A stretch of 64,000 nucleotides of DNA from Terriglobia bacterium (lineage in GTDB: Bacteria > Acidobacteriota > Terriglobia > JAIQFV01), in assembly GCA_020073085.1 (NCBI GenBank), contig JAIQFV010000003.1, forward strand, positions 248,001 through 312,000, given 5' to 3'. Positions within the stretch are counted from its first letter, which is position 1, and each line of letters opens with the position of its first letter. The notes below the pieces were generated by a model. It ran no database searches and had not been told where the DNA came from. It saw only the letters and a list, made by a program, of their open reading frames with translations. The position numbers were made by a program, and so were the translations under genes. This document shows, piece after piece, positions 1 through 64,000 of the stretch.

Positions 1-558
1 GTGAAGAAAATTTCACAAGTGGTCAGCCAGGAAGAAACTGTCGCTATGAGATTGGTTAGTCGCCGCGCCGGGCAGGGAAAGCGTCCGAAAAATAAGGGGG
101 ATCAGCCCTTTCGAATTTCCATTCTGTGGTGACATGAGCAACTCACGAAACCGGGACCAGACAGCCCTCGTTATTGGCTCTTGCGATCTCCGGTAGGGGA
201 GAATGTCCTTGCTTCAATGAAGCCCAAGACCGCTTGACTATATCACCGTGTTTGTTGCGACCCGACGATGAAGGGATGGATCTAGAAAAGTGAGGGGCTG
301 GCACCCATCCTTCCTCAAGCTTAATCCACGATTGGAAATTGGAAATGTGTGACCCCAGGAGGTTATCATAAAAAGTCCTGCGGCAAGCCGGGCGCTCATG
401 GAATTATCCGGACAACAGCCTGGAAAGAGCCGACTCCAAAAATTCACCCAGTCCTCTCCGGTTCGCACAGCCGCACACATCACCAGAAACGTGATGGGGG
501 CGCCAACCCGTCAACACCGACATCCTCAATGCTTTTTTCCTTCCAGTCTTAGCCCAAA
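1..558. other. No recognisable gene
   Basis: I see no protein family in any frame. The short open frames on both strands lack recognisable domains and good ribosome binding sites. The region lies downstream of the minus-strand DoxX pair and may hold decayed sequence or the end of a gene to the left. Confidence 0.5.
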
Positions 559-922
559 CTACTCGTCGAGCAAGAATTTGCCGAGGCCTATGATTGCCAG
601 AGTGGCCCTGACCGGCATTCCGTACCAGGGCTCGCCAGCCTGGAGACCACTGTACGCGACCCAGAGCCACCCCAACACTGAAAGCGCCGAGGCCAACTCA
701 GTCCAGAATCCAGACTCCACCGAAAACGCAGGGACCGACAAAGCGACGACACGGCCAAAGACGCCCGGGGTAGAAGATGAAGATCTTTGTTCCCTCAGCT
801 TGTTTCAGGACAAAAGGTAGGACGAATGAAAGCCCAATACCTATGCGGAGGGCAAGCAGGCCCACGTCGATTTTTCGGTCACCAGTGTTCCAGGTCGCCT
901 CCGACTCCCCAGGAAAGGTCAT
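559..922 (-). pseudogene. Second DoxX-family membrane protein, frameshifted
   Basis: The gene starts at an ATG that overlaps the stop of the upstream DoxX gene (ATGA), so the pair would be translationally coupled. Frame one encodes about 55 residues, including LALRIGIGLSF and ending near FYPGRLWP, then runs out of frame to a stop. The typical DoxX continuation (RVVALSV, then LGWLWVAYSGLQAGEPWYG) is in another frame and ends in LLDE at 559. The shift lies near 757 and looks like loss of two bases, or gain of one. DoxX proteins are small four-helix inner-membrane proteins, some linked to redox or thiosulfate metabolism. This could be a true pseudogene or a sequencing error; the two halves otherwise look intact. 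Confidence 0.65.
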
Positions 923-1389
923 TTCGATGGCACCCTCTCTTCCATTCTTGCTGCGGTCCTTGATTGAAGCAGATGGTCTATAGAGAATTTGCCGGGACCG
1001 GTCAGGAGCAGGGTCGCGAACATCACGCAGTAGAAAGCTGCAATCAGCCATGCTTGCTCGCCCATCCTCAAGCTGCAGGCCGCGGCCACGCCGAATCCGA
1101 AGGCCAGCGCCGCCGCCACATATCGAGTCACCACTCCAGCCGCCAGTAAAAAAGCCCCGATAGATTCGTTGAGCGTCTGTAAATAGGCCACCAGGACAGG
1201 AGCGGGTAATCCCACCTTTCGGTTGAAATCAACAAACTGCCATTGGCCCGTATGAAGGTAGGCCGATGTGTCCCGGAGCTTCGTCAGTCCGAAGAGGAGC
1301 AGCAGCGAGAGCCCGGCTGCAAGGCGCAGGAACAGCAGGCCGGCATCAATGCCAAGGGTTCCGGACTTAGGCGTGTTAGTGGTTGACAT
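919..1389 (-). CDS. DoxX family membrane protein
   Basis: About 156 residues when started at MSTTN (1389); a longer frame reaches 1422 but adds only a polar N-tail. Four hydrophobic segments are visible: LFLRLAAGLSLLLLFGL, the stretch around NESIGAFLLAAGVV, VAAALAFGFGVAAA and AAFYCVMFATLLL. The C-terminal LTGPGKFSIDHLL is the usual DoxX ending. DoxX-family proteins sit in the inner membrane; their substrates are mostly unknown, though some work with superoxide dismutase or sulfur oxidation. The stop overlaps the start of a second, broken DoxX gene by four bases. Family assignment is good; function is open. Confidence 0.75.
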   Translation of the reverse strand: MSTTNTPKSGTLGIDAGLLFLRLAAGLSLLLLFGLTKLRDTSAYLHTGQWQFVDFNRKVGLPAPVLVAYLQTLNESIGAFLLAAGVVTRYVAAALAFGFGVAAACSLRMGEQAWLIAAFYCVMFATLLLTGPGKFSIDHLLQSRTAARMEERVPSK

Positions 1390-1533
1390 AGGTAGATTCG
1401 CCGGCGAAATCACTGCTGGCATCCGGAGATTGTGTAGTCATGGGAGATCGGATTAAGCGCAAAGACTGCAATGGAGGCGCGAAGGACGCAAAAAAGCCCT
1501 TTCCCTGGCGTTTGCCTGCCTGAATCCAAGAGC

Positions 1534-1560
1534 CCCCGCCGAGAAAAACGCTCGGCGGGG
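1534..1560. repeat. Perfect 10-bp hairpin
   Basis: CCCCGCCGAG (1534-1543) and CTCGGCGGGG (1551-1560) pair perfectly around a 7-base loop, in the gap between the M1 peptidase and DoxX genes. No T-tract follows on either strand, so it is not a standard intrinsic terminator. It may still end or stabilise the M1 peptidase transcript. Confidence 0.5.
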
Positions 1561-1629
1561 TCACCAAAGCTTTGCGCAGGTCAACAACATAACGTGCCTG
1601 TCCATTTCTCCCGGCGCGTCGAAGAGAAG

Positions 1630-1687
1630 GGACAGACACCGGGCTTGCAGAATTGTGCGGAGTTTGACAACGTAAAGGTGTCTGTCC
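1630..1687. repeat. Inverted repeat GGGACAGACACC / GGTGTCTGTCCC
   Basis: A perfect 12-bp inverted repeat, with arms at 1630-1641 and 1676-1687 separated by 34 bases, lies just downstream of the M1 peptidase stop. The arm resembles the short palindromic repeats that accompany REP-associated Y1 transposases in many genomes. That link is from memory of the motif; no transposase is present here. Confidence 0.5.
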
Positions 1688-1697
1688 CTAGTGAAGA

Positions 1698-4340
1698 TTA
1701 CCTTCCGCTGTCACTGCGGGCCCCCAACCAGGAGGCCAACTGCTCGGACTGCAGCGATTTCAGATCGATACAATTGTTGATCTGCTCCAGCGACTGTCTC
1801 AATGTACGCTCGCCGGCCGCGACTTTATGGGCTGAGAAGAATTCGACAACCTCATCCCGCAGCTTGGCATCGCAGAATGCGCCCGTGCTGCCCTCCACCT
1901 GAGCACTCGCAAACGGGCCCCCGGCTTTTTCGACCTCGTCCCAGTGTGTCCTGACAAAATTCCACGCTATCCTTTGCCGCGCCGGCTTGCCCATGACGGC
2001 GCCAATGAGGTTCAAGCTGTCCTGGGAGCGGACCTCGGAAGAGATGGCGAACTGTAAGGTGCGCTCGATGAGCTGAGGGTCGTTGAAATTGCCCAGCGTA
2101 AAGAAGTAGAGGTAATACTGACCGGGCGTTTTGGCGGTCTTTATCGCAGCGCGCAGCTTGTCGTAAAGCGCGGCATCCCCGTTGCGCGCAGTTAGGCCGA
2201 AGGCTGCAGCCGCCAGACTGCTGTCCACTGAGGCGGGATCCTGCAACGCTTGTTCCGTCAACCGGCGCGCCTCGGCGAGCACCTTCGGATCTCGCCCCAG
2301 ACCGCCCAACATCGCCAGGACCTTTGCCCGCAAGTCCTTGCGGTCCTCGCTATCACCCGGCTGCACCTGCCAGCCCAGATCGTTGGCCACGGGAGTGAGA
2401 AGACGCCGGAGCCATGCCTGGTACGCCGGCTGGCCGGTGTTGTTGATCAGATTGTCCCCAATGTAGTTCAAATAGCCGAACAGGAGAGTGAGAACAGCGC
2501 CGGTTCGATCGGTCTGCAGGCCTTCAGCCAGTGTCAGAAGATCTCCGACTGGCTGCCGTCCTACTCGCACTGCGGCCCAGGTATCCGTAAGCGCGAGGAT
2601 GCGTTCCACCGGCGTCAATACCGCTTCGGTATCGTGGGCCAGGGCGCGCACGGCGGCGGTCTCATACCCGCTGCGGTAGTACCCGGTGGCACCCGCATTC
2701 GCCAGCACCCAGGATGGCTTTCCCCGAATCGTAAAGGTGTCTTCCTTCCTGGTCAAAAGCTCGCAATGCTGACTGCTTTTCCCTCTTGCCGCCGAGGGAG
2801 CCATCTTCAGACAAACTGGAACCTGCCATAACTGGTCGTTGCCTGCGTTGAACTTGGCCCGATCATAGAAGTAACGCTGCTGCTGTAGTGTCACCTTTGT
2901 GGAATTGCCTGATGCCTCCGCTCTAATGCTGATCATGGGAACGCCGGGCTGTTTGACGAACGATTGCATGATCTTGTCCACGGGCTTACCAGAAACTTTC
3001 TGCAACATGGTCCAGAAGTCAGCCGCTGTAGTATTGCGATAGGCGTATTGCTTCAAGTAGGCGTTCAGCCCAGTGCGAAAGCCTTCCGGTCCCCAATAGG
3101 CCTCCAACATGCGCAGCACGGCCGCCGTCTTCCCATACGCCACGCCGTCAAACAGCTCCAGAATCTGGTCGGGTGTCTCTGCGGGCTGGTGGATTGCCCG
3201 AGTACTCGCCAGCGAGTCCACATCCAGGGCGCCCAGCGTGGTGAGAATGTCGCCCCGGCTCATCTCGTCGAGTCCCACATTCCATTCGGGCTTCCAGGCA
3301 TCGACGGGTTTGCCTTCCATCCACGTGGCCAGGCCTTCGTTCAGCCAGACGTCGTCCCACCACTGCATGGTGACCAGATCGCCGAGCCATTGGTGGGCGA
3401 TCTCATGGGTGATGACCACAGCTACTGTCTTTTTCAGGAACAGCGGAGCCGTTCGATCATCAAGCTGCAATAACGACGCGCGGGAAGTAATCAGCCCAAT
3501 ATTTTCCATCGCCCCCGAGGAAAAGTCCGGAAGTCCGATCAAATCCAGCTTTCCATAGGGATACTTGATTCCGAAATAATGGTTGTAGTAATGGAGTGCA
3601 AACTCTGCCGTTTCCAGCGCAAACCTGCCCAATTCCTTTTTTCCCGGGGTGCTGTAAACGCGGATCGGGATGCCGTCCGCCGCGCCCTCGACGTACTCGA
3701 AATGGCCAACCGCCCAGGCGGCCAGGTACGATGAGATTTTGGCTGTCGTTGCAAACTCGACCGTATGTTTGTCGGGATCCGGGCCCGGGGTATCGGAGAC
3801 AACTGAGTTGTTGGAGAGGGCGGTGAGGTCCTTGTCCAAAACCACGGTGATGTCGAACGTCGCTTTGTAAGCCGGCTCATCGAAGGATGGGTAGGCTCGC
3901 CGCGCGTCGGTCGCTTCAAATTGCGTTGACGCATATTTCCGGCCCTGGTCATCGTGACCGATATAGAATCCGCGCATCTCGCTGTTCAAGATCCCCGTGT
4001 ACTTGATATGGAGGGTTGCGGGTCCCGGCTGGAGGGCGGTGTCGACGACCAGGGTCACCTGCTGCTTCGTTTTCTCAGGAGTAACCCCGGCCTTCTGAGT
4101 GGCGCCGCCGCTCGAAATCGAGACCTCCTGGAAATCGATGTCGACCGCATTGAGAATGATCTGCGACGTCGGCTTCAGAACCCGGATCCTAATGGTCTCA
4201 TCCCCGGCAAAGCTGGCCTTGGCCAGGTCTGGCGTGAGGACCAACCTGTAGTTGTCGGGAACCGCCGTTTCCGGCAAGCGCTGCGCACTGGCTAGGGCGG
4301 GCAGCAGGAAAAGAAATACATACCCAAAAATTCGCTTCAT
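1698..4340 (-). CDS. M1 family zinc aminopeptidase, secreted
   Basis: About 880 residues from MKRIFGYVF, which opens a clear signal peptide ending near ALASAQ. A GGAG ribosome binding site sits upstream of this ATG. An in-frame ATG at 4403 overlaps the previous stop (ATGA) but would bury the signal peptide, so 4340 is preferred. The M1 signatures are complete: the exopeptidase motif GAMENIGL near residue 276, and HEIAHQW near 312 followed at the normal distance by NEGLATW, giving the HExxH-18-E zinc site. An ERAP1-like helical C-terminal domain follows. It should remove N-terminal residues from peptides in the periplasm or outside the cell. It lies directly behind the LolA-like gene, probably as an operon. 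Confidence 0.93.
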   Translation of the reverse strand: MKRIFGYVFLFLLPALASAQRLPETAVPDNYRLVLTPDLAKASFAGDETIRIRVLKPTSQIILNAVDIDFQEVSISSGGATQKAGVTPEKTKQQVTLVVDTALQPGPATLHIKYTGILNSEMRGFYIGHDDQGRKYASTQFEATDARRAYPSFDEPAYKATFDITVVLDKDLTALSNNSVVSDTPGPDPDKHTVEFATTAKISSYLAAWAVGHFEYVEGAADGIPIRVYSTPGKKELGRFALETAEFALHYYNHYFGIKYPYGKLDLIGLPDFSSGAMENIGLITSRASLLQLDDRTAPLFLKKTVAVVITHEIAHQWLGDLVTMQWWDDVWLNEGLATWMEGKPVDAWKPEWNVGLDEMSRGDILTTLGALDVDSLASTRAIHQPAETPDQILELFDGVAYGKTAAVLRMLEAYWGPEGFRTGLNAYLKQYAYRNTTAADFWTMLQKVSGKPVDKIMQSFVKQPGVPMISIRAEASGNSTKVTLQQQRYFYDRAKFNAGNDQLWQVPVCLKMAPSAARGKSSQHCELLTRKEDTFTIRGKPSWVLANAGATGYYRSGYETAAVRALAHDTEAVLTPVERILALTDTWAAVRVGRQPVGDLLTLAEGLQTDRTGAVLTLLFGYLNYIGDNLINNTGQPAYQAWLRRLLTPVANDLGWQVQPGDSEDRKDLRAKVLAMLGGLGRDPKVLAEARRLTEQALQDPASVDSSLAAAAFGLTARNGDAALYDKLRAAIKTAKTPGQYYLYFFTLGNFNDPQLIERTLQFAISSEVRSQDSLNLIGAVMGKPARQRIAWNFVRTHWDEVEKAGGPFASAQVEGSTGAFCDAKLRDEVVEFFSAHKVAAGERTLRQSLEQINNCIDLKSLQSEQLASWLGARSDSGR

Positions 4341-4399
4341 GTGGTCGTCTCCTTCGGACTGCGCGTCCCCGGCGGAAATGATGAAATCCGTTCCCTTTG

Positions 4400-5161
4400 T
4401 CATTGTTCTTCCTTACCTTGGGAGGTAAATTGTTTAGAATCGAACAGATTGGGGTCGAGCTTCATGTTGATCTTTATGTCCGAATACTCCTCCGTGAAAA
4501 CCATCTTGTCGTCGACGTGGACTTCGACTCGCGCGGCAATCCATCCGATCCGAAGTTGGCGGTAGTCGGCAAACCGGATGTCCTCAAGCTTTTTCGGATC
4601 GGCCGTGGCCGGCTCAATCAGCCGCACAAACAACAGCCGGTTTTTTTCGACCCAGAACTGCTTCGACCTCAGATCACCTTTCTCGGCTCCCACTACGTAG
4701 ACCGGCTGGCCTTCCCATGTGTCCTCGTGCCATTTTGTGAGATCAATTCCTTGTTCCTTCAACAGGTGGGTGGTGATCTCCGGGCCCTGGCGATAGACAT
4801 CGAATCCCAGCACCAGCAGCAGATTAACCAGCGGACGCGTTGCAGACACCTTTCCGTTTTGAAACAAGGTCAGTGTCCCGTCGACCAGGAGGGCCCCGTT
4901 TCGGTTCTCCGGGGATCCAAAATCGATGCGTAGTTTTCCTGGCAGCATCGCTGTCTCGAACCAGGTCTCAACTTTGGTGGTGCCATCGGGATTGTAGGTC
5001 GTGCTCTTCTGCGTGAAAGTCACAGTGTCGTACCAGGCTTCTTTGTAGCGGGCGTGCATCGCGGCCAAAAGCGCCTCGCCACTGCGGACTTCCTGCGCAG
5101 CAACAATCGCTGACGTCAGCAAACACCCGATCGCCAAAGCAATATCGGCCCGTATTCTCAT
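4400..5161 (-). CDS. LolA-like periplasmic protein
   Basis: 253 residues with a signal peptide (LAIGCLLTSAIVAAQ). The mature part opens with a helix (SGEALLAAMHARY) and is then rich in beta-strands, with YDTVTFTQKS, KLRIDFGSP and the late segment FADYRQLRIGWIAARVEV. This is the half-barrel layout of the LolA/LppX lipoprotein-carrier superfamily. It need not be the true LolA: such homologues are common in this kind of genome and most are uncharacterised. The stop overlaps an ATG in frame with the M1 peptidase (ATGA), so the two genes are likely co-transcribed. Confidence 0.55.
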   Translation of the reverse strand: MRIRADIALAIGCLLTSAIVAAQEVRSGEALLAAMHARYKEAWYDTVTFTQKSTTYNPDGTTKVETWFETAMLPGKLRIDFGSPENRNGALLVDGTLTLFQNGKVSATRPLVNLLLVLGFDVYRQGPEITTHLLKEQGIDLTKWHEDTWEGQPVYVVGAEKGDLRSKQFWVEKNRLLFVRLIEPATADPKKLEDIRFADYRQLRIGWIAARVEVHVDDKMVFTEEYSDIKINMKLDPNLFDSKQFTSQGKEEQ

Positions 5162-5670
5162 GAATCCTCCGCCTCACTAACAGGGATGAGAAATCCTAAC
5201 GACTAAGAACAGCGCTGCAGGAGTTGACCTGATCGGTAGCCGGGATCCGCTTCCGCCGCGGCGGAGATCCCGGACGGCGCCGACCGCAGGCACGAGCCCG
5301 GGATCCCAAGGAACGGGATCCCGGCTACCAGACCTAAGGCCTAGCCGTGTGATAAAGCCCTGTGTGCAATCAGGCGCAAACCGACCCTCTATAAAGGTTT
5401 TCCTGGTGTATAAGTGCAGCAAGCTATCGCAATCTCAGATGGAAGCAGAAAAAATTAGGATGAAAGGTCAAACTGAGGGATGAATGGTCGCTGTCAATGC
5501 AGTCACGGGCGGAGGCACTACTGTGACGATTGGAAGCACAATCCTGACCGGGACTGAAAAGAAGATAAATAGAGTCAATCGGACTCTTTGGGATTTTCAT
5601 GGGGAATCATTTCGAGTCCATAATTTCGGAATTCAGATTTGTCCACGCGACCGGAAAAGACTTCGGATAT
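5162..5670. other. Intergenic region without a gene
   Basis: This stretch lies between the LolA-like gene (upstream end) and the truncated LytTR gene. It holds the long inverted repeat at 5235-5330. I see no protein family or RNA gene in it. It should also contain the promoter of the LolA-like/M1 peptidase unit. Confidence 0.5.
5235..5330. repeat. Long palindrome with GGTAGCCGGGATCC arms
   Basis: GGTAGCCGGGATCC at 5235-5248 is matched by GGATCCCGGCTACC-type sequence at 5316-5330, with further GGGATCCC copies inside. The unit could fold into a long imperfect hairpin about 95 bases across. Size, GC content and position suggest a small non-autonomous mobile repeat (MITE- or BIME-like), which I infer only from the form. 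Confidence 0.55.
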
Positions 5671-6175
5671 CTAAAGACTCAGGAGTTCGCGCAGTTTTCG
5701 GGATTGGCGCCGGGAGATGCCTACTCGCGGACCTTCAGCGAGGATGGCGTCGAGTCCGCCCTCCTGTTGCGGCTGAACAGACACAATCTTTCTCAAATTG
5801 ACAATGTGTGAGCGGCTGGCCCGAAAGAAGAGGGCGGGGTCGAGGCGGGCATGAAGGGCGTTCAGAGACCTGTAAATCAGCGGGCGATTGCCTTCAAAAT
5901 AGACCCGCGTGTAATTGCCCTCCGACTCAAGAAGCCGTATTTGATCCACCGCCAAAATCCAGCAACGCTCCCCGTCGCGGAGAAACACGCGCTTGGTTTC
6001 GCGAGGCGATGCTTGCTGCCGGGCGACGACTTTCCGCACTTTGTCGAGTGCCGATGCCAGGCGTTCCGGGGCGATGGGCTTTAATAGATAGTCAAGGGCG
6101 CTGATCTCAAAGGCCCTCACCGCATAATCCGGGTAGGCGGTTGTGAAGACGATGGTTTGATCCAACATATTGATC
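5671..6175 (-). pseudogene. 5'-truncated REC-LytTR response regulator
   Basis: The frame encodes the last third of a receiver domain (TIVFTTAYPDYAVRAFE, then DYLLKPIAPERL with the conserved Lys) followed by a complete LytTR DNA-binding domain (WILAVDQIRLLESEGNYTRV, then RASRSHIVNLRKI). The first ~70 residues of the receiver, including the phosphoacceptor Asp, are missing. Homology stops at about 6175, exactly where a dispersed repeat with two perfect hairpins begins. The upstream residues in frame (CAPCMPA) come from that repeat. No partner histidine kinase is nearby. An ATG at 6168 could start a short phosphorylation-blind LytTR protein, but a decayed gene is more likely. Confidence 0.75.
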
Positions 6176-6244
6176 GCAGGCATGCAAGGAGCGCATGCCT
6201 GCGGCACCCAGCTGCGTCGAAAGAAAGCGCAAGCAAGCTTGCGC
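6176..6244. repeat. Dispersed repeat, copy 1, with two hairpins
   Basis: 6176-6185 and 6193-6202 form a perfect 10-bp hairpin (GCAGGCATGC, 7-base loop). 6227-6234 and 6237-6244 form a perfect 8-bp one (GCGCAAGC). Bases 6176-6209 match 32441-32474 at 29 of 34 positions, so this is a family rather than a chance palindrome. It lies at the broken end of the LytTR gene, just downstream of the S41 protease stop. Confidence 0.65.
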
Positions 6245-6253
6245 ATTCCAAGG

Positions 6254-9200
6254 TTATCGTTCCTGCTGCGCCTGACCCTTGTCCTGCTGGGGCGAGCCCT
6301 TTTGGGCCGCGGTAGGACGCAGGGCTTTGATGGGGAAGGGAGGGCGGTGCAGCGGCGCAGGCATGGTCTTCAATCCTTCCTTGGCCAGCTCGATGGCCTT
6401 CTCGAGTTGCGGGTCACGGCCCTGCAGGAGGAGGTCGGGACGTTGCTCGACAACGTAGTCGGGATCGACCCCATGGTTCTCAACGACCCATTCTCCGCCG
6501 CCCTTCGCATTCGGCTCCCACCATGCCCAACCCGGTGCACTCACAAACCCGCCATCGAGCGTCGGCGGGAAACCGCCGATTCCAACGACCCCACCCCAGG
6601 TCCGTGTCCCGACGAGCGGACCGATCTTTTCCTTTTTGAAGTAGAAGGGGAACAGGTCGCCCCCGGAGCCCGCCTGCTCGTTCACAATCATCACCTTCGG
6701 ACCGAAGAAAGCCGACTGCGGCACAAACTCCTTGCCTTCACGGGGCGACAGCGCCAGAAGCAAGCGGCGGCCCAGTTTCTCCGTGTAGAAATCAGGCGAC
6801 CAACCGCCATGATTGAACCGTTCATCCACGATCATGCCGTCCTTGCCCAACTGTCCGGTGAAGTACTTGTCGAACATCATGACGCCAGAGACGGCAGTGT
6901 CGGGAACGTGCATGTAGCCAATTCGGCCGCCGGTCGCCTCCTCCACCTTGCGCCGGTTGTTCTCGACCCAATTGAAGTAACGCAGGTTTCCTTCACTGCC
7001 GATGGTTTTAACGGCGACGTCCCAGGCACCTTCTGTGCTGGGTTTATCGTTGATCTTCAGCGTGACCACCCGGTTTGCCATGTTCTGGAAGTAGGCATAG
7101 GGTTCGCGATCGGCGCGGGCCAACTGTCCTTCAACGGCGACCAGGTAATTGCCTTCCTTAATCTTCAAACCGGGTTCGGTGAGCGGGGAGCGGGTTTCGT
7201 CGTTCCAGTTCTCACCGGGGTAGATTTTCTTGATTTTGAAGAAACCGCCGTCGGCCTCGAGGTCGGCCCCGAGCATGCCCACGCCGACGCGCTTACGGGC
7301 GGGAAGATCTCCGCCACCGACGTAGGTGTGCGAGGTATCGAGCTCGGCGATCATCTCCCCGATGATGTAGTTCAGATCACTGCGGTGGGCCACCCAAGGC
7401 AGCAATGACTCGTACCGTTTGCCCACCGCCTCCCAGTCGAGGCCACCCATGTTCGGGTCCCAATAGAAATCTCGCTCCATGCGCCATGCCTCGTGCAGAA
7501 TCTCTTTCCACTCTGCCCTGGGATCGGAATACACCTGCATGGCGGCGGTGTTCACCTTGCCGTCGCCCACCTTCTTTCCCGGTGCGGCCTCGATGATCCC
7601 GATGGTTTCGCCGGCGCCATAGATGAGCTTCTTGCCTTCGGTGTCGAGCTCAAAGCCGCCAATTCCCTGAAGCAGGACCTTGTCTTCGCGCTTTTTGACG
7701 TCGTAAAGGTGGAGCGCTCCCTGGGGTTGAGGGGGACCGGGCCGGCCCAACTCTGCGGCCTCCATGGGGGCGCTGATGAAAAAGAGCTTGTCCTTGCGCG
7801 CCAGCAGTCGTGCATAAATCCCCGGGGGCACGGGCACCTGAGAAACGCGGCGGCCCAGGCCTGCCAGATCGATCTGAATCGGTTTGACCTCGGGTTTCTT
7901 CTCGTCGGCCTTCTTCTCTTCAGACTTCTTTTCCCCATTGGCGGCGGATTTTGCATCCCCCTTCTTGTCGCCTTCGAGCTTCTTATCGGCATCAGGTTTC
8001 TTGTCATCGGTCTTCTTGTCGCTGTCGGCCTTCTTTTCAGCCTCGGCCTTTTTCTCGTCAGCCTTCTTCTCGTCAACGTCCTTTTCCTCGTCATTTTGAG
8101 GTCCGAACGGAGCGGCTTCGTCGGCCTTCAGTGTCAGAGCAAAGATGCCCCTGGTGCTGTAATAGTTGAACCGCAAATCAATGGCGCTGCCGGTCGGAAA
8201 GAAGAAGCGATCGGAGAGGAAGTAGAGGTACTTTCCTTCAGGATCAAACACGGGACTGCTGTCATCGTAGAAGCCTTCACTGACTTGGTGGACCTTCTGC
8301 TGCTCAAGCGAGTACAGAAAGATCAAATCCTTACCCGAGCCATTAAGGGGTTTCGCGTACGCCAGCCACCGGCTGTCGGGCGACCAGGAGGCCGGCAACC
8401 GGGTCTGAAATTCGGCGGTGTCCACAAGGACCGGTTGCTTCTTCTCGATGTCGACATACCAGAGCCTCAGCTTCTTGTCGGAGTAGACGAGTTTCTTGGA
8501 ATCGGGGGACCAGGCAAGATTATAGCGATACCGAGTCGCATTACCATCGTGCGTGATGGCGACCTCGTCTCCGCCCTTCTGTGGTTGGATGTAGATCTCG
8601 TTTTCACCGGTGCGATCTGAGAAATAGGCGATCCATTTGCCGTCAGGTGACCACACCGGGTGGAGTTCATGGATGCCCGGACTGTTGGTCAAGTTGCGAG
8701 GGCTGCCGTGTTCGGCGGGGACAGTGAACACCTCTCCCCGGGCCGAAAACAGGGCCCGCACGCCGGAAGGTGAGATGTCGAACCAGTCGAGGCGGCTGCC
8801 GACGCTCATAAACTCCGGCCGCGCCGCCACCTCGTCACTGCCGACGTAGATCGGAACTTTTTGGGCCTCGCCTTTTTTCAAATCGTACGCGAAAAGCTGG
8901 CCGCCGTTCTCGTAAATGATCGCATCGGGTCCCAGGCTGGGCCACTTGATGTCAAATTCAGTGTAGTGGGTCAACTGGGAGGTCTTCTTCGCGGACATCT
9001 CGTATCGATAGAGATTCATGACCCCGTCGCGATCGGAAATAAAATAGATGGAGTTGCCGGACCACATGGGGAACATATCCATGGCTTCGGTGGTCGGCAG
9101 GGGATCGTAGGAGTGTTTCTTGAGGTCGAAGATAGCGATGGGACTCTTCCAGCCGCCTCGATAGCGCTTCCAGGTCCGGAATTCCTGTGAGGTGAAGTTG

Positions 9201-9724
9201 TAGGCAATCCGCTGGCGGTCGGGCGCGAAGCTCGCCAGCGAGGCGCGCGGGACGCTCAGCATCTCCGGAACCCCGCCTTCAGGCGATATCAGAAAGAGGC
9301 GGTCGTAATCCGGCAGTTCACTCGCCCGGTTGGAACGGAACAGAATTCGGCCATCCGGGGACCAACCCAGGACCATGTTAAAGCTCGGGTGGTAGGTGAG
9401 GCGTTTCGGTTCGCCACCGGCAACGGGCACCACGTACACGTCGGAATTTCCGCCATACTGCCCTGTAAAAGCGATCCATTTGCCGTCGGGAGAGAATTTG
9501 GGGAAGAGTTCGTCGCCGGGATGCGAAGTCAGACGACGAGCCGCCCCGCCCTGGGTCGAAGCCACCCATAAGTCTTCTGCATAGACAAACACCACCTGGT
9601 CGTGCCAGATGTCGGGGAAGCGCATCAGGCGTGTTTCGGGTGGAGCCGCCGGCAGCAACGAGCCCGACAGAAACAACAGCAGTATCATTGCCGCGAGAAA
9701 AGTCAGGGACAAGGCAGTTTTCAT
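6254..9724 (-). CDS. Tricorn-like S41 family protease
   Basis: About 1156 residues from MKTALSL, with AAAGGAG nine bases upstream and a signal peptide ending near LLPAAPP. The N-terminal half is a run of PD40/TolB-like propeller blades (FSPDGKWIAFTG, WSPDGRILF, WSPDGKWIAYFSD, WSPDSRWLAYAK). Residues about 541-615 are a low-complexity Lys/Asp/Glu/Ala linker built from EKKADEKK-like units. Then come a C1-like segment, a PDZ-like domain and the S41 catalytic core: IGYMHVPDTAVSG, DERFNHGG, and NEQAGSGGD with the presumed nucleophile Ser near residue 1020. Tricorn proteases trim peptides fed through the propeller; this one is predicted to be exported. It may act upstream of the M1 aminopeptidase encoded nearby, which is inference. 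Confidence 0.92.
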   Translation of the reverse strand: MKTALSLTFLAAMILLLFLSGSLLPAAPPETRLMRFPDIWHDQVVFVYAEDLWVASTQGGAARRLTSHPGDELFPKFSPDGKWIAFTGQYGGNSDVYVVPVAGGEPKRLTYHPSFNMVLGWSPDGRILFRSNRASELPDYDRLFLISPEGGVPEMLSVPRASLASFAPDRQRIAYNFTSQEFRTWKRYRGGWKSPIAIFDLKKHSYDPLPTTEAMDMFPMWSGNSIYFISDRDGVMNLYRYEMSAKKTSQLTHYTEFDIKWPSLGPDAIIYENGGQLFAYDLKKGEAQKVPIYVGSDEVAARPEFMSVGSRLDWFDISPSGVRALFSARGEVFTVPAEHGSPRNLTNSPGIHELHPVWSPDGKWIAYFSDRTGENEIYIQPQKGGDEVAITHDGNATRYRYNLAWSPDSKKLVYSDKKLRLWYVDIEKKQPVLVDTAEFQTRLPASWSPDSRWLAYAKPLNGSGKDLIFLYSLEQQKVHQVSEGFYDDSSPVFDPEGKYLYFLSDRFFFPTGSAIDLRFNYYSTRGIFALTLKADEAAPFGPQNDEEKDVDEKKADEKKAEAEKKADSDKKTDDKKPDADKKLEGDKKGDAKSAANGEKKSEEKKADEKKPEVKPIQIDLAGLGRRVSQVPVPPGIYARLLARKDKLFFISAPMEAAELGRPGPPQPQGALHLYDVKKREDKVLLQGIGGFELDTEGKKLIYGAGETIGIIEAAPGKKVGDGKVNTAAMQVYSDPRAEWKEILHEAWRMERDFYWDPNMGGLDWEAVGKRYESLLPWVAHRSDLNYIIGEMIAELDTSHTYVGGGDLPARKRVGVGMLGADLEADGGFFKIKKIYPGENWNDETRSPLTEPGLKIKEGNYLVAVEGQLARADREPYAYFQNMANRVVTLKINDKPSTEGAWDVAVKTIGSEGNLRYFNWVENNRRKVEEATGGRIGYMHVPDTAVSGVMMFDKYFTGQLGKDGMIVDERFNHGGWSPDFYTEKLGRRLLLALSPREGKEFVPQSAFFGPKVMIVNEQAGSGGDLFPFYFKKEKIGPLVGTRTWGGVVGIGGFPPTLDGGFVSAPGWAWWEPNAKGGGEWVVENHGVDPDYVVEQRPDLLLQGRDPQLEKAIELAKEGLKTMPAPLHRPPFPIKALRPTAAQKGSPQQDKGQAQQER

Positions 9725-10311
9725 GCGAGTCTCTCCTTTGGACTTATCTATGGAATATGCGTGCACAGAGTTGGAAACAATTCTAGTCGGAGACCAGGAG
9801 TCCAGGAACAAGATAAGAGCAATCGGGCTGAGGCCGGTTTGGTTTTCGGCACCGGCTTGGATCTCATCTTGAAGAATTCCCCGGGTTCATGGGTTCCTAA
9901 CGATATCCGGTTTTTGTTCCAGCCCATCCGGATCCGGATTACAGTGGAAGGAAGCTTCTAAAGACAGAAATTGAGCTTGGGCTCAGATTCAAGTTTATTA
10001 GACGTAGGAAGCCGGGTGATAGTTTCGAGGAAATTAGAAACCTGTTGCTTGGGTGGGGGACTGAGCCTGCATGCGTTTATGATCCGTTGCGGCCCTTGCC
10101 ATCCCGTGGGCGGGACTGGGTGCGCGCCCCTGGTGTCCGCCATCCCACGGGATCAAGAATTTGCGTTGACTTCCCCTCGCATGCTTCCCGGCAACCCATG
10201 CATGCGGCATCCTCTTGGTGGCGCTTGTTCGACATAGCCCCGGTTACGAGGTGGCAGTCCGCCGCGGGAGGATGGCCCGCGGCGTCACCCGTCCAAACTC
10301 CCTCAGAGCAT
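9725..10311. other. Intergenic region without a gene
   Basis: I see no credible gene. The part near 9725-9960 should hold the promoter of the S41 protease. ATCCCGTGGG (10101-10110) and CCCACGGGAT (10144-10153) form a perfect inverted repeat. GCCGCGGG (10261-10268) and CCCGCGGC (10276-10283) form a hairpin just beyond the VOC gene stop, without a T-tract. Confidence 0.5.
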
Positions 10312-10776
10312 TCACTGGCCGCGTGCCGCAGAACGCCTCGCCAGCTCCTCTGCGGAAACGTCCTCCACATGCGTAGCAATGTACCAAACGTATCCAAAGG
10401 GATCCGTCACGCCCCCGCGTCGGTCCCCGTAGAACTCTACTTTGACGGGTTCCTTCTCTTTGGCCCCGGCGGTGATGGCTTGAGTGAACATCGCGTCCAC
10501 ATCTTCCACATAAACATAAAAAGTCACGGGACATCCGCCCACCGACTCCGGACTCAGCGCCCCCATTTCCGGAAACTCATCGGCCAGCATGATAATCGAA
10601 TTTCCAATCCTGATCTCAGCATGCATGACCTTACCTTGGGGACCCAAGTGGCGCATCAACTCGGTCGCTCCAAAAGCCTTCTTATAAAATTCCAGCGCTC
10701 GGGGAGCGTCCTTGGTGATCAAGTGGGGTGTGAAGGTGTGATAGCCCTCGGGGATCGGTTTGACTTTACTTGCCAT
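10312..10776 (-). CDS. VOC (glyoxalase/PhnB-like) family protein
   Basis: About 154 residues from MASKVKPIPEGY, preceded by AAGGAGAAGGTTC. PhnB-type features are visible: YHTFTPHLITKDAPRALEFYKKAFGA at the start, HAEIRIGNSIIML in the middle and DPFGYVWYIATHVEDVS at the end. The fold is the paired beta-alpha-beta-beta-beta module of the vicinal oxygen chelate superfamily. This subgroup contains glyoxalase-like and bleomycin-resistance-like proteins whose substrates are usually unknown. It lies 85 bases behind an AraC regulator on the same strand, so it is probably that regulator's target or partner. Confidence 0.85.
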   Translation of the reverse strand: MASKVKPIPEGYHTFTPHLITKDAPRALEFYKKAFGATELMRHLGPQGKVMHAEIRIGNSIIMLADEFPEMGALSPESVGGCPVTFYVYVEDVDAMFTQAITAGAKEKEPVKVEFYGDRRGGVTDPFGYVWYIATHVEDVSAEELARRSAARGQ

Positions 10777-10861
10777 GAACCTTCTCCTTTCCATGGTTGA
10801 CTTTTCTGGCAGTCAGTATGTCAGCCGCCGATTCGAATTGTATTGTAAACAATTGATCTGC

Positions 10862-11680
10862 TCAGAAAAAAGGGACATGGTTGACATGCTCGCTTCGATG
10901 GGCGAGGTAGGCGGTCGGGTGGATTCCGGAAAAACTTCGGAAATCATGGATGAAATGGGCCTGATCGAAGTAGCCGCAATTCAACGCGATCTCCGCCCAA
11001 TCGATTTCATGCCCGTCGCTGAGGATGCGCAGGACTTCCTGAAAACGGAAAATCCGGCAAAACAGTTTTGGGGTCAGTCCGACGGATTCATGGAAAAGCT
11101 GGATGAAGCGCCGGGCGCTGAAACCCATTTGATCAACCACCTGGGAAATAGTTCTTAAACGCGCGACCCCCTGGAATTCACTGAGTGCATAAATTACCGC
11201 GGGATGGAGTTCCAGCGGGCGAACGACGCGATGGATCAAGAACTGCTCCAAAATTCGAAATTTGTCCGCCGGCGTTTGAGCTTCCTGCAACCGATCACGC
11301 AGATCACTGGCACCTGCTCCCCAGAGTGATTCCAGAGGGACGTGCGCCTCTTGAAGTTCATTGGCAGGGCATTTGAAGAACGGGGAAGCCCCTCCGGGCT
11401 TGAAGGCCACCCCGATCATCGACGCTTGCGGGGCCGTGTCGATGATCGAATATTCCGATTGCATGCCAACCACCACGGATGCGGGAAAGCTCTGGAATTG
11501 ATTTATTTTCTGCCGGTCATACACGCGCAAGGTCTTCTCTTGGAGACTGATCAGCAGTTGCATCGTTCCATTGGGAAGGACGCGCTCGCGCCGGTGCGAG
11601 GGAGGATCGCCCTGTGAAAGCCACATCCATTTCACAAAGTACGCGAGCGGCGCTCGCGGAATGTAAGTCTGAAAGGCCAT
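10862..11680 (-). CDS. AraC family transcriptional regulator
   Basis: 272 residues. The N-terminal half (YIPRAPLAYFVKWMWLSQG, RVLPNGTMQLLISL) is the DUF6597-type sensor domain common in this group. The C-terminal 100 residues are a double helix-turn-helix AraC domain: ISQVVDQMGFSARRFIQLF for the first motif and WAEIALNCGYFDQAHFIHDFR, then FSGIHPTAYL, for the second. The VOC gene follows at 85 bases, so control of that gene is the simplest reading. The ligand is unknown. Confidence 0.88.
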   Translation of the reverse strand: MAFQTYIPRAPLAYFVKWMWLSQGDPPSHRRERVLPNGTMQLLISLQEKTLRVYDRQKINQFQSFPASVVVGMQSEYSIIDTAPQASMIGVAFKPGGASPFFKCPANELQEAHVPLESLWGAGASDLRDRLQEAQTPADKFRILEQFLIHRVVRPLELHPAVIYALSEFQGVARLRTISQVVDQMGFSARRFIQLFHESVGLTPKLFCRIFRFQEVLRILSDGHEIDWAEIALNCGYFDQAHFIHDFRSFSGIHPTAYLAHRSEHVNHVPFF

Positions 11681-11739
11681 GGGACTGTCCGATTGGATTT
11701 TGACGGGCCATCATAACCTGCCTGAGCCACGCGGACAAG

Positions 11740-13272
11740 CTACGCCCAGTAATTCCTGTCCAGACTCCGGTATTGAATGGCTTCGCTGATATGGGGGGCC
11801 CCGATGTGCTCGCACTGTTCCAGGTCGGCGATCGTGCGAGCGACTTTGAGAATGCGGTCGAATGCGCGGGCGCTCAGACCCATCTTGGTGATGGCGTTTT
11901 CAAGGAGCCGATGGCAGGCCTCGTCGATGACGCAATACTTCCGGATCAGCCGGGGAGTCATCTGGGCATTGGAATAGATCTTCTCACTTCCAAAGCGCCC
12001 CTGCTGGATGCGCCGCGTGCATGCCACCCGTTCGCGAATGGCAGCGGAGCTCTCCGTGGTTTCCTTCGAGGCGAGGTCTTTGTATTTGACGGCGGGGACA
12101 TCGATGTGAATGTCGATGCGGTCGAGCAGCGGACCCGACACCCGCGAGATATAGCGCTGAATCTGCGGGGGCGTGCAATTGCACTCCCGCGTGGGATCGT
12201 TGAAATGGCCGCAGGGGCAGGGGTTCATGGCAGCGGCCAGCATGAAGCGCGCGGGAAAGGTCAGCGACATAGAGGCGCGAGAAATCGTCACCTGACCGTC
12301 CTCCATGGGCTGGCGCATGACCTCCAGGACGTTTCGTTGAAATTCCGGCAATTCATCCAGGAACAACACCCCATGATGGGCGAGCGAGACCTCGCCGGGA
12401 TGCGGGATGATCCCACCGCCAATCAAACCGGCATCCGAGATGGTGTGGTGGGGGGAGCGGAAGGGGCGCGTACCGACCAGTCCATGACAGGGGAGAAGCA
12501 GGCCGCTGACGCTGTGAATCTTGGTGGTCTCAATGGCTTCCTCAAAGGTCATGGGCGGCAGAATCGTCGGAATCCGTTTCGCCAGCATGGTCTTTCCGGA
12601 TCCCGGGGGACCAATCATCAGGATGTTGTGTCCGCCTGCCGTCGCGACCTCCATGGCCCGCTTTGCATAATACTGGCCCTTGACGTCTCGGAAATCGACG
12701 CTGTATTGGGACGCCTCGGTGAGCATGGCTTCCTTGTCAATGCGGGTTGGCTCGAAGACCCTTGTGGCATTCACGAGGTCAAGGACGTCCGGCAGGCTCT
12801 TCATGGCGTAGACTTCGATCCCATCCACCACCGCAGCCTCACGGGCGTTTGTCTCCGGCAGGACCAGATATTTGACTTGTGATCCCCTGGCCCGGACTGC
12901 AATCGACAAGGCCCCCTTGATCGGCCGCAGACCCCCATCAAGGGAGAGTTCGCCGAGAAAAAGGTACTGGTCGATGTTCTTCTGCTGAAGGATTCCGTTT
13001 GTACCGAGAATGCCAATGGCGATCGGCAGGTCAAAGGCCGACCCTTCCTTTCGCACATCCGCCGGCGCCAGGTTGACGGTGATGTTTTGGAAAGGGAAGT
13101 CAAGCCCGCAATTCTTGATCGCCGACTTGATCCGCTCCCGGCTTTCCTTAACCGCGGGGTCAGGCAGGCCCACCGTGATGTAGTCGCCTTTGCCGGCAGA
13201 GATATCGACTTCAACTTCGACCAGGTACGCATCAATTCCGAATACGGCCGCACTCAAGGTTTTGAATAGCAT
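11740..13272 (-). CDS. YifB/ComM-type Mg-chelatase-like AAA+ ATPase
   Basis: 510 residues, full length for the family. The N-terminal ~170 residues form the ribosomal S5-like/Lon-like domain ([40 protein letters not shown]). The AAA+ domain has Walker A GPPGSGKT near 225, Walker [10 protein letters not shown] and [15 protein letters not shown]. The Cys cluster [15 protein letters not shown] near 354 is typical. The C-terminal domain ends [15 protein letters not shown]. In Vibrio, ComM is a helicase that promotes branch migration during natural transformation; homologues occur in most bacteria. No other competence gene is nearby. Confidence 0.93.
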
Positions 13273-14100
13273 GGCAGGAAGTTTGTCGGGGGAGGGTTAA
13301 TCGAACGCTGTTATTATCGACGAAAAGAGGAAGATAGCAAAGGAAAAAAAGGTATCCTGGTGCTTGGTGGATCGCTAGAAGCGAGAGCCACCTGTCGAAG
13401 CTCGGCTGGGGCGGGATGTCTGCTCCTACGCGCGAAGGTGGCCTGAGTGGACGGATCGCGCAGAATCGCTTGATGGAGTTGAGAGCAGTCTGTCACCCCG
13501 CAAGCGGGGCTCTAACCCCTTCTATGATCTCACCCCACCCTCGCCCCGCAAAGAACACGGGCTCAGGTGGGGCCACATTCTGCCTGCCCTTCGGGCCCTG
13601 GAGCATGCTCTCGGCACGCCGATACCCAAACCCGGGAGCGCTCCGTGAGTCCGATCCTGCGGAAGGGTCTTCAACATTGCCGCCTAATTCTGCGTTGTAC
13701 GCCATCCGCGTGGACAGATTGATCATGTGATTTGATTTAAGCAACAACCCATTGGAGCTTGCCCATTGGCCTCCGGCCCTGCAGCCCGCTTTCCTTGAAA
13801 GGATTTGACGTATTCGCAAGGGAAGGTGTAATTTTAGCGCCGTCTTCATCGTCAACAATCTCTGTCGTTCGACGAGTGCCTGGTTCGAGTCGCACCGCCA
13901 TTCGAATCCATGCAAGAGGCAAGCTCTTCACTCGTTCGGGAGAGGAGGCGATTTGCTGTTCCCTCCGCCTATTTTCCCCGAAGATACGATCGCGTCATCT
14001 GAACAGGTTGCATTGCGAGAATTCCCTTCACGTGTCGAATTGTTGTGCCAATTCAGGAGGCCCGCCCAGAGATCGTGGCTGAGCCTCGAGGAGGACGAAC
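13273..14100. other. Intergenic region without a recognisable gene
   Basis: A divergent gap of about 830 bases between the YifB gene and the patatin-like gene. A 140-codon open frame on the minus strand (13493-13915) has no recognisable domain and I do not call it. A GAGGAGG ribosome binding site for the patatin gene lies at its right end. It should contain promoters for both flanking genes. Confidence 0.5.
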
Positions 14101-15231
14101 ATGCCGGATATAAAACCCCCAGGTCCTGCTACTGAACCCAAATTTGCGGATGCGGTCTTTGAAGGAGGCGGGGTCAAAGGCATTGGGCTGGTCGGAGCCC
14201 TGTCCTGCTGCGAATCGGAAAAAGGTTACTCGTGGAAGAACGTAGCGGGAACTTCAGCCGGAGCGATTACTGCTGCGCTGGTCGCGGCCGATTATAACGC
14301 GGCCGAAATCAAAGCCGAACTCGACCGCCTCATGCGGGAGGCATCTCCCGATGGGGCCGTGGGCTATGAACGGTTCAAGGATAAGAGCCTGCTGGACCAG
14401 GTTCCGCTGCTGGGGCCGGTCATGAGCCTCGGCTTCGAAAAGGGGATCTATGAAGGGAAGTTCTTTGAGGAGTGGTTGCGTGGGCTCCTGGAGAAGAAGA
14501 ACAAGCGCACCTTTTCGGACCTGATTAATCCCGGCCATGAGCAGGATCCCAAGAACAGCCCCTATCGCTATCGCCTGAGGGTGGTTGCTTCCGATATCAC
14601 GCGGCGGCGAATGTTGGTGCTCCCACAAGACATCGCTGATTATGAGGACTTCGGCGGCGACCCGGACAAGCTGGAGATTGCCCGGGCCGTCCGAATGTCG
14701 ATGAGTATTCCTTTCTTCTTCGAGCCGGTTGAATTGACCTCCCGCGACGAGAAGTTTCCACGCACTGAGGAAGAGCGGGCCGCAGAGACTGCCCAGGGCA
14801 AGCCCATCCCCTTCAGTGCCAGGCAGCGTCGCTGCTATATCGTCGATGGCGGCGTGCTGAGTAATTTTCCGGTCGATCTGTTCGATGCGCCGCCCGATCG
14901 GCTTCCCCGATGGCCGACCTTTGGCTTCAAGCTGGTCGGCCCCAACGATGACCGCCCCAACCGCATCGGGGGCCCCCTGACGTTATTCGCGGCCCTCTTC
15001 ACTACCATGATGGAAGCGCATGATCAACGCCATATGGATGAAGAAACTGCGGTGCGCACTATCAAGATCCGCACTGAACAGGTCAAGACTACCGAATTTG
15101 ATTTGAAGCCTGCCGACAGCGATGCCCTGTATGAACGGGGGGGACAAGGCGCAAAGGAGTTTTTTGAGTGCTGGGACGCCATGGGGGGCTTCGCGGGATA
15201 CGTGGCGAAGTATCGACGGCCGGGTTCGTAG
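14101..15231 (+). CDS. Patatin-like phospholipase
   Basis: 376 residues with GAGGAGG six bases before the ATG. All patatin signatures are present: the oxyanion motif FEGGGVKGIGLVGAL near residue 20, the nucleophile elbow GTSAGA (Ser near 52) and the DGGVLSNFPVDLF motif carrying the catalytic Asp near 250. No signal peptide or membrane helix is visible, so the enzyme is probably cytoplasmic or exported by a dedicated system. Patatins cleave acyl chains from phospholipids; bacterial ones range from house-keeping lipases to toxins and anti-phage effectors. It heads a three-gene plus-strand block with two proteins of unknown function, which suggests a shared role at a membrane. Confidence 0.9.
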   Translation: MPDIKPPGPATEPKFADAVFEGGGVKGIGLVGALSCCESEKGYSWKNVAGTSAGAITAALVAADYNAAEIKAELDRLMREASPDGAVGYERFKDKSLLDQVPLLGPVMSLGFEKGIYEGKFFEEWLRGLLEKKNKRTFSDLINPGHEQDPKNSPYRYRLRVVASDITRRRMLVLPQDIADYEDFGGDPDKLEIARAVRMSMSIPFFFEPVELTSRDEKFPRTEEERAAETAQGKPIPFSARQRRCYIVDGGVLSNFPVDLFDAPPDRLPRWPTFGFKLVGPNDDRPNRIGGPLTLFAALFTTMMEAHDQRHMDEETAVRTIKIRTEQVKTTEFDLKPADSDALYERGGQGAKEFFECWDAMGGFAGYVAKYRRPGS

Positions 15232-15300
15232 TCGGAGGTCCTTAAGTCGAATCAGGCCTTTGTGTATTTCATCCGACTTCCGACAGCTGACCTCTGTTTT
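15226..15300. repeat. Degenerate AGTCGGAGGTC-type repeats, opposed
   Basis: AGTCGGAGGTC right after the patatin stop faces CGACTTCCGACAGCTGACCTCTG at 15278-15300. The units match the GAAGTCGGAGGTCAGAAG family seen at 62331-62560 and 39733-39770. Confidence 0.45.
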
Positions 15301-15409
15301 CGACATCATGATCTCCATCGGTTGAACTCTCTTTTATTATTTGTCGCAAATTTGAATCTAATCCTGAGGTCTCTTATCCTGCTCGCAATCGACTGGAAGA
15401 GGCACCGAA

Positions 15410-18400
15410 TTGAGCTCTCCACCTTCAAATTCGTCAAAGCTCATTGAATTCGAGAGAAACAAGAAATTCCTTGGCGGCGGTTCGGCTGTCGGTTTGGAAA
15501 TTGTCTTCCCGGTCGCCGATCTGGACGTCGTTTCTGCTCTGGCTACGGACTCGCCATTTCCTCAACGAACAATCGAGCTGGGACGCGAGGCGATCAAGGC
15601 CAGCGCAGGCCGGGATATTCTCTTTGGAAGTGGAAACGCCGAAGTCAGCTTCAATGGTAGCGCGAGCGCCTTTGCACAACTCGGCGTGTATTTCGACCCG
15701 GACGCAATGCTTCGAGGCCTCGAGCTCAACGACAACATTGAGCCGGGAATGAAGCTGGAGAACGACCCCGACGTCTTATACTCCGCCCTGCGGTGGGGGT
15801 ATGACGTCAAAGGCTCGGCCAGCGGCTCTATCGCAATGGGAGCCCCCGGAGCGGTCACGTTTGGCGTGGATGGGGGGCAGGAGGGCCTCTATGCTGTCAT
15901 TCGACGACTTGAGAAGAACACCGGGGCGCTGACGACGGTGGGCGAGACGCTCAATAGCTGGATGATGCCCTCCCAGATTGGCTCGGTTGACGACCTCACG
16001 CCCGGGACGTGGCTCATCGCCGATGTCGAAGGCTCAATCGCCCTCCAGTTGGGTGCTCAGTTCGGCTATAACTTCAATTGGGTTCAACAGGCGCAGATGG
16101 GTGGACTCAAGGGAGACATCGGTCTGCAACTTCAGCTGGGCATCTCAGCGGCGCTGGGATTTGAAGCCAGCGGGCAATATGCCGTCGTGGTCAGTCGTGA
16201 GTCGGCTGACGACCAGGACAAACGCCTCCGCCTGAGGTTGTTCAAGCAGCGCAAAAAAGGCTGGAACTTTGCGTTCGATGCTGGAGCCACTGTTCAAGGA
16301 GGGGGGTTCTTGCCCGCAAAGATGCAGGGCTTCATCCAAGCTGTCTTCGGGGTGCATGGCGCTCAGATTGTCAGGGATCTACGGCTTCTCAAGAAGTGGA
16401 CCGACCCGAAACTCTCCCCGTCTGAAGGCTTGGCCGGTGTGAGCGCGGACTACGGATTGAATTTCCTCCGTGAAGTTACCAGCATTGACCCCTTGAAGCT
16501 GTTTGAAGAGTCGAAGAAAAAACTCCTCGGCTTCCTCGACTTGTGGGACAGCCTTCCCCATGGCGTGGCCACTCTTTTGGAGAGCCTCGTTGACGCGGAT
16601 CCTTCGCATACACAGGATCATCTGATCGCGGTTCGGGAGGCCGCCAGGAAGATTGCCGGGGGGCAGCAGGATGACGCCGCGTGTTTCATCCGCACTCTGT
16701 TAGGAGACGTTGAATTCTTTCAGAGTGCGGTGGGGCGGTGGCTGGAGTCTGCCGCGGCCGGGGCGGTCCTGAAAGCATTGTCCGGTACCCGCGAGTTTGA
16801 GGAGCTTCAGCGCATCGCCCGGGTGACCGGTGATCTCCTGGCAGACGATGTCGTCGAGAAAACTGTCCTCGTGAAACTCAGCCAATTTATCAAATCCCAC
16901 CTAGATCTCAAGCTCATTGAAAGCGTTTCAGACCGGGCCGGGTTCGATGCCCTCGATGAATGGCTCAAAGGCCGATTGTCAGGCTTTCTCAGTGAATCTT
17001 TGGACCTTGCGAGGCTGGATGAGATCCGGAAGACAATGCACCTGGTCCTCGATAAGGGTCAGGAGTTCTTTGACGCGAGCCTGAAAGCGCTCACGCGGAC
17101 GTACGGGGTTCAATTCAATGCAGCTTTCCAGTCGTCAACGTCCCGCACGGCGCTGCTGGACATTGTTTTTGACTTCGGCGTGACGGGGTCGCTGGACGCC
17201 TTCCGGCAGGCCCTTTCAGGGAAGTTTGACACCCTCCTCATCGAGCGCCGGCCAGGCATCACGCTCAACGTGGCCACTCTGACACACCAAATCCAGCGGA
17301 ACACTCATGTCGAAATCAACTTTCCCTTTTTCGAGTGCTCGCTCGACCATATCAACACGGCCTTGGCCAAGGTCAATGCAGTGGAAGCCGAAGAGGGTCG
17401 CCTCCTTCTGTATGAACTGGATGCCGAAGATGTCGTGACATCAAAGAACAGGAGAAACAGCCGGCTGGCTGTAGGCGGATATCTAAAAGTCGGCAACAAC
17501 CAGGTTCGCGTGCATTCCACGGCGCCGTTGAGCTACTCCTATACGTTTCGGCAAGCAAAGAAAGGCATGAGGCGTGCGGATCTGTTGTTTCAGCTCAAAC
17601 CGTATGTTGCCTCGTATTTTCCGGATGTATTCGCCTCCAGCGCCGGCACCGCCGGCGATCCATTTCTTATGTGGATCGACGCCCTGGACAAAGTGGCTGA
17701 TCCGGAGGCGAGCCCTGGCTCCGATAATTTTGGGAACACCCTCATCTCGCTTGAAGTCAGCGTACCGGGTGTTGTCGCCTCGGCCTGGCTGAAGGCGTCA
17801 CCGGACAAGAACTCTCCTCAATACCGGGACGTTTCGCTGCGTCTCCAGTCGAAGCTGAAACACCTGATCCCGTTCTATTACTTTCAAAACCTTAAGAACT
17901 ATGGAAACATCGAACCGGCGGGCGTCCTGCTCGTCTATGCCGCCATGCCGGCGTGGGCGCCCCCTGATGATGTCTATTGGGATTTTCAGGATGGGGAGAA
18001 GCGAAAAAGCCTGGTGGGCTCTCAGCAGACATCTCAAAACCTTAGAATACTCTTGCAGAGCGTTCATGATCTCCTGGCCGAAACACCCGGAATGGGAGTC
18101 ACCGCCGGATTCTTCAAACCCGACCAGGCCCCCCGCCTGCAGAAAGATGCCGTGGAGGGGATGAATGATGTCCTTCTTACCGGCTTGTTGGCCGTTGAGG
18201 CCAGCACCGCCCGTGGGGCGCGGGACGCCGCTGTTGCCCTCGCAAGGTTCCTGCAGGAGGCAGGAACCCGGCCTTCCGACGCAGTGGCCACCCTTGCAAG
18301 CTTTGGCTCAAAGATCACTGAGACCTTCAATGACAGGATCAAGAGCGTTTATGGAGGCGATGCCGTCCGTCCATTGGGTTCAATGGTCTTCCTTGAAGCG

Positions 18401-18562
18401 GCCTCGATCTTCGATCCCACGGCTGCTCAAACAAAAGCCATTCTGGATTTGATAGTGGTAAAGCAACAATCCGAATTCAATCTGCCGGACTTTCTCACAG
18501 GGACCATCCCCCCCAAGTCAGAGATGCTTGTTCAGCAACGGTTAGTCAGCACGGGCTGGTGA
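15410..18562 (+). CDS. 1050-residue protein of unknown family
   Basis: The start is a TTG seven bases after GAAGAGG; no ATG fits better. I recognise no domain. The first ~330 residues are Gly/Ser-rich and predicted mainly beta, with repeated patterns such as EVSFNGSASAFAQLGVYFD, DVKGSASGSIAMGAPGAVTFGV and DVEGSIALQLGAQFGYNF, which could form a barrel or a stacked beta-sheet. From about 350 to 680 it is helical and charged (LLKKWTDPKLSPSEG, LLESLVDADPSHTQDHLI). The last 370 residues are mixed. There is no signal peptide or obvious membrane helix. It lies between a patatin-like lipase and a membrane protein, all on the same strand. A scaffold, pore or substrate-presenting protein is possible; I do not assign a function. 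Confidence 0.8.
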   Translation: MSSPPSNSSKLIEFERNKKFLGGGSAVGLEIVFPVADLDVVSALATDSPFPQRTIELGREAIKASAGRDILFGSGNAEVSFNGSASAFAQLGVYFDPDAMLRGLELNDNIEPGMKLENDPDVLYSALRWGYDVKGSASGSIAMGAPGAVTFGVDGGQEGLYAVIRRLEKNTGALTTVGETLNSWMMPSQIGSVDDLTPGTWLIADVEGSIALQLGAQFGYNFNWVQQAQMGGLKGDIGLQLQLGISAALGFEASGQYAVVVSRESADDQDKRLRLRLFKQRKKGWNFAFDAGATVQGGGFLPAKMQGFIQAVFGVHGAQIVRDLRLLKKWTDPKLSPSEGLAGVSADYGLNFLREVTSIDPLKLFEESKKKLLGFLDLWDSLPHGVATLLESLVDADPSHTQDHLIAVREAARKIAGGQQDDAACFIRTLLGDVEFFQSAVGRWLESAAAGAVLKALSGTREFEELQRIARVTGDLLADDVVEKTVLVKLSQFIKSHLDLKLIESVSDRAGFDALDEWLKGRLSGFLSESLDLARLDEIRKTMHLVLDKGQEFFDASLKALTRTYGVQFNAAFQSSTSRTALLDIVFDFGVTGSLDAFRQALSGKFDTLLIERRPGITLNVATLTHQIQRNTHVEINFPFFECSLDHINTALAKVNAVEAEEGRLLLYELDAEDVVTSKNRRNSRLAVGGYLKVGNNQVRVHSTAPLSYSYTFRQAKKGMRRADLLFQLKPYVASYFPDVFASSAGTAGDPFLMWIDALDKVADPEASPGSDNFGNTLISLEVSVPGVVASAWLKASPDKNSPQYRDVSLRLQSKLKHLIPFYYFQNLKNYGNIEPAGVLLVYAAMPAWAPPDDVYWDFQDGEKRKSLVGSQQTSQNLRILLQSVHDLLAETPGMGVTAGFFKPDQAPRLQKDAVEGMNDVLLTGLLAVEASTARGARDAAVALARFLQEAGTRPSDAVATLASFGSKITETFNDRIKSVYGGDAVRPLGSMVFLEAASIFDPTAAQTKAILDLIVVKQQSEFNLPDFLTGTIPPKSEMLVQQRLVSTGW

Positions 18563-18641
18563 GGGACGGCCGGGGATGGTTTTATCCAGGACCCTGGTTG
18601 CACAAAGATTTTTCCCGTGAGGGAAGATGGGAGGACTCAGC

Positions 18642-19895
18642 ATGCTTCAGCATCTTGATACGTTCATCGCCTTCGCGGTGGTCATGGTGGGGGTCAGCCT
18701 TCTGATTACCATTATGACGCAAATGATTTCCGCATTCTTCGGATTGCGTGGAACCAACTTGAAATGGGGGATTGAAGAATTGCTCCGGACAATCGATCCG
18801 GCGCTCGATAAGCACACCGGGGAGATTGCTGACAAAATCCTGCACCAACCCTCAATTTCAGACTCCACATTTTCGAAATTTGAGAAACGGCTGCCATGGC
18901 TGGCGTGGCTGGCCCAGAAGATCGGCTGGGTCGAACGGCTGGTATCCCAATGGCGGCTGGCCTCAACGATACGCCCGGAGGAGTTTCTATTCTCGTTACG
19001 AACCCTGGCGCATGCACCTCTCCAGAAAGGGGAATCAGGCGAATGGCAGGAAAAGCTTGCCGAGGCGTTGACCGAGAGCGATGCCAACGCTGAGGCCCGG
19101 TTTCACCTGGTCACCCGAAAGATCCAGGACCTGTCCCCCGAATTGATCAAGACCCTGGATACCCTTTTTCCACAACTGGCCGCGAGCGCCCAGAAAGCCA
19201 TCGGGGATATCGAGCAGGGATTCAACTCCACCATGGACCGCGTGTCGCAGCGTTTTGCCATGCAGATGCGGATCTGGACGGTGATCATGTCGTTCCTTCT
19301 TGCATTTGTCTTGCACTTGGACGCCTTCCGGCTTTCGACACAGCTGTCGTCCGATGCGACGGTGCGCGCCAGCCTTGTGGCGAGCGCCGAAACGATAACC
19401 CACCAGGCGGGGGATGTGCTGGGCAAGACTTCGTCTTCACCGTTTGTTGAAGCGATGAAGCAACTGAAAGGTCAGGACCCGCTCGCCAACCAGTTGCTCC
19501 CCTTCCCACCGGTCCTTGAAAGCAATGAGGAAGCTGAAACCTGGATCAGGGAGCAGGTAAAAGACAGTGATCAAGCCGAAACGCTCGTCAAGGAGTATCG
19601 CGAGGTACTTCAGGCGACCCTGAGGACCCGCATGGATTCGCTGAAGATGCAGGTGAACTCCCTCAAAGACGAATTGAATAAGACCGAATTCCAGTTGGTT
19701 CCGGACCCCTATCCGGGATGGGATTTTCTGCCCCGCCACCCCCATTGGAAGCGGCACCTGGCCGGGATTCTCTGTGCAGCCGCCTTGCTGAGCCTGGGGG
19801 CGCCATTCTGGTTCAACACCTTGAAGACCCTTACGAACTTGCGGCCGGTCCTTGCTACAAAGCAACAGAAGGAGAGTGAGCAAAGCTCGGGGTGA
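18642..19895 (+). CDS. Membrane protein of unknown function, three helices
   Basis: About 417 residues from ATG 18642, which has GGGAGG seven bases upstream; an in-frame ATG at 18627 would add five residues. Transmembrane segments are visible at the N-terminus (FIAFAVVMVGVSLLITIMT), near residue 210 (IWTVIMSFLLAFVLHL) and near the C-terminus (LAGILCAAALLSLGAPFWF, followed by NTLKTLTNLRP). Two soluble helical stretches lie between, the second with coiled-coil character (LRTRMDSLKMQVNSLKDEL). It follows the 1050-residue gene by 79 bases and meets the lytic transglycosylase gene tail to tail. It may anchor a complex of the three proteins, which is inference from order only. Confidence 0.8.
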   Translation: MLQHLDTFIAFAVVMVGVSLLITIMTQMISAFFGLRGTNLKWGIEELLRTIDPALDKHTGEIADKILHQPSISDSTFSKFEKRLPWLAWLAQKIGWVERLVSQWRLASTIRPEEFLFSLRTLAHAPLQKGESGEWQEKLAEALTESDANAEARFHLVTRKIQDLSPELIKTLDTLFPQLAASAQKAIGDIEQGFNSTMDRVSQRFAMQMRIWTVIMSFLLAFVLHLDAFRLSTQLSSDATVRASLVASAETITHQAGDVLGKTSSSPFVEAMKQLKGQDPLANQLLPFPPVLESNEEAETWIREQVKDSDQAETLVKEYREVLQATLRTRMDSLKMQVNSLKDELNKTEFQLVPDPYPGWDFLPRHPHWKRHLAGILCAAALLSLGAPFWFNTLKTLTNLRPVLATKQQKESEQSSG

Positions 19896-19957
19896 GGTGG
19901 AAACCAGAGGACGGGACACGGATTGGAGTTCAGATGGATGGAGGGCTTACAGCTCCG

Positions 19958-21877
19958 TCATTGAACCACGGTAATCCGGATCCTGTCTCCGACCCGGAGC
20001 TGCCGGACATTTCGGATTCCGTTGATTTGTTTCAAGGACTCCACTGTGGTGTTGTAGTTCTGGGCGATGGAAAAGAGCGTTTCTCCCGGCCGGACACTGT
20101 GAACTACCGTCCCGGACCGCTTCGAGGAAACAGCTTTTCGGGGGGCGCTCGCAGCGGACGTCTTTATCTGTCCTCTTGGTGTGCCGGCGACCCGGCTTGG
20201 AATGTCCTCAGCCGCCATTCGAACTGTCAGTCGCTGGCCGGGACGGATCCTGGAGTTCAATCCGAGCCGGTTCCACTTCCGAAGCTGGCTCTGCGTCACG
20301 TCGTATCTTGCCGCAATCATTCCAAGCGTCTCCCCCCGCTCCACACGGTGTTTGACCACCGTGGTTTTCGTGCCTGAGGAGGCGGCGGGGATGATAATCT
20401 TAGTCCCTTCTTCCAACTTGGATCCCTGGGTTAACTGGTTGACTTGCGCGATGGCGCTCACCGTGGTGCGGTACCTGCTTGCTATCGTGGAGAGCGTCTC
20501 TCCCGGGCCGACGCGGTGTCGACGCCAAAGCACGCGTTTGTCCTCCGGGATCACGGCAATTTCCTGGGTGAATTTTTCTTTTGTTCCGGGGGGGAGATTG
20601 AGTTGAAAATCCGGCTCGTTGGGAGGGGTCGTCATCCGAAGAAGTTGGGGATTCAAAATCTGGAGATTTTCCACGGAGGTATCGATCGTTTCCGCGATCA
20701 GCCGCAGATCTGTAGGGGTTGATACGGTCACCCGCTCGGTCACCCGTGGGGGCAAAGGCTCCACGTTGAATCCGTACTTTTCCGGGTTCTTGGCAATAAT
20801 GGTGACTGCCAGGATGGCAGGAACATAGTTCTCTGTTTGAAGGGGCAACACATGGTGAGCGACCATCTGCCAAAAATCGGCATAACCGGAGCGCTCGATG
20901 GCCTTTTGGACATTGCCCGGACCGCAGTTATAAGCCGCCATGGCCAGATACCAATCTTCGTACTCCTCATACAGGTCTTTCAAATGCTGCGCGGCGGCCC
21001 GGGTCGATTTTTCCGGATCCTGGCGTTCGTCGACCCACCAATTCTGCACGAGCCCATACTCTGCGCCCCGGAAGGGCACGAATTGCCAGATCCCCTTGGC
21101 TTTCTTATTGGACAATGCCAGCGGCTGGTATCCGCTCTCCACTTGAGCCAGATAGATAAGGTCCTTCGGAACCCCCGTTTCGCGGAGAACTCGGTCAATC
21201 ATCGGCCGGAAGGCGCCCACCCGACGCAGCCCGTTTTCCATCGCCCCGCGCCCCCGTCCACGCGCGAAGTAATCAAGAAAATTCAAGACGCGCTCGTTGA
21301 CCGTGATGGGAAGGTCGTGGGAGACCTCGGTCAATTCCTTTTCGGCCGTCGCTTTGAGTTTTTCATCAATTCTCGAGGGGAAGGTTTCGATGTCCAGGAT
21401 TTCATCCGAGGGGGCCGGTTCATATTTCTGAGTCGTAAATCCATCGCCTTCCTTGAGGGCGATGACCTCGTAGGCATGAATGCGGTCAATCAGGCTGTCG
21501 AACTCTTTCTCAAGCCGTTCGTCCGAATGTAATGGAAGAGAGGATTGCAACATCACGTCCACTGCACGGTCGAACGACCTCTTGGCACGATCCAGATGGC
21601 CCTGATGGTAATCGTCTTCTCCTTGCCGGAAGTCCGCCTCCGCCTGCTCTATGATCTTTTTAGCGGCGTCGAAGGGTTCGGGAGCCAGGTCTGCCGGGAG
21701 GGGATACCTGTTTGGCACCGGGAGTTTTGAGAGCAGGGGAGAGGGAACGGTGATTACGGGCGGACTGACGATCGGTTTCTTTCGGGCACTCGTGCTGTCG
21801 CAGGAGGCGAAAACCCACGCCAGACAAAGGAGGAGAAGAAATTTGGCCGGTGTCGCCGCTCTCTTGAATGAAACCAT
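19958..21877 (-). CDS. MltD-like lytic transglycosylase with three LysM domains
   Basis: About 639 residues from MVSFKRAATPAKF; a GTG six codons upstream is also possible and neither has a good ribosome binding site. The N-terminus is a lipoprotein-type signal (LLLLCLAWVFASC, with Cys near 26). The SLT domain has the catalytic Glu in YLAQVESGYQPLALS, then KAKGIWQFVPFRGAEYGL and MAAYNCGPGNVQKAI. Three LysM repeats follow (HRVGPGETLSTIASRY, HRVERGETLGMIAARY, HSVRPGETLFSIAQNY). It should cleave peptidoglycan with 1,6-anhydro product formation, held at the outer membrane. It is convergent with the membrane-protein gene on the plus strand. Confidence 0.92.
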   Translation of the reverse strand: MVSFKRAATPAKFLLLLCLAWVFASCDSTSARKKPIVSPPVITVPSPLLSKLPVPNRYPLPADLAPEPFDAAKKIIEQAEADFRQGEDDYHQGHLDRAKRSFDRAVDVMLQSSLPLHSDERLEKEFDSLIDRIHAYEVIALKEGDGFTTQKYEPAPSDEILDIETFPSRIDEKLKATAEKELTEVSHDLPITVNERVLNFLDYFARGRGRGAMENGLRRVGAFRPMIDRVLRETGVPKDLIYLAQVESGYQPLALSNKKAKGIWQFVPFRGAEYGLVQNWWVDERQDPEKSTRAAAQHLKDLYEEYEDWYLAMAAYNCGPGNVQKAIERSGYADFWQMVAHHVLPLQTENYVPAILAVTIIAKNPEKYGFNVEPLPPRVTERVTVSTPTDLRLIAETIDTSVENLQILNPQLLRMTTPPNEPDFQLNLPPGTKEKFTQEIAVIPEDKRVLWRRHRVGPGETLSTIASRYRTTVSAIAQVNQLTQGSKLEEGTKIIIPAASSGTKTTVVKHRVERGETLGMIAARYDVTQSQLRKWNRLGLNSRIRPGQRLTVRMAAEDIPSRVAGTPRGQIKTSAASAPRKAVSSKRSGTVVHSVRPGETLFSIAQNYNTTVESLKQINGIRNVRQLRVGDRIRITVVQ

Positions 21878-22207
21878 CTGGCAATGAGTCCGCACTCAAA
21901 ATAAAGAAAAACCGCGCTCATCTTACACGAGCCCCCTGGGAGAGTCAATTTGGACGGCATTTTTACAGTATTAAACAACCAAAGTAAATGCTGATGAATC
22001 TATGTGCATAGCTGTGGAAGTAAAGAAGGTCTTGAGGTATACGCGGTCCGAAGAGGAGTATAATATCAGGGTAGAACTGAGGACTGCCCAACTAAGGTTG
22101 AGCCGAGGATCGATTCTCGGCGGTTCAAAGAACCCGAAGGGCCCCACACAGAATCGAAGGGTGAGTGACTTGGAATGTTGGCCAGAAATCAAGAGACGGG
22201 AGGAGTT
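21878..22207. other. Divergent promoter region
   Basis: This 330-base gap separates the lytic transglycosylase gene (minus) from the glycine-zipper protein gene (plus) and should carry both promoters. The left half is AT-richer than its surroundings. I see no RNA family or further gene. Confidence 0.4.
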
Positions 22208-23086
22208 ATGTTGACAAAGAGGTGGCGCCAGATGCGAATATTACCGGTTCTCCTGGCGGGAGTCGTCAGCATCGCTTTGGGACAGAGCCCCACACAGGAA
22301 CCGCCGGTGAAGAAGGCGGAAGACGTGAAGGAAGCCAGTGCGGGACCCCCATCCACACAGGCGCAGCCGGCTTCGGAGGATCCCAGGGTGGAGCGCCGGG
22401 AAGTGATCGTTCCATCCGGCACCCGCATCCCTCTGTCGGTGGTGAACTTTGTAAGTTCCCGGAACGCGAAGGCTGGGGATCCGGTTTATCTGGAGACCAT
22501 GTTTCCCATTACGATAGGCAACCGCGTGATCATTCCGGTGGGCAGTTACGTCCGTGGAACAATCACTGAGGTCAAACGGTCGGGGCGGGTCAAAGGGCGT
22601 GCAGAGATGTATCTCCGTTTCGACAGCCTCACGCTGCCCAATGGAACGACCAGGGAATTTACGGCGACGGTCTCACAAGCCGACGCGCGAATTCCTGGAA
22701 ACTTGAAGGAAGGGAAAATCGAAGCCGAGGGAACGAAGGGCCGGGATGCCGGTACTATTGCCGCTACTGGGGCGGCCGGGACTTCGATTGGGGCCATCGC
22801 TGGGGGTGCCTCCGGTCATCCTGGGATGGGAACAGCCATCGGTGCGGGAGCAGGGGCTGTGGCGGGATTGATCGTGGCACTGGTGCAGCGGGGCAATGAG
22901 GTTGATCTCTATCGCGGGACGGAAGTGGACATGACCCTGGACCGGAATCTGGTCTTTGATGAGGGCGAGTTGACGCACTTTGGGCGCGACCCGTCCAGCG
23001 ACCGGTACTACGAACGTCCCGGGCCGCCCCCACGACAGGGCGGAGCAGACCCCAGGGATCGCAGAAGGTTTCCTTATCCATTCTAG
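22208..23086 (+). CDS. Secreted protein with glycine-zipper segment
   Basis: About 292 residues from MLTKRWRQMRILP, with GGGAGGAG just upstream. A signal peptide (LPVLLAGVVSIALGQ) is followed by a Pro/Ala/Glu-rich linker. A beta-rich domain (VIVPSGTRIPLSVVNF, VIIPVGSYVRGTITEVKR, MYLRFDSLTLPNG) resembles the C-terminal domain of TrbI/VirB10-like proteins. A long glycine-zipper (GAAGTSIGAIAGGASGHPGM, then GAGAGAVAGLIVAL) follows. The tail is Pro/Arg/Asp-rich. Such proteins are common single genes in this kind of genome and probably sit in the envelope. An intrinsic terminator lies 200 bases downstream. Confidence 0.65.
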   Translation: MLTKRWRQMRILPVLLAGVVSIALGQSPTQEPPVKKAEDVKEASAGPPSTQAQPASEDPRVERREVIVPSGTRIPLSVVNFVSSRNAKAGDPVYLETMFPITIGNRVIIPVGSYVRGTITEVKRSGRVKGRAEMYLRFDSLTLPNGTTREFTATVSQADARIPGNLKEGKIEAEGTKGRDAGTIAATGAAGTSIGAIAGGASGHPGMGTAIGAGAGAVAGLIVALVQRGNEVDLYRGTEVDMTLDRNLVFDEGELTHFGRDPSSDRYYERPGPPPRQGGADPRDRRRFPYPF

Positions 23087-23285
23087 GGGCTCGCGACTCG
23101 AAGCTGTGTAGAACCGCCCAGGCAATCTTATGCCGGGGGCGTTTCGATTGCGGATTGTGGATTTCGGAATGCGGATTGAAGCATGGCGAGGCGATTCTGA
23201 GAGGTATCGGCCCGTATTTCGTCGCTACCTTGGGATAAATTGTGGCGAATAACGTGGGATAGAATTTAAGGCCGATTTCAAATTG

Positions 23286-23320
23286 GCCGGCCACCGCAAT
23301 TTGCGGTTGCCGGCTTTTTA
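23286..23320 (+). terminator. Intrinsic terminator after the glycine-zipper gene
   Basis: GCCGGCCACCGC (23286-23297) pairs with GCGGTTGCCGGC (23303-23314) with one mismatch, followed by TTTTTA. The U-tract orientation fits plus-strand transcription. It lies close to the stop of the convergent exchanger gene. Confidence 0.75.
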
Positions 23321-24562
23321 TTTCGTGGATGACTTGGCCGGCTTTGTCAGATGAGTCTTTGCCAGATCGCGGAAAACCTTGAATGCCGTGAATTCCCGGT
23401 TTCCAAAAGTCATTCGGCCAAGCTCCACGGCAGACCAGACAAAATAGAGGATCGTGACGATCAGATGCACGGAAAAGAAGGATTCACTGGGGGTCACCGC
23501 TGAAAACACAAACTGGACAAACCATAGGGTGAACAGAAGGCAGGCTTCAAACCAGCTGAACCGCATGTTAATGAGCAGGACCAATCCCAGGAGGGACTGC
23601 GAGATGGTCAGGGCAATCTCTAGTTTCTGGTGGGCGTTGAAGGGAATGGGTGTAAGCGCCCCCATCCGTATCGAATAGACGATTGGCAACATGGCGGCCA
23701 GCAAGGTCCACTGATTGATATTTGAGGACACCATGTTCATCAGGGCCAGGGGGGCGTTCCTGACGGTTCGCGCCCAGTAAAGAGCCGAGACTTTTTCGGG
23801 AAACTCCGATAAAAACGGGGCGACCCACTGGACAAAGACAAACTGGGAAATTCCCGCAGAAACAGCGAGCACCAGCATGCTGTGGAGGAAGGGTTCCGCC
23901 ACAAAATACATGACAAGGCCCCCTCCCAGAAAAAGGCCAACAATCGCGGTGTTTCTCACGCCCCGCGACGAGGTCATGATTTTCCGGGGCATATATTCGA
24001 GTTCTTCAATCTTCTCTTCGCTCTGAGGCGGAATTCGCTGAAGAATGTAGAGATACACGAAATAGATGGCCATCAGGATGACGCTGTCAAAGACGGAGAG
24101 TTGCCCTTTGAGGAGGATGATAAAGAAATAGAGGATGGGTGCCGCCAGGGAGACGACCTCGACCGCGTGTTCGCGTTCGAGCACGATCTCGCGGAGCGGC
24201 TGTTTGGTTTTCCTACGGTTGAAGAACGCCGCTGTAGCGTAAATCAGCGGCCAGCCCAGCCCGACCAGGAGACGCAACGACCCGGTCAGGTTGGCCGTCA
24301 TCAGATCGACTCTCTTTTCCCAGGCGATAACGAATTCAACTGCGAATTCGGGCAACGTTTGCAGCCAGGCCAGGATCGCGAGCGCCAATCCTTGAGAGAT
24401 CAAGAATTGGGCGGCTTCGGCGGCCCAGGCAATCATCAAAGAAGCGACCAGCACGCTGGGAAAGGTCCACAGGGCTGAGAGGGGGGACCCCGCAGCCGGA
24501 ACCGTTGGAGGGGGTTGGAACCGGATCAATCCGAGGAGGAAACCATTGAATTTTTGTCTCAT
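23318..24562 (-). CDS. CaCA-type sodium/calcium exchanger homologue
   Basis: 414 residues, almost wholly hydrophobic with about ten helices. Two alpha-repeat motifs are visible: LQTLPEFAVEFVIAW with TANLTGS in the first half, and VAPFLSEFPEKVSALYWAR with MVSSNINQW in the second. Their acidic and Ser/Asn residues are those that bind cations in the Ca2+:cation antiporter superfamily. A cytoplasmic loop (PPQSEEKIEELEY) divides the halves. The ion is not clear from sequence. It starts 16 bases after the nadB stop, so the two are probably co-transcribed without an obvious functional link. Confidence 0.75.
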   Translation of the reverse strand: MRQKFNGFLLGLIRFQPPPTVPAAGSPLSALWTFPSVLVASLMIAWAAEAAQFLISQGLALAILAWLQTLPEFAVEFVIAWEKRVDLMTANLTGSLRLLVGLGWPLIYATAAFFNRRKTKQPLREIVLEREHAVEVVSLAAPILYFFIILLKGQLSVFDSVILMAIYFVYLYILQRIPPQSEEKIEELEYMPRKIMTSSRGVRNTAIVGLFLGGGLVMYFVAEPFLHSMLVLAVSAGISQFVFVQWVAPFLSEFPEKVSALYWARTVRNAPLALMNMVSSNINQWTLLAAMLPIVYSIRMGALTPIPFNAHQKLEIALTISQSLLGLVLLINMRFSWFEACLLFTLWFVQFVFSAVTPSESFFSVHLIVTILYFVWSAVELGRMTFGNREFTAFKVFRDLAKTHLTKPAKSSTK

Positions 24563-24578
24563 TCAAGAAGGGCGGGTC

Positions 24579-26180
24579 TCATTCAGTGAAGCAGACCGCG
24601 TGGTTCTTCGAAATGCTGGAGTGTTTTAAGAACCTGGCATCCTTTCGGAGTGGAAAGTCTTCGCGATAGTGGGCCCCGCGGCTCTCTTCTCGCGCCAGGG
24701 CCGAGGCCGTGACGACGCTGGCCACGGAGAGCAGATTGCGGAGCCGTAAGGCGTGGGGGGTGCTGTCGCAGGGGCGGGCGTGGGCCTCGCACTCTTCGAG
24801 TTCCTTGAGAGCATGCCTGAGACTCAGCCCTGAGCGGATGACCCCGACAAATTGCCACATCACCTTCTTCAACCGTCCGACCAGTTCCTCCGCCAGGACG
24901 TGTCCTTTCCCGCTTGAAGCGGCCTTTTCGGAATGACCGTTGGAGTGCATCGGGACCGGAGGAGGAGGGTTTTCTCCGCGCATCGCCTCGCCCGCCCGGG
25001 CACCGAACACGAGACTCTCAAGAAGCGAATTTGAGGACAGGCGATTGGAGCCGTGGACGCCTGAACAGGATGCCTCACCCGCGGCGTAAAGACCCCGCAG
25101 GGAGGTTCTCCCCTGAGTATCGATCTTGATGCCTCCGATGCAGTAATGAGCAGCGGGATGGATCGGAATCATGTTTTCCGAAATATCGATATTGAATTCG
25201 AGGAACATCTCGTACACGGCGGGAAATCGACGCTTCAGAATTTCCCCATCGAGATGGGTGCAATCCAGATAAACGTAGCTGCTTTGGGTCTTGACCATCT
25301 CCATCAGGATGGCCCGGCTCACCACGTCGCGCGGGGCCAGTTCTTCCTGGGGATGATAGTGGTGCATAAACCGCTCTAAATCGGCATTGCGAAGATAGGC
25401 CCCTTCTGCGCGCAAGGACTCCGGCAGTAAAACGCGGGGAGCGTTCTTCAGGTTAAGCACCGTGGGATGGAACTGGATGAACTCCATGTCGCTCAGTTCC
25501 GCCCCGGCGCGGAATGCAATGGCCAGTCCATCGCCGGTCGAAAGCTCCGTATTCGTGGTTTCGGGATAGAGTTGGCCCATTCCGCCCGTTCCTGCAAACA
25601 CTGCGCGGGCAGAGACCGTATGTTGACGACCCGTTTTGAGATCGCAGTAATGCGCCCCCACTACCGAGCCATTCTTGATGATCAAATCTTCTGCCGCCGT
25701 GTTCTTTAGAACTTTGACGTTCGGAAGACCGGCGATCCGACGGTTCAGGGTCTCGAGTATTTCGTTCGTTGTGCTCTGAGAACGTCCCTTGAATACGTAT
25801 GATCTTGGCTCGGCCCCGGGCTTGGGCGATAGAACCCTTCCGGCGTGGCGCTCGAAGGAGGCACCCCAAGAGACCAATTCCTCCATGTAGCGAGGACCCT
25901 CCTCCACAAGCACTTTCACCGCCTCGGTCTTGCACAGCCCCTCTCCCGCACAGAGGGTGTCTTCATAATGAAGCCGGATCTCCTCCTCGTCGCTGGAGGC
26001 GATGGCGATCACCCCGTCCGAGTGCTTGGAGGGTTGCGCGACGGAACACTGCTTCGTCAGCATCAGGACACTTCCCGAGTCGGCGAGCGCGAGGGCGCAC
26101 CGCATGGCGGCGACCCCGCTCCCCACAATCAAGAAATCTGTTTTCTCCAACTCGCAGGACTTCATACGCAAGGTCATCAT
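24579..26180 (-). CDS. nadB: L-aspartate oxidase
   Basis: 533 residues, full length. The FAD-binding N-terminus DFLIVGSGVAAMRCALAL starts near residue 16. HPAAHYCIGGIKID and GLYAAGEASCSGVHGSNRL, then SNSLLESLVFGARAGE, are typical of L-aspartate oxidase; the C-terminal helical domain is present. The enzyme oxidises L-aspartate to iminoaspartate, the first step of de novo NAD synthesis. nadA and nadC are not in the window. Starts at 26180, 26177 and 26165 are all possible; the longest is given because a weak TAGGG lies just before it. The gene is divergent from aroB. Confidence 0.92.
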   Translation of the reverse strand: MMTLRMKSCELEKTDFLIVGSGVAAMRCALALADSGSVLMLTKQCSVAQPSKHSDGVIAIASSDEEEIRLHYEDTLCAGEGLCKTEAVKVLVEEGPRYMEELVSWGASFERHAGRVLSPKPGAEPRSYVFKGRSQSTTNEILETLNRRIAGLPNVKVLKNTAAEDLIIKNGSVVGAHYCDLKTGRQHTVSARAVFAGTGGMGQLYPETTNTELSTGDGLAIAFRAGAELSDMEFIQFHPTVLNLKNAPRVLLPESLRAEGAYLRNADLERFMHHYHPQEELAPRDVVSRAILMEMVKTQSSYVYLDCTHLDGEILKRRFPAVYEMFLEFNIDISENMIPIHPAAHYCIGGIKIDTQGRTSLRGLYAAGEASCSGVHGSNRLSSNSLLESLVFGARAGEAMRGENPPPPVPMHSNGHSEKAASSGKGHVLAEELVGRLKKVMWQFVGVIRSGLSLRHALKELEECEAHARPCDSTPHALRLRNLLSVASVVTASALAREESRGAHYREDFPLRKDARFLKHSSISKNHAVCFTE

Positions 26181-26309
26181 ACCCTAGCAAAAAAAATTTG
26201 AGCAATAGTTTTTCAGCGGAGGATTTTTCACAATCTGCACAAGCAGGGGATGGGGAATTCGATTGCTGGCACTCAAAGGGGTGTGATACGTTATTTGTTT
26301 TGAACACGC

Positions 26310-26416
26310 GGTCGGAGGGTACTCGAGAGTTCCCGTCCACAAAGGAACGATCGGGCCAGGGAGCCTGCCGGTTCCCCTCAGGGGGCTCGCCCCGGGCCTT
26401 GAAATTTAATCCGACC
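26310..26416 (+). ncRNA. Candidate structured RNA leader of aroB
   Basis: GGTCGGA (26310-26316) and TCCGACC (26410-26416) form a perfect 7-bp closing stem around three hairpins. These are 26317-26334 (GGGTAC/GAGTTCCC type), 26344-26375 (GGAAC/GTTCC, with an inner CAGG/CCTG stem) and 26382-26393 (GGGG-CTCG-CCCC). The fold ends 53 bases before the aroB start. A promoter-like TTGCTG/GATACG pair lies just upstream. I match it to no riboswitch or ncRNA family I know. Chance folding of GC-rich DNA remains possible. Confidence 0.35.
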
Positions 26417-26469
26417 TCATGCCATCGGCTTGAGACTCTTGACCCACGAGGCGGCCATGGGGAAGCGCT

Positions 26470-27669
26470 ATGATTGAAATTCAAGTCCCAATCGCCACGC
26501 GCCGGTATTCCATTATCCTGGGACGAGGCGAAGCGACTGAGAATCCCGCATTGAAGAGCCTTGTCAAGTCGAGCACCAAGGTGTTCCTGATCACCAACCG
26601 CACGATCTGGGGCAAGTACTCGCAGCGGGTCCGCTCCAAAGGCAGCATCCTGGCTTCGGCTGTTCCCCTGCTGATCCCGGACGGGGAGCGTTTCAAGAAT
26701 ATGCGATGGTACCAGTGGCTCTGCCGGGAACTCGTCCGCCGGGGAGCAGACCGCAAGTCCCTGATCGTGGCGCTGGGCGGGGGCGTGGTGGGAGACCTGG
26801 CCGGATTTGTGGCCTCCTCTGTTTTGAGGGGGCTGCCACTGGCTCAGATCCCAACCTCGCTGCTGGCGCAGATCGACAGTTCCATCGGCGGAAAGACTGC
26901 CGTGAATTTGCCTGAAGGAAAGAACATGGTCGGGGCTTTTTACCAGCCTGCTCTGGTGGTCACCGATCCGCTGTTTTTGAAAACCCTGCCTCCTCGAGAG
27001 CTTCGGGCAGGCCTTTATGAGGCCATTAAGTATGGCGTGATTGAGGACCGGGAGCTGTTTGCATTCATCGAATCCCGGATTGAAGATCTGCTGCAATGCG
27101 ATCTGAAAGCACTCGAGACGGTTATCCGCCATTGTGCGTTTGCCAAGGCCGCGATCGTGGGGAAGGACGAGCGGGAATCCGGAATTCGCAAGACCCTGAA
27201 TTTCGGGCACACCCTTGGGCACGCCCTGGAGGCCGGAACCTCCTACCGGCGGTTCAAACATGGAGAAGCGGTGGCGTGGGGCATGCTCATGGCAACGCGC
27301 CTGGCGGAAAAGCTCTCGTTGATGTCCCCGGCTGATTCCAGGCGCGTGGTCGCGTGCATCGGCGCGGCCGGCCCATTGCCAAGAATTTCGGACCTCGCCG
27401 CGGATACAATTTTCAAACATATGCGGCACGACAAGAAGGCGATTGCAGGTAAACTTCAATTGGTTCTCCCCACGGAGATCGGTTCCGTAAAGGTCGTCGA
27501 GGGGGTTGACGCCAAAATGATCCGCGGGGCGTACCGCGAGATTCAAAACGAAAGCCTGCGAGACGATGGAGCCTGGAGCCAGGTGAGGAATTCCCGGCCC
27601 ATCGGTTTCGTCGAGGTGAGCCCGGTTAGCCAAGGCGAGCGGAAAAACAGCCGTCGACGATCCTTATGA
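26470..27669 (+). CDS. aroB: 3-dehydroquinate synthase
   Basis: 399 residues, about 35-40 longer than typical because of a basic C-terminal tail. The NAD-binding and active-site signatures are intact: VALGGGVVGDLAGFVAS, RGLPLAQIPTSLLAQIDSSIGGK, NLPEGKNMVGAFYQP, and the zinc ligands within FGHTLGHALE and FKHGEAVAWGM. It converts DAHP to 3-dehydroquinate, step two of the shikimate pathway. The stop overlaps the next start (ATGA), coupling it to the ubiE/menG-type methyltransferase; shikimate-derived chorismate feeds quinone synthesis, which makes the pairing sensible. A foldable leader lies upstream. Confidence 0.95.
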   Translation: MIEIQVPIATRRYSIILGRGEATENPALKSLVKSSTKVFLITNRTIWGKYSQRVRSKGSILASAVPLLIPDGERFKNMRWYQWLCRELVRRGADRKSLIVALGGGVVGDLAGFVASSVLRGLPLAQIPTSLLAQIDSSIGGKTAVNLPEGKNMVGAFYQPALVVTDPLFLKTLPPRELRAGLYEAIKYGVIEDRELFAFIESRIEDLLQCDLKALETVIRHCAFAKAAIVGKDERESGIRKTLNFGHTLGHALEAGTSYRRFKHGEAVAWGMLMATRLAEKLSLMSPADSRRVVACIGAAGPLPRISDLAADTIFKHMRHDKKAIAGKLQLVLPTEIGSVKVVEGVDAKMIRGAYREIQNESLRDDGAWSQVRNSRPIGFVEVSPVSQGERKNSRRRSL

Positions 27670-28415
27670 GAGCAGATCGAATGAAGACCGCCACCTCCCG
27701 AGGCAGTCAGGCAAGAAAAGCAGAAAATGTGCGCGCCATGTTTGGGGCCATTGCACCTCGCTATGACCTGGCCAATCACGTGCTTTCGCTTAATTTTGAC
27801 CGGCGGTGGCGTCGATTTGCAGTTCGACAAATTGTGGCGCGCCTCAATCGCCGCGACTTCGATGCGCTTGATCTTGCCTGTGGAACGGGAGACCTCACTG
27901 CCGCCCTGGGCGCGGCCACCTCCGGGCGGGTCGTGGGACTGGATTTCTGTCATCCCATGCTGGTGATCGGCGCCCACAAACTGGCCCGGCAGAATCATCG
28001 TTCCCGGATTGCTCTATATGAAGCCGACGCCCTGAATTTGCCCCTTCGGGAGGCAAGCTTTGATGCGGTCACCATCGCTTTCGGATTGAGGAATCTGGAA
28101 AACTATGAGGACGGGTTGTCGGAGATGTGCCGAGCCCTGCGGCCCGGCGGAGTCCTGGCGGTTTTGGAATTCTCCAGGCCCCGCATGCCGGGGTTTCGAC
28201 ATCTGTACCAGGTCTACTTCTCGAAGGTGCTGCCCTGGCTGGGGGCGCAGCTGAGCGGGGTGAAAGGACCCTACGACTACCTTCCGGATTCCGTATCGAA
28301 GTTTCCGACCCGGGAGGAACTCAGAGCGCTGATGGAAAAGATTGGCTTTGTCAATGTCGTCTTCTTCAATTTGACCGGCGGCATTGCGGCGCTGCATTTG
28401 GGAACGAAGGCGTAA
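27666..28415 (+). CDS. UbiE/MenG-type quinone methyltransferase
   Basis: 249 residues. The class I SAM-dependent methyltransferase core is clear: MFGAIAPRYDLANHVLSLNFDRRWRR opens the UbiE signature, then LDLACGTGDLTAAL binds SAM. LPLREASFDAVTIAFGLRN and LRPGGVLAVLEFSRPRMP are standard. It probably methylates demethylmenaquinone (MenG) or the ubiquinone precursor; the quinone type cannot be told from this window. It overlaps aroB by four bases. Confidence 0.9.
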   Translation: MRADRMKTATSRGSQARKAENVRAMFGAIAPRYDLANHVLSLNFDRRWRRFAVRQIVARLNRRDFDALDLACGTGDLTAALGAATSGRVVGLDFCHPMLVIGAHKLARQNHRSRIALYEADALNLPLREASFDAVTIAFGLRNLENYEDGLSEMCRALRPGGVLAVLEFSRPRMPGFRHLYQVYFSKVLPWLGAQLSGVKGPYDYLPDSVSKFPTREELRALMEKIGFVNVVFFNLTGGIAALHLGTKA

Positions 28416-28418
28416 GTG

Positions 28419-28617
28419 CAGTTGCCAGTTCTCAGTTCTCAGTTGTCAGTTCCCGTTTGTTAGTGTTCAAGGTCGATGGTTTTTCACTGCGTGAACTAAG
28501 TTCTAATATTGGTTCATTGGGTGACTTGCAGCACGATCTAAGTGCCCAAGGCTAATTCCTGACTACTCGCAACCGACAACTGAGAGCTGGCAACTGAGAA
28601 CTGGCAACCGGCAACTA
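28419..28617. repeat. CAGTTGCCAGTTCT repeats with 17-bp inverted arms
   Basis: Tandem degenerate CAGTTCTCAGTTGTCAGTTC units at 28419-28453 are mirrored by AACTGAGAACTGGCAACC units at 28571-28617. GTTGCCAGTTCTCAGTT at 28421-28437 is the exact reverse complement of 28592-28608. The array fills the gap between the methyltransferase and uvrB genes, ends right before the uvrB ATG, and could fold as a long stem in the uvrB leader. Confidence 0.75.
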
Positions 28618-28619
28618 CT

Positions 28620-30611
28620 ATGGATTTCAAACTCGCAACCTCATTTGTTCCCCGCGGTGACCAGGTCACGGCGATTGGCGAGCTCGTTGAGGCCCTCACC
28701 GATGGTGAAAAGCACCAGGTGTTGCTCGGGGTGACGGGCTCGGGAAAAACGTTTACCGTCGCCAAAGTCCTTGAGACGGTGAATCGTCCCACCCTCGTGC
28801 TTGCCCATAACAAGACCCTGGCGGCACAGCTCTATCACGAGTTTCGCGCCTTCTTTCCACACAATGCAGTCGAGTATTTCGTGTCGTATTACGATTACTA
28901 CCAGCCGGAGGCCTACCTGGCCGCGACCGACACTTACATCGAGAAAGAAGCCACGATCAACGAGGAGATCGACAAGCTGCGGCTGTCGGCGACCAAGTCT
29001 CTTTTCGAGCGGCGGGATTGCATCATTGTCGCTTCCGTATCCTGTATTTATGGGCTCGGATCACCGGAAGCTTATTACGGCATGTTGATGTTTCTGGAAA
29101 AGGGACAGCGCATCGCCCGAAAGGAAATCCTGCACCGACTGGTCGAGATTCTTTACGAGCGGAATGACACGGAGTTCAAGCGCGGGACCTTTCGGGTTCG
29201 CGGGGACGTGATTGAGGTCTTCACCACCTATTCCGACGATGCGCTTCGAATCGCTTTGTGGGGGGACGAGATAGAAAGTCTCTCGCGCGTGGATCCGCTG
29301 ACCGGGGCGGTTAAGGAAACCTTCATTCGGATGCCGATCTATCCGCGAACCCATTTTGTGATGCCGCGCTCCACGCTGGAGATTGCCATTGAGCGGATCC
29401 TGGCAGAAATGGAGGATTGGGTGCCGCGGCTGGAGGCCAAGGGGAAACTGATCGAGGCACAACGCTTGCGCCAGCGCACCCTCTTCGACGTCGAAATGAT
29501 ACGTGAGATCGGGTATTGCCACGGCATCGAAAACTACTCGCGCCACTTCACTGATCGGAAGCCGGGCGAGGCGCCCCCGACGCTGCTGGATTACCTTCCT
29601 CGCGACGCCGTGCTGGTTGTCGATGAAAGCCACCAGACCATCCCGCAGGTCCGCGGGATGTACCACGGCGACCGCTCCCGGAAGGAAAACCTGGTCGAGT
29701 ACGGGTTCCGCCTTCCGTCCGCCCTCGACAACCGGCCGCTCACGTTCGAGGAATTTGAAAAACGCGTGAACCAGGCCATTTATGTCTCTGCCACCCCCGG
29801 TCCCTATGAATTGACGAAGACGGGGGGAGCGTTTGTGGAGCAAGTGATACGGCCAACCGGGCTCGTGGATCCCGCGGTCGAGGTGCGCCCCGTTAAAGGG
29901 CAGATCGATGACTTAATGCACGAAATTAAACTGCGTGCCGAGAGCCGGGAGCGGGTCCTCGTGACGACCCTGACCAAGCGCATGGCGGAAGATTTGACGG
30001 AGTACCTTACGGAGACGGGGGTGCGCTGCCGTTATTTGCATTCCGACATCGAAACCCTGGATCGCATCAAGATCCTGCGAGACCTGCGAAAAGGAGAGTT
30101 TGATGCCCTGATCGGCATCAACCTGTTACGTGAGGGACTCGACCTGCCGGAGGTCTCGCTGGTGGCGATTCTCGACGCCGATAAAGAGGGATTTTTGCGT
30201 TCCTCGGGATCGCTCATCCAAACGATCGGCCGGGCAGCACGACACCTCCATGGAAAAGCCATCCTCTATGCGGATGTGAGCACGCAATCGATGGAAACTG
30301 CCATCGCGGAAACGAACCGCCGGCGGGCGATTCAGATGCGCTACAATGAAGAGAATCACATTACGCCGGAGTCCATCATCAAGCCGATCGATATGACCTT
30401 GGTGGCGATCGCCGCCGCGGACTATGTCGAGGTGGAAACCGAACTTCCTGACGAGATGTGGGTCGCTGAGCCCGAGCGGCTTGATGAACTCGTCGCCACG
30501 CTGGAGCGGCAAATGCGCGACGCCGCCAAGAAATTTGAATTTGAGAAGGCGGCGTCGTTGAGGGACCGGATTCGTGACTTGAAATCGAGAGCGGTGTCTT
30601 CTGTAATGTAA
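28620..30611 (+). CDS. uvrB: Excinuclease ABC subunit B
   Basis: 663 residues, full length. Walker A is [15 protein letters not shown] near residue 40; the beta-hairpin that clamps DNA is in [15 protein letters not shown] with [20 protein letters not shown]-like [11 protein letters not shown], helicase motif [17 protein letters not shown] and motif [11 protein letters not shown] are present. The C-terminal UVR motif ([17 protein letters not shown]) binds UvrC. It verifies damage and loads the incision complex in nucleotide excision repair. The ATG lies directly behind the inverted-repeat array and has no clear ribosome binding site. Confidence 0.96.
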
Positions 30612-30720
30612 AGTTCAAAGTTCAAGAGAACCCAGTTCAAGGTTCAAAGTTCAAATGACCTAGTCCAAAGTCCAAGGTCCAAAGTCTGGAAACCCAGTTC
30701 AAAGTTCTAATTCAAAGTTA
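30610..30720. repeat. AAAGTTCAAAGTTCAAG-type tandem repeats
   Basis: About ten degenerate copies of a 7-8 base unit (AAAGTTC, then AAAGTCC/AAGGTCC) run from the uvrB stop to 30720. Unit length, variability and lack of spacers exclude CRISPR. Confidence 0.7.
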
Positions 30721-30734
30721 AAACCCCTAGTGCT

Positions 30735-30862
30735 TCTTCGGCTTTCTGGCTTCCTGCTCTCTGGCCTCTTGCCTTCGAACTCTGACTTCTGATTTCTGAC
30801 CTCTGTATTCCGGCCTCAGGCTTCTTTCTTTTCTGACGCCCGACACCCGGAACCTGACACCT
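30735..30862. repeat. CTTCTGACTTCTG/CTGGCCTC-type tandem repeats
   Basis: A pyrimidine-rich array of degenerate 9-12 base units (TCTGACTTCTGA, TTTCTGGCTTCCTG, CCTCTGT) fills the rest of the gap up to the enolase stop. The units belong to the same family as 62475-62560. Confidence 0.65.
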
Positions 30863-30867
30863 TCTCT

Positions 30868-32523
<1,656 letters not shown>

Positions 32524-33096
32524 ATGACAAAGACGTTGTACGTGTTGGTCGCCATGGTTGGCCTGACCGCCACGGTAATGTTCTACTACGAGGCGTTTTC
32601 AAATCCAAAGGAGACGACGATGAAGCTCAAGGAAGGTGATCCGGCCCCCGATTTCGAGCTCCCCTCGCAGGCCGGACAACAGATACGCTTATCCAGCTTT
32701 CAGAACAAGAAGAACGTCGTGCTCTATTTCTATCCCAAGGACAACACGCCGGGATGCACTCGGGAAGCTTGCAGTTTTCGCAACGACCTGGGGCAGTTCG
32801 CCTCGAGGGACACCGAGGTCCTCGGCGTTTCCCTGGACAGTGTTGAATCCCACCAGAAGTTTTCGCAGAAATATGGGCTGAACTTCACCTTGCTGAGTGA
32901 CCACGACCGCGTCGCCGCCACTGAATATGGGGTGATGGGAAGCTTCCTGGGGTTGAAGTATGCCCGGCGGACGACCTTCGTGATCGACAAGTCCGGCGTC
33001 ATTCGCAAGATTTTTGACAAAGTCAACGTCGGCAATCACAGCGCAGAACTGTTGGCGGCCCTCCAGAATCTCCCGGGAAGAGACGTCAAGAACTAA
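32524..33096 (+). CDS. BCP/AhpC-type peroxiredoxin with N-terminal anchor
   Basis: About 190 residues from MTKTLYVLVAMVGL. The first 30 residues form a membrane anchor or uncleaved signal (LYVLVAMVGLTATVMFYYEAF). The peroxiredoxin core has FYPKDNTPGCTREACSFRN, with peroxidatic Cys in PGCT and a resolving Cys five residues later. An internal ATG at 32620 has a better ribosome binding site (AAAGGAG, six bases away) and would give the usual 158-residue cytosolic BCP, so a shorter or dual product is possible. It reduces peroxides with thioredoxin. Its stop overlaps that of the convergent ligase gene. Confidence 0.88.
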   Translation: MTKTLYVLVAMVGLTATVMFYYEAFSNPKETTMKLKEGDPAPDFELPSQAGQQIRLSSFQNKKNVVLYFYPKDNTPGCTREACSFRNDLGQFASRDTEVLGVSLDSVESHQKFSQKYGLNFTLLSDHDRVAATEYGVMGSFLGLKYARRTTFVIDKSGVIRKIFDKVNVGNHSAELLAALQNLPGRDVKN

Positions 33097-34154
33097 CGGG
33101 TTGGCTCGATTCGGCCCTGTAATTCCTCGATAAGGCGAAACGGACGACCGCAGGGGCAGGAATCCGCCGACACACGGACCATGTCGCTCAATTCATAACG
33201 AATCAGCGGCTGGGTGTATCTAGTCAGGGCCGTAACCAGTACCCGGCTTCCCAAATCACCGGAAAGAGTGGGGCGGTTCTGCTGATCCACCACCTCCACA
33301 ATCGACAAATCTTCGTAGAGATGTAATCCCCGATGCTCGGCGCACTCCGAAGCCACGACCCCGGTCTCCGTACAGGCATACCGATCGAAGGGACGGACCT
33401 TCCAGGCAGCCTCGATGTTCTCTCGTTGGGACGTGGGCAGTACTTCGCCCCCCGTGGCGATGATCCGGGGGGAAATCCGCAGGCGGCCCGCCAATTGCTC
33501 TTCGGCCAGTAACTCAATCGCTTCGGAGAACCCCTGCAGGATCTCGGGTTGCCATGCATTGAGTCGCTCCACATTGCCCGGAAGGGCATCGTCGGGGAAC
33601 AATCGCAGGGTGGGAAACCACCAGAAATGAAAAGTAGCTGTCACCTGAGACGACATTTCAGAGGGATTGGAAGAGACGATTGCAGCGGCCCGCGCCCGGC
33701 GGAGAGGGCGGACCCGGACTCCCGCCCATTCATAAGAACGTATGGCCGATGCCAGGACGACCGCCCATTCCTTGTCATTAAAGAGGTAGACCCCGGGAGA
33801 TCCTGCGCTCCCCGAGGTGAAGCTGGCCCAGTAGCGTCCTCGATGTCTCTCCTTTTCAGGAATCCGAGCCAGATGATCCCCGATTTCCTTGAGACGAATG
33901 GAGCGATCAGTGACTAAGTCATCGAAGTTCTCCATCATCATGGATTTTGTGAGGATGGGAAGTTCCTGAAGCGACGCCTGGTACCGCCCCTTGTGGAACT
34001 CGCGATAGAACGGGGAACGGGGGTATACAAACGCTCGAAGACGATCCAAGGTTCGAGACTGGTAAGACTCCAACCGCTCCCGGTCCCAGCGCTCCCGGCG
34101 GCGTAACTCGCGCCGGAGCTTCAACAATCGAAGGAGAATTTGTGCCTTGAACAT
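33093..34154 (-). CDS. CapK/PaaK-like adenylate-forming enzyme, C-terminally truncated
   Basis: About 353 residues from MFKAQILLRL, aligned with the start of the upstream paralogue. It keeps the large domain: AFVYPRSPFYREFHKG, SFTSGSAGSPG (the phosphate-binding loop), RIIATGGEVLP, CTETGVVASECAEH and PLIRYELSDMVRV, then SCPCGRPFRLIEELQGRI. After this the paralogue continues for about 100 residues with the mobile C-terminal domain, while this copy stops after four more codons, inside the end of the convergent bcp gene. Without that domain the thioester-forming step should be impaired. It looks like a tandem duplicate damaged by deletion, though it is still open. Confidence 0.8.
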   Translation of the reverse strand: MFKAQILLRLLKLRRELRRRERWDRERLESYQSRTLDRLRAFVYPRSPFYREFHKGRYQASLQELPILTKSMMMENFDDLVTDRSIRLKEIGDHLARIPEKERHRGRYWASFTSGSAGSPGVYLFNDKEWAVVLASAIRSYEWAGVRVRPLRRARAAAIVSSNPSEMSSQVTATFHFWWFPTLRLFPDDALPGNVERLNAWQPEILQGFSEAIELLAEEQLAGRLRISPRIIATGGEVLPTSQRENIEAAWKVRPFDRYACTETGVVASECAEHRGLHLYEDLSIVEVVDQQNRPTLSGDLGSRVLVTALTRYTQPLIRYELSDMVRVSADSCPCGRPFRLIEELQGRIEPTR

Positions 34155-34250
34155 GGCCTGTTGACCCAATCCCAGCCCGCCTCGATGCGATGTTTATGCC
34201 GCGGATGACAGGGAGGGGGCACTCATCGGGGGGGTGTTCTTCCGCGTATA

Positions 34251-35621
34251 TTAGGGAGCAGGGGCCACCGATTCCTGGTCGAACGATTTGATCAGGGGAG
34301 CTTTGCCATTGGCTTCGCACAGGATTTGGGAAACTCGTTTCACGGTAATGGGCGGGGCGATGCCTCCCATGGCTGAAATCGCACCTCGCAGGGAATCCGC
34401 CAGGGCTTCATCCGAGAATCCTTCCGGCACCTTCCGCAAATGAACAATCAAACCGTCCCGCTGCTGAAGGATTTGCCACCCGGCGATGGGGAGTAGATCG
34501 ATGACTCGATGAAACACATCGGGAGGCACGGCCACCAGGCCGAGTGTCGGGGAAGGAAAGTACAGGGTCTGCTGGACACGACCATGTAATTCATCGATGA
34601 GACGGAGGGAGCGCCCGCAGGGACAAACATCAGTAGAGAGTCGGACAAGGTCACTCATTTCGTAACGAATCAGGGGCTGGGTATGTTTCGTCAGGGCGGT
34701 AATCAATACCCGGCTGCCCGATTCGCCGGGAGGGACGGGACGATTCTCCTGATCCACCACTTCCACAATCGACAGGTCCTCGTATAGGTGTAAACCATGA
34801 TGCCCGGCGCACTCCGAAGCCACGACCCCGCTCTCCCCACTGGCGTATCGATCAAAGCGACGCCCCTTCCAGGCTGCCTCGATATGTTCCACCTGGGATT
34901 TTGGCAATAGGTCTCCTCCCGTCGCGACAACGCTGGGCGATATCCGCAGCCGGCCGGCCAACTGTTCTTCCGCCAACAAAGCGATCATATAAGAAAACCC
35001 TTGAAGGATTTCCGGCTGCCATGCGTTGAGTCGTTCCACAATGCTCCGGAGAGGTTCGTTGGAGAACATTCGGAGGGTGGGGAACCACCAGAAACGAAAC
35101 GTTCCCGTTACGCGCGCCGTCATTCCAGCAGGTTTAGCCGAGATAATCGCGGCCGCCCGTGCGCGTCGCAATGGGCGAATCCTGACTCCGGCCCATTCAT
35201 AAGATCGAATGGCGGACGCCAGCACACACGCCCATTCATTGTCGTTGAAGAGGTTGATTGACGGATATCCCGCACTGCCCGAAGTCAGGCTGACCCAGTA
35301 GCGGCCTTGATATTTCTCCTCCCTGGGAAGGCGACCCAGATGAGCCCTGACTTCGTCGAGACGGATGCTGCGGTCAGTGACTAAGTCATTGAAGTTCTCC
35401 ATCAACAAGGACTTGGTAAGGATGGGAAGATCATGCAGAGGCGCTTGATGCCGACCCTTGTGAAATTCGCGATAAAAAGGAGAATGCCCGTATACAAACG
35501 TCCGAAGTCGATCCAAGGCTTGAGACTGGTAGGACTCCAACTGCTCACGGTTCCAGCGTTCCCGCCTTTTCAACTTACGGCGATGATTCAGTAAATGCAA
35601 AAGAAGCCGTGCTTTTATCAT
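34251..35621 (-). CDS. CapK/PaaK-like adenylate-forming enzyme
   Basis: 456 residues. The family is that of phenylacetate-CoA ligase and CapK-like proteins: FVYGHSPFYREFHKG, VSLTSGSAGYPS, SVVATGGDLLPKS, ASGESGVVASECAGH, PLIRYEMSDLVRL and CPCGRSLRLIDELHGR, then a C-terminal alpha/beta domain. Members activate carboxylic acids as adenylates; many lie in polysaccharide or natural-product loci with unknown substrates. The downstream gene is a close tandem copy lacking the C-terminal domain. No pathway gene nearby reveals the substrate. Confidence 0.85.
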   Translation of the reverse strand: MIKARLLLHLLNHRRKLKRRERWNREQLESYQSQALDRLRTFVYGHSPFYREFHKGRHQAPLHDLPILTKSLLMENFNDLVTDRSIRLDEVRAHLGRLPREEKYQGRYWVSLTSGSAGYPSINLFNDNEWACVLASAIRSYEWAGVRIRPLRRARAAAIISAKPAGMTARVTGTFRFWWFPTLRMFSNEPLRSIVERLNAWQPEILQGFSYMIALLAEEQLAGRLRISPSVVATGGDLLPKSQVEHIEAAWKGRRFDRYASGESGVVASECAGHHGLHLYEDLSIVEVVDQENRPVPPGESGSRVLITALTKHTQPLIRYEMSDLVRLSTDVCPCGRSLRLIDELHGRVQQTLYFPSPTLGLVAVPPDVFHRVIDLLPIAGWQILQQRDGLIVHLRKVPEGFSDEALADSLRGAISAMGGIAPPITVKRVSQILCEANGKAPLIKSFDQESVAPAP

Positions 35622-35689
35622 GGACCTTCAACAAACTTCCGATTCCTTGAGGAGCGATACCAGAAGAGACGCGCTTTCTTAAGGGGCAA

Positions 35690-36625
35690 TCACGCCACGA
35701 TGTCCTCAAACAACACAGTGGAGAGGTACCGCTCGCCGAAGCTGGGGATGATGGCGACAATCAGCTTATCCTTATTCTCCGGGCGTGCGCCCACCTTCAA
35801 CGCGCAACTTGCGATGGCGCCGGAGGAGATTCCGACAAAAATTCCTTCCTCTTTTGCCAAGCGTCGTGAGATCGCGATGGACTCATCGAGCGTCGCCCGA
35901 TAAACTTCATTGTAGAGCTTCGTGTCCAGAATGGCTGGTACGAAGCCGGCCCCGAGGCCCTGGATCTTATGAGGACCGGGGGCTCCGCCCGAAAGGACGG
36001 GTGAGGTGTCCGGTTCAACCGCTATCAACTGGACCGACGGCTTGCGTTCGCGTAAATACTTTCCAGCGCCTGTGATCGTCCCGCCAGTACCCACCCCTGC
36101 AATCATGATGTCCACCGCTCCGCCCGTGTCATCCCAGATCTCCCTGCCTGTGGTCTGATAATGAATCTCCGGGTTGGCGGGATTGTCGAACTGGTGAGTC
36201 AGAAACACCTTGGGCAGGGACCGGGCGAGTTCTTCCGCCTTGGCGATCGAGCCTTTGATTCCTTCGGTCCCCGGCGTCAAAACCAGTTCGGCACCCAACG
36301 CGCGCAACACCTTCCGGCGTTCCAGCGACATTGTCTCGGGCATCGTCAGGATGCACCGATAGCCCTTTGCCGCACACACGAATGCGAGGGCAATGCCCGT
36401 ATTGCCGCTGGTCGCCTCAATGACCACTGTCTCCTTGTCGAGGAGGCCTCGCCGTTCGGCATCTTCAATCATGGAAAGCCCGATGCGATCTTTTACGCTG
36501 GACATGGGATTCATCGATTCCAGCTTCACCACAACGTCGGCCACGGCGCCGCCTGTAATTCGATTCAGACGCACCAGTGGCGTGTTTCCAATCGTTTCAG
36601 TGATGGAGTTCTTAATGTTCGCCAT
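35690..36625 (-). CDS. cysK: Cysteine synthase A (O-acetylserine sulfhydrylase)
   Basis: About 311 residues from [20 protein letters not shown], with GGAGGAG six bases upstream. The PLP lysine is in [14 protein letters not shown], the substrate loop is [13 protein letters not shown], and the phosphate loop is [12 protein letters not shown]. It ends with [17 protein letters not shown], typical of CysK. It makes cysteine from O-acetylserine and sulfide. It stands between the ligase pair and the lut genes, with no cysE beside it. Confidence 0.95.
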
Positions 36626-36781
36626 TCGCATCTCCTCCAGAGGGTCATTCCAAGCGAGCACACCGATCGTCCCCGCCCAGACTTTCACAACGGATGAAGT
36701 GAAGCGGGTATTCTATGCAATTTCGCAAAGAACGCAACCGGAAAGAGGCCTGAGCTCAGGCACACGCACAACGAACGGACC

Positions 36782-37507
36782 TCAATCCCCCCGTTGGACC
36801 AGCATCAACACCAGCCGCAGGGGGCCATGCACACCCGTTACAAGGACCTTCTCGATATCGGCCGTGCGGCTGGGACCCGTGATGAGGGTGGTACAAGTCG
36901 GGAAACTTCCGGGGGTCAGCGACTGTGAGTCCATCCATTCATCCAGGCTGATGAAAATCTGCGATCTGACTGCCACGACCACGTGACATTCCGGCAGAAG
37001 TGAAATCGAGCGCCCCCCGAACCCGGCATGGCTAAGAACCATCGTTCCAGTCTCAGCGATCACGGCGTCGCAGCCGGTGACGCCGAGTTGACACAAGGAG
37101 AGCATCTCTCTGAGTTGGTCCGGAGGCGAAGACGTCTGTTCGTTAAGCATCAGCTTAAAATCCTGGAAATTCTGCAGTCCCGTGACCAGATTGGCCTCTT
37201 TCAAAATCGGATCTGTGCCCACCGCCAAGCGTTTATAGTGCGACTCCCGGGCCAACTGGAGAATGGCGGCCGGAAGGTTCTCCAGACCAGCCACTGTCCG
37301 AAATTCAGCGCCCAGCCGCTTCAACTCGTGGGCCAGATGCGATATCGTCGCTTCGGTGACCGCCTCCCGCAGTCTGACTTGAGGTGTCCGGCCCCGTTGC
37401 AGAGAATCGTTCGATGCGGGCGGTTCGGAAAGGGAAGAAGCCGGCACGCAGAGTTGTCTTAGTTTTGCGAGTAGAGGCTGGCGCGAGCCATCGGCTGGGA
37501 AGTTCAA
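36782..37507 (-). CDS. lutC: LutC-like lactate utilisation protein (LUD domain)
   Basis: About 241 residues from a TTG that overlaps the lutB stop (TTGA) and has AAGGAG seven bases upstream; a GTG at 37528 is also open. The LUD (DUF162) core is visible in CDAVIAETGTMVLSHAGFG, LLPECHVVVAVRSQIF and TTLITGPSRTADIEKVLVTGVHGP. In Bacillus, LutABC together oxidise L-lactate to pyruvate. It is the last gene of the lutABC order here. Confidence 0.9.
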   Translation of the reverse strand: MNFPADGSRQPLLAKLRQLCVPASSLSEPPASNDSLQRGRTPQVRLREAVTEATISHLAHELKRLGAEFRTVAGLENLPAAILQLARESHYKRLAVGTDPILKEANLVTGLQNFQDFKLMLNEQTSSPPDQLREMLSLCQLGVTGCDAVIAETGTMVLSHAGFGGRSISLLPECHVVVAVRSQIFISLDEWMDSQSLTPGSFPTCTTLITGPSRTADIEKVLVTGVHGPLRLVLMLVQRGD

Positions 37508-38901
37508 TCGATTTCTCCTTCTTCCCACAACTGGTGGAACGATTTTTCAGGTAACGGCGGAAAATCCCTCCCCGCACTCCAGCGGGGAACTCGCAGGCCT
37601 TTCCCCCGCGGAGCGAGAATCCTCTGAGCCATCCTTCCCAGCCTTCGAGTCCAGTGATACAGGACAGGCCGTTTCATCGTCGCGGTGAACATTTTCATGA
37701 TCCACCGTTCACCGCGTGAGGTCAAAGAGGAATCGACCGCACTCTTTCGGAGCCACAGAAGCATATGGTGGAGGTCAATCTTGACCGGACAGACGGCGGA
37801 GCAATTTCCACACAGGGAGGAGGCGAACGGCAACTCCTGAGCACGAGAAATACCTTGCAGTTCCGGGGTGATCACAGAGCCAATGGGGCCAGGATAAACC
37901 CATCCATAGGTGTGTCCGCCCACCCTCTGGTAAACCGGGCAGACATTGAGGCAAGCGCCGCACCGAATGCAATAAAGCGCCTCGCGGGTGTGAGGGTGTG
38001 TCAAAAGCCGGCTGCGGCCGTTGTCCAGGATAACAACATGCATTTCGTCCGGACCGTCCGCATCTCGAGCCCTTCGAGGGCCATTGAGGATCGTCACGTA
38101 GCTGGTCAGTTTTTGTCCCGTGCTGCTGCGGGCCAGGAGCTTCAGAAATACGCGCAAATCGTCCAATCGAGGGATGACTTTTTCGATTCCCATGAGGGCG
38201 ATGTGGGTGCGTGGAAGGGTCGTGCACATTCGCCCATTTCCTTCGTTGGTGATGAGCACGATGGAGCCGGTATCCGCCGCGGCAAAATTCACCCCGGTGA
38301 TCCCGATGCTGGCTTCGAGGAACTTCTCCCTCAGGACCGCTCGAGCGGCGCGGGTGAGTTCCTTCGGGTCATCGGAGAACTTGATCCCCAGTTTCTCAGA
38401 AAAAAGTTTTCCGATTTGAGTGCGGGACTTGTGCAGTGCCGGGGCCGTAATATGAGAGGGGGTCTCGCCGGCCAGTTGAATGATGAATTCACCCAGGTCG
38501 GTTTCCAGCGGATGAATTCCGGCCGCGTCCAGAGCAGCGTTCAGCCCAATCTCTTCACTGGTCATGGATTTTGCCTTTACGGCCAAAGACGCCCCCCTTT
38601 GGCGGCAGACATTCACAACGTATTCAGCAGCCTGACTCGCCGTTTCGGCCCAATAAACCTTGCAGCCGGCCTCTATGGCCTGAGTTTCAAACTGCTCCAG
38701 GTACTCCGCCAGGTGATCGATGGCTTCCGCCTTGATGGCATGCGCCGCAGCGCGCAGATCTTCCCATTCCGGAACGCCCAAAACCGCCTGCAGACGCAGG
38801 CTGGCGGAATGGGTGGTCGCTCGCCTGAGGTTTTCGCGCAAATCCCGCGCCGCCAAATTCCTCCGGGCGGCTTCTTTAAAGTTGATGGGTTGCTCTGCCA
38901 T
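37504..38901 (-). CDS. lutB: LutB-like iron-sulfur protein
   Basis: 465 residues. The N-terminal LUD domain includes VKAKSMTSEEIGLN and GVNFAAADTGSIVLITNEGN. Two 4Fe-4S clusters follow: CIRCGACLNVCP near residue 310 and CGNCSAVCP near 362. The C-terminal region is basic and helical. It is the electron-transfer subunit of the LutABC L-lactate-oxidising complex. It starts 42 bases after lutA and overlaps lutC. Confidence 0.93.
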   Translation of the reverse strand: MAEQPINFKEAARRNLAARDLRENLRRATTHSASLRLQAVLGVPEWEDLRAAAHAIKAEAIDHLAEYLEQFETQAIEAGCKVYWAETASQAAEYVVNVCRQRGASLAVKAKSMTSEEIGLNAALDAAGIHPLETDLGEFIIQLAGETPSHITAPALHKSRTQIGKLFSEKLGIKFSDDPKELTRAARAVLREKFLEASIGITGVNFAAADTGSIVLITNEGNGRMCTTLPRTHIALMGIEKVIPRLDDLRVFLKLLARSSTGQKLTSYVTILNGPRRARDADGPDEMHVVILDNGRSRLLTHPHTREALYCIRCGACLNVCPVYQRVGGHTYGWVYPGPIGSVITPELQGISRAQELPFASSLCGNCSAVCPVKIDLHHMLLWLRKSAVDSSLTSRGERWIMKMFTATMKRPVLYHWTRRLGRMAQRILAPRGKGLRVPRWSAGRDFPPLPEKSFHQLWEEGEID

Positions 38902-38943
38902 TTGCTTCGTTTCCGCAACGCGGGCAGAAGGCCCGCCTCACAA

Positions 38944-39663
38944 TCAAATTCCCTGCGCCAACAACTCGGCCAGATGCATCGGCACGACACGACTCTTTCG
39001 CCTCGAGAGCACTCCCGCAATCTGCATGAGACAGCTCGAATCGTTTGCGACGACGACATCCGCCCCGGAGCGTTCAATGGCCGCCGCTTTGTCGGCCCCC
39101 ATGGCGGTCGATATTTCGGGGAATTTCACTGCGAAGGTCCCGCCAAAGCCACAACAGGTTTGCAGGTCGTCCAGTTCAACAAACTCGAGGCCGCGAACAT
39201 TTCGAATGAGCTGACGCGGCGGCTCCTGGATCTTCAACTCTCTTAACAGGTGGCAGGAGTCATGATAGGTCACCTTGCCTCTGAACTGTGCACCCACGTC
39301 GACCACTTTCAATTCTCGCACGAGAAAATCTGAGAATTCGAAGATTCGCGGCCCCAGCCGCTCGAGTGTCCGTCTTCCAGCCCGTGAAAGCTCCAACTGT
39401 GGATAGTAGATTTTCACCATACTGACGCAGGAACCGGAAGGCGCCACGAGCGTATCTGCCGGTTCGAACACCCTCAGGAAGCGCTCCGCCAGTTCGGTGG
39501 CCTCCGCGTGATAGCCGGAATTGAACGCCGGCTGGCCGCAGCAGGTCTGATCCCTCATATAAACATATTCCACCCCCAGTTTTTTCAGCACACGGCACAT
39601 GGAGACAGCCACGCCAGGATAAAACTGATCAACCAGGCAGGGGATGAAGAGATGAATTTTCAT
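38944..39663 (-). CDS. lutA: LutA-like CCG-domain protein
   Basis: 239 residues, with two cysteine-rich CCG domains: TCCGQPAFNSGY near residue 41 and QTCCGFGGTFAVKFPEIS near 170. These are the heterodisulfide-reductase-type motifs that bind an unusual iron-sulfur cluster in the family. First gene of the lutABC order. I see no lactate permease or LutR regulator next to it. Confidence 0.92.
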   Translation of the reverse strand: MKIHLFIPCLVDQFYPGVAVSMCRVLKKLGVEYVYMRDQTCCGQPAFNSGYHAEATELAERFLRVFEPADTLVAPSGSCVSMVKIYYPQLELSRAGRRTLERLGPRIFEFSDFLVRELKVVDVGAQFRGKVTYHDSCHLLRELKIQEPPRQLIRNVRGLEFVELDDLQTCCGFGGTFAVKFPEISTAMGADKAAAIERSGADVVVANDSSCLMQIAGVLSRRKSRVVPMHLAELLAQGI

Positions 39664-39732
39664 GGGGACAACTGCCCTTAACTTATCTCATCGGTGTGGA
39701 AAGAGTTCAACTTCTGCCCACTACGCTCCTGA

Positions 39733-39770
39733 CGAAGTCGGAAGTCAGATGTCGGAAAAAAGCCGGAACC
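39733..39770. repeat. Short GAAGTCGGAAGTCAG repeat array
   Basis: Three degenerate units (GAAGTCG, GAAGTCAGATGTCGG, AAGCCGGAACC) of the family found at 62331-62405 lie in the gap upstream of lutA. Confidence 0.45.
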
Positions 39771-39911
39771 TCCTTTTCCTGACTCCCTAATAGGCTGAAC
39801 CTTTGGTTCCTGCGCATCCGGATCATGGATGGATAGGGGTTGGACGAACACTAAAGGATGATACTACCACACGCGACCAGGGGAAGACCGATGGCCCCAG
39901 AAGGACTGCTC

Positions 39912-40865
39912 TCACACCTCTGCTTCACCTTTCGAAATCCCCCGGCGCTCGATCCAATGCAGGATCATCGGCCAAATCTCCCTTTCCGCATCGGCGCCGA
40001 TAATGATGGAGGTATGATCGTAGTCGGCCCGGTTTGAATACCGGCGACCCAGAACATGAAAGGTCCTGTCGGCCGAACCCACCCCGTTAAAGATTCTCTC
40101 ACAACCCTCCGGGTTGGCCATGTCGTCCCTGACCCCCACCAGGCAAAGCAACGGAGCTGAGAAATTCTTAAGGGCCAATTGGTAATCAAACTCGTTATTG
40201 GTCCATTTGTGCATCCAGTTCCACCAAAACCATTCCGTCATGACTCGCCCAAACTCGTCCTCCGGTCCGAGATGCAACCGACGTGACGGAAAATACCCGA
40301 GCAGCGAGACGATCACCGGAATCGAGATCAAGCGGCCCCGTTGCCGCCAGGTCCTGTTTTGCTCGGTGGTTTGAGTGCCCAGGGTCACGACGCCGGCAAT
40401 GGAGGGATTGGCTTCGTGATACTTCCCAAGAAACGCGTAGATGAGAATCCCCCCGTGGCTGTGCCCAATCCAGAAAAGCTTTTTTGCGCCGGTCACCTCG
40501 AGGACAGTCTCGATCGCCACCCGCACGTCCAGGTCCACCAGATCATCAAACCCTGCTTTACTCCGGCGGGGCCCGCACACAAAGGCTCTCCCGTGGTCGC
40601 GGACTTCAAGCAGCCACACGTCCACGCCGCGGCGAGCCAGCCAGGCCGCCATCCCTTTTCCCTTGGCGCTCAGCCAGATGTTCCGGTTGACAAAAACCCC
40701 ATGAGCGAGGACCAGGGGCGGCAAACGACCCCGAGGCGTGCCTTTGTGCTGGACATGGGAAAGCGCGATGGCGATGGATGGCGACAGGAAGATCTTGTGG
40801 ACTTCGATCCGAAGGTCCCCGATCGATTCTTGAGCGATCTCAGTTTTCAGTGAGCGCGATCCCAC
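39912..40865 (-). CDS. Alpha/beta hydrolase
   Basis: 317 residues from a GTG. The alpha/beta hydrolase triad can be traced: oxyanion segment LVLAHGVFVNRNIW, nucleophile elbow FWIGHSHGGILIY with Ser near 141, Asp in VGVRDDMANPEG and His in DYDHTSIIIG. The family resembles acid-lipase-like or PHB-depolymerase-like hydrolases that have the VDVWLLEVRDHGRA segment. No signal peptide. It follows the AhpD-like gene by 53 bases, at the end of a redox-rich run. Substrate unknown. Confidence 0.82.
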   Translation of the reverse strand: MGSRSLKTEIAQESIGDLRIEVHKIFLSPSIAIALSHVQHKGTPRGRLPPLVLAHGVFVNRNIWLSAKGKGMAAWLARRGVDVWLLEVRDHGRAFVCGPRRSKAGFDDLVDLDVRVAIETVLEVTGAKKLFWIGHSHGGILIYAFLGKYHEANPSIAGVVTLGTQTTEQNRTWRQRGRLISIPVIVSLLGYFPSRRLHLGPEDEFGRVMTEWFWWNWMHKWTNNEFDYQLALKNFSAPLLCLVGVRDDMANPEGCERIFNGVGSADRTFHVLGRRYSNRADYDHTSIIIGADAEREIWPMILHWIERRGISKGEAEV

Positions 40866-40918
40866 GCTGGCGCCTGCCCTTTCATCCCGACATTAAATAT
40901 CAGGCGGCGGGGGTCGCC

Positions 40919-41251
40919 CTAGTGCGAGTCCTCGTAAGAGGTCAGGCTGAGGGAGGAATGGACCACGGCCGCGCCGGCACGCAGGGCGGCAGCGACCCAG
41001 ACCGCTTCCATCACCTCCTGTTCCGTAGCCCCTGCTGATTTGGCCCCCCGCGCATGAATGTCGATGCACGCCGGGCATTGGGTGGTATGAGCAACAGCAA
41101 CCGCAATGAGTTCCTTGGTCTTTCGGGAAAGGGCACCTTCGGCCATGGCAGCCTTGTCAAAATTCACGAAGGCTTCAAAGGCAACGGGGGTGATCTCTTT
41201 CGCTTTTACAAATTTAGTTTGCTCAGTCTGCTTGTAGAATTCGCGGGGCAT
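40919..41251 (-). CDS. AhpD/carboxymuconolactone decarboxylase-like protein
   Basis: About 110 residues from MPREFYKQTEQ, with AAAGGAG well placed upstream. The CMD core is complete: TKELIAVAVAHTTQCPACIDIHARGAKSAGATEQEVMEA has the CxxC and the His of the AhpD proton relay. Such proteins act as small thiol peroxidases or AhpC reductants. The CPAC motif here is ordinary, in contrast to the Cys-x-x-stop motif of the related gene 600 bases upstream. Confidence 0.9.
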   Translation of the reverse strand: MPREFYKQTEQTKFVKAKEITPVAFEAFVNFDKAAMAEGALSRKTKELIAVAVAHTTQCPACIDIHARGAKSAGATEQEVMEAVWVAAALRAGAAVVHSSLSLTSYEDSH

Positions 41252-41320
41252 GGCCTCTCCTTTTGGTTTTGGACTCATTTCGAGATGATCGCTTCGCGGG
41301 CCGTCACACGGACCGTGGAC

Positions 41321-41845
41321 CTATTTCGATTCCGGCAAAGATGAGGACGTGTGATCATGGACAATCTTCCATCCCGGCGCCATGCCTTCTGGCGAGCCCG
41401 GAAATTTCTGCAGGATAAGCGTGAAGATTCCCTGTGGTTCATCCCCCGCACGCTTCAGCAGCCATCTACCCAATACCCACGCGGCAACCGGCGCGCCCTT
41501 CTCAGAAGAAGAAGTCGGAAGGAGATGGATCTCTAAATCACTGAATGAAAGCTCACCCATTCGCGCGTGATCGGGATAGGTTGCCTTATATTGCTTGAGC
41601 GTCTCCTGCCAGCCGCGCCGGATTTTCCCCCCGCTCGTAAAGAGGAGCTCCCGGGAATTCCAGTAACCCTTCATGAATTCTTCGATATCCCCATGATTCC
41701 AGGCAGACACCTGGGTCTCAAGGACAAGTCGAATCTCGTCCTGAGGGGACCGGGCAGGGACCGCAGGAGAGCTGGCCGGCCATGCACTGACCTGACTCAG
41801 AACGCCAACCCCCAACACAAAGGCAATTGGAAGAAATCGTCGCAT
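41321..41845 (-). CDS. Secreted NTF2-like (DUF4440/SnoaL) protein
   Basis: 174 residues with a signal peptide (IAFVLGVGVLSQVSAWPAS). The mature part opens with DEIRLVLETQVSAWNHGDIEEFMKGYW and ends with APGWKIVHDHTSS, the usual NTF2-like cone fold of the DUF4440 group. Function of these proteins is generally unknown. Its ATG is only four bases after the stop of the putative selenoprotein gene, so the two are likely translated from one message. Confidence 0.75.
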   Translation of the reverse strand: MRRFLPIAFVLGVGVLSQVSAWPASSPAVPARSPQDEIRLVLETQVSAWNHGDIEEFMKGYWNSRELLFTSGGKIRRGWQETLKQYKATYPDHARMGELSFSDLEIHLLPTSSSEKGAPVAAWVLGRWLLKRAGDEPQGIFTLILQKFPGSPEGMAPGWKIVHDHTSSSLPESK

Positions 41846-41849
41846 GACA

Positions 41850-42455
41850 TCACTTCACTTTCTCGGGATCCGGGATCGTCAGATCCGCCCCGGACTGCGG
41901 GGTAGGAACTGTCGCAGGGGTGAAGGGTTCCGGTTCCACGCCTAAGGCATCGGCAAGGCGCGTGTAGTAATTGAAGAATCCAGCCACCTGGACGACGTTC
42001 AAGATGTCCTCATCACTTAACCCCTTGGCGCGCAGTTCTTCAATCGTCAATGGGCTGATGGAGTGGACCTGTTTGGTGACCTGAACTGCGAAGTCGAGCA
42101 TCGAGCGGACGCGGTCTTCCAGCAAGAGCATGCGATAGTCCAGTTTAATGAGCCTGACCAACCGGTCGTCATGGGTGAGTTGACGGAGATCCTCTCCGTG
42201 TGCTTCCGTTCAATAAACACAACCCGTCGTTTTAGAAACCACCACAGCGATCATCTCGCGCTCGGTCCGGGAAAGGCTCGAGGGGCCCAGCATGATCGCT
42301 TTGTAAAGATTAATGGAGGCGTGCAGGACGTCGGGATTCAGACTCTGTGCCGTCACGATGTTGAAAACCCTGCCCACGCGCTCGAGGGCTGCTTCGAATT
42401 CTTTCTTGAGTCTTCCCGTTGCGCGTTCCAAGGAAATTGTCTTGATCCAGGTCAT
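41850..42455 (-). CDS. Putative selenoprotein, peroxidase-related AhpD family, in-frame TGA as Sec
   Basis: Reading through one TGA (42210-42212) gives a continuous 201-residue protein. The N-part has NPDVLHASINLYKAIMLGP and LSRTEREMIAVVVSKTTGCVY; then comes the TGA; then TEAHGEDLRQLTHDDRL, and LSDEDILNVVQVAGFFNYYTRLADALGV. This is the peroxidase-related AhpD-like family (TIGR01926 type), whose active site reads C-x-Y-C-x-x-x-H-G. The TGA stands exactly at the second Cys, giving Cys79-Val-Tyr-Sec82 with His at +4. A perfect hairpin follows ten bases later (separate entry). No other frame defect is present, and the downstream half is fully conserved, which argues against a dead gene. A simple nonsense mutation or base-call error cannot be excluded; no sel genes are in the window. 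Confidence 0.82.
42183..42199 (-). promoter_or_regulatory. Candidate bacterial SECIS hairpin
   Basis: On the coding strand ACGGAGA, loop GGA, TCTCCGT makes a perfect 17-base stem-loop. It begins ten bases after the TGA codon and its loop carries two G. The minimal E. coli fdhF SECIS is also a 17-base upper stem-loop about eleven bases after UGA with G in the loop. The bases also encode conserved HGEDLR residues, as is normal for bacterial SECIS. Confidence 0.75.
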
Positions 42456-42596
42456 GAAATACCAAATCCCTTCAGAAGTCTCAAATGTTCACTATCTTTC
42501 CGGGAGGCAAGCTGAAGCAGGCCGAGTGCCTTGTAACTTCAGAACGTTCCTAACCTGAGGGCCCATTTGAATAATGATTACCGCGATGGCGTCCGC

Positions 42597-43274
42597 TCAC
42601 TTGATTTCAATTTCGACCAACTCAATCACCGTCCGGCCGGTGTTGCTAATCGAATGGGTCACTGCCCCCTCTCGCCACATGAAAGAACCTGCTCTCAGGT
42701 TCCGGCCCTCCATCCCTATGCCCTCCATCCGATCCAGGAGGGTTCCTCCCCTGATGACGGCGGCAACGTGCGGCTGTCTGTGGGAATGGAGTTTCGTCGA
42801 TTCACCGGGCCGCAAGACCGTTCGGGTCACCCGGATCCTTTCGTTTTCAAGCACGAGGCCTTGGTGCTGGCCGAGCGGGGGCTCCGAGGTGTTTAGTGGG
42901 CCTCCTGCCGGGTGAGGGCGGAGCAGTTCGATCGTCAGGTTGTGAAAGGGCTTCCCGCCCCGGTTCCGGACACGGTGGGTAATCGGCCCCGCCTTAAAGC
43001 GTACCTCGCCCCTCTTTAGATTCAAATCCTCTTCCTTTTGGCCGAATACCTGGGATTTGAGGGTCGAGTCCCCAAAAGTAACAAACACATAGTCCTCCGG
43101 ATGGATGTGAAACATGGTCGTCTTCCAAGGAGGAACCCTGACATCGAAGATCTTAACGACGGAATTCTCCACTTTCAGATGGTGGAACAGCTCACGCGAG
43201 ACGGGCACCGGCGCCTGGGCCGGCGCATTAAAACCAATTAGACACAAACCAAAGAGACCCGCCAGATACTTCAT
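42597..43274 (-). CDS. Secreted cupin-domain protein
   Basis: About 225 residues from MKYLAGLFGLCL, with a signal peptide ending near NAPAQA. Two cupin-like halves are visible: PPWKTTMFHIHPEDYVFVTFGD with a metal-type HxH in the first, and LRPGESTKLHSHRQPHVAAVIRGG in the second. The longer open frame to 43448 adds no conserved sequence. Such bicupins bind small ligands or metal, but the substrate is unknown. It precedes the selenoprotein gene by 141 bases on the same strand. Confidence 0.78.
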   Translation of the reverse strand: MKYLAGLFGLCLIGFNAPAQAPVPVSRELFHHLKVENSVVKIFDVRVPPWKTTMFHIHPEDYVFVTFGDSTLKSQVFGQKEEDLNLKRGEVRFKAGPITHRVRNRGGKPFHNLTIELLRPHPAGGPLNTSEPPLGQHQGLVLENERIRVTRTVLRPGESTKLHSHRQPHVAAVIRGGTLLDRMEGIGMEGRNLRAGSFMWREGAVTHSISNTGRTVIELVEIEIK

Positions 43275-43354
43275 ACATGCCTCTCGCCATCTGCCTCGAA
43301 AAATACTTCCTTCTCTTAGTGCGGGGTCCGGGGCAAAGATAAGCCCCGCCCATG

Positions 43355-44053
43355 CTAATCTCCGGAGTACGATCGCCGTCGCCGAGTTCTCCTGGTTCTG
43401 GCAATGAGGACCATTCCTGCAATGAACCCGCCGATGTGTGCGAACCATGCGACCCCACCACCGGCTTGCGGGCTCATCGCAAAGGATGAGAACCCACTGA
43501 AAAATTGCTCCACAAACCAGAAGCCCAATAGAATTACCGCGGGAAGCTCAATAATGGGCCAAAAAATAAGAAGGGGAATCAGGGTCAACACGCGGGCGCC
43601 TGGAAAAAGCAGGAGGTAGGCGCCGAGCACTCCCGCGATGGCGCCGCTCGCCCCAATGGAAGGCACCGTCGAGGACCAGTTGAAAAAAATGTGAGCGAGG
43701 TTGCCCAGCACTCCGCAAATCAGGTAAAAACCCAGGTAAGGGATGTGCCCGAGATAGTCTTCGACATTGTCTCCAAAAATCCATAGATACCACATGTTTC
43801 CGATCAGATGAAGCCAGCCCCCGTGAAGAAACATCGCGGTGAGGAGAGTGACCAGGTTCGGCAGCGCTGCAGGATCCAGTGAGAAAACGGAATCAATCCA
43901 GCGGAGCGGGACTAACCCGTAGACTTGAATGAAAGAAGTAAGATGTCTCCCCAGCAATAGTTCCTGGAAAAAAACCGCCGCATTGACGACGATGAGCGCC
44001 ACCGTGACGATAGGAAAGGTTCGCGAAGGGATGTTGTCGCGGAAGGGAATCAT
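43355..44053 (-). CDS. Rhomboid family intramembrane serine protease
   Basis: 232 residues with six or more helices. The catalytic dyad is in SIGASGAIAGVLGAYLL (Ser near 136) and VAWFAHIGGFIAG (His). The oxyanion-side segment FLHGGWLHLIGNMWYLWIFG is intact. The tail is Arg-rich. It cleaves membrane-spanning substrates within the bilayer. Starts 88 bases downstream of the amidohydrolase gene. Confidence 0.92.
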   Translation of the reverse strand: MIPFRDNIPSRTFPIVTVALIVVNAAVFFQELLLGRHLTSFIQVYGLVPLRWIDSVFSLDPAALPNLVTLLTAMFLHGGWLHLIGNMWYLWIFGDNVEDYLGHIPYLGFYLICGVLGNLAHIFFNWSSTVPSIGASGAIAGVLGAYLLLFPGARVLTLIPLLIFWPIIELPAVILLGFWFVEQFFSGFSSFAMSPQAGGGVAWFAHIGGFIAGMVLIARTRRTRRRRSYSGD

Positions 44054-44141
44054 CCGGGTCTGCTCTCCGACGCGATTCTATAGGTTTCTTGCATAACATT
44101 CAAAAAGGGAATGCCTCTTTGAGGGTGGAATGGTTACTTCT

Positions 44142-45632
44142 CTAAGGAGCGAGTCCCGCCAAAAGTCGAGCAGGAGTATAGGGAATTCCACCCCGGGAGA
44201 CCAAGCGAATCCTTCGAGCGTTCTTCAAGTCTTCAAGGGGATTCCCTTCGATGAGCACAAAATCCGCCCGGCTTCCAATTTCAATGGAACCGAAATCCTC
44301 CTCATGACCCAAGGCGCGGCTGGCATTAACGGTGGCGGCCTTCAAGGCCTCAAAAGGGGGGACTCCTGCTTCGACGAGTGTTTCCATTTCCTGATGAAGG
44401 CCAAATCCCGGAGCAACAAACTGATTGGGTGTGTCCGTGCCGGCAATCAGCAACCCTCCGGCCTCATAGAAAGCCCTCACAAATTGCTTCTGGAGCGGCC
44501 AGGCCGACTTATAGATATTGGGATCGCCCAACTCCATGGTGAATTGCTGCCACCCCTTCACAATGGCGGGAGGGGCGTGCGAGTATTTCACCGCTTCCTG
44601 CTTTTCCTCAGTGTCCTGTCCCCAGGTCGCGAAAACCTTCTGAAACCAGAGCGTCGGGGAGAGGGCGACCCGATTTGCCACCATACGGCGAATCAGGTCC
44701 GACAGTTTTTCGGGGACCACCTGACCCCATGCCGCATTGGTGGTTTGCCAACCTTGAGCGAATCCCAATGCGTGTTGGACGCGGGCGATCTCAGGATCAG
44801 GGAGCGCCGCATCGGCAACCCCTGAAAGATGGGTAATGATGTTGATGCCGAGCGAAGTCGCTTCGATGGCATTGGTGCGGCCGAGATGCCCCATGACTCG
44901 CATCCCTCTTCGATGAGCCCCATCGATGGCGATTTGAGAAAGGTCGGGTGTCAATTGGGCATAGATCTTGGCAAATTTGGCCCCCGCCATGGCCCGTGCC
45001 CGAATGGCTTGTTTGACCTGACTGGCCGTAGTCACGACCGTCATATGAGGCCAGGCCGCGGGAGGGGAGGTGATGAGGGATCCACAGACTTCTATTCGAG
45101 GTCCTAAGAATTCGCGGGACAACGATTGACGCTTTATACGAAAAACCTTTTCAGAAGGGTTTCCGGCCTCAAGTATCGCGGTCACCCCGTTTGCAAGGAA
45201 AATCTTCAACATTGACCCTTCATCGCTGTTCCACTCCAGATGGACGTGAGTGTCGATCAAGCCGGGAATGGCGAACAGTCCCCGGCCGTCGATCAGGTGC
45301 TCCGAGACCTCATTTCTTGATCCCGCTTCCCTCATGTGGAGTTTAAGATCGTCGAGATCCTCCTGCGTTGCAGGCCGCACCTCGGCGATTCGATCCCCTT
45401 GAACCACAAGGGTCATGTCCTGTCTCAGAGCAGTGGCCGAATTGGGAGCATTCACGTTGACGACGGTCACGCCGACAATCAAAAGTGGCGGCGCCGGCGT
45501 CTTTCGGAATGGAAATGATCCCGGGGAGGCCGCCCAAGCCCAGAGAGGCTGGAGGACGAGCAGGGCTCCCGCAGCAATCATGGCGGCAAGGGAAAGGACG
45601 ATGGGGCCCGCATTGTTGGGACGGAAGCTCAT
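44142..45632 (-). CDS. Exported amidohydrolase family protein
   Basis: 496 residues. A hydrophobic N-terminal segment (IVLSLAAMIAAGALLVLQPLWAW) looks like a signal sequence or anchor. The metal-dependent hydrolase motifs are present: GLIDTHVHLEW (HxH), a Lys in AKFAKIYAQL, His in MRVMGHLGRTNA and NIITHLSG, and Asp in LLIAGTDTPN. The end, ALGHEEDFGSIEIGSRADFVLIEGNPLED, is typical of imidazolonepropionase/prolidase-like amidohydrolases. Substrate not predictable. Confidence 0.87.
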   Translation of the reverse strand: MSFRPNNAGPIVLSLAAMIAAGALLVLQPLWAWAASPGSFPFRKTPAPPLLIVGVTVVNVNAPNSATALRQDMTLVVQGDRIAEVRPATQEDLDDLKLHMREAGSRNEVSEHLIDGRGLFAIPGLIDTHVHLEWNSDEGSMLKIFLANGVTAILEAGNPSEKVFRIKRQSLSREFLGPRIEVCGSLITSPPAAWPHMTVVTTASQVKQAIRARAMAGAKFAKIYAQLTPDLSQIAIDGAHRRGMRVMGHLGRTNAIEATSLGINIITHLSGVADAALPDPEIARVQHALGFAQGWQTTNAAWGQVVPEKLSDLIRRMVANRVALSPTLWFQKVFATWGQDTEEKQEAVKYSHAPPAIVKGWQQFTMELGDPNIYKSAWPLQKQFVRAFYEAGGLLIAGTDTPNQFVAPGFGLHQEMETLVEAGVPPFEALKAATVNASRALGHEEDFGSIEIGSRADFVLIEGNPLEDLKNARRIRLVSRGGIPYTPARLLAGLAP

Positions 45633-45775
45633 CGGGTGAAATGGTTTCTCATTTTCGGCAAAAGCCTGTGGTCTGGAGGGCCAGAAGGCGCCCCCGCGTA
45701 AACACGGGAATCAAGCTCCCCACTTCTTCCTGGGGGACAGTCTCGAGAGGCAGGGTTGGACAAACCTGAGGAGAG

Positions 45776-46384
45776 CTAATCTGGCCCCTCTTCGGCGGAT
45801 GGATAGGTGCGCGCACCCTCCACCCCAGCGATGTCATTGCCGCCCCCGGCGTCCCAGGGACGATTGATCGTTCCGCGACAAGACGTCGCCCCGCAACAGC
45901 AGGGGATGGCTGCCGCTTCGTCATCGGCGGCGTCAAACCAGTAATCGTATGTCAGCTCCTCACCCGGCGCGATCGCTCGTCGAGCGACCACCCAGATTTC
46001 ATCCCCCTCGATTTCAATGAAACAGTTGGGATCGCAACTGTGGTTGATGTAGACCGCAATATTCCCATTGACGCCTCCGTCAATGGCATAGCCATTCTCC
46101 ATGTCGAAGAGGTAGGTCACCCCCCTATCGCTGTATAACTCCTCTCGTCGGTCACTCTCTTCGGCGGTGATCTTTTCCCCCAGGTACTGGACGATCCTAC
46201 GTCCGGACTGAACTGCTGAGGTCGCAAAGACTCCCTGCCGGTGAATCGCAGACTGCCTCAGCTGGATAAGGTCTTCAGGCTGATCCGCCGACGGGAAACG
46301 TGGTTCCTCTTTTCGCTCCATCTCCGATATTCCGGCCTTTGTGACGGATGGACCTTTCTGAGAGTTGAAATGGGAGGGGTTCAT
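45776..46384 (-). CDS. SET-domain protein (putative lysine methyltransferase)
   Basis: 202 residues. The SET core spans about residues 45-175: RQGVFATSAVQSGRRIVQYLGE at its start, YINHSCDPNCFIEIEGD near 113, and GEELTYDYWFD near 143. A post-SET-like Cys cluster (IPCCCGATSCRGTI) follows near 160. These are the SAM and Lys-channel motifs of SET methyltransferases, better known from eukaryotes but found scattered in bacteria. The start overlaps the stop of the BCP gene (ATGA), so it is translated from the same message. The target protein is unknown. Confidence 0.88.
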   Translation of the reverse strand: MNPSHFNSQKGPSVTKAGISEMERKEEPRFPSADQPEDLIQLRQSAIHRQGVFATSAVQSGRRIVQYLGEKITAEESDRREELYSDRGVTYLFDMENGYAIDGGVNGNIAVYINHSCDPNCFIEIEGDEIWVVARRAIAPGEELTYDYWFDAADDEAAAIPCCCGATSCRGTINRPWDAGGGNDIAGVEGARTYPSAEEGPD

Positions 46385-46836
46385 CTTATCGCCTGGAGCA
46401 CCGCTTCGACATGACCCTTGACCTTCACCTTGGGAAAAATCTTACTGATCTTCCCATCTTTGTCAATGATGACCGTAGTGCGCTCAATCCCCATGAATTT
46501 TCTTCCGTAGAGGCTCTTTTCCTTCCAGACACCATAGGCCTTGAGAATCCGCTTCCCTTCGTCACACAACAGCGGGAATGAGACCTCATATTTACCGGCA
46601 AAATTCGCTTGGGCCTTCACGCTGTCGGCGCTCATGCCCAGGACCACGGCACCCTGCTTCCGAATTGCATTGTGCTGATCCCGGAAATCGCACGTCTCCA
46701 GGGTGCAGCCCGGGGTATTGGCTTTGGGATAGAAATACAGGACAACGACTCTACCTTTGAAGTCCTTCAGGCTGACCTCTTGACCTGCGCTGTCAAGGGC
46801 AGTGAAGTCGGGAGCCCGGCCGCCTTCTTTAAGCAT
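46381..46836 (-). CDS. bcp: BCP-type thiol peroxidase
   Basis: 151 residues, the usual length. FYPKANTPGCTLETCDFRD holds the peroxidatic Cys and a resolving Cys five residues on; GIERTTVIIDKDGKISKIFPKVKVKGH is the typical C-terminus. It reduces hydrogen and organic peroxides with thioredoxin. It is the second BCP in the window, and is more canonical than the anchored one at 32524. Coupled to the SET gene by a four-base overlap. Confidence 0.94.
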   Translation of the reverse strand: MLKEGGRAPDFTALDSAGQEVSLKDFKGRVVVLYFYPKANTPGCTLETCDFRDQHNAIRKQGAVVLGMSADSVKAQANFAGKYEVSFPLLCDEGKRILKAYGVWKEKSLYGRKFMGIERTTVIIDKDGKISKIFPKVKVKGHVEAVLQAIR

Positions 46837-46999
46837 GAGTAATCACCTCAGAATCGGATTGCCCATAATCATGATCGTTTTGGGACGGTCTCTATTCTAT
46901 GTGGACTGGCTTCTTTGTCAACGGTCAGGAGAGGAATTGTTTTGAAGGGCTTGTTCCCGGGGGGTAAAATCCGGGTGTCGCAGAGGAGGGAACCCAGCC

Positions 47000-48520
47000 A
47001 TGGTCAAAAAATGGTGGATCGTTCTGGTGGTGGCCGTCGTCGTGGTGGGGGCCATTCTGGCCGCGCCCTTCCTGATCAATGTGAATGTCTACCGGGGCGT
47101 GATCGAGGCCCAGTTGAACAAGGCAATCAACCGCAAGGTCACCCTGAACGACTTAAGGCTGTCCCTTTTTCCGGTCGCCATTGAAACCAAGGATGTTCGT
47201 ATTAGTGACGACCCTGCTTTCCGGAGTGATGATTTTGTCACGATTGAAAGCTTCCGGCTGCACCTCGATTTGTGGCCACTCCTGCGACGCCATATCCAAG
47301 TCAATTCCCTCGAAATGACTGCGCCCGTCGTTTGGATGGCCAAGAATTCACGCGGGGAATGGAATTTCTCCACGCTGGGGAAAGCCGAGGTTACGGCTCC
47401 TCCCCCAACGGCGGCGAGCATGGGGGGTCCAGCCACCCCCGCCAATCTCAATTCCTTCGATATTTCGAATCTATCCGTGAAAAACGGAAGGGTGGTGATC
47501 CTCGATCAGTCCCGCCCAGGCGAGACGGAAAGTTATGATGTGCTTGAATTGACCGCCCGGAATATTTCAGCCCGCTCCGCGTTCCCATTCTCCTTGACCG
47601 TGAGCGACACCAAAGAAAAAGAGCCCGTTCATCTCGAGGGTGAAGCCGGCCCTCTCAACCTTAACAACATGGCGAATTCCCCCGCCAAGGGCACCATTGA
47701 GGCAAAAACCCTCCATTCCGGCAAAATCGAACTTGAGAATCTGAAAGGGCAGTTCATGTTTTCGCAAGGGACCTTGAAGGTCGACCCCTTGGATTTTGAC
47801 ATTTACTCCGGCCATGAAAGTGGGGCGATGACCGTCAACCTTCTTCAGGCCCGGCCTTCGCTCGAACTCACCAGCCATCTGAACAAAATTGATGCCAACC
47901 GGTTTCTCTCGAGCAACAGTTCGGCCAAGAACATGTTCTACGGCTTGGTGAGCGGCGATCTCACGATGCGGTTGAGCGGCGAGAATGAAGCGGAGGTGCT
48001 GCGTGGGCTGGTTGGAAAAGCGGGTCTGGAGGTGCAGGAGGGGAAACTGGCCCATGTCAGCATCGGTCACCAGGTGGCTCTCCTGGCGAAACTGGCGGGT
48101 GTTAACTTTGCGGAGGGAGAGACTCCGATCAATAAATTGACCGGCCATTTCGAGATTGCGGACAACTGGGCACGAACCAGCGACCTTCAGATTGAGATTC
48201 CCGACCTCAGCCTGTTGTGTCAGGGAGGGTTCAACTTTGAGAGTGACATGAAGTTCGACGTTCTGGCAACTTTTTCACCCGGGGCCAGTCAGAAGATACA
48301 GTCTCAAAATCCTATCGGCGGCTTGTTGTCCGCTCTTTTGCTGGACCAGAACAAGCAGGCTTTGGTCCCTTTTCAGGTGACCGGCACGTTTCAAACTCCG
48401 CATTTCAAGCTGGACACCCAAAGACTCCTCTCGTTGAAGACCGGCAAGACCAACAGCCCGTCCAACATCGAGAGTACCATCCAGTCCATCCAGGGTCTGT
48501 TCAAGAAGAAGAAAAAATGA
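47000..48520 (+). CDS. AsmA family protein
   Basis: 506 residues, with GAGGAGGG upstream. One N-terminal helix (WIVLVVAVVVVGAILAAPFLI) anchors it in the inner membrane. The AsmA N-domain follows (YRGVIEAQLNKAINRKVTLNDLRLSLFPVAIETKDVRISDD), then a long beta-rich repeat region and the AsmA C-domain (LVSGDLTMRLSGENEAEVLRGLVGKAGLEV). AsmA-like proteins are thought to bridge the periplasm and move or control phospholipids. Ends in a poly-Lys tail. Confidence 0.87.
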   Translation: MVKKWWIVLVVAVVVVGAILAAPFLINVNVYRGVIEAQLNKAINRKVTLNDLRLSLFPVAIETKDVRISDDPAFRSDDFVTIESFRLHLDLWPLLRRHIQVNSLEMTAPVVWMAKNSRGEWNFSTLGKAEVTAPPPTAASMGGPATPANLNSFDISNLSVKNGRVVILDQSRPGETESYDVLELTARNISARSAFPFSLTVSDTKEKEPVHLEGEAGPLNLNNMANSPAKGTIEAKTLHSGKIELENLKGQFMFSQGTLKVDPLDFDIYSGHESGAMTVNLLQARPSLELTSHLNKIDANRFLSSNSSAKNMFYGLVSGDLTMRLSGENEAEVLRGLVGKAGLEVQEGKLAHVSIGHQVALLAKLAGVNFAEGETPINKLTGHFEIADNWARTSDLQIEIPDLSLLCQGGFNFESDMKFDVLATFSPGASQKIQSQNPIGGLLSALLLDQNKQALVPFQVTGTFQTPHFKLDTQRLLSLKTGKTNSPSNIESTIQSIQGLFKKKKK

Positions 48521-48639
48521 AAAGGATACGCAGCGGCGCAGGGTCAGAGTGAGGGCGTGCCCACGGGGAGCTTTGAAGGCCCCGGCGTCTCCTCTTCCTT
48601 CCTGGAGACTTTGCCACGCCCCGAATAACCTTCTGGCAT

Positions 48640-49548
48640 TCAAATGCGTCGCTGGCACTGCGGGCAATAATGGGTGCTGCGGCTGGAGACCACGGTGTGT
48701 TGGATGATCCCGGAACAGCCCCGCCGTAAACATTTTTCTCCCGTACGACCGTATGCCCGGTGTGTCAACTGAAATTCCCCCAGAATATTGGTGGCCCCCA
48801 CAAAATCGGAGATTGATGAGCCTCCGAGGTCAATCGCTTTATTCAGGGTCTTAACAAGCACCGTGAAATACTTGAGTAGGCGCTGCTTCGGGAGCCGATG
48901 TATTCTCTGCCTGGGATGAATGCGTGCCGCGAACAAGCTTTCGTCGGCGTAGATGTTGCCCACCCCCACCAACAGGTGCTGGTTCAGCAGCGCGGCCTTA
49001 ATCATCCCGCGGCGTTTCCAAAAGATTGCAAGGAACTCTCCGGCAGAGATTTTCAACGGGTCGGACGCTGGGAGGAGGGGAGTCGGTCGATCCGGCTCGT
49101 CGGATCGTTCCGCACTGTAGGACGCCACTCCCCGCTGGCGAAGGACCCTTGTTTTCTGGGATCGAAAAATGGGCCGCCAGTCCTTGACGAACAGCATCCT
49201 GCCGAACTGCCGGGAATCGCGAAAGCATAATCGCAGTCCGGGAGGATCGAGCCAAAAAATCGCATGCGTGTGGCGATCAGGTTCATTTCCGAGGAGCAGT
49301 TGGCCCGTCATCCCCAGGCGGATGACCAGGAACCGCTCTTCTCCGTGGCGAGTCTCCAACTGAAGGATGACCGACTTTCCGTGACGGAAGATATCGCTGA
49401 TCCGGGATGCCAGATATCGCTCGGTCGGTTCCTCCAGTTGTGGCCGGAAATACCGGGCCTGCGGGAATTCAATCGAACGAATCCTGGAGTTCAAGATATG
49501 GGAGCGCAAACCGCGTACGATAGTTTCCGCCTCGGGTAGTTCCGGCAT
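48640..49548 (-). CDS. mutM: Formamidopyrimidine-DNA glycosylase
   Basis: About 302 residues from MPELPEAETIVRGL; processing exposes Pro1 and Glu2, the catalytic pair. The conserved Lys is in IFRHGKSVILQL, the H2TH motif in VGVGNIYADESLFAARIHP, and the C-terminal zinc finger is CLRRGCSG followed by VVSSRSTHYCPQCQR. There is a small insertion around residue 160. It removes 8-oxoguanine and FapyG in base excision repair. The longer frame to 49620 would block the N-terminal Pro and is rejected. Confidence 0.95.
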   Translation of the reverse strand: MPELPEAETIVRGLRSHILNSRIRSIEFPQARYFRPQLEEPTERYLASRISDIFRHGKSVILQLETRHGEERFLVIRLGMTGQLLLGNEPDRHTHAIFWLDPPGLRLCFRDSRQFGRMLFVKDWRPIFRSQKTRVLRQRGVASYSAERSDEPDRPTPLLPASDPLKISAGEFLAIFWKRRGMIKAALLNQHLLVGVGNIYADESLFAARIHPRQRIHRLPKQRLLKYFTVLVKTLNKAIDLGGSSISDFVGATNILGEFQLTHRAYGRTGEKCLRRGCSGIIQHTVVSSRSTHYCPQCQRRI

Positions 49549-49805
49549 CAGGGTATGACCTCGCCAGTTCCTTTGATTGCTACCGCCGGATTGACTTGGA
49601 CCCTTCCCTGTAATGGCCAAAAAGGCGCCACGCTTCTCCCGGCGATCTGAAACCTTATCCTATCTTTTTCATTTGTCAAACTCGACCGAGATACCTACAA
49701 TTCAATGTCTGGAGAGAAGGCCCGCTCCGGCTCGACAGAAGGTGATCGAGAACATGAGTTTTGCGGAGGGTTCGCGTCCGCCAGGGCGCGGAAATCAGGA
49801 ATTTC

Positions 49806-50339
49806 ATGAAGCAGGTTAAAATTTTCATCCTGGGCATTGTCGTCATCCTGGTGGGGTTCGGGTGGTATTTTTCCCAAAAGCATGTATCGCAAGACGAGCC
49901 CGCTGAAGTGGGGAAGTCAGCTCCCGACTTCACGTTGAAGAATGCCGCTGGTCAGAGCGTGCGCCTTTCTGACTATCGCGGCAAGTTCGTTGTGTTGAAT
50001 TTCTGGGGAACGTGGTGTCCTCCGTGTGTGGAGGAAGCCCCTTTTTTGGAGCAGTTGAACCAGCGCTTTGTGGCAACCACCCCCCAGAGGATTACGGTTC
50101 TCACGGTAAGTGTCGATTCGGATTGGGACCCGGTCAACAAGTTTTCGCAGGAGCACAACCTTTCCTTCCCCATCCTGCTCGACACTCACCAGTCGGTCCC
50201 TCACCAGTATGGGACTTTTAAATATCCGGAGACGTATATTATTGATCCTTCGGGCATCGTACGTGGTAAGATCATAGGCGCTTATAACTGGATGGCTCCC
50301 GAAGCCCTGCAATATTTCGATTCTCTGTTGCGTTCCTAG
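49806..50339 (+). CDS. ResA/TlpA-like thiol-disulfide protein
   Basis: About 177 residues from MKQVKIFILGIVVILVGFGW, an N-terminal membrane anchor. The thioredoxin fold has FVVLNFWGTWCPPCVEEAPFLEQL (WCPPC active site near residue 75) and the cis-Pro region YPETYIIDPSG. It is predicted to face the periplasm and to reduce or oxidise exported thiols, as in cytochrome c maturation. No ccm/res genes are adjacent. Confidence 0.9.
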   Translation: MKQVKIFILGIVVILVGFGWYFSQKHVSQDEPAEVGKSAPDFTLKNAAGQSVRLSDYRGKFVVLNFWGTWCPPCVEEAPFLEQLNQRFVATTPQRITVLTVSVDSDWDPVNKFSQEHNLSFPILLDTHQSVPHQYGTFKYPETYIIDPSGIVRGKIIGAYNWMAPEALQYFDSLLRS

Positions 50340-50490
50340 CGGTAGTTCTCCTTGGTCTCTCTGTTCCATTGGATGGGAAATAAAGATTCCAGCAGGGCCA
50401 ACCTTTTCTTGAGTTTATGTATCCCACAGGGTAGGGAGACAGAAGAAACAGCAAAGTAGTCTGGTACCACCAACCAAAAAGGAAGAAGCC

Positions 50491-51549
50491 ATGAAAACAA
50501 CCACTCAAGGAATTCGACAGTGGATCGTATTCTTCATGGGTCTCGGGGCCCTGTTGACCATCCTGCCTGAAATCGTTTCGGGTCAGCCTTACATTTCAAC
50601 CAAGGGCGGTTTGATCAATGTGATTGAGGGTCGCGTGGATGTCCACAATGCCCGAGATATGCGGTGGGAGAAAGCCCGGCCCTTGTTACAACTCCGTCGG
50701 GGCGATGAGGTAAGAGTTCGTGAAAACAGCCGCGTTGAAATGCTGCTCAATCCGGGTTCATTTGCGCGCTTAGGACCGGAGTCCACAGTGCGGCTGGTCA
50801 ATGATCGCCTGACTGAGCTTTCCCTCGACCTGGTGTCCGGCTCAATGGAGGTGGAGGCGGGTAATGTCAAGTCCATCGGCCATATTGACGTATCCGTATT
50901 CGGCCACTTGTTTAACATCAGGAAAGACGGCGTTTATCGTTTTGATGTGAATGAACCGGGATCAGCAACGGCGCGGGTTTTTCGAGGGGAGATGGTGACG
51001 GTGTCCGCCAACGGGAAGACGACTCGAATGAAGAAGTCCTCCGCGGCCACCCTTACCAGCGCCAAAGGCGACGTGGCCTTTGTTCACTTCGACACCAAAC
51101 AGATGGACAGCCTGAGTGAATGGGGCGCCTTTAGGGCGGGACAATTGGCCCAATCCAATCGCGGCGTGATCCGATCCTTGTCGCAAGGATACTATCCGGG
51201 GAGTTATTACGGTTCCTATGGTCTCAGCCCCTACGGCTGGGGCTGCGGATGGTTTTATGACCCGTTCTTTGGTTACTACACTTACATGCCGTGTCGCAAC
51301 GACTTCTTCTCCTCATACGGCGGCGGATTCCTTTTTTCACCGATTGTTGTCGTTTCGAACGGTGGCCATCGCGGAATTGGCACAAGCCGCAGCGAAGGAT
51401 TCTCGAGGGGCCATGAATCCATCGGTTCGGGCGGCGGGTTTTCACCCGCTCCTTCGCCCTCTGTGGGACCTTCGGCAGTGGGTTCTTCGTCGGCCGGGTC
51501 ATCGCGCTCTGAGGGGGGCGCGCATTCACCTACCCCGGTTCGCCATTGA
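50491..51549 (+). CDS. FecR-domain surface protein
   Basis: 352 residues, AAGGAAG upstream, with a signal peptide ending near EIVSGQPY. Residues about 40-190 form a FecR-type beta domain (GLINVIEGRVDVHN, LRRGDEVRVRENSRVEMLLNPGSFARLG, VSVFGHLFNIRKDGVYRFDV). The C-terminal part is aromatic/Gly-rich (YYPGSYYGSYGLSPYGWG) and then Ser/Gly/Pro-rich. The lack of a sigma factor partner suggests it is not a signalling FecR but an envelope protein. An intrinsic terminator follows. Confidence 0.78.
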   Translation: MKTTTQGIRQWIVFFMGLGALLTILPEIVSGQPYISTKGGLINVIEGRVDVHNARDMRWEKARPLLQLRRGDEVRVRENSRVEMLLNPGSFARLGPESTVRLVNDRLTELSLDLVSGSMEVEAGNVKSIGHIDVSVFGHLFNIRKDGVYRFDVNEPGSATARVFRGEMVTVSANGKTTRMKKSSAATLTSAKGDVAFVHFDTKQMDSLSEWGAFRAGQLAQSNRGVIRSLSQGYYPGSYYGSYGLSPYGWGCGWFYDPFFGYYTYMPCRNDFFSSYGGGFLFSPIVVVSNGGHRGIGTSRSEGFSRGHESIGSGGGFSPAPSPSVGPSAVGSSSAGSSRSEGGAHSPTPVRH

Positions 51550-51613
51550 ACCAGTACGGGTGACCCTGTAATCTTGTGGTGCGACGTGCCCGCTCGAAGT
51601 ACGAAAAACATTG

Positions 51614-51642
51614 AATCCCCACGAAGTTTGTGGGGATTTTTT
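51614..51642 (+). terminator. Intrinsic terminator
   Basis: AATCCCCAC (51614-51622) and GTGGGGATT (51630-51638) form a perfect 9-bp stem with a 7-base loop, followed by a T-run. It ends the FecR gene transcript before cysS. Confidence 0.9.
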
Positions 51643-51760
51643 GTGGGTGAGACTTCTTGGTGTTCTTGACTCCCTGTGAAAGTGCCCGCTAGAATGATCG
51701 GGCGAGGGTTTGAGTTTGAGGTCTCCAGGGGCGTTCAGGGGATCCAATTCCGACGGTCCA

Positions 51761-53158
51761 ATGCTCAAATTGACGGATACCTTAACCGGGAAGCTTCAAG
51801 AATTCCAGCCTTTGGAAGGAAACCACGTCCGCATGTACGCCTGCGGCCCGACTGTTTACGATTTTGCCCATATCGGCAACTTCCGAACTTATGTGTACGA
51901 AGACATCCTGCGCCGGTGGCTGAAATTTAGAGGCTACCAACTCACCCACGTCATGAACATCACGGACGTCGATGATAAGACGATCCGGGATTCGAAGGCG
52001 AAGGAGCCGGCCGAGCTTCGAGCTTATACGGACCGCTATACCCGCTGCTTCTTCGAGGATTGCATGGCCCTTTCCATCGAACGTCCCGATAAGGTGGTGA
52101 ATGCCACGGACCATATCCCCGACATGGTCCAACTCATCCAAAAGCTGGTTGAAAGCGGTCATGCGTATGAGAAAGACGGTTCATATTACTTTAAGATCTC
52201 CACCTACCCCCGGTATGGTCAGCTCGCCAAACTTGACTTCGACGGCATGAAGATGGGGGCCAGTGTGGATGTCGATGAGTATGAGAAGGAGGACGTTCGG
52301 GATTTTGCGCTCTGGAAGGCCCCCAAGGATGGTGAACCCTATTGGGAGACGCCCATCGGGAAGGGGCGTCCCGGATGGCATATTGAGTGCTCGGCCATGT
52401 CCATGCGCTATCTAGGGGCCACGTTCGACATCCACTGTGGTGCTGTGGACAACATATTTCCACACCACGAAAACGAGATCGCCCAGAGCGAGTCCGCCAC
52501 CGGGAAACCGTTCGTCCGATTGTGGCTGCACGGGGAGCATTTGATGGTGAACGGTGAGAAGATGTCGAAGTCCAAGGGAAATTTTTTTACGTTGCGGGAT
52601 TTGCTCGGCAAGGGAGACTCCCCGCGGGCCATCCGCTACACCCTCTCCTCGGTCCCATACCGGAAGCATCTCAACTTTACATCGGAGTCGGTCGAGCAGT
52701 CCCAGAGGGCGATCGAGCGGCTGGAAGAGTTCTTGCTGCGCTTTGAAACGGAAACGTTTCCTGAAGGCGTCAATGAGCGCGTGGAGGAAGCCTGCCGCAC
52801 GGCACGCGACAAGTATGCGGCCGGACTGGATGACGATTTGAACACCGCCGGGGCGCTCGGGGCGGTGTTTGAATTCGTCCGTCAGGGCAATACCGCCCTG
52901 GGGGAGGGAAGCCTCGGGAAGGGGAATGTGGCCTCCATTCGTGCCTTGTTCGATGACTTCCAGGCCATTTTCCCTGTCCTGAAGGATCCCACCCGCCAGA
53001 TTCTCGACTCCCAGATTGAAGGATTGATTGCCGAAAGAAACCAGGCGCGCCGCGAGCGGAATTTCAAAAAGGCCGATGAAATCCGCGATCAATTGCTTGC
53101 GCAGGGGATCATTCTGGAAGATACTAGAGCGGGTTTAAGATGGAAGCGAAAAGAATAG
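51761..53158 (+). CDS. cysS: Cysteinyl-tRNA synthetase
   Basis: About 465 residues from MLKLTDTLTGKLQEF. Class I signatures: MYACGPTVYDFAHIGNFRTYV (zinc Cys plus HIGN), GWHIECSAMSMRYLG and HHENEIAQSE (zinc ligands), and KMSKSKGNFF. The C-terminal anticodon-binding region ends GIILEDTRAGLRWKRKE. It charges tRNA-Cys; a tRNA-Cys gene lies 3.6 kb downstream. An alternative start at 51710 adds a poorly conserved tail. Confidence 0.96.
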   Translation: MLKLTDTLTGKLQEFQPLEGNHVRMYACGPTVYDFAHIGNFRTYVYEDILRRWLKFRGYQLTHVMNITDVDDKTIRDSKAKEPAELRAYTDRYTRCFFEDCMALSIERPDKVVNATDHIPDMVQLIQKLVESGHAYEKDGSYYFKISTYPRYGQLAKLDFDGMKMGASVDVDEYEKEDVRDFALWKAPKDGEPYWETPIGKGRPGWHIECSAMSMRYLGATFDIHCGAVDNIFPHHENEIAQSESATGKPFVRLWLHGEHLMVNGEKMSKSKGNFFTLRDLLGKGDSPRAIRYTLSSVPYRKHLNFTSESVEQSQRAIERLEEFLLRFETETFPEGVNERVEEACRTARDKYAAGLDDDLNTAGALGAVFEFVRQGNTALGEGSLGKGNVASIRALFDDFQAIFPVLKDPTRQILDSQIEGLIAERNQARRERNFKKADEIRDQLLAQGIILEDTRAGLRWKRKE

Positions 53159-53372
53159 TCTTGTTTTCTTCCTCCGGTTTGGCTCGGAATCGCCATCGTC
53201 CCCTCGATGTGCGCCCGAATCTCTTTAGCGGCGATTAGCTCGAGCTTCGAATCCCCCCCGATCAATCCCTTGTGAGTGCTTCGTTCGCACGGGAGTCCCT
53301 GAATGACAAGTGCCTGAGTGAAGAGGCATCCGCTTTGTGAACTTCCCTGATATCGGAATTTTGGAGGATACT

Positions 53373-54713
53373 ATGGCGACAAAGAGTTTACTTCCCCGGA
53401 TCAAAACCAGACTCCCGGGCCCCAAGGCGAAAAAAGTCCTTGTGGGAGACCGGAGGTTCGTGTCTCCCTCGTATACACGCCCTTATCCGCTGGTCATGAG
53501 GCGTGGTCGCGGCGCCCTGGTGGAGGATGTGGATGGCAACACGTTCCTCGATTTCAGCGCTGGAATCGCGGTCTGTTCAACCGGGCATGCGCATCCTGAG
53601 GTTGTGGCCGCGATTCAGAAGCAAGCGGCGGATTTCATCCATATGTCCGGAACTGACTTCTATTACCCCCAGATGGTGGAGTTAGCCCGGAAGCTTGCGG
53701 ATTCCGTCCCCGGAAAAGCGCCTCGAAAGGTTTACTTCGGGAACTCCGGTGCGGAAGCCATTGAAGCGGCCATGAAGGTGGCCCGTTTTCATACCAAGCG
53801 CGACAAGTTCATCGCCTTCTACGGCGCCTTCCACGGCCGCACTTTCGGCGCCTTGTCGCTCACGGCCAGCAAGGTCACGCAGCGCCGGGGTTTCAGCCCA
53901 CTGGTTCCGGGTGTGACGCATGTTCCCTACGGTTATTGTTACCGCTGTCCCTATAATCTCACGCCGCAAACCTGTTCCATCGATTGCGGAACGTTTCTCC
54001 GCGATGTCGTCTTTAAGACCACCGTGCCGCCGGAGGAGGTTGCTGCCATTTTTGTGGAACCGATCCTCGGCGAAGGGGGTTACGTCATTCCCCCGGTCGA
54101 GTTTCTCCAGGAGTTGAAATCCATTTGTGAGGACTACGGCATCCTCTTCGTGGCGGATGAGGTGCAAAGTGGGATGGGACGCACCGGCAAGATGTGGGCC
54201 ATTGACCATTTTGGAATTGAGCCGGACATCCTGTGCACGGCCAAGGGGCTTGCCTCGGGCATGCCCATCGGCGTCATGATCGCCCGGGCTGACCTGATGA
54301 ACTGGCCCCCGGGCGCTCACGCGTCAACCTTCGGAGGAAATCCTGTCTCCTGTGCTGCAGCGCTGGCCACCATCAAATTGTTGGAAGAGCAGTACACGGA
54401 AAATGCGGCGCGAATTGGAAAGTACATTCTGGAAAAGATCTCCGATTGGCCCAGAACTCATCCGCTGGTCGGCGAGGTGCGGGGATTGGGGCTTATGATT
54501 GCCATCGAACTGGTGCGCGACAAGATTACTCGCGTCAAGGCGCATGAGGAACGCGATCAGGTGCTCCATGAGGCCTTCAAACGCGGGCTGCTGATCCTCG
54601 GGTGTGGGGAGAACGTGGTCCGCCTCATGCCTCCACTCTTGATCAATCAGCGCCAAGCGGATATCGCCGTCGAAATTCTTGAAGAGGTCCTTACCCGCAC
54701 GGAACGGCGTTGA
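53373..54713 (+). CDS. Class III PLP-dependent aminotransferase (acetylornithine/GABA aminotransferase-like)
   Basis: About 446 residues from MATKSLLPRIK, with TTGGAGG five bases before. The PLP features are GNSGAEAIEAAMKVAR, AFHGRTFGALSLT, FVADEVQSGMGRTGKMW (Asp) and LCTAKGLASGMPIG (Lys Schiff base). A Cys-rich insert (GYCYRCPYNL, then TCSIDC) marks the subgroup often annotated as acetylornithine-family or 4-aminobutyrate aminotransferase. Exact substrate cannot be set from sequence; no arg genes are adjacent. Confidence 0.88.
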   Translation: MATKSLLPRIKTRLPGPKAKKVLVGDRRFVSPSYTRPYPLVMRRGRGALVEDVDGNTFLDFSAGIAVCSTGHAHPEVVAAIQKQAADFIHMSGTDFYYPQMVELARKLADSVPGKAPRKVYFGNSGAEAIEAAMKVARFHTKRDKFIAFYGAFHGRTFGALSLTASKVTQRRGFSPLVPGVTHVPYGYCYRCPYNLTPQTCSIDCGTFLRDVVFKTTVPPEEVAAIFVEPILGEGGYVIPPVEFLQELKSICEDYGILFVADEVQSGMGRTGKMWAIDHFGIEPDILCTAKGLASGMPIGVMIARADLMNWPPGAHASTFGGNPVSCAAALATIKLLEEQYTENAARIGKYILEKISDWPRTHPLVGEVRGLGLMIAIELVRDKITRVKAHEERDQVLHEAFKRGLLILGCGENVVRLMPPLLINQRQADIAVEILEEVLTRTERR

Positions 54714-54819
54714 GCAGGAGAATGTTTTTTGCCAGGAATCCTGGCATGCTGTGCGAAGGCATCCCCCCGCTTCGGTGAAGCATATTGCCCCGGCTGACGG
54801 GCCGGTGGGGCGGAGGGAC

Positions 54820-55290
54820 ATGTCCACGGCTTGGCAAAGGCTTCTGAAGAGTCTGACGGAGTACTGGAGTTCGGTGCGCGCCGGGTTTTTCCGGGTCGAT
54901 TCTCCTTTTCCCACTGACCCGCACAGCCCGCTTGCCCTCGGCCGCCGCGGGGAACGGGCGGCCTTCATATTTCTGCAACATCAGGGGTACATGATCGTAG
55001 CTCGTAATTTCAGAACGAATCACGGGGAAATTGATTTGGTCGCTTGGGATCGTGGTATACTCTGCTTCGTTGAAGTGAAAACTCGGACCACAACTGAGCA
55101 CGGACGGCCCGAAGAGGCTGTGACCACCTTCAAACAGAGGCAAATTCTGAACACCTCACTTGATTACCTGCGCCAAGCCAATTTGCACTCCGTGGACATC
55201 CGATTTGACATAGTTTCCGTTCAGTTCAATCCGGACGGGTCCCCGCTCTGTGAGCTGACGGCGCGGGCATTCGGACCTCGGATGAATTGA
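54820..55290 (+). CDS. YraN (UPF0102) family protein
   Basis: About 156 residues from MSTAWQRLLKSL. The nuclease-like core is present: LGRRGERAAFIFLQHQGYMIVARNFR, GEIDLVAWDRGILCFVEVKTR (the D-ExK-type site) and AVTTFKQRQILNTSLDYL. The family has a restriction-endonuclease-like fold and unknown role. It lies between the aminotransferase and galT on the same strand. Confidence 0.88.
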   Translation: MSTAWQRLLKSLTEYWSSVRAGFFRVDSPFPTDPHSPLALGRRGERAAFIFLQHQGYMIVARNFRTNHGEIDLVAWDRGILCFVEVKTRTTTEHGRPEEAVTTFKQRQILNTSLDYLRQANLHSVDIRFDIVSVQFNPDGSPLCELTARAFGPRMN

Positions 55291-55331
55291 GCTCCGTGAA
55301 ACTTCCAATCGAAAGGAGCCGCTAGAAAGAA

Positions 55332-56333
55332 ATGCCGGAATTTAGAAAGGATCCCGTAACAGGGCGATGGGTCATTATCGCCACCGAGCGCGCGAAGCGC
55401 CCCACCGACTTTGTCCGTGAAGCCGTGGAGATGAAGGGTGGAGACAACTGCCCGTTCTGCCCCGGGAACGAAACCAAAACCCCGCCGGAAGTCCTGGCTT
55501 ACCGTGCGAATGGAACTGCACCCAACTCCCCCGGATGGAGACTCCGGGTCGTGCCCAACAAATTCCCGGTCCTTGGCATCGAGGGAGAACTCAACAAGCA
55601 GGGCGAAGGACTGTTCGACAAGATGAACGGCATCGGAGCACACGAGGTCATCATCGAGACCCCGACCCACGATAAAACCCTCGCGACCATGACGGAAAAG
55701 GAAATTGAGGATGTCTTCTGGTCTTTTCGCGATCGAATGCTGGACCTGAAAAAAGACCGCCGATTTCGCTATATCCTGATCTTCAAGAACCATGGGGCGG
55801 CGGCCGGCGCCTCGCTCGAACATACTCACTCCCAACTGATTGCCTTGCCGATTGTCCCCAAACGTGTGCGCGAGGAAGTCAACGGCGCGAAGAATTATTT
55901 TGAGCTCAAAGAACGATGTGTCTATTGCGACATTATCCGCCAGGAGCGCGAGCATGGGGTGCGAATCATCCTGGAGAATAAGGATTTCGTGATTACCTCT
56001 CCTTACGCCCCGCGCTTCCCGTTCGAGGCACATATCCTTCCCAAGGTCCACGATTCCTGCTTCGAGGAAGCGCAAAGCTATGAATACGAAAGCCTCGCGA
56101 AGATTACCAAGAACATGATCGCGCGAATGGAAAAGGTCCTGGAGCGACCCGCCTACAACCTCATGATCCACACGTCGCCTTTTGGGGAAGAACGGAATGA
56201 TTTTTATCACTGGCACATTGAGGTCATGCCGAAACTCACCAAGGTGGCGGGCTTTGAGTGGGGGACCGGTTTCTACATCAATCCCACACCGCCCGAAGAG
56301 GCCGCCAAGTTTCTTCGGGAAGCGATGGTGTAA
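55332..56333 (+). CDS. galT: Galactose-1-phosphate uridylyltransferase
   Basis: 333 residues. Zinc Cys pair CPFCPGNE near residue 40; LIFKNHGAAAGASLEHTHSQLIALP; RCVYCDIIRQE; and the active-site HxH in FYHWHIEVMPKL. It swaps UMP between UDP-glucose and galactose-1-phosphate in the Leloir pathway, though this bacterial subgroup may act on other sugar phosphates. No galK or galE nearby. Confidence 0.93.
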   Translation: MPEFRKDPVTGRWVIIATERAKRPTDFVREAVEMKGGDNCPFCPGNETKTPPEVLAYRANGTAPNSPGWRLRVVPNKFPVLGIEGELNKQGEGLFDKMNGIGAHEVIIETPTHDKTLATMTEKEIEDVFWSFRDRMLDLKKDRRFRYILIFKNHGAAAGASLEHTHSQLIALPIVPKRVREEVNGAKNYFELKERCVYCDIIRQEREHGVRIILENKDFVITSPYAPRFPFEAHILPKVHDSCFEEAQSYEYESLAKITKNMIARMEKVLERPAYNLMIHTSPFGEERNDFYHWHIEVMPKLTKVAGFEWGTGFYINPTPPEEAAKFLREAMV

Positions 56334-56549
56334 TCGAATTTTACGCGGCTCCGGAGTTCGGAGGGGCGGTTGACGGAACTCAATATGCTCTCCGGAGAAA
56401 TCCCGAAACTCGAAATCAGCAACTTGGCCGCTGAAAACTCCTTTGGAAGCATCACGTATCTTGACAATTTTGAGGGTGCTCACTAGAATGGAAGCGGATC
56501 AGAAAACCCAGGATAATTGACTGATTCATGGTTCTTTGAGGTGTGTTGG

Positions 56550-56625
<76 letters not shown>

Positions 56626-56641
56626 GATTGCCGTATTGAGT

Positions 56642-56759
56642 TTAGGCAGGCGACAAGGGAACCGTCGGACTTCTCAGCCTGACATCAACTCCAAAGAGAA
56701 CTCTTGCGCCTGCCTAATCAGAAAATGGATTCGAAAGAATCCATTTTTTTGTCAGGCGC
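56642..56759 (+). promoter_or_regulatory. Terminator and competing stems between two tRNA genes
   Basis: AAAATGGATTC-GAAA-GAATCCATTTT (56722-56747) followed by further T makes a strong terminator after tRNA-Gly. It is nested in GCGCCTG/CAGGCGC (56706-56712/56753-56759). The same left arm, CGCCTGCCTAA (56707-56717), is also the perfect complement of TTAGGCAGGCG (56642-56652). The two pairings exclude each other. Confidence 0.6.
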
Positions 56760-56771
56760 CCTTCGGTAACC

Positions 56772-56846
56772 GGCGGCGTAGCCAAGTGGTAAGGCAGAAG
56801 TCTGCAAAACTTCTATTCACCCGTTCGATTCGGGTCGCCGCCTCCA
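56772..56846 (+). tRNA. tRNA-Cys (GCA)
   Basis: Cloverleaf with acceptor GGCGGCG/CGCCGCC, D-arm GCC/GGC, anticodon stem GAAGT/ACTTC around CTGCAAA (anticodon GCA), T-arm CCCG-TTCGATT-CGGG, discriminator T and encoded CCA. Confidence 0.97.
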
Positions 56847-57012
56847 TTCATGACATTCTTCCATCTCCATGTCCCTTGCCGGGATTCTAACCTGCGCGGG
56901 CAGCTCTGCCTTTTGCTCCCGGGCATGGTCACAGGTTCTCAACTGAACCCGGTATTGCCGCATGGCGCATGGGTGTGAAACGAACGCAAGTTGCAGGGTG
57001 GAAAGGACAATT

Positions 57013-57804
57013 ATGGACCTCGGAATCTCAGGCAAGCGGGCATTGGTCGCCGCCGCAAGTCATGGGTTAGGCAAGGCCGCAGCCATGGAGTTGGCCAAAG
57101 AGGGGGCGCGTCTGGTCATCTGTTCGCGCGATCAATCGGCCATCGAAAGCGCGGCGGAAGAGATTCGTGCCGCAACCAGCATGGAAGTTCTGCCGGTGGT
57201 TGCCGACGTCACACAGATTCCTGATATTGAAAGACTGGCCGATCATGCCATGGCCCGCTTCGGCGGGGTGGATATCCTGGTGACTAACGCGGGAGGCCCT
57301 CCGGCCACGACTTTTTCCACGACGCCCCCGGATGCCTGGCAAAAGGCATTTGACCTGACCCTGATGAGCGCCATCAATTTGTGTCGAGCCCTCGTCCCTC
57401 AGATGCGACAACGACAATGGGGAAGAATCATCTTCATCAGCTCGATCACCGTGAAACAGCCAGCCGGAAACTTGTTATTGTCGAACGTAATTCGCACGGC
57501 AATTTCAGGCCTGTCGAAGAGCCTCTCGAATGAGTATGCCGCTGACAACGTCCTGGTCAATTCGGTTCTCCCCGGGTACACGCTCACGGAGCGGATGGCC
57601 GAACTCTCCGAAGCACAAGCCAAGACGCGAGGGGTTTCCACGGACCAAGTCATCGCCGAGTGGGTCCAACAGATTCCCATGCGTCGCCTGGGAAAGCCCG
57701 AAGAATTAGCAGCTTTGATTGCGTTTCTGGCCTCCGAGCGCGCGAGTTACATTACCGGCGCGGCAATCCAGGTCGATGGCGGATTCATAAAGGGGATCTA
57801 CTGA
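57013..57804 (+). CDS. SDR-family protein with altered catalytic site
   Basis: About 263 residues from [26 protein letters not shown] upstream. The Rossmann fold is clear (VAAASHGLGKAAAMELA, ILVTNAGGPPATT, the C-terminal ASYITGAAIQVDGGFIKG). The catalytic Ser is kept in IIFISSITVKQPAGN, but where YxxxK should be the sequence is SNVIRTAISGLSKSL, with no Tyr or Lys at the usual places. A group of 3-oxoacyl-ACP-reductase-like SDRs shares this SN-x-x-R pattern. It may use a different chemistry or be a non-enzymatic binder. Confidence 0.85.
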   Translation: MDLGISGKRALVAAASHGLGKAAAMELAKEGARLVICSRDQSAIESAAEEIRAATSMEVLPVVADVTQIPDIERLADHAMARFGGVDILVTNAGGPPATTFSTTPPDAWQKAFDLTLMSAINLCRALVPQMRQRQWGRIIFISSITVKQPAGNLLLSNVIRTAISGLSKSLSNEYAADNVLVNSVLPGYTLTERMAELSEAQAKTRGVSTDQVIAEWVQQIPMRRLGKPEELAALIAFLASERASYITGAAIQVDGGFIKGIY

Positions 57805-58260
57805 ACCGGTCTTCCACACCTCTCCCTGCATTCCCGCAGGTTTGAATAGCTTCCGTTTTCAGGCCCATTCCTCGGCCTCTCTATAGATACTCCTGCCGAA
57901 TAAGCGGTTAAAGCCCTTGACTTGGATGGCCAAAGGGAGTCAAATGAGACGAGTCACAGGGAAGGACCTTTCGCCGATGGATTTCAGGCTCTGCGGGGTT
58001 CCCAGCTTCCGGTGATCCAATTCTCGCTTTCCCCGATGGTTGTCAACACATTGTCGAATCCCCCGTCCAAGAAAGGCAACTTCCTCAAGATCTGTCGAAG
58101 GCGGCACCCGGGGTTTAAAATTCCGCTTTCGAGACGCTCAAGTCCTCCGTTGGCGGCAGTTGGAGCGGGGGAGAGAGTCACCTTTAGCCCCATCTAACGA
58201 GGGGCGGTTCCCGTAAAGTTCCGTTGTAAGGAAAGCAAGTTCTTTAAGTCATACTATCCA
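57805..58260. other. Intergenic region without a gene
   Basis: About 460 bases before the terminator at 58274. TTGACT...AGTCAA (near 57918-57944) forms a short inverted repeat. I recognise no riboswitch or ncRNA class, but the following terminator implies that this stretch is transcribed. Confidence 0.4.
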
Positions 58261-58273
58261 TCATTGTGGTCGG

Positions 58274-58319
58274 CCGAGTTGCCGAGGAGAGAGTCATCCT
58301 GGCAATTCGGTTTTTTTTT
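58274..58319 (+). terminator. Terminator just upstream of a ribosome binding site (possible attenuator)
   Basis: CCGAGTTGCC (58274-58283) pairs with GGCAATTCGG (58301-58310) with one G-T pair, followed by nine T. AAGGAGG of the next gene begins eight bases later. A terminator this close to the start codon suggests conditional read-through, or the end of an upstream small RNA. Confidence 0.75.
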
Positions 58320-58338
58320 GCGGAATAAGGAGGCAATT

Positions 58339-61300
58339 ATGTTTAATCCGATCCAGGTTTCAACAAAAAGGGCCGAACGATCCGGAAAAGAGAGAAGATC
58401 CGGGACGAGGTTACCCCTGATGCTCATCACGGTCGTGGCACTGCTCGTTCTCCTTTGGGGGAGCCCCCAGGCATTCCTCATTGCGGGAACTGATGTTTGG
58501 ACGAGCAACGGCCCCGAAGGCGGATGGATTTATGCCTTAGCGACTGATCCAACCAACCCGAATACGGTTTACGCCGGGTCGTACGGTGGAAGTGTCTTCA
58601 AGAGCACCAATGGGGGCGCCACATGGACCACCGTGAACTCAGGACTGTCATATTCAGGAATATCCTGTCCCGTTCACGAGCTCCTGGTCGATCCGACCAC
58701 CCCCACGACTTTATATTTAGGTTCGTACGGTGGAGGAGTATTTAAGAGCACGGACGGGGGTTTGAGCTGGGTGGCGACAACCCCTCCCAGCCTCGACACA
58801 TTTATCACGGGGTTGGTTCTCGATCCGTCCTCGCCGAACAAGATTTTTGCAGTCAACAAATTCTCCGTCCTGAAGAGTACCGATGGAGGTTTGACGTGGA
58901 GCGCCAAAACGAGCGGCCTCCCTTCCAATCCTTGGCCCAGCGATCTTGCCCTCGACCCCCACAGCCCAAGTAACCTTTACGTCGGGACAAATCAGGGAGT
59001 TTACAAGAGCACTGATGCCGGGGAAACCTGGACTGCGGCGAACCAGGGGTTGAACAGTCTCAATATATTTGCAGTGGCAGTGGATCCCAATGCCACCGGA
59101 ACTCTTTATGCTGCGACTTATGTCATCGATGGCAGTATTGGGACTCTTTTCAAGAGCATCGATGGGGGAGCCAACTGGGTTCCCGCGGGCTTGTCATCCT
59201 CTGGTCCTATCTACTCCATAACAATTTCCTCGGACGAAGTGTATGTAGCGACCGGCTCTGGCGTCTACAAGCACTCGACGGGAGGTTCAGACTGGGACCA
59301 TGTCAGCACCGACTTCGTTAACACTTTGGCTGTGGACTCCGCAGGATCCATCTATGCTGCAACACAGAGCCTGGGAGTTATGAAGAGCACCAATCATGGG
59401 AAGAACTGGAACTACATGAATTCCAATCTGTACGGTCACAGCATCACCGGCATCGCAACCGACAATCTTGGAAAACCTTATGCAGTTACCCGTACCAACG
59501 GCACATTCAAAGGATCGGACGATGGCAGCTGGTCCCATCTGAGTAACTCCCCCCCATTCAATGGCGCCTTGGTCTCGGTTCATCCGGTTCTTCCCGCCGT
59601 CGTGTATGTCGGCGGTGACCGCATTTATAAAAGTACAGATGCGGGATTGACCTGGAATTCTTCAAGTAGCGGCCTACCGTCCACCAACATTTCCTGCCTG
59701 GCGATAGACCACGCAAATCCCAGCGTGCTTTTTGCCGGAACGACCTCGGCGGGAGCATTCAAGAGTGTAAATGACGGATCCACCTGGAGCCCTGCGAATA
59801 CGGGCCTGCCGAACAATAGCTACATCAGAAGTGTGGCTGTGGATCCAACCAACCATAACATTGCTTATCTCAGTACGAACGCCTTTGCCCTTTACAAGAG
59901 CAGCGACGGCGGAGCAACCTGGAATGCGATGACCTATAGTAAGCTTTATGTGGTGATTACGATCGTCATCGACCCGACCTCATCCAGTACCCTCTATATC
60001 GGGGGGCATGGCGGATTGGAGAAATCGATCGACAGCGGTGTCAGCTGGAGCAAAATCACAACAGGCTTGACCGACGATTATATGGCGTCCTTGGTGATTG
60101 ACCCGATGGTCCCCTCCACGCTCTATGTCGGGACATACGGAGGCGTGTTCAAAAGCACCAATGGCGGGACCTCATGGACAGCGATGAGTGCGGGACTCGC
60201 CAACCTGCAAGTCAATGGACTGGCCCTCGATCCCATGAACCCGGGGACAGTTTATGCCGCGACTCAGTCCGGTGTTTTCAAGTTCTCTTCCACCACGGGA
60301 CCTCATGCCCAAGTCGCTTTATCGCTTCCCGGCGGCGGTGCTGTTTCGTCGATTACAGGGGGCAATGGCGCCCTGCAGCATGCCGGATATGCCGCCCTGA
60401 CCGTCAACAGTGGGACAGATCCCTACGGGACGGCTGTCTTCAGTTTTGTACAGAATGGGACCGTGGTCAGTGAAGTCGGTGTCCCGGCATCGCCGCCAAC
60501 GAGAAATGCACGCTTCTTCATCGATTATCGGACAAATGTCCCAGGCAAATCCGACGTCGAGAACGCCGGGGTTCTCAACATCAATACTGGATTCGCCGCC
60601 GTGAACCAGGGGGCGGCAACGGCCAGCCTGACTCTTACTCTCCGGGATCCCAACGGGCAAACTTTGACGGCGGGCAGCCTGACCGTGGAACCTCATTCAC
60701 ATGTCGCTAAATTCATCGATCAGCTGGGACTGAATCTGCCTTCCGGCTTTACGTCCGGTTCGTTGGAGGTGGCCAGCAATCTCCCGGTCTCAATTCTGGC
60801 CCTTCGGTTAACCACTAACCAGCGGGGTGAAACTTTGCTGACAACAACACCCATCGCTGATTTGACACAGCCCGCGCCTGTCGGATCGCTTTTCTTCCCA
60901 CAAATGGCCGATGGAGGCGGGTACCGTACGACGATCATGCTGTTAAACACCTCAGGCAACACGGTGAGTGGCAAGATCAATTTCTATGATGACGGCGGAC
61001 TACCGAGGGAGGTTCACCTCACGACCGGCCCTTCCGGTTCCAGGATCCCCTATACGATACCTCCGGGAGGAGTTTATGTGGGGGTGACGGATGGGTCCAA
61101 CCCGGTTGTCGGGGCGGGGTCAGTGCAGGTCATTCCAGACGCAGGAAGCTCCACGCCCATTGGGTCAGGACTCTTCAGTCTCACTCAAAACGGGAATCTG
61201 GTCACGGAATCCGGCGTTCCTTCGGCGGCACCGACAACCCATGCGCGCGTTTACGTCGACACATCCACAAGTCACAATACCGGATTTGCAATCGCGGCTC

Positions 61301-61719
61301 CTGACACCACAGGGTTCCATGTCACGCTAAGAGCATATCAACTGGATGGAGTCAATGGGGCCGGTACCGGCCCCGCAGATCTGCTCCTGGTCAGTTTAGG
61401 GCACGCGGCCCAGTTCGTTGGACAATTGATCGCAGGATTGCCGGATGGGTTCACGGGGGTCCTGGATATTTCGGCACCTTCACCATTCGTCGCGTTGACT
61501 CTAAGGTCATTCACTAACTCCCGGAGTGATTTCCTGTTAACGACCTTTCCCATTGCAGATATGACCAAGCCGGCGCCCGCACCGCTCATCTTTCCTCAGA
61601 TTGTCGATGGAGGGGGATATCAGACGCAGTTTATACTCTTGAATTCCAGCGGGGCCGGTTCAAGTACCACACTCAACTTCTACGGGGATAACGGGACACC
61701 GCTTCCCGTGGGAAGGTAG
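58339..61719 (+). CDS. Large secreted Asp-box propeller protein
   Basis: About 1126 residues from MFNPIQVSTKRAERSG, with AAGGAGG five bases upstream. An N-terminal signal or anchor (LPLMLITVVALLVLLWG) precedes about 13 Asp-box/BNR blades of the type VFKSTNGGATWTTV, KSTDGGLTWSAK and KSIDSGVSWSKI (residues ~40-650), enough for two sortilin/VPS10-like propellers. The last ~480 residues hold two copies of a beta-sandwich module that includes SFVQNGTVVSEVGVPAS, FIDQLGLNLPSGF and FFPQMADGGGYRTTIMLLN; the second copy ends with FPQIVDGGGYQTQFILLN near the C-terminus. It probably sits on the cell surface and binds proteins or glycans. The Asp boxes are structural, not proof of sialidase activity. Confidence 0.85.
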   Translation: MFNPIQVSTKRAERSGKERRSGTRLPLMLITVVALLVLLWGSPQAFLIAGTDVWTSNGPEGGWIYALATDPTNPNTVYAGSYGGSVFKSTNGGATWTTVNSGLSYSGISCPVHELLVDPTTPTTLYLGSYGGGVFKSTDGGLSWVATTPPSLDTFITGLVLDPSSPNKIFAVNKFSVLKSTDGGLTWSAKTSGLPSNPWPSDLALDPHSPSNLYVGTNQGVYKSTDAGETWTAANQGLNSLNIFAVAVDPNATGTLYAATYVIDGSIGTLFKSIDGGANWVPAGLSSSGPIYSITISSDEVYVATGSGVYKHSTGGSDWDHVSTDFVNTLAVDSAGSIYAATQSLGVMKSTNHGKNWNYMNSNLYGHSITGIATDNLGKPYAVTRTNGTFKGSDDGSWSHLSNSPPFNGALVSVHPVLPAVVYVGGDRIYKSTDAGLTWNSSSSGLPSTNISCLAIDHANPSVLFAGTTSAGAFKSVNDGSTWSPANTGLPNNSYIRSVAVDPTNHNIAYLSTNAFALYKSSDGGATWNAMTYSKLYVVITIVIDPTSSSTLYIGGHGGLEKSIDSGVSWSKITTGLTDDYMASLVIDPMVPSTLYVGTYGGVFKSTNGGTSWTAMSAGLANLQVNGLALDPMNPGTVYAATQSGVFKFSSTTGPHAQVALSLPGGGAVSSITGGNGALQHAGYAALTVNSGTDPYGTAVFSFVQNGTVVSEVGVPASPPTRNARFFIDYRTNVPGKSDVENAGVLNINTGFAAVNQGAATASLTLTLRDPNGQTLTAGSLTVEPHSHVAKFIDQLGLNLPSGFTSGSLEVASNLPVSILALRLTTNQRGETLLTTTPIADLTQPAPVGSLFFPQMADGGGYRTTIMLLNTSGNTVSGKINFYDDGGLPREVHLTTGPSGSRIPYTIPPGGVYVGVTDGSNPVVGAGSVQVIPDAGSSTPIGSGLFSLTQNGNLVTESGVPSAAPTTHARVYVDTSTSHNTGFAIAAPDTTGFHVTLRAYQLDGVNGAGTGPADLLLVSLGHAAQFVGQLIAGLPDGFTGVLDISAPSPFVALTLRSFTNSRSDFLLTTFPIADMTKPAPAPLIFPQIVDGGGYQTQFILLNSSGAGSSTTLNFYGDNGTPLPVGR

Positions 61720-61836
61720 GACGACTCAAGGACACGATAGGGTTCAGTGACGCTTTACCGCAACAAGGGCGCCTTAGGGCATGCCACGCTCAGGGCGGGA
61801 GGGAGGATGTAGAGTCACGTCTTGTGGGAGTACAAC

Positions 61837-62283
61837 TTACGCCTTTGAATAGGCGACGACCTCTTCCGCCACCTCTTGCTTTGACTGGCTGTATGAGGCG
61901 TAGGAAGTAAACCCTTCCCAGAGGCGTACTTCACTTACCGGAAACCCCTTGGAGGCGGCGAATTCATAGATCAGTCGCGCCAGACTTTCGGCGGTCGGGT
62001 TCGTGTTGAGGAGAAACATGGGCTCCTGTAATTCGCCCAGAACCTTCACCAGCGGGTCGTCCTTGTGCAGCACCATCTTGTGATCGATGTTCTCGTCGAT
62101 CCAGCCTTGAACGATCCGCTTGATCTCTCCAAAGTCAACCACCATGTGCCGTTCGTCCAGACTGGGAAGCGTCAACTCCACTTCCACCTTGGAGTTGTGT
62201 CCATGCGGATGCATACAGATGCCCTGATAGTTCAAAAGCCGATGACCGTAACAGAAGCGAAGCTCTTTCGTGACCTTGTACAT
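61837..62283 (-). CDS. 6-pyruvoyltetrahydropterin synthase/QueD homologue
   Basis: 148 residues. The zinc site is formed by His in RFCYGHRLLNY and by CMHPHGHNSKVEVEL, which also has the CxxxHGH form used by QueD and PTPS. MVVDFGEIKRIV, the catalytic DHK region NIDHKMVLHKDDPL, NPTAESLARLIYEF and VRLWEGFTSYASY complete the family pattern. It could make 6-carboxytetrahydropterin for queuosine or act in tetrahydropterin synthesis. A pteridine-reductase-like SDR 290 bases upstream on the same strand favours a pterin role; no queC/queE is seen. Confidence 0.88.
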   Translation of the reverse strand: MYKVTKELRFCYGHRLLNYQGICMHPHGHNSKVEVELTLPSLDERHMVVDFGEIKRIVQGWIDENIDHKMVLHKDDPLVKVLGELQEPMFLLNTNPTAESLARLIYEFAASKGFPVSEVRLWEGFTSYASYSQSKQEVAEEVVAYSKA

Positions 62284-62330
62284 GGATCCAACCCTCCAAG
62301 TGGTTGCTCTTTGAGAACGAAGCCTGAGAT

Positions 62331-62560
62331 TAGAAGTCGGAGGTCAGAAGTCGGAAGCCGGAGACCAGAGGCCAGAAGCCAGAGGCCAGAAGCCGGAAAC
62401 CAGACATAGGACGTATTTCAATTTCGTCGGAAGTCTTGAGAAAAGCAAAACTGTCTATTCCATTCTCTGTTGGTCATCTGACGTCGCATCTCCGGCTTCT
62501 GGCCTCTGGCTTCTTCCGACCTCTGACTTCTGCCGTCTGACCTCTGTTTTCCTGGCACCT
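62331..62560. repeat. Opposed GAAGTCGGAGGTCAGAAG arrays with 23-bp arms
   Basis: Degenerate 9-12 base units run in one direction at 62331-62405 and in reverse complement at 62475-62560. Within them 62375-62397 is the exact reverse complement of 62491-62513 (23 bp). The pair could form a long cruciform or RNA stem between the QueD-like and pteridine-reductase-like genes. Confidence 0.75.
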
Positions 62561-62570
62561 GGAACCTCCC

Positions 62571-63314
62571 TCACGCTATCAGCCGGCCCCCGTCCACACT
62601 GATCATTGCGCCGGTAATGAAATCGGAGCCCTCCACCAGAAACATAACCGTCGAAGCAATGTCCTTCGGCGACCCTATCCGTTTGAGCGGCGTGGCCTTG
62701 ATCACCTTTTGCGTCTCTTCTTCCGTAAAATCGGGGGGAAGCAGAATCGGGCCCGGCGCGATGCAGTTCACCTGGACATTGGGCGCGAGGGATTTCGCCA
62801 GACCCCGGGTCATAGAGATCACCCCTCCCTTGGAAATGCAGTAGGGGAGATAATCCGCATATGGGCGCACCCCGGCCCAATCCGCAAAATTAATGATTTT
62901 GCCGCGGCCTTGCTTCAGCATCTGTTGTCCTGCAAACTTGGCGCAAAAAAACGAGCCTTTCAGATTGATATCCAGGTGACTGTCCCAATCACGTTCAGTA
63001 ACTTTTTCAAGGGGAGTCTTCTCATAGATCGCTGCACTGTTGACTAGAACGTCAATCGCCCCAAAGTGACTCACAATCGACTGCATCATGCCCTCGATTT
63101 GGGCCACGTGAGATATGTCGCACTGGATGGCCAGACCCCGGACACCGTGAGCTTCGATCTCTTTGACCGTCTGGGTGGCGGCTTCAGCGGAGCGGTTGTA
63201 ATTGACCACCACGTGTGCGCCGCGTTCTGCGAGCGCCAGGGCGATGACACGGCCGACTCGAAGCGCGCCCCCGGTGACCAGGGCTGTCTTGCCACGAAGT
63301 TCCATTCTCTTCAT
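62571..63314 (-). CDS. SDR-family protein, pteridine-reductase-like
   Basis: 247 residues. The cofactor motif TGGALRVGRVIALALAERG has the Arg-rich form of FolM/PTR1 pteridine reductases rather than the classic TGxxxGIG. VLVNSAAIYEKTP, INFADWAGVRPYADYLPYCISKGG (Tyr and Lys of YxxxK present) and ITGAMISVDGGRLI complete the SDR pattern. It likely reduces dihydropterin or dihydrofolate with NADPH. Its position next to a PTPS/QueD homologue supports this. Start at 63314 or 63305. Confidence 0.82.
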   Translation of the reverse strand: MKRMELRGKTALVTGGALRVGRVIALALAERGAHVVVNYNRSAEAATQTVKEIEAHGVRGLAIQCDISHVAQIEGMMQSIVSHFGAIDVLVNSAAIYEKTPLEKVTERDWDSHLDINLKGSFFCAKFAGQQMLKQGRGKIINFADWAGVRPYADYLPYCISKGGVISMTRGLAKSLAPNVQVNCIAPGPILLPPDFTEEETQKVIKATPLKRIGSPKDIASTVMFLVEGSDFITGAMISVDGGRLIA

Positions 63315-63412
63315 CCCCGAAGGTGTGGCGTTAATCTAGCGGAACTTTCGATGGTAGACGAAAGGCCGGAGGCGCGCAAGTATGAATTCGAGGAGGGGGA
63401 TGTAGCCAGAAC

Positions 63413-63706
63413 TCACAGCACAAATTTCGTATCCGGAAGTTTGCCGACGGCGCGGTAGATGCCTTCGACTTCGTTCATCTCTGTGCAAAAAATGTCGAAG
63501 CGATACGAAACGTACCGCCCGCCGCTGGAACTCCTTTGGAACTGCCGCTTGATCTGGGCTGTTTGAACGACCCCTTCAATCGCCCCCAGCAGCTGGGAGT
63601 AATAGCGGTGGCCGGAACTGCCGACAAAGCGAAACGAGATGAGATTCGGCAGTTCGAGGCATCGCTCCACCACCTCCGGATTCTTGAATACCGACGGCTC
63701 GCTCAT
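63413..63706 (-). CDS. DUF493 (YbeD-like) family protein
   Basis: About 97 residues from MSEPSVFKNPEVV, AAAGGT just upstream. The ferredoxin-like fold pattern of DUF493 is visible: LPNLISFRFVGSSGHRYYSQLLGAIEGV, then SSSGGRYVSYRFDIFCTEMNEVEGIYRAVGKLPDTKFVL. YbeD of E. coli is a small protein of unsettled role, linked to lipoate metabolism by its gene neighbours. No lip genes are seen here. Confidence 0.65.
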   Translation of the reverse strand: MSEPSVFKNPEVVERCLELPNLISFRFVGSSGHRYYSQLLGAIEGVVQTAQIKRQFQRSSSGGRYVSYRFDIFCTEMNEVEGIYRAVGKLPDTKFVL

Positions 63707-63766
63707 GACCTTTATATTTATAAGATATTTTCCGGGAGTTGGCAAATCCTCTTGAAGTGCCGCACA

Positions 63767-64000
63767 TCATTTTGATTCGAGGATCGACGCGGAAAGGATA
63801 TTTGCCACTTTGGCCCGCAATTCCGTGACATTACCTTTCCCGTTGGGATGAACGCGATTGGTCAAAAGAATGAGAAACGTGTTGGTGGATGGGTCGATCC
63901 AGAGATCCGTGCCGGTGAACCCGGTGTGCCCGAATGAATTCGCAGGGAACATATCCCCGCGGTTGCTGGAATAAGAGGAGGCAATGTCCCAGCCCACTCC
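63767..64000 (-). CDS. Beta-lactamase-family serine hydrolase, 3' end only
   Basis: Only the last ~77 residues are in the window; the gene continues to the right. GDMFPANSFGHTGFTGTDLWIDPSTNTFLILLTNRVHP is the C-terminal HTG motif and following strand of class C beta-lactamase/esterase-like proteins. The SxxK and YxN motifs would lie outside. It ends 60 bases upstream of the DUF493-like gene start. Confidence 0.85.
   Translation of the reverse strand, partial: GVGWDIASSYSSNRGDMFPANSFGHTGFTGTDLWIDPSTNTFLILLTNRVHPNGKGNVTELRAKVANILSASILESK

Follow-up and report, generated by a model that had tools for sequence, protein, structure and literature searches.

The in-frame TGA at positions 42210-42212 of the window (the whole 64,000-nucleotide stretch of Terriglobia bacterium DNA analysed here, which comes from a draft assembly) is very probably decoded as selenocysteine (Sec; probability about 0.95), and the AhpD-like gene that carries it would then be intact rather than broken. 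As argued from sequence, this reading draws on the conservation of the TGA, the presence of Sec machinery in the genome, a fitting hairpin, selection past the TGA, the protein family and the active-site residues. Every computational check proposed with the original prediction, in which the codon is decoded by SelB and tRNA-Sec, came out in its favour.

Gene structure and genomic context

41850-42455, minus strand: predicted AhpD-like / peroxidase-related selenoprotein gene, full length; 201 codons plus TGA stop, translated with TGA as U
42210-42212, minus strand: predicted Sec codon TGA, residue 82, replacing the second Cys of CxxC as judged from the homologue column
41321-41845, minus strand: next gene, DUF4440-like (below the Pfam cut-off), with its ATG at 41845, 4 bases past the stop of the Sec gene

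The selenoprotein frame runs from 42455 to 41850 and consists of an ATG-initiated stretch of 81 codons in all, the TGA (42212-42210), a further 119 codons and a TGA stop. In line with the original prediction, a 201-codon frame is thus interrupted once, at the position of the second redox Cys; the strand, which had been left unstated, is minus. Around the in-frame TGA the translation reads TTGCVY-U-TEAHGEDLR, the family pattern being C-x-Y-C-x3-H-G. A six-frame scan for TGA codons with 60 or more open codons on either side returned a long list, in which no other site had C-x-x-TGA within a conserved protein, and the observation is well above chance. A standard gene caller, for which TGA is always a stop, would split the gene in two, an error that the present reading corrects.

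The start of the next gene four bases beyond the true stop was also as first described, and this DUF4440-like gene and the Sec gene are probably co-transcribed; the same order of the two is found in the locus of a same-genus relative (L054). This same-genus sister shares the gene order around the locus but lacks a small CxxC CMD gene (40919-41278). In the window this CMD/AhpD-like gene, also on the minus strand, is the second one downstream from the Sec gene, and elsewhere in the three genomes compared (that of the window, the same-genus G001 and the same-family G002) its only matches are about 30% identical.

The codon at the Sec column in homologues

Of the 30 homologue loci from the class (window included), nearly all have TGA at the column; a few have TGC or TGT, and one, the same-genus relative, has TGG. 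When 399 genomes of the class were surveyed, a close homologue turned up in 32 (the window's own included), with a TGA inside 30 of the 32; the only matches lacking it were those of G001 and G002. Of 18 further loci, 17 were checked directly at the Sec column, and every TGA inspected sits at this column. Within this acidobacterial class the predicted AhpD-like CxYU selenoprotein is widespread. In a set of 80 named relatives drawn from many phyla, 59 have Cys at the column, 20 have TGA and one has TGG, with no other residue or stop; the TGA share is an underestimate, because one of the two search patterns could not match TGA. In the lineages sampled, TGA homologues come from Acidobacteriota, Chloroflexota, Actinomycetota, Planctomycetota, Armatimonadota, Gemmatimonadota and Bacillota. 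The expectation that an alignment would show Cys or TGA here was thus borne out, and the close relatives carry no other disruptions, the sister gene being intact with Trp at the site.

Could the TGA nonetheless mark a pseudogene or a sequencing error, in which the TGA arose from a Cys or Trp codon and cuts the protein short at residue 81? The TGA is one transition away from the TGG of the sister, and the first 81 codons alone would yield a short product. Against this, dozens of independent genomes have a TGA at this very column, and the evidence from selection and from the hairpin given below also speaks against it; we consider such a defect very improbable.

Apart from these close homologues, a second, more distant group of CMD paralogues in the class (L040, L041, L044, L046 and L047) has the motif CPFU, with TGA at the same column, and is apparently another AhpD-like selenoprotein subfamily.

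Sec machinery in the genome

The genome from which the window comes (G000; 5.8 Mb, 98.7% complete) encodes all four of the components named in the original prediction: a tRNA-Sec with anticodon UCA (71.9 bits), SelB (390.9 bits), SelA (563.3 bits) and SelD. The SelD gene itself has a TGA at the active-site position (L135:1531-1533, on G000:C2; AAGUAAKIGP), making SelD a selenoprotein in its own right and an internal positive control for Sec decoding. The SelD genes of G001 and G002 also have an in-frame TGA at this active-site position, and SelA, SelB and tRNA-Sec are kept in all three genomes.

The TGG of the sister G001 at this column would also fit a reading of UGA as Trp, whether by genome-wide reassignment or by near-cognate read-through. 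The presence of the Sec machinery and of a hairpin speaks against it, as does the occurrence of Cys or TGA, not Trp, in the other homologues. Moreover, UGA does not seem to be generally reassigned, because long ORFs in the window still end most often in TGA (21 of 38); on this count reassignment was rejected, and UGA read as Trp is the least probable of the explanations considered here.

The predicted SECIS hairpin

42183-42199, minus strand: predicted minimal bacterial SECIS hairpin ACGGAGA-GGA-TCTCCGT, with a perfect 7-bp stem and GGA loop

In keeping with Sec decoding, a hairpin begins 10 nt past the TGA, its loop beginning 17 nt past it. The bSECIS model describes a loop of 3-9 nt, a stem of 4-16 bp, a G in the first two loop positions, a loop located 16-37 nt after the UGA and an MFE of at most -7.5 (PMC13188914). 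The window hairpin agrees with the published model in every respect (loop of 3 nt, GGA; stem of 7 bp; 17 nt; -8.4 kcal/mol), so that the earlier description of it as SECIS-like stands; its energy was matched by only 0.5% of synonymous-codon shuffles. A search with Rfam at the gathering threshold found no SECIS within the window.

Across 19 TGA homologues, 92.8% of cells at the stem positions are paired, with one compensatory change from G-C to C-G; loci L070 and L156 carry this compensatory pair. Covariation is slight, as the nearly invariant stem is largely fixed by the protein sequence. Most close TGA homologues share the window hairpin, often with an eighth pair, and more distant ones have other hairpins, some of them weak. 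When the shuffle test was applied to 21 TGA-containing genes, synonymous shuffles matched the best hairpin fairly easily in about half of them; given this and the differing hairpins of the distant homologues, the test is strong only within the subgroup that includes the window gene. In the relatives that have lost the TGA the hairpin is broken, with energies of -0.3 kcal/mol in the Trp sister G001 and -1.0 kcal/mol in the Cys relative G002. Among the nearest relatives, the SECIS is thus kept only where the TGA is kept, a pattern at odds with a pseudogene or sequencing error.

Selection on the gene

Comparison with the same-genus orthologue (83% identical) gave a dN/dS of 0.205 for codons 1-81 and of 0.075 for codons 83-180; inclusion of the variable C-terminal tail (181-201) brings the downstream value to 0.167. 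The conserved part past the TGA is under strong purifying selection, with a constraint no weaker than that on the first 81 codons, which a gene truncated at residue 81 does not account for. When changes were polarised with G002, the window branch had 5 at codon positions 1 and 2 versus 20 at position 3, and the stop-free sister branch 17 versus 14 (Fisher p 0.013). For this contrast p was 0.024 with L056 as the outgroup and 0.004 where both outgroups agree; most of it stems from codons 1-81, and the codons past the TGA do not reach significance by themselves. Amino-acid relative-rate tests point in the same direction but depend on the outgroup (2:9, 1:9, 5:7 and 4:9).

The TGA-bearing gene of the window is better conserved than its stop-free sister, again the opposite of what a broken gene would suggest. 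A pseudogene or sequencing error was rejected on the recurrence of the TGA, the selection past it, the hairpin and this contrast between branches.

Probable loss of Sec in close relatives

If the TGA does encode Sec, its nearest relatives record how Sec may be lost. At the Sec column the same-genus G001 has TGG (Trp; L054:3244-3246), together with the broken hairpin, and the same-family G002 has S-x-x-C (L055:3244-3246), in which the first Cys is lost and the Sec position is Cys (TGT). In the tree, the window protein groups with its Trp sister (both starred), then with the S-x-x-C relative and then with two Sec homologues, which together form a starred clade nested within a larger, mostly Sec clade. 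On the simplest reading, Sec is ancestral in this clade and was kept in the window, with TGA changed to TGG in the sister and to TGT in G002; an ancestral Sec would count further against a defect in the window gene.

It is somewhat more probable than not that the sister has been caught in the act of losing Sec to Trp, by the single-base change UGA to UGG, with the SECIS decayed, the machinery kept and the ancestral Sec retained in the window. The rate of amino-acid change appears to be raised in G001. If true, this loss would contrast with the usual exchange of Sec for Cys, and a limited literature search found no report of a Sec-to-Trp replacement in the AhpD-like family, which is not proof of absence. 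A point against the Sec reading is that the CxxU site is not essential in the family, as Trp in the same-genus relative and S-x-x-C in the same-family one show, so that the redox role may be dispensable here. The same-genus pair, with TGA and hairpin in one member and TGG and a broken hairpin in the other, provides a natural control for the minimal requirements of a SECIS and for selenoprotein loss.

Protein family and predicted function

42255-42257, minus strand: codon of Glu67, predicted proton-relay glutamate, invariant in alignment A1
42219-42221, minus strand: codon of Cys79, predicted partner of Sec82, the C in CxYU of homologues
42198-42200, minus strand: codon of His86, predicted relay histidine, invariant in alignment A1

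The predicted protein is a member of TIGR01926 (NCBIfam, peroxidase-related enzyme; 155.2 bits against a cut-off of 81.8) and matches PF02627 (CMD) in Pfam. The label of AhpD-family peroxidase in the original prediction is right at the family level, and the reaction is a prediction. Membership of COG2128 (AhpD-like 1) is something we infer from TIGR01926 and the CxxU motif. Against NF041238 (AhpD_rel_CFYUT) the protein scored 54.8 bits, below the cut-off of 175, and membership of that family was rejected because the score is too low. The nearest solved structure, 2pfx (E 1e-33), has Cys at the Sec position, and sequence homology to solved structures is decisive for the fold.

The AhpD relay residues are kept as Glu67, Cys79, Tyr81, Sec82 and His86, with exactly the spacing of the proton relay of PA0269, which consists of Glu36, Cys48, Tyr50, Cys51 and His55 (PMC3141380). 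PA0269 showed weak H2O2 peroxidase activity (PMC3141380). An AhpD-like, peroxide-linked function is one that we regard as probable. Sec might instead serve in a protein that is no peroxidase, be it an oxidoreductase acting on thiols and disulfides or on something else, or a CMD-fold protein with a different activity. In favour of this, TIGR01926 members are named only 'peroxidase-related', AhpD-like family members have no known substrates (PMC3141380), and W or SxxC replaces the site in family relatives. With the relay spacing exactly that of AhpD and of the weakly peroxidatic PA0269 (PMC3141380), such a non-peroxidase role is possible but the less likely of the two.

In the mechanism that we favour, a ribosome reaching the UGA at codon 82 would receive Sec-tRNA(Sec) from SelB bound to the hairpin, and with Sec inserted, translation would run on to the real stop. 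The product would be an all-helical redox enzyme of the AhpD-like TIGR01926 type with the active site Cys79-x-x-Sec82 and an AhpD-type proton relay from Glu67, Tyr81 and His86. Most likely it would reduce peroxide, or act as a thiol/selenol reductant for a peroxiredoxin, via a Cys79-Sec82 selenenylsulfide. Here we infer Sec insertion itself as well as the substrate and the reductant.

Comparison with known systems

As the original prediction noted, Sec has already been reported in CxxC-type AhpD-like proteins: the first account of AhpD-like CxxU selenoproteins, based on the Sargasso Sea, dates from 2005 (PMC1088965), and in the GOS survey of 2008 AhpD-like proteins were among the most numerous families, with 299 AhpD-like 1 and 70 AhpD-like 2 (PMC2398784). 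Because of these reports, the window protein would belong to a known kind. With the Sargasso/GOS AhpD-like CxxU family (COG2128, YciW-type) it has in common the CMD/AhpD fold and Sec at the second CxxC position (PMC1088965, PMC2398784), and in both a bacterial SECIS lies directly downstream; those selenoproteins are marine, whereas the window comes from an acidobacterial (Terriglobia-related) soil bacterium. What is unusual is that the sister genome, which still has the Sec machinery, shows a change from Sec to Trp together with decay of the SECIS.

Among individual families, NF041238 (hypothetical protein 1, Sargasso Sea) shares the C-x-Y-U-T motif and distant homology with the window protein, but its model spans 357 positions, compared with 201 amino acids here. 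The Cys forms of TIGR01926 (for example PDB 2pfx and 3c1l) have the same relay residues, with the window protein having Sec, not Cys, at residue 82. Finally, AhpD of Mycobacterium tuberculosis and PA0269 of P. aeruginosa share with it the relay spacing Glu-x11-Cys-x-(His/Tyr)-Cys-x3-His, from which the window protein departs in having Sec for the second Cys; overall similarity to them is only distant (2o4d, E 2.7e-6).
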